Assembly: GCA_946481025.1 (NCBI GenBank)
Contig: CAMLNA010000088.1
Location: 1-18,619, forward strand
Direction of reading: 5' to 3'
DNA from: an uncultured Rivibacter sp.
Lineage (GTDB): Bacteria > Pseudomonadota > Gammaproteobacteria > Burkholderiales > Burkholderiaceae
Length of the DNA: 18,619 bases
Shown: positions 1-18,619 of the stretch, one piece after another
How positions within the stretch are numbered: position 1 is the first letter of the stretch
Layout of the letters: every line of letters begins with the position of its first letter
Made by a program: the position numbers and the translations under genes
Notes under the pieces: model-generated
Told to the model about the DNA's origin: nothing
Databases searched by the model: none
The model's input: the letters and a program-made list of their open reading frames with translations, nothing else

Positions 1-394
1 GCTGGTGACCGGCGGCAAGAAGCTGGGCGACCGCTTCTACGAGCCCACGGTGCTGGCTGATGCGAATTCAGAAATGCTGTGTTCGCGGGAAGAGACCTTC
101 GGCCCGGTCGCGCCGGTGTTCAAATTCGCGACCGAGGCCGAAGCGGTGGCCTTGGCCAACGCCACCGAGTTCGGGCTCGCCAGCTACTTCTACAGCCGCG
201 ACATCGGCCGCATCTTCCGCGTGGGAGAAGCGCTCGAATACGGCATGGTGGGCATCAACACCGGCCTCATCTCGGTGGCCGAGGTGCCGTTCGGCGGCGT
301 CAAGCAGTCGGGCCTGGGCCGCGAAGGCTCCCATCAGGGCATGGAAGACTACGTCGAGACGAAGTACCTGTGCCTGGGTGACATCAACAAGTAG
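1..394 (+). CDS. gabD: Succinate-semialdehyde dehydrogenase, C-terminal part (5' end outside window)
   Basis: This is the last 130 or so residues of an aldehyde dehydrogenase superfamily protein, read in frame from base 2 to the TAG at 392-394. The visible part holds the superfamily motif [11 protein letters not shown], the stretch [11 protein letters not shown], the [15 protein letters not shown] block and a tail ending [12 protein letters not shown]. That tail and the GINTGLIS block are typical of NADP-type succinate-semialdehyde dehydrogenase (GabD), which oxidises succinate semialdehyde to succinate in the GABA shunt. The catalytic Glu and Cys lie upstream of the window, so substrate assignment rests on C-terminal similarity only. 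A related semialdehyde dehydrogenase is the main alternative. The lpxO-like gene starts 43 bases downstream on the same strand. Confidence 0.85.
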
Positions 395-437
395 TGCGAT
401 GCGCGTCCGCAAGGGATGCACGAGGAATAGAGAACGT

Positions 438-1355
438 ATGGAAGCCTGGACCCTGGCACCGCGGCACTGGGTGCTGATCATCTTCATCGCCTCGGCGCTG
501 TACGTGCACCTGCGCGGCAAGGTGCGTTTCGGCCTGGTGCGCGCCCTCACCGACTTCACGGTGCTGCTCGCCCCCTTCAACGCGCTGATGTACCTGTTCT
601 CGCGCGCGCCGGCCACCGCGTACCTGGATCCGAAGCGGTTCAAGGAACTGGAGGTGCTGCAGCAGAACTGGCAGGTGATCCGCGAGGAGGCCCTGAAGCT
701 CAACGACGAGGGCCACATCAAGGCCGCGGCGACCTACAACGACATCGGCTTCAACTCGTTCTTCCGCACCGGCTGGAAGCGCTTCTACCTGAAGTGGTAC
801 GGCAACGACCTCGCCTCGGCACAAGCCCTGTGCCCGAAGACCGTGGAGCTGCTCGCCGGCATTCCGACGGTGAAGGCGGCGATGTTCGCGTCGCTGCCGC
901 CCGGCAGCCGGTTGGTGCGCCACCGCGACCCGTACGCCGGCTCGCTGCGCTACCACCTGGGGCTGGTGACGCCCAATTCGCCGGCCTGCTACATCGAGGT
1001 CGACGGCCAGCGCTACCACTGGAAGGACGGCGAGGCGGTGATGTTCGACGAGACCTACATCCACCACGCCGAGAACACCACCGACCACCAGCGGGTGATC
1101 CTGTTCTGCGACGTGGAGCGCCCGCTGTACCTGGCGCCCCTGCGCTGGTTCAACCGGCTGTTCGCCCGCGTGGTGATGACGGCCTCGGCCACGCAGAACG
1201 TCGAGGGCGAGCCGGTGGGCGCGCTCAACAAGTTCTTCTTCCACTTCTACAGGATCCGCGCTTCGGCGAAGGCGCTGAAGGCGAAGAACCGCACCGCCTA
1301 CTACGTGGGCAAGTGGGCGCTGATCCTGGGCGTGCTGTTCGCGATCTTCTATTGA
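438..1355 (+). CDS. lpxO: LpxO-type lipid A hydroxylase (aspartyl/asparaginyl beta-hydroxylase family)
   Basis: This 305-residue protein belongs to the Fe(II)/2-oxoglutarate-dependent aspartyl/asparaginyl beta-hydroxylase family. Its length and layout match LpxO, which adds a 2-hydroxyl group to the secondary acyl chain of lipid A at the inner membrane. A hydrophobic N-terminal segment (about residues 11-25) and a hydrophobic C-terminus (about 293-305) suggest membrane anchoring. The iron-binding HxD pair is H162/D164 in RHRDPYAG. The distal His lies in the YIHHAEN motif (H209/H210), and R219 in QRVILF is the expected 2-oxoglutarate-binding Arg. The ATG at 438 is chosen because GAGGAA lies 10 bases upstream and the family start fits there. 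The reading frame is open further upstream, but that part overlaps the dehydrogenase gene in another frame. The exact lipid substrate is inferred. Confidence 0.85.
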   Translation: MEAWTLAPRHWVLIIFIASALYVHLRGKVRFGLVRALTDFTVLLAPFNALMYLFSRAPATAYLDPKRFKELEVLQQNWQVIREEALKLNDEGHIKAAATYNDIGFNSFFRTGWKRFYLKWYGNDLASAQALCPKTVELLAGIPTVKAAMFASLPPGSRLVRHRDPYAGSLRYHLGLVTPNSPACYIEVDGQRYHWKDGEAVMFDETYIHHAENTTDHQRVILFCDVERPLYLAPLRWFNRLFARVVMTASATQNVEGEPVGALNKFFFHFYRIRASAKALKAKNRTAYYVGKWALILGVLFAIFY

Positions 1356-1374
1356 ACCTGCCCGGGCTGGTTCA
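1353..1374. terminator. 22-base near-perfect palindrome at the end of lpxO (possible bidirectional terminator)
   Basis: The lpxO stop codon is the start of a palindrome, TGAACC-T-GCCCGGGC-T-GGTTCA, whose only mismatch is one T-T pair. It lies between the convergent ends of lpxO and the gene on the - strand that stops at 1389. A hairpin here could end transcription from both sides, but there is no T-run after it, so factor-independent termination is uncertain. It may instead be a protein-binding site. Confidence 0.35.
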
Positions 1375-1388
1375 GGCCCTGGCTTCGA

Positions 1389-1703
1389 TCACTTCAACGC
1401 CCGCACGACCTTGCCTTCATAGGTGGCCCGGCAGGTGGCCGGATTGCGCGGGTCCCAGTCCGTGTTGCCCTCGTTCAGCAACGCGCCGATGACGAGCTCC
1501 ATGGCGAGTTCACGGTGCTCCAGCACGGCTTCGCGGCGTGCTTCGGCCGCCTCCCGCAGCGCGCTCAGGCCGCCAGCCCCCGGGGCCTTCGGCGCGGACG
1601 CGGGTACGGCCGCAGCAGCCAGCATCGACGCGACGCGAGACACGATCTGCTCGAGCTCATGGTGGAGCATGGCGCGCGGATCCGGAGCTTGATCGTCGTT
1701 CAT
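1389..1703 (-). CDS. Small protein of unknown function (104 aa)
   Basis: I do not recognise a family for this 104-residue protein. It begins MNDDQAPDPRAMLHHELEQI and is acidic at the N-terminus. An Ala/Pro-rich middle (about residues 29-46) is followed by a likely helix rich in Glu, Arg and Leu (about 47-73). The end contains the segment NTDWDPRNPATCRATYEGK, with a single Cys. There is no signal peptide or membrane segment. It starts three bases after the stop codon of the upstream 385-residue gene, so the two are very likely translated from one transcript and may work together. The ribosome site is weak (GGTGAG), which fits translational coupling. Codon bias and the tight spacing argue that it is real. 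Confidence 0.6.
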   Translation of the reverse strand: MNDDQAPDPRAMLHHELEQIVSRVASMLAAAAVPASAPKAPGAGGLSALREAAEARREAVLEHRELAMELVIGALLNEGNTDWDPRNPATCRATYEGKVVRALK

Positions 1704-1706
1704 GAC

Positions 1707-2864
1707 TCACCGGTAGTTGTTGTTGATCGCCGCCTGGTGCGCGGCTCGCTCGGCCGCCTGCTGCGCAGCTGCTTCCGTGGCAGAGGGCACAGCGGCGCTC
1801 GCAGCTGTGCCGGAAGAGGCGCTCCCAGGCCGAAGCAGCTGCGGCCTCGGCTCGGGAACGTGGTCATGCGGCATGGGCCTGTCGTAGTCGAAGTGGTTGT
1901 CGCGCTCCCACTTGTCGAGGGCACGCGCGAAATCCTGCGGATTCGTGTAGACCTTGCCCTGTGGAGCGGTCGCCGTGCTGGTCGCTGCTTCAGGCGTGGC
2001 CACCTTCGACGCGGAGTCCTTCCCGTCGGCAACCACGGGCTTGACCTGGGCCCGCAAGTCGGCCAGCCCTGACATGAGCCCCACGAGTTCCGATTGGGAT
2101 TCGCTCAGGGGCTGCTTGCGGTTCAGCAGCGCCGAGACTGCATCCCCAGCCGGCGCGGCAGGCGGGACTGGCATGGGTGACGCAGGCGTGGACGTCTTGG
2201 CCTTGTCGAACCCGTTGTCCTGGACCCACTTGTCGAAGGCCGCGCTGAATCCGGGATCCTGCTCCAGGCGCGACAGGGGCGCCTGCGGCGCAGGTTCCGC
2301 CGCCTTGGCAGCCGCGGCCGGGCCGGGGGCCGGTGCTGCGGCGGCCGCCTTGGGACTCTCGAACTTGTTGTCCGCGACCCACTTGTCGAAGGCCGCACCG
2401 AAGCCGGGATCCTGCGCAATGGTTCGCGGCGGCGCCTGGCGTGCGGGCTCGAGGGCGAGCGGCGCAGGCATCGAAGCCGCGGGGCGCTCGATCGGCGGCA
2501 GCTTCGCCCGCACGGGCGACAGCGCCGGATCGGCCGGCTTTGCAGCGCCGCCGGACGCACCGCTGCCCGCGGCAGGAGCGGCATGGGCACCGAACGTTGC
2601 GGCGGCCACCGAAGACGCCAGGCTCGTGACCGCCGACTTGACGTAGCCGACCGCCTCCTGCACGACCGCATCCGTGAGCCCGCGCAGCCTGGCACTGAGG
2701 ATCTCGGCGGCATGGCCCGCCATCTTGCCCAGCAGGTTGAGCCCGGCGCTCCCCGTGGGGTGACGAGCCCGGGTACTTGCCTGCGGGCCACTGCTCGTCG
2801 CGCCCGGTTTGATCGCTTCTGCACCCGTCAATTGACGCAGGTCGACGCGGCCTGAAATCTTCAC
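1707..2864 (-). CDS. Unknown protein with three DKW-x-x-DN-x-F modules (385 aa)
   Basis: No known family is recognised. The chosen start is a GTG at 2864 (protein VKISGRVDLRQ...), because AAAGGAGAG sits four bases upstream; the frame stays open further but without a comparable site. The order is: a polar Ser/Thr/Gly N-terminus (1-35), a hydrophobic to amphipathic helical stretch (about 40-95), then low-complexity Ala/Pro linkers joining three short modules. The modules lie at about residues 152-168, 203-219 and 309-325, with shared pattern D-P-x-F-x-x-A-F-D-K-W-V-x-D-N-x-F (the third begins PQDFARALDKW). The C-terminus is Ala-rich and ends INNNYR. There is no signal peptide and no catalytic motif. 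It heads a two-gene unit with the 104-residue protein. Secretion substrate, scaffold or surface-interaction protein are all possible; none can be shown from sequence. Confidence 0.65.
   Translation of the reverse strand: MKISGRVDLRQLTGAEAIKPGATSSGPQASTRARHPTGSAGLNLLGKMAGHAAEILSARLRGLTDAVVQEAVGYVKSAVTSLASSVAAATFGAHAAPAAGSGASGGAAKPADPALSPVRAKLPPIERPAASMPAPLALEPARQAPPRTIAQDPGFGAAFDKWVADNKFESPKAAAAAPAPGPAAAAKAAEPAPQAPLSRLEQDPGFSAAFDKWVQDNGFDKAKTSTPASPMPVPPAAPAGDAVSALLNRKQPLSESQSELVGLMSGLADLRAQVKPVVADGKDSASKVATPEAATSTATAPQGKVYTNPQDFARALDKWERDNHFDYDRPMPHDHVPEPRPQLLRPGSASSGTAASAAVPSATEAAAQQAAERAAHQAAINNNYR
1890..2414 (-). repeat. Three diverged direct repeats encoding the DKW/DN modules
   Basis: The three modules are also visible as DNA repeats: about 2361-2414, 2208-2262 and 1890-1937 on the - strand. 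The first two share long identical runs, such as the complement of CCCACTTGTCGAAGGCCGC, and both end in the complement of GGATCCTGC. The third is more diverged. This shows the modules arose by duplication inside the gene, with the two N-terminal copies the more recent. Confidence 0.75.
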
Positions 2865-2991
2865 TGGCTCTCCTTTGCCTTGGAGCCTCCGATCCGACAA
2901 CGCTCCGGGCCCCAATGACATGCATGCTGCAGGCAGAGCCCTCCGCCGCCGGGCCGCGACGCGAACCAATGCACGGCCAAGCGATGTGCGT

Positions 2992-4572
2992 CTACAGCAT
3001 CTCTTCAGGGGCGATCGGCGTCAGCAGCCACAACAGCAGCCGCAGGCCGACACCCGCCTGCGGGTCTCGCTCGAACGTGACCGGTCCCTTGGCCGGGTCA
3101 TGCTCGTCGATCCACTGCAGCCGGCCTTCGCCGCCGCTGCCGCCGTTGCCGCCGAGCACCACGCGGTAGCTGCTGCGCTGGCTCACGTCGTCATACAGCT
3201 TCACCATCTGCTCGGCCAGCGGCACGCTGCGCAGCACCAGGCCGATCTCGCTGTTGAGGTTGGCCGAGCGCGGGTCCATGTTCATCGACCCCACCAGCGC
3301 CACGCTGCGGTCGATCACCAGCGCCTTCGCGTGCAGGCTCGCCTGCGACGAGCCGAACGAACCGACCTTGCTGCGCAGCGTGCCCAGCTGCGGCCGCAGC
3401 TCGAAGAGCTCCACCCCCAGCTTCAGCAGTTCGGGCCGGTAGCGCGCATAGCCGATGTGCACGGCAGGCGCATCGGTGGCCGCCAGCGAATTCGTCAGGA
3501 CGCGAAGCTTCACGCCGCGGCGCTTGAGCTCGCGTGCCAGCGCCATGCCCTGCTCGCCCGGAACGAAGTACGGCGAGATGATGATCACCTCGCGCCGCGC
3601 CGAGCGCAGCAGTTCCTCGATGTCGTCCGACACCGTTTCGGCGCTGGTGGGCTGGCCTTCGCTGGTGATCTTCGAAGGCTTGTCGGCCAGCAGCGTGGCC
3701 GGCGCCCACACCAGCTTGAGTTCGTTGCGCAGCAGCTCCTGCGTCAGCGTGCCGACCGGCGGCGGCGGGCTCGCCGCGGTGGCCGCGATCGCCTCGCCCG
3801 GGTGCACCGGATCGGGCCCAGCGCAGTTCGGCTGGCGCTTGACCAGGCTGCCGATCGGGTAGGCCAGATCGTTGTTCCAGAAGCTGTCGAAGGAAGCCGA
3901 CAGCTTGCGAACCACCGGCCCGGCCACCAGCAGGTCCAGGTCGAGGAAGTTGCTTTCCTTGCTCTGCACGAAGTACGCGTCGCCCAGGTTGCGGCCGCCG
4001 GTGACGGCCAGCGCGTTGTCGGCCACGAGCATCTTGTTGTGCATGCGTGCGCTGATGCGGGCGGCGTCGGTGGCGGAGGCGACGACACGGCTGATCGTGG
4101 AGAACCTCCCCATCGGGAACGGGTTGTACAGCCGCACCTCGATGTTGGCGTGGCGCTCCAGGCACAGCAGCAGGTCTTCCTCGCCCGAGGTGTTGAGGTC
4201 ATCCACCAGCACCCGCACGCGCACGCCGCGCTCGGCCGCGGCGAACACGCGCCGCAGCAGCACGCGCGAAGACTCTTCGTTCCGCACGATGTAGTACTGC
4301 AGGTCCAGCGAACGCTGCGCCCGGTCGATCAGCACCGCCAGCGCGCCGAAGGCGTCTTCGCCGGCCAGCAGCATGCGAAAGCCCGACACCGACGGGCCGG
4401 GCGCCGCGGCGGCCACCTGCCGGCCCAGCGGCGTGGCCTGCGGCTCGGAAAAGGCCCGCACCGGCGGCTTGTCCACCGGCGGCGGCAGGCTCGCACAACC
4501 GGCCGAGGCCATCACGCCCAGCGGAGCCAGCACCACCCGCGCAAACCACCACGCGAACTGGTTCGAGTCCAT
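2992..4572 (-). CDS. Phospholipase D family lipoprotein, cardiolipin synthase C-like
   Basis: A 526-residue protein with two complete HKD (HxKx4D) motifs, the hallmark of the phospholipase D/cardiolipin synthase superfamily. The first is H178/K180/D185 (MHNKMLVAD, followed by GGRNLGD) and the second H414/K416/D421 (LHAKALVID, followed by GSMNMDPRS). The N-terminus is a hydrophobic segment ending in ASAGC, which suggests a lipoprotein anchored through Cys26, although the Ser at -3 is not the usual lipobox Leu. Length and motif spacing fit ClsC-type enzymes, which make cardiolipin from phosphatidylglycerol plus a second phospholipid. A broader phosphodiesterase or transphosphatidylase role remains possible. 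It is followed on the same strand, 127 bases away, by the DKW-module gene. A Gly-rich run (NGGSGGEG) near the C-terminus looks like a loop. Confidence 0.85.
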   Translation of the reverse strand: MDSNQFAWWFARVVLAPLGVMASAGCASLPPPVDKPPVRAFSEPQATPLGRQVAAAAPGPSVSGFRMLLAGEDAFGALAVLIDRAQRSLDLQYYIVRNEESSRVLLRRVFAAAERGVRVRVLVDDLNTSGEEDLLLCLERHANIEVRLYNPFPMGRFSTISRVVASATDAARISARMHNKMLVADNALAVTGGRNLGDAYFVQSKESNFLDLDLLVAGPVVRKLSASFDSFWNNDLAYPIGSLVKRQPNCAGPDPVHPGEAIAATAASPPPPVGTLTQELLRNELKLVWAPATLLADKPSKITSEGQPTSAETVSDDIEELLRSARREVIIISPYFVPGEQGMALARELKRRGVKLRVLTNSLAATDAPAVHIGYARYRPELLKLGVELFELRPQLGTLRSKVGSFGSSQASLHAKALVIDRSVALVGSMNMDPRSANLNSEIGLVLRSVPLAEQMVKLYDDVSQRSSYRVVLGGNGGSGGEGRLQWIDEHDPAKGPVTFERDPQAGVGLRLLLWLLTPIAPEEML

Positions 4573-4659
4573 GCAGGCAATCTAGCCGCCTGCCCGAGAC
4601 GCCGGCTGTAGGCCAATGGGAAGAGGCGCTGTGCGACGGCGCCTGCACCGCCCGCAGCC

Positions 4660-5796
4660 CTACGCCAGCAAGTCGAAGCCCAGGGTTCCCAGCACGGCGC
4701 CGTTCACCAGCACCTGCGCTTCATGCCGGCCCGGATAGAGCCTGCGCGTGGTACGCGGCACGAAGTCGCGCTTGAACTCGATGTGCTGCGGCTGGCCCGG
4801 CAGCAGCTGCAGGTGAACGCCCTTGAAGACCTTGCAGCGATCGGCACCGCCGCGCGCGCCGGCATAGCGGATCGCGTAGTCCACGCAGGCCAGCACCGGC
4901 TGCGGTGCCTGGGAGCGCAGCTCGAACGACAGCATGAGCGTCTCGCCGATGCGCACGCGTTTGCTGCTGCACTTCAACTTCGCCAGCGTGACGCTCGCCC
5001 CGACGTGGTAGCCCAGCATTCCCAAGGCACGGGCATCGCCGCTTTTCACCAGCGTGCGCAGCGCATGACGCACCGTCTGCTGCCCGGACTCGCCCGCCTG
5101 GGCGGCCCAGCGCTGCGCGTGCTCGAGCGCGAGGTCCACGTCGAGCCGGCTCACGTCGTTCAGGTGGTTGGCCGCGGAGCGCCGCACCACCTCCGACGCG
5201 TCGGCCGCCAGCGGGCCGATGAGCCCCAGGCAGCGCTGCGGCTGCCGCTTCAGTGCGGCCACGTGCCTCCCCCAGGGCAGCAGCGGCCGCGTGCCTTCCG
5301 AAGCCAGCCGCCTCACCCGCCAGTCTTCGTCGTGCACCCAGCGCTGCACCTGGGCGAGGGTGTCCTCGAGGTGCTGCTCCAGGAACGGCCGGATCGCGAA
5401 TTCGGCGGTGAAGTGGCGAGTGAGCCGCTGCAGCGCCGGCAAAGCCACGTCGGGCTGCGCGACGCCGGCCAGCGCGACGAACTCGAGGAAAGGCGCCCGG
5501 GCGAACGCGGCGATGCCCTCGCCTTCCGGACTGCGGACCGGAGCCGGCCCCAGCGCCTTCTCGACGACGGCCAGCGCCCCCGCGAAGTCCTGCGGCAAGG
5601 CCTGCTGCAAGCCCTCGGCCACGCGGCGCACGCGGGCCATCAGGCTGAGCTCCTCGAAACCTGCCATGCACCCCGCGGTAAAAGCCGCGACGTCGAAGCG
5701 CGGCGCAGCCGCCCTCACCTGCCGCGCGATGGCCTCGACCGTGGCCTGCGAGAAGCCGTCCTTCAGCGCGTAGCTGCCTTCCGCGGCGGTGGCCAT
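4660..5796 (-). CDS. alkC: AlkC-type DNA alkylation repair glycosylase with C-terminal Ig-like domain
   Basis: This 378-residue protein is built of HEAT-like helical repeats (about residues 1-262) followed by a beta-rich domain (about 268-378). The repeat part carries WVHDEDWRVRRLASEGTRP-LLPWG (154-176), a signature of the AlkC branch of the DNA alkylation repair (AlkD/AlkC) family. These enzymes excise alkylated bases such as 3-methyladenine without base flipping. The C-terminal region (CSSKRVRIGETLMLSFELRS... to the end) has the alternating pattern expected of the Ig-like domain known from AlkC. The start is the ATG five bases after the stop of the DUF2164 gene, so the two are coupled. No damage-response operator was recognised upstream. 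Function is inferred from family; the branch assignment is from motif memory, not a search. Confidence 0.8.
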   Translation of the reverse strand: MATAAEGSYALKDGFSQATVEAIARQVRAAAPRFDVAAFTAGCMAGFEELSLMARVRRVAEGLQQALPQDFAGALAVVEKALGPAPVRSPEGEGIAAFARAPFLEFVALAGVAQPDVALPALQRLTRHFTAEFAIRPFLEQHLEDTLAQVQRWVHDEDWRVRRLASEGTRPLLPWGRHVAALKRQPQRCLGLIGPLAADASEVVRRSAANHLNDVSRLDVDLALEHAQRWAAQAGESGQQTVRHALRTLVKSGDARALGMLGYHVGASVTLAKLKCSSKRVRIGETLMLSFELRSQAPQPVLACVDYAIRYAGARGGADRCKVFKGVHLQLLPGQPQHIEFKRDFVPRTTRRLYPGRHEAQVLVNGAVLGTLGFDLLA

Positions 5797-5801
5797 GCGA
5801 C

Positions 5802-6080
5802 TCAGCGCGCCTTCTTCGAGCCCTGGCGCTCGAACTTGCGCCAGTACTGGAACTCGTCTTCATGCACTTCGAGGTCCAGTTCGGACACCCGCGCCTGCAA
5901 CCGCTCCTGCACGTCGGCCACGGCGCGGTTGTAGACGAGCGGGCCGATCTCCTCGAGGAAGAAGCCCAGCAGGGCACCGGCGGCGACGTTGCCGATCGGC
6001 TCGTCCATGTTCTCGCGGAAGTAGCGCTCGATGGACGCGATGGCCTCGGTGCGGGCCTCCTTGGGGATCTCGATGGTCAT
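5802..6080 (-). CDS. DUF2164 family protein (92 aa)
   Basis: A 92-residue acidic, mostly helical protein. It shows the pattern of DUF2164: an N-terminal I-x-I-x-KEAR, then SIERYFRENMDEPIGNVAAG, LLGFFLEEIGPLVYNRAV and a charged C-terminus with LQARVSELDLEVHEDEF. The biochemical role of the family is unknown. The start at 6080 (MTIEIPKEAR) is preferred over an upstream ATG at 6134, because family members begin at this point and the extra 18 residues look unrelated. It ends five bases before the AlkC-type gene, which suggests one transcript and perhaps a link to DNA repair, though no function is known to support that. Confidence 0.8.
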   Translation of the reverse strand: MTIEIPKEARTEAIASIERYFRENMDEPIGNVAAGALLGFFLEEIGPLVYNRAVADVQERLQARVSELDLEVHEDEFQYWRKFERQGSKKAR

Positions 6081-6147
6081 GGCGGGCAGGCGCGCGAAAA
6101 ACGAAGCGGCAACGATACCGCAGCACCTGCCCATTCGCGCACCTGCC

Positions 6148-7785
6148 TCAGCGCTCCTGCGGCGGATCGCGGTGGCCCTTCATCGGCCCGACCTTCTGTG
6201 CCGCCTGTTCACCCTTGAAGAACCCGCGACCGAGTTCGCCGTTGATGAAGAAGGTGCTCATCGAGAACATCAGCGTCGAATAGGCCACCGCGTCCGAGTT
6301 CACGTCGAGCGCATAGGTCTTCACGTTGTCGTAGGTGTCGCACGCCTGGTGGTAGCACGGGTCGTAGGCCAGGCCCGCGGTGCCGCCCCACCGGGTGGCT
6401 TCCTCGGCCGTCTTCACGCCTTCGGCGCCGGTGAACAGCCCCCCGGACGGGATGCCCACCGCGATGAAAGGCCCGTAGTCCGAACGGCCCGAGAAGTCGG
6501 TGCCCTTGTACGGGATGTGCCGGACCATGTAGTAGAGCTCGAAGGCCTTCTCGATGTTGGCCGAGCCTTCCGGTCCCGGGCCGGCCCCCACCTGGTCGGA
6601 GTCGTCGCCGTCATAGATGAAGAACACGTGGTTGGGCGAGCCGATCATGTCGAAGTTGAGGTACAGCGCGATGCTCGATCGCTCGTCGGGCAGCAGGTTG
6701 TTCACGTAGTAGGTCGAGCCGACGAGGCTGGATTCCTCGGCGCCCCACAGCGCGAAGCGCACCTTGTTGCGCGGCTTCACCTTGCCCATCTGCACCGCCG
6801 TCTCGAGGATGGCGGCCACGCCGGAGCCGTTGTCGTTGATGCCCGGGCCTTCGTCCACCGAGTCGAGGTGGGCACCGACCATCACCACGTTGTCGGCACG
6901 GCCCTCGCGGGATTCGGCCAGCACGTTGGCCGTGGTGGCGATGCCGCGGAAGGTGTCGGTCTTCAGGCGCAGGCGCAGGCCGGCGGTGGCGGCGAGCTGC
7001 TCACCGAGCGCCTGCGTGACCGAGGTGACCGGCACGTCCAGCGTGAAGTCGGCCCCGAGGGTGCCGTTCACGTTGCCGGTGGTGTTGTTGTAGATCACCA
7101 CGCCCACCGCCCCGGCATTCACCGCGTTGGTCGTCTTGGCGGCGAAGGTGCAGCCGCCGCGGCTCACCAGCGCAATGTTGCCTGCGGGAAACCCGGCGAA
7201 GTCGCTGGCCTCGCAGCCGGGCGTGGCGTCGGTGGCGGGCCCCGGCAGGGCCGTCACGGCGGCCGTCACGTCACCGCTGCCCGAGTAGCCGAGGATGGTG
7301 TTGACCAGCGGCCCTGCCGGCGCGGGCGACACCCGCTCCAGCACGCTGGGCGACAGGGACACGAAGGTCTGGAACTGGAACTCCTGCCGCGTGACGAGGT
7401 AGCCCGCGTCGCGCAGCACCCGCTCGGCATAGGCCACCGACTGGTCGTAGCCCGGCGTGCCCGAGGCCCGGGTGCCGCCGTTGGCGTCGGCGATGGCCTG
7501 CAGGGCCGCCTGGTGCCGGCGCACGCCGTCGAGCGTCACGCACTCGAGCAGCTTCTTGAAGTTGTTGTTGACGCGGTGCTTGCAGGCGGCGGCCGACGCC
7601 GTCGACTCGGCAGCCGCCTTGGTGAGCGGCTCGAGCTTGTCTTCGCCCTGCGCCGCCGCTTCCGGCACCGCACTGTCGCTGCTGCCGCCGCCGCAGGACG
7701 CCAGCAGCAAGGCGGCGCCCGCGATCGTTGAAAGGCCCAGCCCCATGCGCAGCCTGCGCATGCGGTCTCGAAGCATGGTGTCCAT
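6148..7785 (-). CDS. Secreted M28 zinc aminopeptidase lipoprotein with PA domain
   Basis: A 545-residue peptidase of family M28. The start at 7785 is chosen because GGAGGA lies four bases upstream. The N-terminus is a signal sequence ending in the lipobox LASC with Cys31, followed by GGGSS, so it is probably lipid-anchored. A PA (protease-associated) domain is inserted at about 165-275 (GNIALVSRGGCTFAAK, AGAVGVVIYNN). The two-zinc site is complete: H306 (GAHLDSV), D318 (INDNGSG), E350/E351 (AEES; catalytic base and ligand), D379 (NFDMIG) and H479 (CYHQACD). The family removes N-terminal amino acids from peptides outside the cytoplasm. Cys pairs in the PA region and beside H479 probably form disulfides. 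The gene stands alone, with its own likely promoter in the divergent region shared with tRNA-Gly. Confidence 0.88.
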   Translation of the reverse strand: MDTMLRDRMRRLRMGLGLSTIAGAALLLASCGGGSSDSAVPEAAAQGEDKLEPLTKAAAESTASAAACKHRVNNNFKKLLECVTLDGVRRHQAALQAIADANGGTRASGTPGYDQSVAYAERVLRDAGYLVTRQEFQFQTFVSLSPSVLERVSPAPAGPLVNTILGYSGSGDVTAAVTALPGPATDATPGCEASDFAGFPAGNIALVSRGGCTFAAKTTNAVNAGAVGVVIYNNTTGNVNGTLGADFTLDVPVTSVTQALGEQLAATAGLRLRLKTDTFRGIATTANVLAESREGRADNVVMVGAHLDSVDEGPGINDNGSGVAAILETAVQMGKVKPRNKVRFALWGAEESSLVGSTYYVNNLLPDERSSIALYLNFDMIGSPNHVFFIYDGDDSDQVGAGPGPEGSANIEKAFELYYMVRHIPYKGTDFSGRSDYGPFIAVGIPSGGLFTGAEGVKTAEEATRWGGTAGLAYDPCYHQACDTYDNVKTYALDVNSDAVAYSTLMFSMSTFFINGELGRGFFKGEQAAQKVGPMKGHRDPPQER

Positions 7786-7878
7786 GCCGTCCTCCGGATA
7801 TGCCGAAACGCCCCTCCCGTTGCGTCTTGACGAGACCGCGGCAGCAACATCCTCCACAGCCAGGCGAAGAACCTGTGA

Positions 7879-7906
7879 AGTGTAGGCAGCGCTGTTGCGT
7901 TCTCAA
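7879..7906 (-). promoter_or_regulatory. Predicted sigma-70 promoter of the M28 peptidase gene
   Basis: On the - strand, TTGAGA (7901-7906) and TACACT (7879-7884) are separated by 16 bases. The -35 matches 5 of 6 consensus bases and the -10 matches 4 of 6. Predicted transcription starts near 7872, giving a leader of almost 90 bases before the ATG at 7785. Assigned by eye. Confidence 0.45.
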
Positions 7907-7922
7907 ACCGCTGATACGTCTG

Positions 7923-7953
7923 TTGCGAGACGGCCGGCGTGATCGCGTAAACT
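7923..7953 (+). promoter_or_regulatory. Predicted promoter of tRNA-Gly
   Basis: TTGCGA (7923-7928) and TAAACT (7948-7953) lie upstream of the tRNA with a somewhat long spacer of 19 bases (18 if the -10 is read one base earlier). The -10 is followed by a GC-rich discriminator (CGCGGCC), typical of stable-RNA promoters under stringent control. The mature tRNA begins 12 bases after the -10. Confidence 0.45.
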
Positions 7954-7964
7954 CGCGGCCTGCT

Positions 7965-8038
7965 GCGGGTGTAGTTCAATGGCAGAACGGCAGCTTCCCA
8001 AGCTTCATACGAGGGTTCGATTCCCTTCACCCGCTCCA
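7965..8038 (+). tRNA. tRNA-Gly, anticodon CCC
   Basis: A complete 74-base cloverleaf including the encoded CCA. The acceptor stem is GCGGGTG with CACCCGC, the D stem GTTC/GAAC, and the T arm GAGGG-TTCGATT-CCCTT with one G-T wobble. The anticodon loop TTCCCAA puts CCC at 7997-7999. The overall sequence matches the bacterial glyU type. The anticodon stem, GCAGC/GCTTC, has a C-T mismatch at positions 28-42 (7991 and 8005), where a fully paired stem would need G at 8005. It is the only RNA gene in the window and is followed at once by a terminator hairpin. Confidence 0.96.
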
Positions 8039-8049
8039 GCCGACCACCA

Positions 8050-8079
8050 GACAAAGGGCCCCTGCAAGGGCCCTTTGTC
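8050..8079 (+). terminator. Strong hairpin terminator after tRNA-Gly
   Basis: A perfect 12-base-pair stem, GACAAAGGGCCC with GGGCCCTTTGTC, closes a CTGCAA loop. It begins 11 bases after the tRNA CCA end. The only T-rich stretch is the CCCTTTGT arm itself, and no long T-run follows. This AAAGGGCCC/GGGCCCTTT form is common behind betaproteobacterial tRNA genes. Confidence 0.8.
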
Positions 8080-8109
8080 GCTTGTGCCGCAGCCCGCCAC
8101 ATCCACGCC

Positions 8110-8808
8110 ATGAGCCCGTCAGACCCTTCCGAGCCGCAGCCGCCCCACCGCCCGATCCGCAGCTACGTGCTGCGCGCCGGCCGCATGGGGCCCGGGCAGC
8201 AGCGGGCGCTGCAGGAACTCGGCCCACGGTTCCTGCTGCCCTACCAGGAGCAGCCGCTCGACTACCCCGGCGTGTTCGGCCGCCAGGCACCGGTGGTGCT
8301 CGAGATCGGCTTCGGCATGGGCGGGGCCACCGCCGAGATCGCCAGGACCCTGCCGGGCACCGACTTCATCGGCTGCGAGGTGCACGAGCCGGGCGTGGGG
8401 GCGCTGCTCAAGCGCATCGGCGACGAGAACCTCGCCAACCTGCGCATCGTGCAGCACGACGCGGTCGAGGTGCTCAGGCACATGGTGGCGCCGGGCTCGC
8501 TGGCCGGCGTGCACATCTTCTTTCCCGACCCCTGGCACAAGAAGCGCCACAACAAGCGCCGCCTCATCCAGCCGCCCTTCGTGGCCGAGCTCGTGACGCG
8601 CATCAAGCCGGGCGGCTACCTGCATTGCGCCACTGACTGGGAGCCGTATGCCCAGCAGATGCTCGAGGTGCTGCGCGCCGAGCCGGCGCTGCGCAACACG
8701 GCGGACGGCTATGCGCCCAAGCCGGCGTACCGGCCGCTCACGAAGTTCGAGCATCGCGGCCTCGCGCTCGGCCACGGCGTCTGGGACCTCGTGTTCGAAC
8801 GCGGCTGA
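8110..8808 (+). CDS. trmB: tRNA (guanine-N7-)-methyltransferase TrmB
   Basis: This 232-residue protein has the landmarks of TrmB, which makes m7G at position 46 of tRNA using S-adenosylmethionine. They are the N-terminal [10 protein letters not shown] segment (18-26), the SAM-binding motif EIGFGMGG (65-72), an acidic end of the second strand (GCEVHEPG, 88-95), and the catalytic/tRNA-binding [13 protein letters not shown] (139-151). The C-terminal [12 protein letters not shown] motif is also present. Length is normal for the family. The gene starts 31 bases after the tRNA-Gly terminator hairpin, so it is probably transcribed separately or by read-through. Confidence 0.96.
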
Positions 8809-8823
8809 GGCGCCCCGAGGCAG

Positions 8824-8860
8824 CGCTGTGGCACGTCGCAGCAGCGCGCTGTCACAGCCG
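8824..8860 (+). promoter_or_regulatory. Candidate enhancer (activator-binding) sites upstream of the aldehyde dehydrogenase
   Basis: CTGTGGCA (8826-8833) and TGTCACAG (8850-8857) form an imperfect inverted repeat. The second lies in a perfect 11-base palindrome, GCTGTCACAGC (8848-8858). They sit about 105-140 bases upstream of the -24/-12 element, the usual distance for a sigma-54 activator. A related 14-base sequence (12 of 14 identical to 8847-8860) occurs at 14945-14958, upstream of the other sigma-54 promoter. Binding by the AcoR-type protein is inference. Confidence 0.35.
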
Positions 8861-8867
8861 CTGCTCC

Positions 8868-8997
8868 TTCCTGCAGCAGCCGCCGCCCGGCCGATGGCTC
8901 CGCGTCGGTACTAGCCCTCGCTCCACCGCCCCTTGCGCGGCCCCCGCCGCGCCAGGGCGCGCTGGCACGCGGCTGGCAACCCGTTCCTGCAGCAGCC
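8868..8997 (+). repeat. Direct repeat TTCCTGCAGCAGCC flanking the sigma-54 promoter
   Basis: The 14-base sequence TTCCTGCAGCAGCC occurs at 8868-8881 and again at 8984-8997. The first copy is the right arm of an inverted repeat with GCTGCT just before it. The second overlaps the predicted transcription start. Role unknown; in GC-rich DNA this could be chance. Confidence 0.4.
8963..8978 (+). promoter_or_regulatory. Sigma-54 (-24/-12) promoter of the aldehyde dehydrogenase operon
   Basis: TGGCACGCGGCTGGCA matches the sigma-54 consensus TGGCACR-N4-TTGCW with one change (TGGC for TTGC). The obligatory GG (8964-8965) and GC (8976-8977) have exactly ten bases between them. Transcription would start near 8989, about 70 bases before the ATG at 9060. 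The presence of a sigma-54 activator gene in the same cluster supports the call. Confidence 0.7.
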
Positions 8998-9059
8998 CCA
9001 ACGCCCTGCCCCGCCGGTGCTGCCAGTGCGAGGGGCGCATCCGCAGGAGTGAGACAGAC

Positions 9060-10580
<1,521 letters not shown>

Positions 10581-10651
10581 ACCGTTCCACGTGCGAGGCA
10601 CCGGCCGGCCTCGGGCTGCCGGTGCCCTTTCTCATGAAGGAACCCGCTGCC

Positions 10652-11026
10652 ATGCCCCCCCAGGTCACCGCCACCGACGCCGCGCTCGCCCTCATCGCCA
10701 CCCTCGCGGCACGCCACGGCCCGCTGATGTTCCACCAGTCGGGCGGCTGCTGCGACGGCAGCGCGCCGATGTGCTACCCCGACGGCGAGTTCAAGGTCGG
10801 CGACGGCGACCGGCTGCTCGGCCACATCGGCGGCATGCCGTTTTTCATCAGCGCCTCGCAATACGAGTACTGGTGCCACACCCAGCTCATCATCGACGTG
10901 GTGCCGGGCCGCGGCGGCATGTTCTCGCTCGAAGGCCCGCTGGGGCAGCGCTTCCTCACCCGCTCACGCCTGTATGGAGACGCCGAGTGGCAGCAGCTGG
11001 TGCGCAGCGGCAAGGTTCAGGGTTAA
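10652..11026 (+). CDS. DUF779 family protein
   Basis: A 124-residue soluble protein with the DUF779 hallmark GGCCDGSAPMCYP (a Cys pair plus a third Cys), then a beta-rich domain ending in the conserved region CHTQLIIDVVPGRGGMFSLEGP and RFLTRSRLY. The family's biochemical role is not established; its genes typically accompany AldB/ExaC-type aldehyde dehydrogenases, as here, 71 bases downstream of the dehydrogenase stop. The start at 10652 is preferred over an in-frame ATG at 10634, because AAGGAA (10637-10642) sits nine bases before it. The three Cys could bind metal, which is inference. Confidence 0.87.
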   Translation: MPPQVTATDAALALIATLAARHGPLMFHQSGGCCDGSAPMCYPDGEFKVGDGDRLLGHIGGMPFFISASQYEYWCHTQLIIDVVPGRGGMFSLEGPLGQRFLTRSRLYGDAEWQQLVRSGKVQG

Positions 11027-11038
11027 CCTCGCCGCCCT

Positions 11039-11052
11039 TTGATATCCCTCAA
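11039..11052. promoter_or_regulatory. FNR/CRP-like box (weak candidate)
   Basis: TTGATATCCCTCAA matches the FNR consensus TTGAT-N4-ATCAA at nine of ten defined positions. It lies just after the DUF779 stop and before the chemotaxis-receptor remnant, with no intact gene immediately downstream on +. It may be left over from a lost gene, or chance. Confidence 0.25.
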
Positions 11053-11067
11053 GTTGGCCGGGCAGCA

Positions 11068-11196
11068 GGCGGCTTCGCGGTGGTGGCCGGCGAAGTGCGG
11101 CAGCTCGCGCGGCGCAGCGCGCAGGCCGCCCGCGAGATCAAGACGCTGATCCAGGCCTCGGTCCAGCGCATCAGCGACGGTGCGCAACTGGTGGAG
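11068..11196 (+). pseudogene. Remnant of a methyl-accepting chemotaxis protein (signalling-domain fragment)
   Basis: About 43 codons read GGFAVVAGEVRQLARRSAQ, then AAREIKTLIQASVQRISDGAQLVE. This is the segment just after the hairpin tip of the MCP cytoplasmic signalling domain (normal form GRGFAVVAGEVRSLAQRS...). Nothing else of the receptor is recognisable: no ligand domain, membrane segments, HAMP or preceding hairpin tip. After GAQLVE the frame drifts into WPAPRPSAF and a stop at 11224-11226. A one-base loss there could explain it, since the next frame reads AGTSTL, plausible for an MCP continuation. It is a degraded fragment, not a functional gene. Confidence 0.75.
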
Positions 11197-11222
11197 TGGC
11201 CGGCACCTCGACCCTCTGCCTT

Positions 11223-13343
11223 CTAGAAACGCAGCGAAGCGTTCACGCCCCCAAGCCACGTCCGCCCCGGCGCCGGCTCGAAATACCGGCCGTTGCTTTC
11301 GTTCACGATCACCGAACCGGCGTAGCGGCGGCCGGTGAGGTTGTCGCCTCGCACGAAGCCGTTGAGCTCCCACGCACCGGCGCGCAGCAGGTAGCCCACG
11401 CTGGCATTCACGATCGCATGGCCCTCGGCCGCATCGGAATTGGTGTCGTTCACCGGCACGCTGCTCAGCCAGCGCGTTTCCATGCCGGCGCGCCAGCCGG
11501 CCTCCGGCATCCAGTTCAAGGCGGCGTACGCATTGCCGCGCGCGAGCCCGGGAATGCGGTTGCCGGCCGGGATGCCGAGGTTGGGCGTGGTGCAGGGCGT
11601 GCCCGAACACACCGCGAAGCCGTCGCGGTAGCGCGCCTCCAGCCAGGTGAACGCGGCCTGCGCCCGCCAGTCGCCGGCCAGCCGCGTTGACCACGACAGC
11701 TCCGCCCCGTGGCGCCGCGTGCGCCCCGCATTGCCGAAGCTCGCACGGCCGCCGCTGTTGCGCTGGGTGACGATCTCGTCCTCGGTGCGGGCATCGAACA
11801 GCGCCAGGTCCACCGCATGCGGCCCCACGCGCAGCTTGGCGCCCAGCTCGACGTTGTCGCTGCGTGCCGGCTTGAGCGCGAAGTTGAGGCCGGCGCTGCC
11901 GTCGCTGCGGTAGGCCAGCTCGTTCATCGTCGGCGTTTCGAAGCCGCGCCCCGCGGCGGCGTACAGGTGCAAGGTGTCGCCGGCCTTGAACATCAGTGCC
12001 AGCACCGGCGTGGTGGCGCTGAACTTCGTCGTGCCGCTGTCGTCGCCGTTGGCGCCGGCAACGTACTGGTCGCGCGAGCGCACGCGGATCGTGCTGTGGC
12101 GCACGCCGGCATCGAGCCGCCAGGCCGCCGAAGGCTGCAGCGTGGCCTGCAGGTACGGGTCCACGCTGGTGATGCGGTTGCGCTCGTCCCGGCGCAGCTC
12201 GCCTTCCACCCCGAGCGTGCTGCCGCTGAAGTTCTGGAAGCCGCGGCGGTGTTCGTCGAGCCGGTCGTAGGCGAGGCCTGCCACCAGCGTGTAGGGCAGC
12301 GCCGCGGCGGTGTCCCGCAGCGTCCAGCGGGCGTCGCTGCCGTGGTAGTCGCGTGCGAGCTGGATCACGCCGCCCGGGTGCAGCGCGCTGCCCTGCGGCC
12401 CGGTGGGAATGGCCTGGAACTGCTGCGTGTGGCGGCTGCCGCCGTAGAGCATGAGCGACAGCGCATGGCGCGCGTCGAGCCGGTGCTCGTAAGTGGTGCC
12501 GAGCTGCGTCTGGTTGAAGTTCTTGCGGGTGTCGAAGCTGGTGGCCGCGGCATCCGCGCCGCGCGGGTCGGCTTCGAACTGCGCCCGCGTGAGCCCCAGC
12601 GGGTCCTGCGCGTTCGGCACCGCCGCGCTGTTGGCCACCACGGTGAGCTTGCCGGCCTCGCCCGTGCGCCAGGTGAGCTTGGCATTGCCCAGGTTGCGCC
12701 GCGCCGCGCTGTGCTCGCGGTAGCCGTCGGTTTCGAAGCGGCTCGCATGCAGCACGTAGCCCAGGCCGTCCTCGCTGCCGGTGAGCCTGGCCGAGAGCCG
12801 GCGCACGGCGTCGCTGCCGGCCGCGGCGCCCAGGTGCAGCATGGGCCGCCCCTGGCCTTCTTCGGTGAAGACCTGAAGCACCCCGCCGGACGAATTGCCG
12901 TAAAGCGCCGAGAACGGCCCGCGCAGCACTTCGATGCGCTCCGCACTGCCCAGGTCGGCGTGCGAGATCTGCCCCTGCCCGTCGGGCAGCGTCGCCGGGA
13001 TGCCGTCGACATACAGCCGCACGCCGCGGATGCCAAAGCTCGCGCGCGCGCCGAAACCGCGGACCGACAGCTGCACGTCCTGCGCATGGTTCTGCCGGTC
13101 GCGCGCCAGGAGGCCCGGCACGCCGCCCACGCTTTCGGAGAGGTTGACCTGCAGGCGGCCCTCGCGAAGGGTGGAGGCCTCGATGCGGCTCACCGAGGCG
13201 GGCACGTCGAAGGCCGGGTCCGCCACCCGTGTGCCGGTGATCACCACCGTCTCGCCCAGGCTCTGGGCCGCCGCCGGCCCGGCCAGCGACGAGGCAGCGG
13301 CCAGCGCCAGCAGCCGTGCCGGGGGAAGATTGCAGCAGGTCAC
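11223..13343 (-). CDS. pqqU: TonB-dependent outer-membrane receptor, YncD/PqqU-like (probable PQQ importer)
   Basis: A 706-residue TonB-dependent receptor: signal peptide (cleavage likely after AAA at about 26), a TonB box-like ETVVITG (31-37), a plug domain (about 40-160), a 22-strand type barrel and a terminal Phe (ASLRF). The start is a GTG at 13343 with GAGG nine bases upstream. It closely resembles E. coli YncD, now named PqqU, the importer of the cofactor pyrroloquinoline quinone. Shared blocks recalled from that protein include NLSES-x-x-GVPGL, RQN-x-AQD-x-QLS-x-RGFG, IRG-x-RLYVDGIPAT-x-PDGQGQ, LRGPFSALYGN, LRRDERN, AAGRGFETPT-x-NEL and the C-terminal SVIVNESNGRY-x-EP. It is the last gene of a unit with a pedF-like cytochrome and a solute-binding protein, starting 17 bases after the latter's stop, which fits a PQQ role. 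Substrate identity is inference; a siderophore or another quinone is less likely. Confidence 0.88.
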   Translation of the reverse strand: MTCCNLPPARLLALAAASSLAGPAAAQSLGETVVITGTRVADPAFDVPASVSRIEASTLREGRLQVNLSESVGGVPGLLARDRQNHAQDVQLSVRGFGARASFGIRGVRLYVDGIPATLPDGQGQISHADLGSAERIEVLRGPFSALYGNSSGGVLQVFTEEGQGRPMLHLGAAAGSDAVRRLSARLTGSEDGLGYVLHASRFETDGYREHSAARRNLGNAKLTWRTGEAGKLTVVANSAAVPNAQDPLGLTRAQFEADPRGADAAATSFDTRKNFNQTQLGTTYEHRLDARHALSLMLYGGSRHTQQFQAIPTGPQGSALHPGGVIQLARDYHGSDARWTLRDTAAALPYTLVAGLAYDRLDEHRRGFQNFSGSTLGVEGELRRDERNRITSVDPYLQATLQPSAAWRLDAGVRHSTIRVRSRDQYVAGANGDDSGTTKFSATTPVLALMFKAGDTLHLYAAAGRGFETPTMNELAYRSDGSAGLNFALKPARSDNVELGAKLRVGPHAVDLALFDARTEDEIVTQRNSGGRASFGNAGRTRRHGAELSWSTRLAGDWRAQAAFTWLEARYRDGFAVCSGTPCTTPNLGIPAGNRIPGLARGNAYAALNWMPEAGWRAGMETRWLSSVPVNDTNSDAAEGHAIVNASVGYLLRAGAWELNGFVRGDNLTGRRYAGSVIVNESNGRYFEPAPGRTWLGGVNASLRF

Positions 13344-13359
13344 ATCGTTCAGCCTCGAA

Positions 13360-14181
13360 TCAAAGCCGCCAGGCTACATCCCGCGCGCGAAAGAGTTCCT
13401 TGAGCCGCCCGCTTGCCTGCAACGACTGCATGGCCTGCTGCAGCGCAGCCGCCAGGTCGGTCGCCTCCTTCTTCACCGCGCAGGCCACCGCCCAGCCGTC
13501 TCGCGGCGCGCGCGGCACGGGCAAGGGCTGCAGCACGAAGCGCGGGTCGCGCGACAGCACCGACTCGAGCTCGGAGGCCAGCCCTGCCACGGCCTCCAGC
13601 TCTCCGGCCTTCAAGGCCTGCGCGGCGGCCACGCCGTCCGGCCAGCGGGTGACGAGGTCGTCGCGCAGCAGGCCTCCTTCGGCGCCGATCATGAGCCAGC
13701 CCGCCAGCGAGAGCCCGGCGGCGCCGACCTTGTGGCCGTGCAGCGCGGCCAGGGAGTCCACCTGCGGCAGGCGGCGGCTGTCGAATGCCAGCACGACCCG
13801 CTCCCGGTAGTAGGGCGCCACCACCTGCACCTGCGGATTGGCCCGTTGCAGCGGCGGGTCCAGCGGCACGTGCAGCAGCACATCGGCCGGGCCCCAGCCG
13901 AGGTAGTGGCCCTTCCACACCACGTTGCGCAGGTCGTCGGCCATGTCCTCGCCGGCCCGGAAGGGCAGCATCGACAAACCCACGCCCAGCTGCTGCGCCA
14001 GGGCGCGGGCGAGCTCCACGTCGATGCCCTGGCCCTGGCTGTGGAAGGGCGGCATGTCGTGGTACAGGCCCACGACGAGGCTGCCGCGGCGGCGAATGCG
14101 ATCGAGTGCGCCTTCTGCCTGCTGGGCCCGCACCAGGCCCGGCGCGGCGGCCAGTGCGGCCAGGAGCTGCCGCCGCTTCAT
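13360..14181 (-). CDS. Periplasmic solute-binding protein (family 3), quinoprotein dehydrogenase-associated type
   Basis: A 273-residue exported protein. The N-terminus MKRRQLLAALAAAPGLVRAQ is a signal peptide with an RR pair that is at best a weak Tat motif. Residues 27-67 show the family-3 binding-protein signature (LDRIRRRGSLVVGLYHDMPPF, then GIDVELARALAQQLGV). The usual ligand Arg and Asp pattern is replaced by GPADVLLHVPLDPP (97-110), which I associate with the proteins found beside PQQ alcohol dehydrogenases (MxaJ/XoxJ-like). These are thought to help maturation or electron transfer rather than import. No permease or ATPase gene is adjacent, which supports that view. It lies 22 bases after the cytochrome stop and 16 bases before the receptor start. 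Confidence 0.8.
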   Translation of the reverse strand: MKRRQLLAALAAAPGLVRAQQAEGALDRIRRRGSLVVGLYHDMPPFHSQGQGIDVELARALAQQLGVGLSMLPFRAGEDMADDLRNVVWKGHYLGWGPADVLLHVPLDPPLQRANPQVQVVAPYYRERVVLAFDSRRLPQVDSLAALHGHKVGAAGLSLAGWLMIGAEGGLLRDDLVTRWPDGVAAAQALKAGELEAVAGLASELESVLSRDPRFVLQPLPVPRAPRDGWAVACAVKKEATDLAAALQQAMQSLQASGRLKELFRARDVAWRL

Positions 14182-14203
14182 TGCGGCCCCCTGCGGCCCG
14201 CGC

Positions 14204-14704
14204 TCATAGCGGCCTCTCGCGGCGCGTCTCGAGGTAGGACTTGATGGCCCACACCGCCTCCTGGCTCAGCGTGCCTTCGAACGGCGGCATGTAGACCGCG
14301 CCGTTGCGCGTGCGGCCCTTGCGCACGGTGGCCAGGAAGAAGTCGTCGTTCTCCTTCACGCAGGCCGCGCGCTTCTTCTCGTCCTTGAGCGCGCCGCACT
14401 CGTTGTCGAGCTTGCGCAGGTCCGGCGCGATGCCGCCCGAGACCGCCTCGATGCCATGGCAGCGCGCGCAGTTCTGGTTGTAGGCCGAGGTGCCGATGCG
14501 CACGGCCTTCTCGTTCTTGCGATAGGGGTTCTCGGCACGCCACTGGTCGCCGAGCTGCGGCAGCTCCTTCGTGTCCACGGCCTGCGGTGTCACATCGCCG
14601 TGTGCCAGCGCCAGGCAGCTCGCGGCCAGCGCGGCCAGCAGCACGGCACCGTTGCGCACGAGGCGCGGGCGGCGATCCTGTGAATGGGAAAACGATCTCG
14701 TCAT
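14204..14704 (-). CDS. pedF: Cytochrome c-550, PedF-like
   Basis: A 166-residue periplasmic class I cytochrome c. The signal peptide spans about 1-35 (cleavage near LALA). The single haem site is C79-A-R-C82-H83, and the axial Met is probably M139 in VYMPPFEG. A second Cys pair (C103, C115) in DNECGALKDEKKRAACVKEND probably forms a disulfide; this insert and the length are features of PedF/ExaB-type c-550, the electron acceptor of PQQ-dependent alcohol dehydrogenases. GGAG lies six bases before the ATG. It is the first gene of the unit transcribed from the sigma-54 promoter at 14750-14765. The dehydrogenase partner is not in the window. Confidence 0.87.
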   Translation of the reverse strand: MTRSFSHSQDRRPRLVRNGAVLLAALAASCLALAHGDVTPQAVDTKELPQLGDQWRAENPYRKNEKAVRIGTSAYNQNCARCHGIEAVSGGIAPDLRKLDNECGALKDEKKRAACVKENDDFFLATVRKGRTRNGAVYMPPFEGTLSQEAVWAIKSYLETRRERPL

Positions 14705-14749
14705 GGCTGTCTCCGGTCGGTCCTCGTCGGGGGTGGTGACGGCCCAGAC

Positions 14750-14765
14750 TGCAAAGCATGTGCCA
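14750..14765 (-). promoter_or_regulatory. Sigma-54 (-24/-12) promoter of the pedF-like operon, perfect consensus
   Basis: Read on the - strand, TGGCACATGCTTTGCA matches TGGCACR-N4-TTGCW at every defined position, with ten bases between the GG and the GC. Transcription would start near 14739, about 35 bases before the ATG at 14704. A chance match of this quality, at the right distance from a start codon and next to a sigma-54 activator gene, is very unlikely. Confidence 0.88.
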
Positions 14766-14944
14766 CGGCGCGCAGGGAGCGAACCGCATGCAAGGCAGTC
14801 GGTGTTATCCCAGGGGCGCCGGCCGGTGCTGAGGCGCAGGTGTCACGGAATGGAGCGTCAGCTTGATGCAAATCAGCTGCGCCACATTCGCACATGCGCG
14901 GCGCATGGATTCGTTCGCGCGTTTGCGGCGTTTGCCCATAGCAT

Positions 14945-14958
14945 CGCTGCCACAGACG
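14945..14958. promoter_or_regulatory. Candidate activator-binding site in the divergent region
   Basis: CGCTGCCACAGACG shares 12 of 14 bases with CGCTGTCACAGCCG at 8847-8860, upstream of the other sigma-54 promoter. It lies about 180 bases upstream of the -24 element of the leftward operon and about 70 bases before the activator ATG, so it could serve both operon activation and autoregulation. Inference only. Confidence 0.3.
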
Positions 14959-15029
14959 AGAGCGCCCGCGGCCACGGCATGCGAGGCGACCGATTGGAGA
15001 CAACCCCGCGCGGGGAAAGGACGATCGCC

Positions 15030-17111
<2,082 letters not shown>

Positions 17112-17146
17112 GCCCGCCTGCCCATCAGCGTCCAAGGGAGTGGTGA

Positions 17147-17539
17147 ATGCACGTGAAACGTTGGCCCGCCGGCGGCAGGGGCCGCAGCGCAACCGTGGCT
17201 TACGGCAACCTCGTCTGGACGGTGGCGAACGCCAGCGACCCGGGCGCCGCCTTCGACGAGCAGGTCGCGCAAAGCCTGCAGATGCTGGAGTCCCACCTGC
17301 TTGAAGCGGGTTCGGCCCGCACGCACCTGCTGTCGCTGCAGGTGATCCTCACGGACATCGGCAACAGGCCGGCCTTCGACGAGCAATGGCAGGCGTGGAT
17401 CGGACCGGCGCCGGAGCACTGGCCGCAGCGCGCCTGTTTCGAGTCGGGGCTGGCGCCCGGCCTGCTGGTGGAGCTGGTGGCCGTGGCGGCGCCCGTGAGC
17501 GAGCCCCAGCTCAAGGCCGCCAGCATCCAGCCCGAGTGA
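17147..17539 (+). CDS. RidA/YjgF family protein
   Basis: A 130-residue protein of the RidA (YjgF/YER057c/UK114) superfamily, whose canonical member deaminates reactive enamines and imines. Visible marks are YGNLVWTVANAS near the N-terminus, the helix with QVAQSLQMLESHLLEAGS, LLSLQVILTDI, and the active-site block RACFESGLAPGLLVELVAVA, in which R95 corresponds to the conserved substrate-binding Arg. AAGGGAG is six bases before the ATG. It follows the activator gene by 35 bases on the same strand and may be co-transcribed. It looks like one of the non-archetypal RidA subgroups, so its substrate is unknown; a link to aldehyde or amine by-products is only a guess. Confidence 0.82.
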   Translation: MHVKRWPAGGRGRSATVAYGNLVWTVANASDPGAAFDEQVAQSLQMLESHLLEAGSARTHLLSLQVILTDIGNRPAFDEQWQAWIGPAPEHWPQRACFESGLAPGLLVELVAVAAPVSEPQLKAASIQPE

Positions 17540-17549
17540 GGCCGGGCCG

Positions 17550-18619
17550 TCAACGCCCGAGCAATGCGTCCTTGAAGCCCTGCAGTGCGGGCTTGGGCTT
17601 GAAGTCGGCATCGAACAGCAAGGGCCAGTCGGGCCTGCCGGGCTCGTTGATCCAGCTGTCGGTGTCCCACACGCCCCAGACGGTGATGCCGCCCCGCTGC
17701 GCGGGCGGCACCGCCCGCAGGTAGGCGGCGACGATGTCGTGGTAGCGCTGCTTCTGCCGTTCGGCCGCTTCCGCGGTGAAACTGGCGTAGGCGTTCTTCA
17801 TGCTCACGTCCAGCTCGGTGATCTTCACCTTCAGGCCACGATCGGCCACCGCCTTCAGCGACGATTCGATGGCGTTGATGCTCGGCCAGTCGATCAGCAC
17901 GTGCATCTGGAAGCCCACGCCCGTGAGGGGGACGCTGCGCGACTTCATGCCATCGACCAGCGCCAGCAGGTTGCGCGTCTTCTGTCCGCCGGCCTCGATG
18001 TTGTAGTCGTTGTAGTAGAGGTCGACCTGCGGATCGGCCGCTCGCGCGTTGATGAAGGCCTCGTCGATGAACGCCTGGCCCATCTTCTGGCTGAACACGG
18101 TGCTGCGCAGGCCGCCGCCCAGGGTCGCCTCGCCATCGTCGGCCAGCGCCTCATTCACCACGTCCCAGCTCGCCACCTTGCCGCGGAAGTGGGTGACGAT
18201 GGTCTGGACATGCTGCCTCAGCATGGCGGAGAAGTCGCCGCCGTAGTTCTTCATGAAGGCGGGCACCTGGTAGTCGGCATGCCAGATCAGCGTGTGCGCA
18301 TGCACGCCCATGCCCTTCGAGGCGGCGAACGAAACCAGCGCGTCGGCCTGCCCGAAGGTGAAGCTGTTTTCCGACGGATGCAGGTAGCTCATCTTCATGA
18401 TGTTGCCTGCCGTCAGCTGGTCGAAATTGGGAACCACCACGGCCTGCTGCCGCGCACTGGTGCCGCTGTCGAGGATGCTGTTGTTCTCGAAGCCGGCATT
18501 CACCGCCACGCCGATCGGGAAGCTCGCCAGCGACTTCAGCCCTTGTGCTGCAGGGTCGCTGGGGGGCGTTGGCGTTGGCGTTGGCGTTGGCGTTGGCGTT
18601 GGCGTTGGCGTTGGCGTTG
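17550..18619 (-). CDS. Glycoside hydrolase family 10 endo-1,4-beta-xylanase, 5' end outside window
   Basis: A secreted xylanase running off the right edge. The visible protein starts with a (Thr-Pro)n linker (18564-18617), then PPSDPAAQGLKSLASFPIG and the GH10 catalytic domain. Family landmarks are MKMSYLHPSENSFTF, GVHAHTLIWHADYQVPAF, SWDVVNEAL with the acid/base Glu (codon 18150-18152), VGFQMHVLIDWPS, and ITELDVSM with the nucleophile Glu (codon 17814-17816), then WGVWDTDSW. Both catalytic Glu are present. The Thr-Pro linker implies another domain or signal region upstream, such as a carbohydrate-binding module, outside the window. The gene is convergent with the RidA-family gene, with ten bases between the stops. 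Substrate (xylan) is inferred from family. Confidence 0.9.
   Translation of the reverse strand, partial: TPTPTPTPTPTPTPTPTPPSDPAAQGLKSLASFPIGVAVNAGFENNSILDSGTSARQQAVVVPNFDQLTAGNIMKMSYLHPSENSFTFGQADALVSFAASKGMGVHAHTLIWHADYQVPAFMKNYGGDFSAMLRQHVQTIVTHFRGKVASWDVVNEALADDGEATLGGGLRSTVFSQKMGQAFIDEAFINARAADPQVDLYYNDYNIEAGGQKTRNLLALVDGMKSRSVPLTGVGFQMHVLIDWPSINAIESSLKAVADRGLKVKITELDVSMKNAYASFTAEAAERQKQRYHDIVAAYLRAVPPAQRGGITVWGVWDTDSWINEPGRPDWPLLFDADFKPKPALQGFKDALLGR
18565..18619. repeat. (GGCGTT)n hexanucleotide tandem repeat encoding a Thr-Pro linker
   Basis: Nine perfect GGCGTT units fill 18565-18618, and the array continues past the window edge. Read on the - strand in the xylanase frame they give alternating ACG and CCA, i.e. 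Thr-Pro repeats. The units show no sequence drift, which suggests recent expansion or active slippage. Because the unit is six bases, changes in copy number would keep the reading frame. Confidence 0.95.

Follow-up and report, generated by a model that had tools for sequence, protein, structure and literature searches.

The receptor considered here has its closest described counterpart in E. coli PqqU (YncD; Munder et al. 2025, PMC12124388), with which it shares the receptor family, the PQQ-contact residues described in the text of that study, and predicted PQQ import. PqqU is defined there by an aromatic residue (Y/F/W) at Y99 together with R304 and R365. In the survey reported in the same source, pqq genes were present in 23% of PqqU genomes, and a PQQ dehydrogenase was found in 67% of PqqU carriers, the rest being unexplained. 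A second system, the Pseudomonas ped cluster as described in sections of a review (PMC12997753), has pedF and pedG in common with our locus, together with PQQ alcohol dehydrogenases and an aldehyde dehydrogenase. Third, a figure legend on xoxF3 regions of Acidobacteria and Gemmatimonadetes (PMC10875860) shows a TonB receptor gene in the vicinity of the genes for a PQQ dehydrogenase, XoxG, and XoxJ. Here, we describe a locus in an 18,619-nucleotide stretch of DNA from an uncultured Rivibacter sp. (the window), in which genes of the first two kinds adjoin. We consider it likely that the locus holds a sigma-54 operon for periplasmic alcohol oxidation, with the dehydrogenase probably encoded nearby outside the window, and that the operon, when induced by alcohol, serves to take up or recapture PQQ in step with the demand of the enzyme.

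Results

Organization of the pedF locus

Three minus-strand genes occupy positions 11223 to 14704 of the window, i.e., pedF (14204 to 14704), a gene for a pedG-type periplasmic binding protein (13360 to 14181), and a gene for a pqqU-type TonB-dependent receptor and predicted PQQ importer (11223 to 13343). They are separated by gaps of 22 bp (pedF/pedG) and 16 bp (pedG/receptor), as expected from the tight packing noted in a preliminary description of this DNA, and are probably cotranscribed. PedF, a predicted periplasmic cytochrome c-550 and electron acceptor of PQQ alcohol dehydrogenases, contains a CARCH haem motif and, with a score of 207.8 bits, exceeds the TIGR04494 cut-off of 122, in support of its earlier reading as a PedF-like cytochrome. 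The binding protein belongs to the SBP_bac_3 family in a domain scan. Its description as MxaJ/XoxJ-like is consistent with its position and possibly with its fold but not with its sequence family: it aligns with 5sv6 and 6onp at rmsd values of 2.8 and 3.0, with Z scores tied with those of many other structures and with neither entry among the 50 Foldseek matches listed by E-value, while its score against the MxaJ/MoxJ-type model TIGR03871 is 21.2 bits, short of the cut-off of 212.

Upstream of pedF, the sequence TGGCAC-N5-TTGC at 14765 to 14751 on the minus strand matches the sigma-54 -24/-12 consensus in 10 of 10 letters. It is the sole perfect site on either strand of the window, and none of 200 single-letter shuffles of the 320 upstream bases, searched on one strand, contained one; sigma-54 control, as previously proposed, is supported at the level of the motif. 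Divergently transcribed from pedF is a gene for a sigma-54 activator (15030 to 17111, plus strand; 693 aa from the ATG at 15030) with a GAF domain, an AAA domain (PF00158, Sigma54_activat) with a GAFTGA loop, and a Fis-type HTH (PF02954), which is the probable regulator. A candidate activator-binding site, which we regard as a lead only, lies at 14879 to 14892, where 13 of 14 letters recur in the same orientation in the upstream region of locus L001.

On the other side of the operon, exaC (9060 to 10580, plus strand) encodes an NAD acetaldehyde dehydrogenase (NF050026, 974 bits, cut-off 900) for the next step of ethanol oxidation. It is preceded at 8963 to 8977 (plus strand) by a probable sigma-54 site, the sole 9/10 match on either strand of the window. 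A search for enhancer motifs common to the pedF and exaC upstream regions returned nothing beyond short, mostly GC-rich matches. Downstream of exaC, positions 10652 to 11026 (plus strand) encode a small protein and putative ExaC partner, tentatively of the DUF779 type; its homologue adjoins exaC in L194, L241, L185, L077, and L082. At an E value of 1e-20, a search with a PQQ alcohol dehydrogenase gave no hit in the window, in agreement with the preliminary description, and no pqq gene was present among the window ORFs scanned against family models.

Assignment of the receptor to PqqU

Against the NCBIfam PqqU model NF041535, the receptor scored 792 bits, below the cut-off of 1200, and the next family scored 158. 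That cut-off was reached by none of 250 genomes of the order and, among 14 controls, by E. coli only. Because it was missed, we assigned the receptor by the residue definition of PMC12124388 instead. In the alignment with E. coli PqqU, F103, R304, and R366 of the window receptor correspond to Y99, R304, and R365, F being an accepted substitute for Y99, and Q84, Q121, K274, Q308, Q310, N477, Y481, and R536 are all identical. Thus, 11 of 11 mapped PQQ contacts are kept, with Y99 as F; the published study counts 12 contacts, of which 11 can be named from its text, and we used N477 since the single "N447E" given there falls on W in E. coli.

The 128 long relatives used for the tree all passed the signature; receptor hits of <600 residues or <300 bits had been dropped from this set beforehand, and loci found later are not included in it. 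An unrelated TonB receptor failed. In an earlier set of 112 rows, just two did not pass, i.e., L034, a fragment in which some of the sites are missing, and the unrelated receptor of L018. The window receptor falls within a fully supported 21-row set together with E. coli PqqU. It joins the seven nearest operon receptors with a support of 0.947 in one tree, while its placement beside them is unsettled in a second tree. Two solved YncD/PqqU chains matched at 657 (6v81) and 654 bits, the next chain at 40. Based on the residue test and clade, the receptor is a PqqU, as the preliminary description had suggested from its resemblance to YncD, and it is predicted to import PQQ.

TonB receptors change ligand easily, and about half of the aligned residues agree with those of E. 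coli YncD (290 of 589 positions, up to receptor residue 624). Together with the missed family cut-off, this could suggest that the receptor merely resembles PqqU and imports a siderophore, a lanthanide chelate, or an alcohol. We regard this as very improbable given the retained contacts, the wide gap to the next family and chain, with no siderophore or vitamin receptors matching better, the place in the tree beside E. coli PqqU, and the recurrent proximity to genes for PQQ enzymes and PQQ synthesis described below.

Recurrence of the gene order in relatives

A survey of the co-occurrence of the three genes, suggested in the preliminary description, covered 98 pedF loci and 76 PedF genomes from the family of a relative, and the argument from here on rests on relatives' genomes. 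Synteny labels were obtained by tblastn with the window proteins and a dehydrogenase read from L024, which was confirmed as TIGR03075 in genome G264. An activator homologue was divergent from pedF in 71 of the 98 loci; among these 71, the best sigma-54 site matched in 10/10 letters in 33 and in 9/10 in 29, compared to 10/10 sites in 1 of 1420 single-letter shuffles. The exact order, with the regulator divergent from pedF-pedG-pqqU, was found in 10 of the 98 loci and 10 of the 76 genomes, a lower bound since some pedF regions end at contig edges (e.g., L192, L197, L218, and L254). Two of these ten relatives have weaker promoter matches (L182, 8/10; L185, 9/10 but without the -12 GC). All ten have a PQQ alcohol dehydrogenase within ~20 kb of pedF, called by the family model in two and by tblastn with the confirmed dehydrogenase in eight.

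The exact-operon receptors are scattered over three places of the receptor tree, the order requires at least three changes on it, and a single clade was rejected (p 7.5e-77). L194 and L241 represent empty sites, with 43 bp between the ends of the DUF779 and pedG matches, at the place occupied by pqqU in the window. The gene order therefore seems to have been assembled more than once in related bacteria. That so few pedF loci have the exact order, with pqqU missing there even in close loci, would also be expected if pqqU were a chance neighbor under its own control and outside the pedF transcript. We regard this as very improbable given the 16-bp gap, the shared strand, and the recurrence of the order with receptors that differ in their place in the tree.

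The closest genome found, G325, is 90% identical at the DNA level over 3.8 kb of the locus. It has a dehydrogenase gene on the contig of pedF, ~15 kb upstream of it, and by synteny the dehydrogenase gene of the source organism would be predicted ~11 kb past the right end of the window. In G325, pedG is followed by 423 bp of repeats instead of pqqU; no PqqU was found among the 13 of 26 first-look candidates that were scored. G325 carries pqqE.

PqqU position and PQQ synthesis

Among PqqU genomes, 18 of the 30 in which pqqU and pedF lie no more than 30 kb apart lacked pqqE, compared to 2 of the 32 others. At 2, 10, 15, 30, and 50 kb, the p values were 0.018, 0.0015, 0.0005, 6e-6, and 2.8e-5, respectively; 30 kb is the strongest of the five distances, and its value should be read beside the other four. 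A phylogenetic pairs test had the same direction but was non-significant (median p 0.25), with just 5 to 7 supported pairs. For the exact operon, 6 of 10 genomes were without pqqE against 17 of the 66 others, a difference that did not reach significance (p 0.058). We rejected the idea that PqqU is a mark of non-makers only, as it is present in 20 of 23 pqqE-minus and 42 of 53 pqqE-plus PedF genomes (p 0.53). Among PedF genomes, pqqE status is thus separated by the place of pqqU and not by its mere presence.

In a draw of 250 genomes of the order, PqqU was found in 12 of 13 genomes with the dehydrogenase but without pqqE, compared to 26 of the 46 genomes that had both (p 0.02). Among the 191 genomes that had no strong dehydrogenase match, 38 also had PqqU, which indicates that PqqU is tied to more than this enzyme. 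We note that PqqU may have been missed in some genomes because at most 4 candidates per genome were scored in this draw and at most 13 in the later search. Similarly, gene absence is uncertain in those genomes, several in number, that are represented by draft or metagenome assemblies without stated completeness.

These data bear on how the source organism obtains PQQ. If it makes PQQ, the operonic PqqU would merely retrieve PQQ leaked through the outer membrane, and we give this close to an even chance. It fits the presence of pqqE in G325 and in 4 of the 10 exact-operon genomes (G313, G413, G443, and G278), as well as the proximity of pqqU and pqqE, at a distance of up to 15 kb, in 13 of the 26 genomes of the order with both genes. 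It fits less well with the six exact-operon genomes lacking pqqE, with the origin of five of the seven nearest operon receptors in pqqE-minus genomes, and with the association of pqqE absence with pqqU near pedF. That association instead favors a source organism that cannot make PQQ and whose enzyme depends on imported PQQ, as do G001 and G231, which have the operon and the dehydrogenase without pqqE and pqqC. We rate this reading somewhat below even, given pqqE in the closest genome, the non-significant pairs and exact-operon tests, and the uncertainty of pqqE absence in draft assemblies. For the scavenge-and-use module of the preliminary description, the PqqU signature and the recurrence of the operon near dehydrogenases are supportive, but the data, as well as the 23% of PqqU genomes with pqq genes in the published survey (PMC12124388), do not support its restriction to non-makers as a rule.

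More tentatively still, the move of pqqU into the alcohol-induced ped cluster might mark, and perhaps permit, the loss of PQQ synthesis. The place of pqqU would then predict make-or-buy in Burkholderiales-type alcohol oxidizers, and this pressure would have driven three or more separate assemblies of the operon.

Discussion

In the favored reading of an alcohol-induced operon for periplasmic alcohol oxidation, the divergent activator would sense an alcohol-related signal and turn on pedF, pedG, and pqqU together. PqqU, powered by TonB, would draw PQQ across the outer membrane, either PQQ of others or the cell's own leaked PQQ, and PedG may aid maturation of the apo-dehydrogenase or its receipt of the cofactor. 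PedF would accept electrons from the dehydrogenase, and ExaC would oxidize the aldehyde in the cytoplasm. With the importer in the operon, cofactor supply would climb with enzyme demand.

Such an arrangement would link cofactor import to a particular enzyme system through one regulated operon and suggests an alcohol-inducible switch of cofactor uptake. Because importer and enzyme partners lie together, the physiological partner of PqqU in these bacteria becomes directly testable. The operon may also provide a genomic marker of communities that share PQQ, where some of the alcohol oxidizers may rely on their neighbors' PQQ.

The components are known individually; in our literature searches, we found no description of the pedF-pedG-pqqU combination. 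For the Pseudomonas ped cluster, the TonB passage of the review (PMC12997753) concerns the lanthanide receptor LutH and not PqqU; the regulators named are PP_2663, PedS1, YiaY/PP_2683, AgmR, and PedS2-PedR2, and its sigma-54 passage concerns CbrB. The xoxF3 regions differ in phyla and in enzyme, and the legend (PMC10875860) does not state the receptor's cargo. In the E. coli PqqU study (PMC12124388), colocalization was searched between pqqU and pqqA-F, and we found no linkage to pedF or a dehydrogenase in the portions concerned, whereas here, pqqU lies in the predicted operon with pedF and pedG.

Results

The window receptor, the third gene product of the pedF-pedG-pqqU operon, scored 657 and 654 bits against the two solved YncD/PqqU chains (next chain, 40 bits) and 792 bits against the NCBIfam PqqU family (next family, 158 bits); the curated NCBIfam cut-off of 1200 bits was reached neither by it nor by any receptor in 250 genomes from the order. 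PMC12124388 counts 12 PQQ contacts in PqqU, of which we compared the 11 that could be named. In an alignment to 6v81, Q84, Q121, K274, R304, Q308, Q310, R365, N477, Y481, and R536 are identical, and the Y99 position holds F, which the PqqU residue test of that paper accepts. Thus, 11 of 11 compared contacts are kept, upholding the PqqU likeness claimed in the preliminary description, and the window receptor is a PqqU by the published residue test. Trees place it with Escherichia coli PqqU within a 21-row set with full support, and in the larger tree set the PQQ signature was passed by 128 of 128 long relatives and failed by an unrelated TonB receptor. Judged by sequence, the window receptor is PqqU, a predicted PQQ importer.

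K274 is replaced by E in the PqqU relatives of loci L152 (genome G083) and L177 (G028), a substitution proposed to allow metal co-binding (PMC12124388). Separately, loci L018, L020, L062-L064, L066, and L070 each encode a further TonB receptor (23-29% identity to PqqU) close to the activator, pedF, or the dehydrogenase; in L018 its PQQ signature is missing, and this further receptor is possibly a lanthanide receptor.

The pedF, binding protein, and receptor genes (14704-11223, minus strand) are separated by gaps of 22 and 16 bp, confirming the tightly packed trio first described. PedF passed TIGR04494 (207.8 bits; cut-off, 122), and the binding protein (PedG) is of the SBP_bac_3 kind. The opposite strand carries exaC (NF050026, 974 bits) and the gene for a small partner protein of ExaC. 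The 196 bp from the partner gene to the pqqU end (11027-11222, plus strand) hold a remnant that reads GGFAVVAGEVRQLARRSAQAAREIKTLIQASVQRI in frame 3 and presumably resembles the signalling domain of a methyl-accepting chemotaxis protein.

The divergent sigma-54 activator gene starts at 15030; its 693-aa product carries GAF, AAA, and Fis-type domains as well as a GAFTGA motif. A perfect TGGCAC-N5-TTGC site precedes pedF at 14765-14751, the only one on either strand of the window, and agrees with the proposed sigma-54 operon; the only 9/10 site in the window, at 8963, precedes exaC. Among the 71 pedF loci that have a divergent activator, 33 show a best site of 10/10 and 29 one of 9/10, while 10/10 was reached in 1 of 1420 shuffles. 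Of ten relatives with the exact order of the window (divergent activator, then pedF-pedG-pqqU), four have a best site of 10/10, five have a 9/10 site, which in one of the five lacks the −12 GC, and the remaining one has an 8/10 site. Because of these scores, sigma-54 control of pedF-type loci looks general in the group. After the activator, the window has a Rid-like gene (17147-17539; TIGR00004, 21.8 bits, below the cut-off of 106), which is missing from L197, a locus of the nearest genome found (G325), where matches to its flanks lie just 16 bp apart.

A first receptor scan yielded 34 loci, with the gene order of the window in one (L001). The order of the L001 genome was sampled with 250 genomes and its family with 299; PedF was present in 18 and 76 of these, respectively. 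Reading the pedF regions of all 76 family genomes (two each in G311 and G485; some end at contig edges), we found the exact order in 10 (G001, G231, G313, G413, G402, G294, G468, G390, G443, and G278) and another arrangement with pqqU ≤10 kb from pedF in twelve further genomes. A PQQ alcohol dehydrogenase is encoded no more than about 20 kb from pedF in each of these ten exact cases, as called with the family model for G001 and G231 and by tblastn for the other eight. pqqU also lies beside a dehydrogenase in other betaproteobacteria (e.g., G264, G265, G266, and G011).

Two family loci hold partial pqqU-like matches near pedF, namely two separate ones in L248 (G530) and one piece on a 10.5-kb contig in L253 (G320); both genomes are without pqqE or a full PqqU match. 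Within the 250-genome draw, PqqU is still present in 38 of the 191 genomes in which no strong match to a PQQ alcohol dehydrogenase was obtained.

The receptors of the window and the ten exact cases occupy three places in the tree: one holds the window and the first seven or eight rows, another G313 and G413, and the third G231. Mapping the exact-order label on this tree requires at least three changes, also when well-supported branches alone are used. A tree holding all eleven operon receptors together was rejected (p-AU 7.5e-77); the test tree does not resolve the place of the window beside its seven nearest operon receptors, a placement with support of 0.947 in the larger tree of 128 long relatives. 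Genomes differ in whether the pqqU site itself is filled or empty: matches to the exaC partner and to pedG stop 43 bp apart in L194 and L241, and in the window the interval between these two genes holds the 196 bp with the remnant, then pqqU. The phylogenies argue for more than one assembly of the operon; an ancient operon whose receptor was replaced later would fit them too, and under either history the pedF-pedG-pqqU combination was kept or remade.

In the 250-genome draw, all 46 pqqE-bearing genomes had a dehydrogenase match, and PqqU was present in 26 of them, compared with 12 of the 13 genomes that have the dehydrogenase and lack pqqE (p 0.02). Among the 76 PedF genomes, PqqU presence did not separate those without pqqE (20/23) from those with it (42/53; p 0.53), and was rejected as a divider of PQQ makers from non-makers. 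Linkage did differ in the 62 PqqU genomes: pqqE was missing in 18 of 30 with pqqU ≤30 kb from pedF versus 2 of 32 otherwise (p 6e-6, kinship not removed), with the same direction, more weakly, at 2, 10, 15, and 50 kb. Since linked genes need good contigs, poor assembly should weaken rather than create this result. With independent pairs on the PedF and activator tree, 2.7 of 5 supported pairs among the PqqU genomes were for and 0.0 against, so that the direction holds without significance (median p 0.25). pqqE and pqqC were concordant in 33 of 35 genomes searched for both; the other family genomes were judged by pqqE.

The exact operon is not confined to genomes lacking pqqE, which is absent in six and present in four of the ten. 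G325, 90% identical to window positions 13360-17111 and 94% to 17537-18559, also has pqqE. The dedicated scavenge-and-use module proposed in the preliminary description is supported in part: the operon recurs near a dehydrogenase, and a restriction to non-makers finds no support as a general rule. In G325, PqqU was not found among the 13 of 26 first-look candidates scored; repeats occupy its expected place, and the contig ends 423 bp past pedG. This end (L197:1-423) consists of long imperfect repeats, direct and inverted. G325 encodes its dehydrogenase some 15 kb upstream of pedF, and the counterpart in the window organism should therefore lie beyond the right end of the window. That this organism makes its own PQQ has close to an even chance.

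Discussion

We propose that an alcohol-linked signal would act on the sigma-54 activator, which would jointly induce an electron acceptor (PedF), a maturation helper (PedG), and a cofactor importer (PqqU). From the place of its gene, we infer that the activator senses an alcohol; it may also resemble BmoR. A ped cluster review describes PedG as structurally related to MxaJ and XoxJ, with a proposed aid in cofactor insertion (PMC12997753). The structure model of the window PedG matched MxaJ and XoxJ with low rmsd; because the Z scores were no better than those of amino-acid binding proteins, we regard PedG as a candidate dehydrogenase-maturation helper.

A search of the open-access literature, mostly without subscription papers and preprints, found no description of pqqU with pedF. 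A different synteny, pqqU beside the pqq operon, is reported for four Burkholderiales in PMC12124388; here, pqqU lies ≤15 kb from pqqE in 13 of the 26 genomes of the 250-genome order draw that have both.
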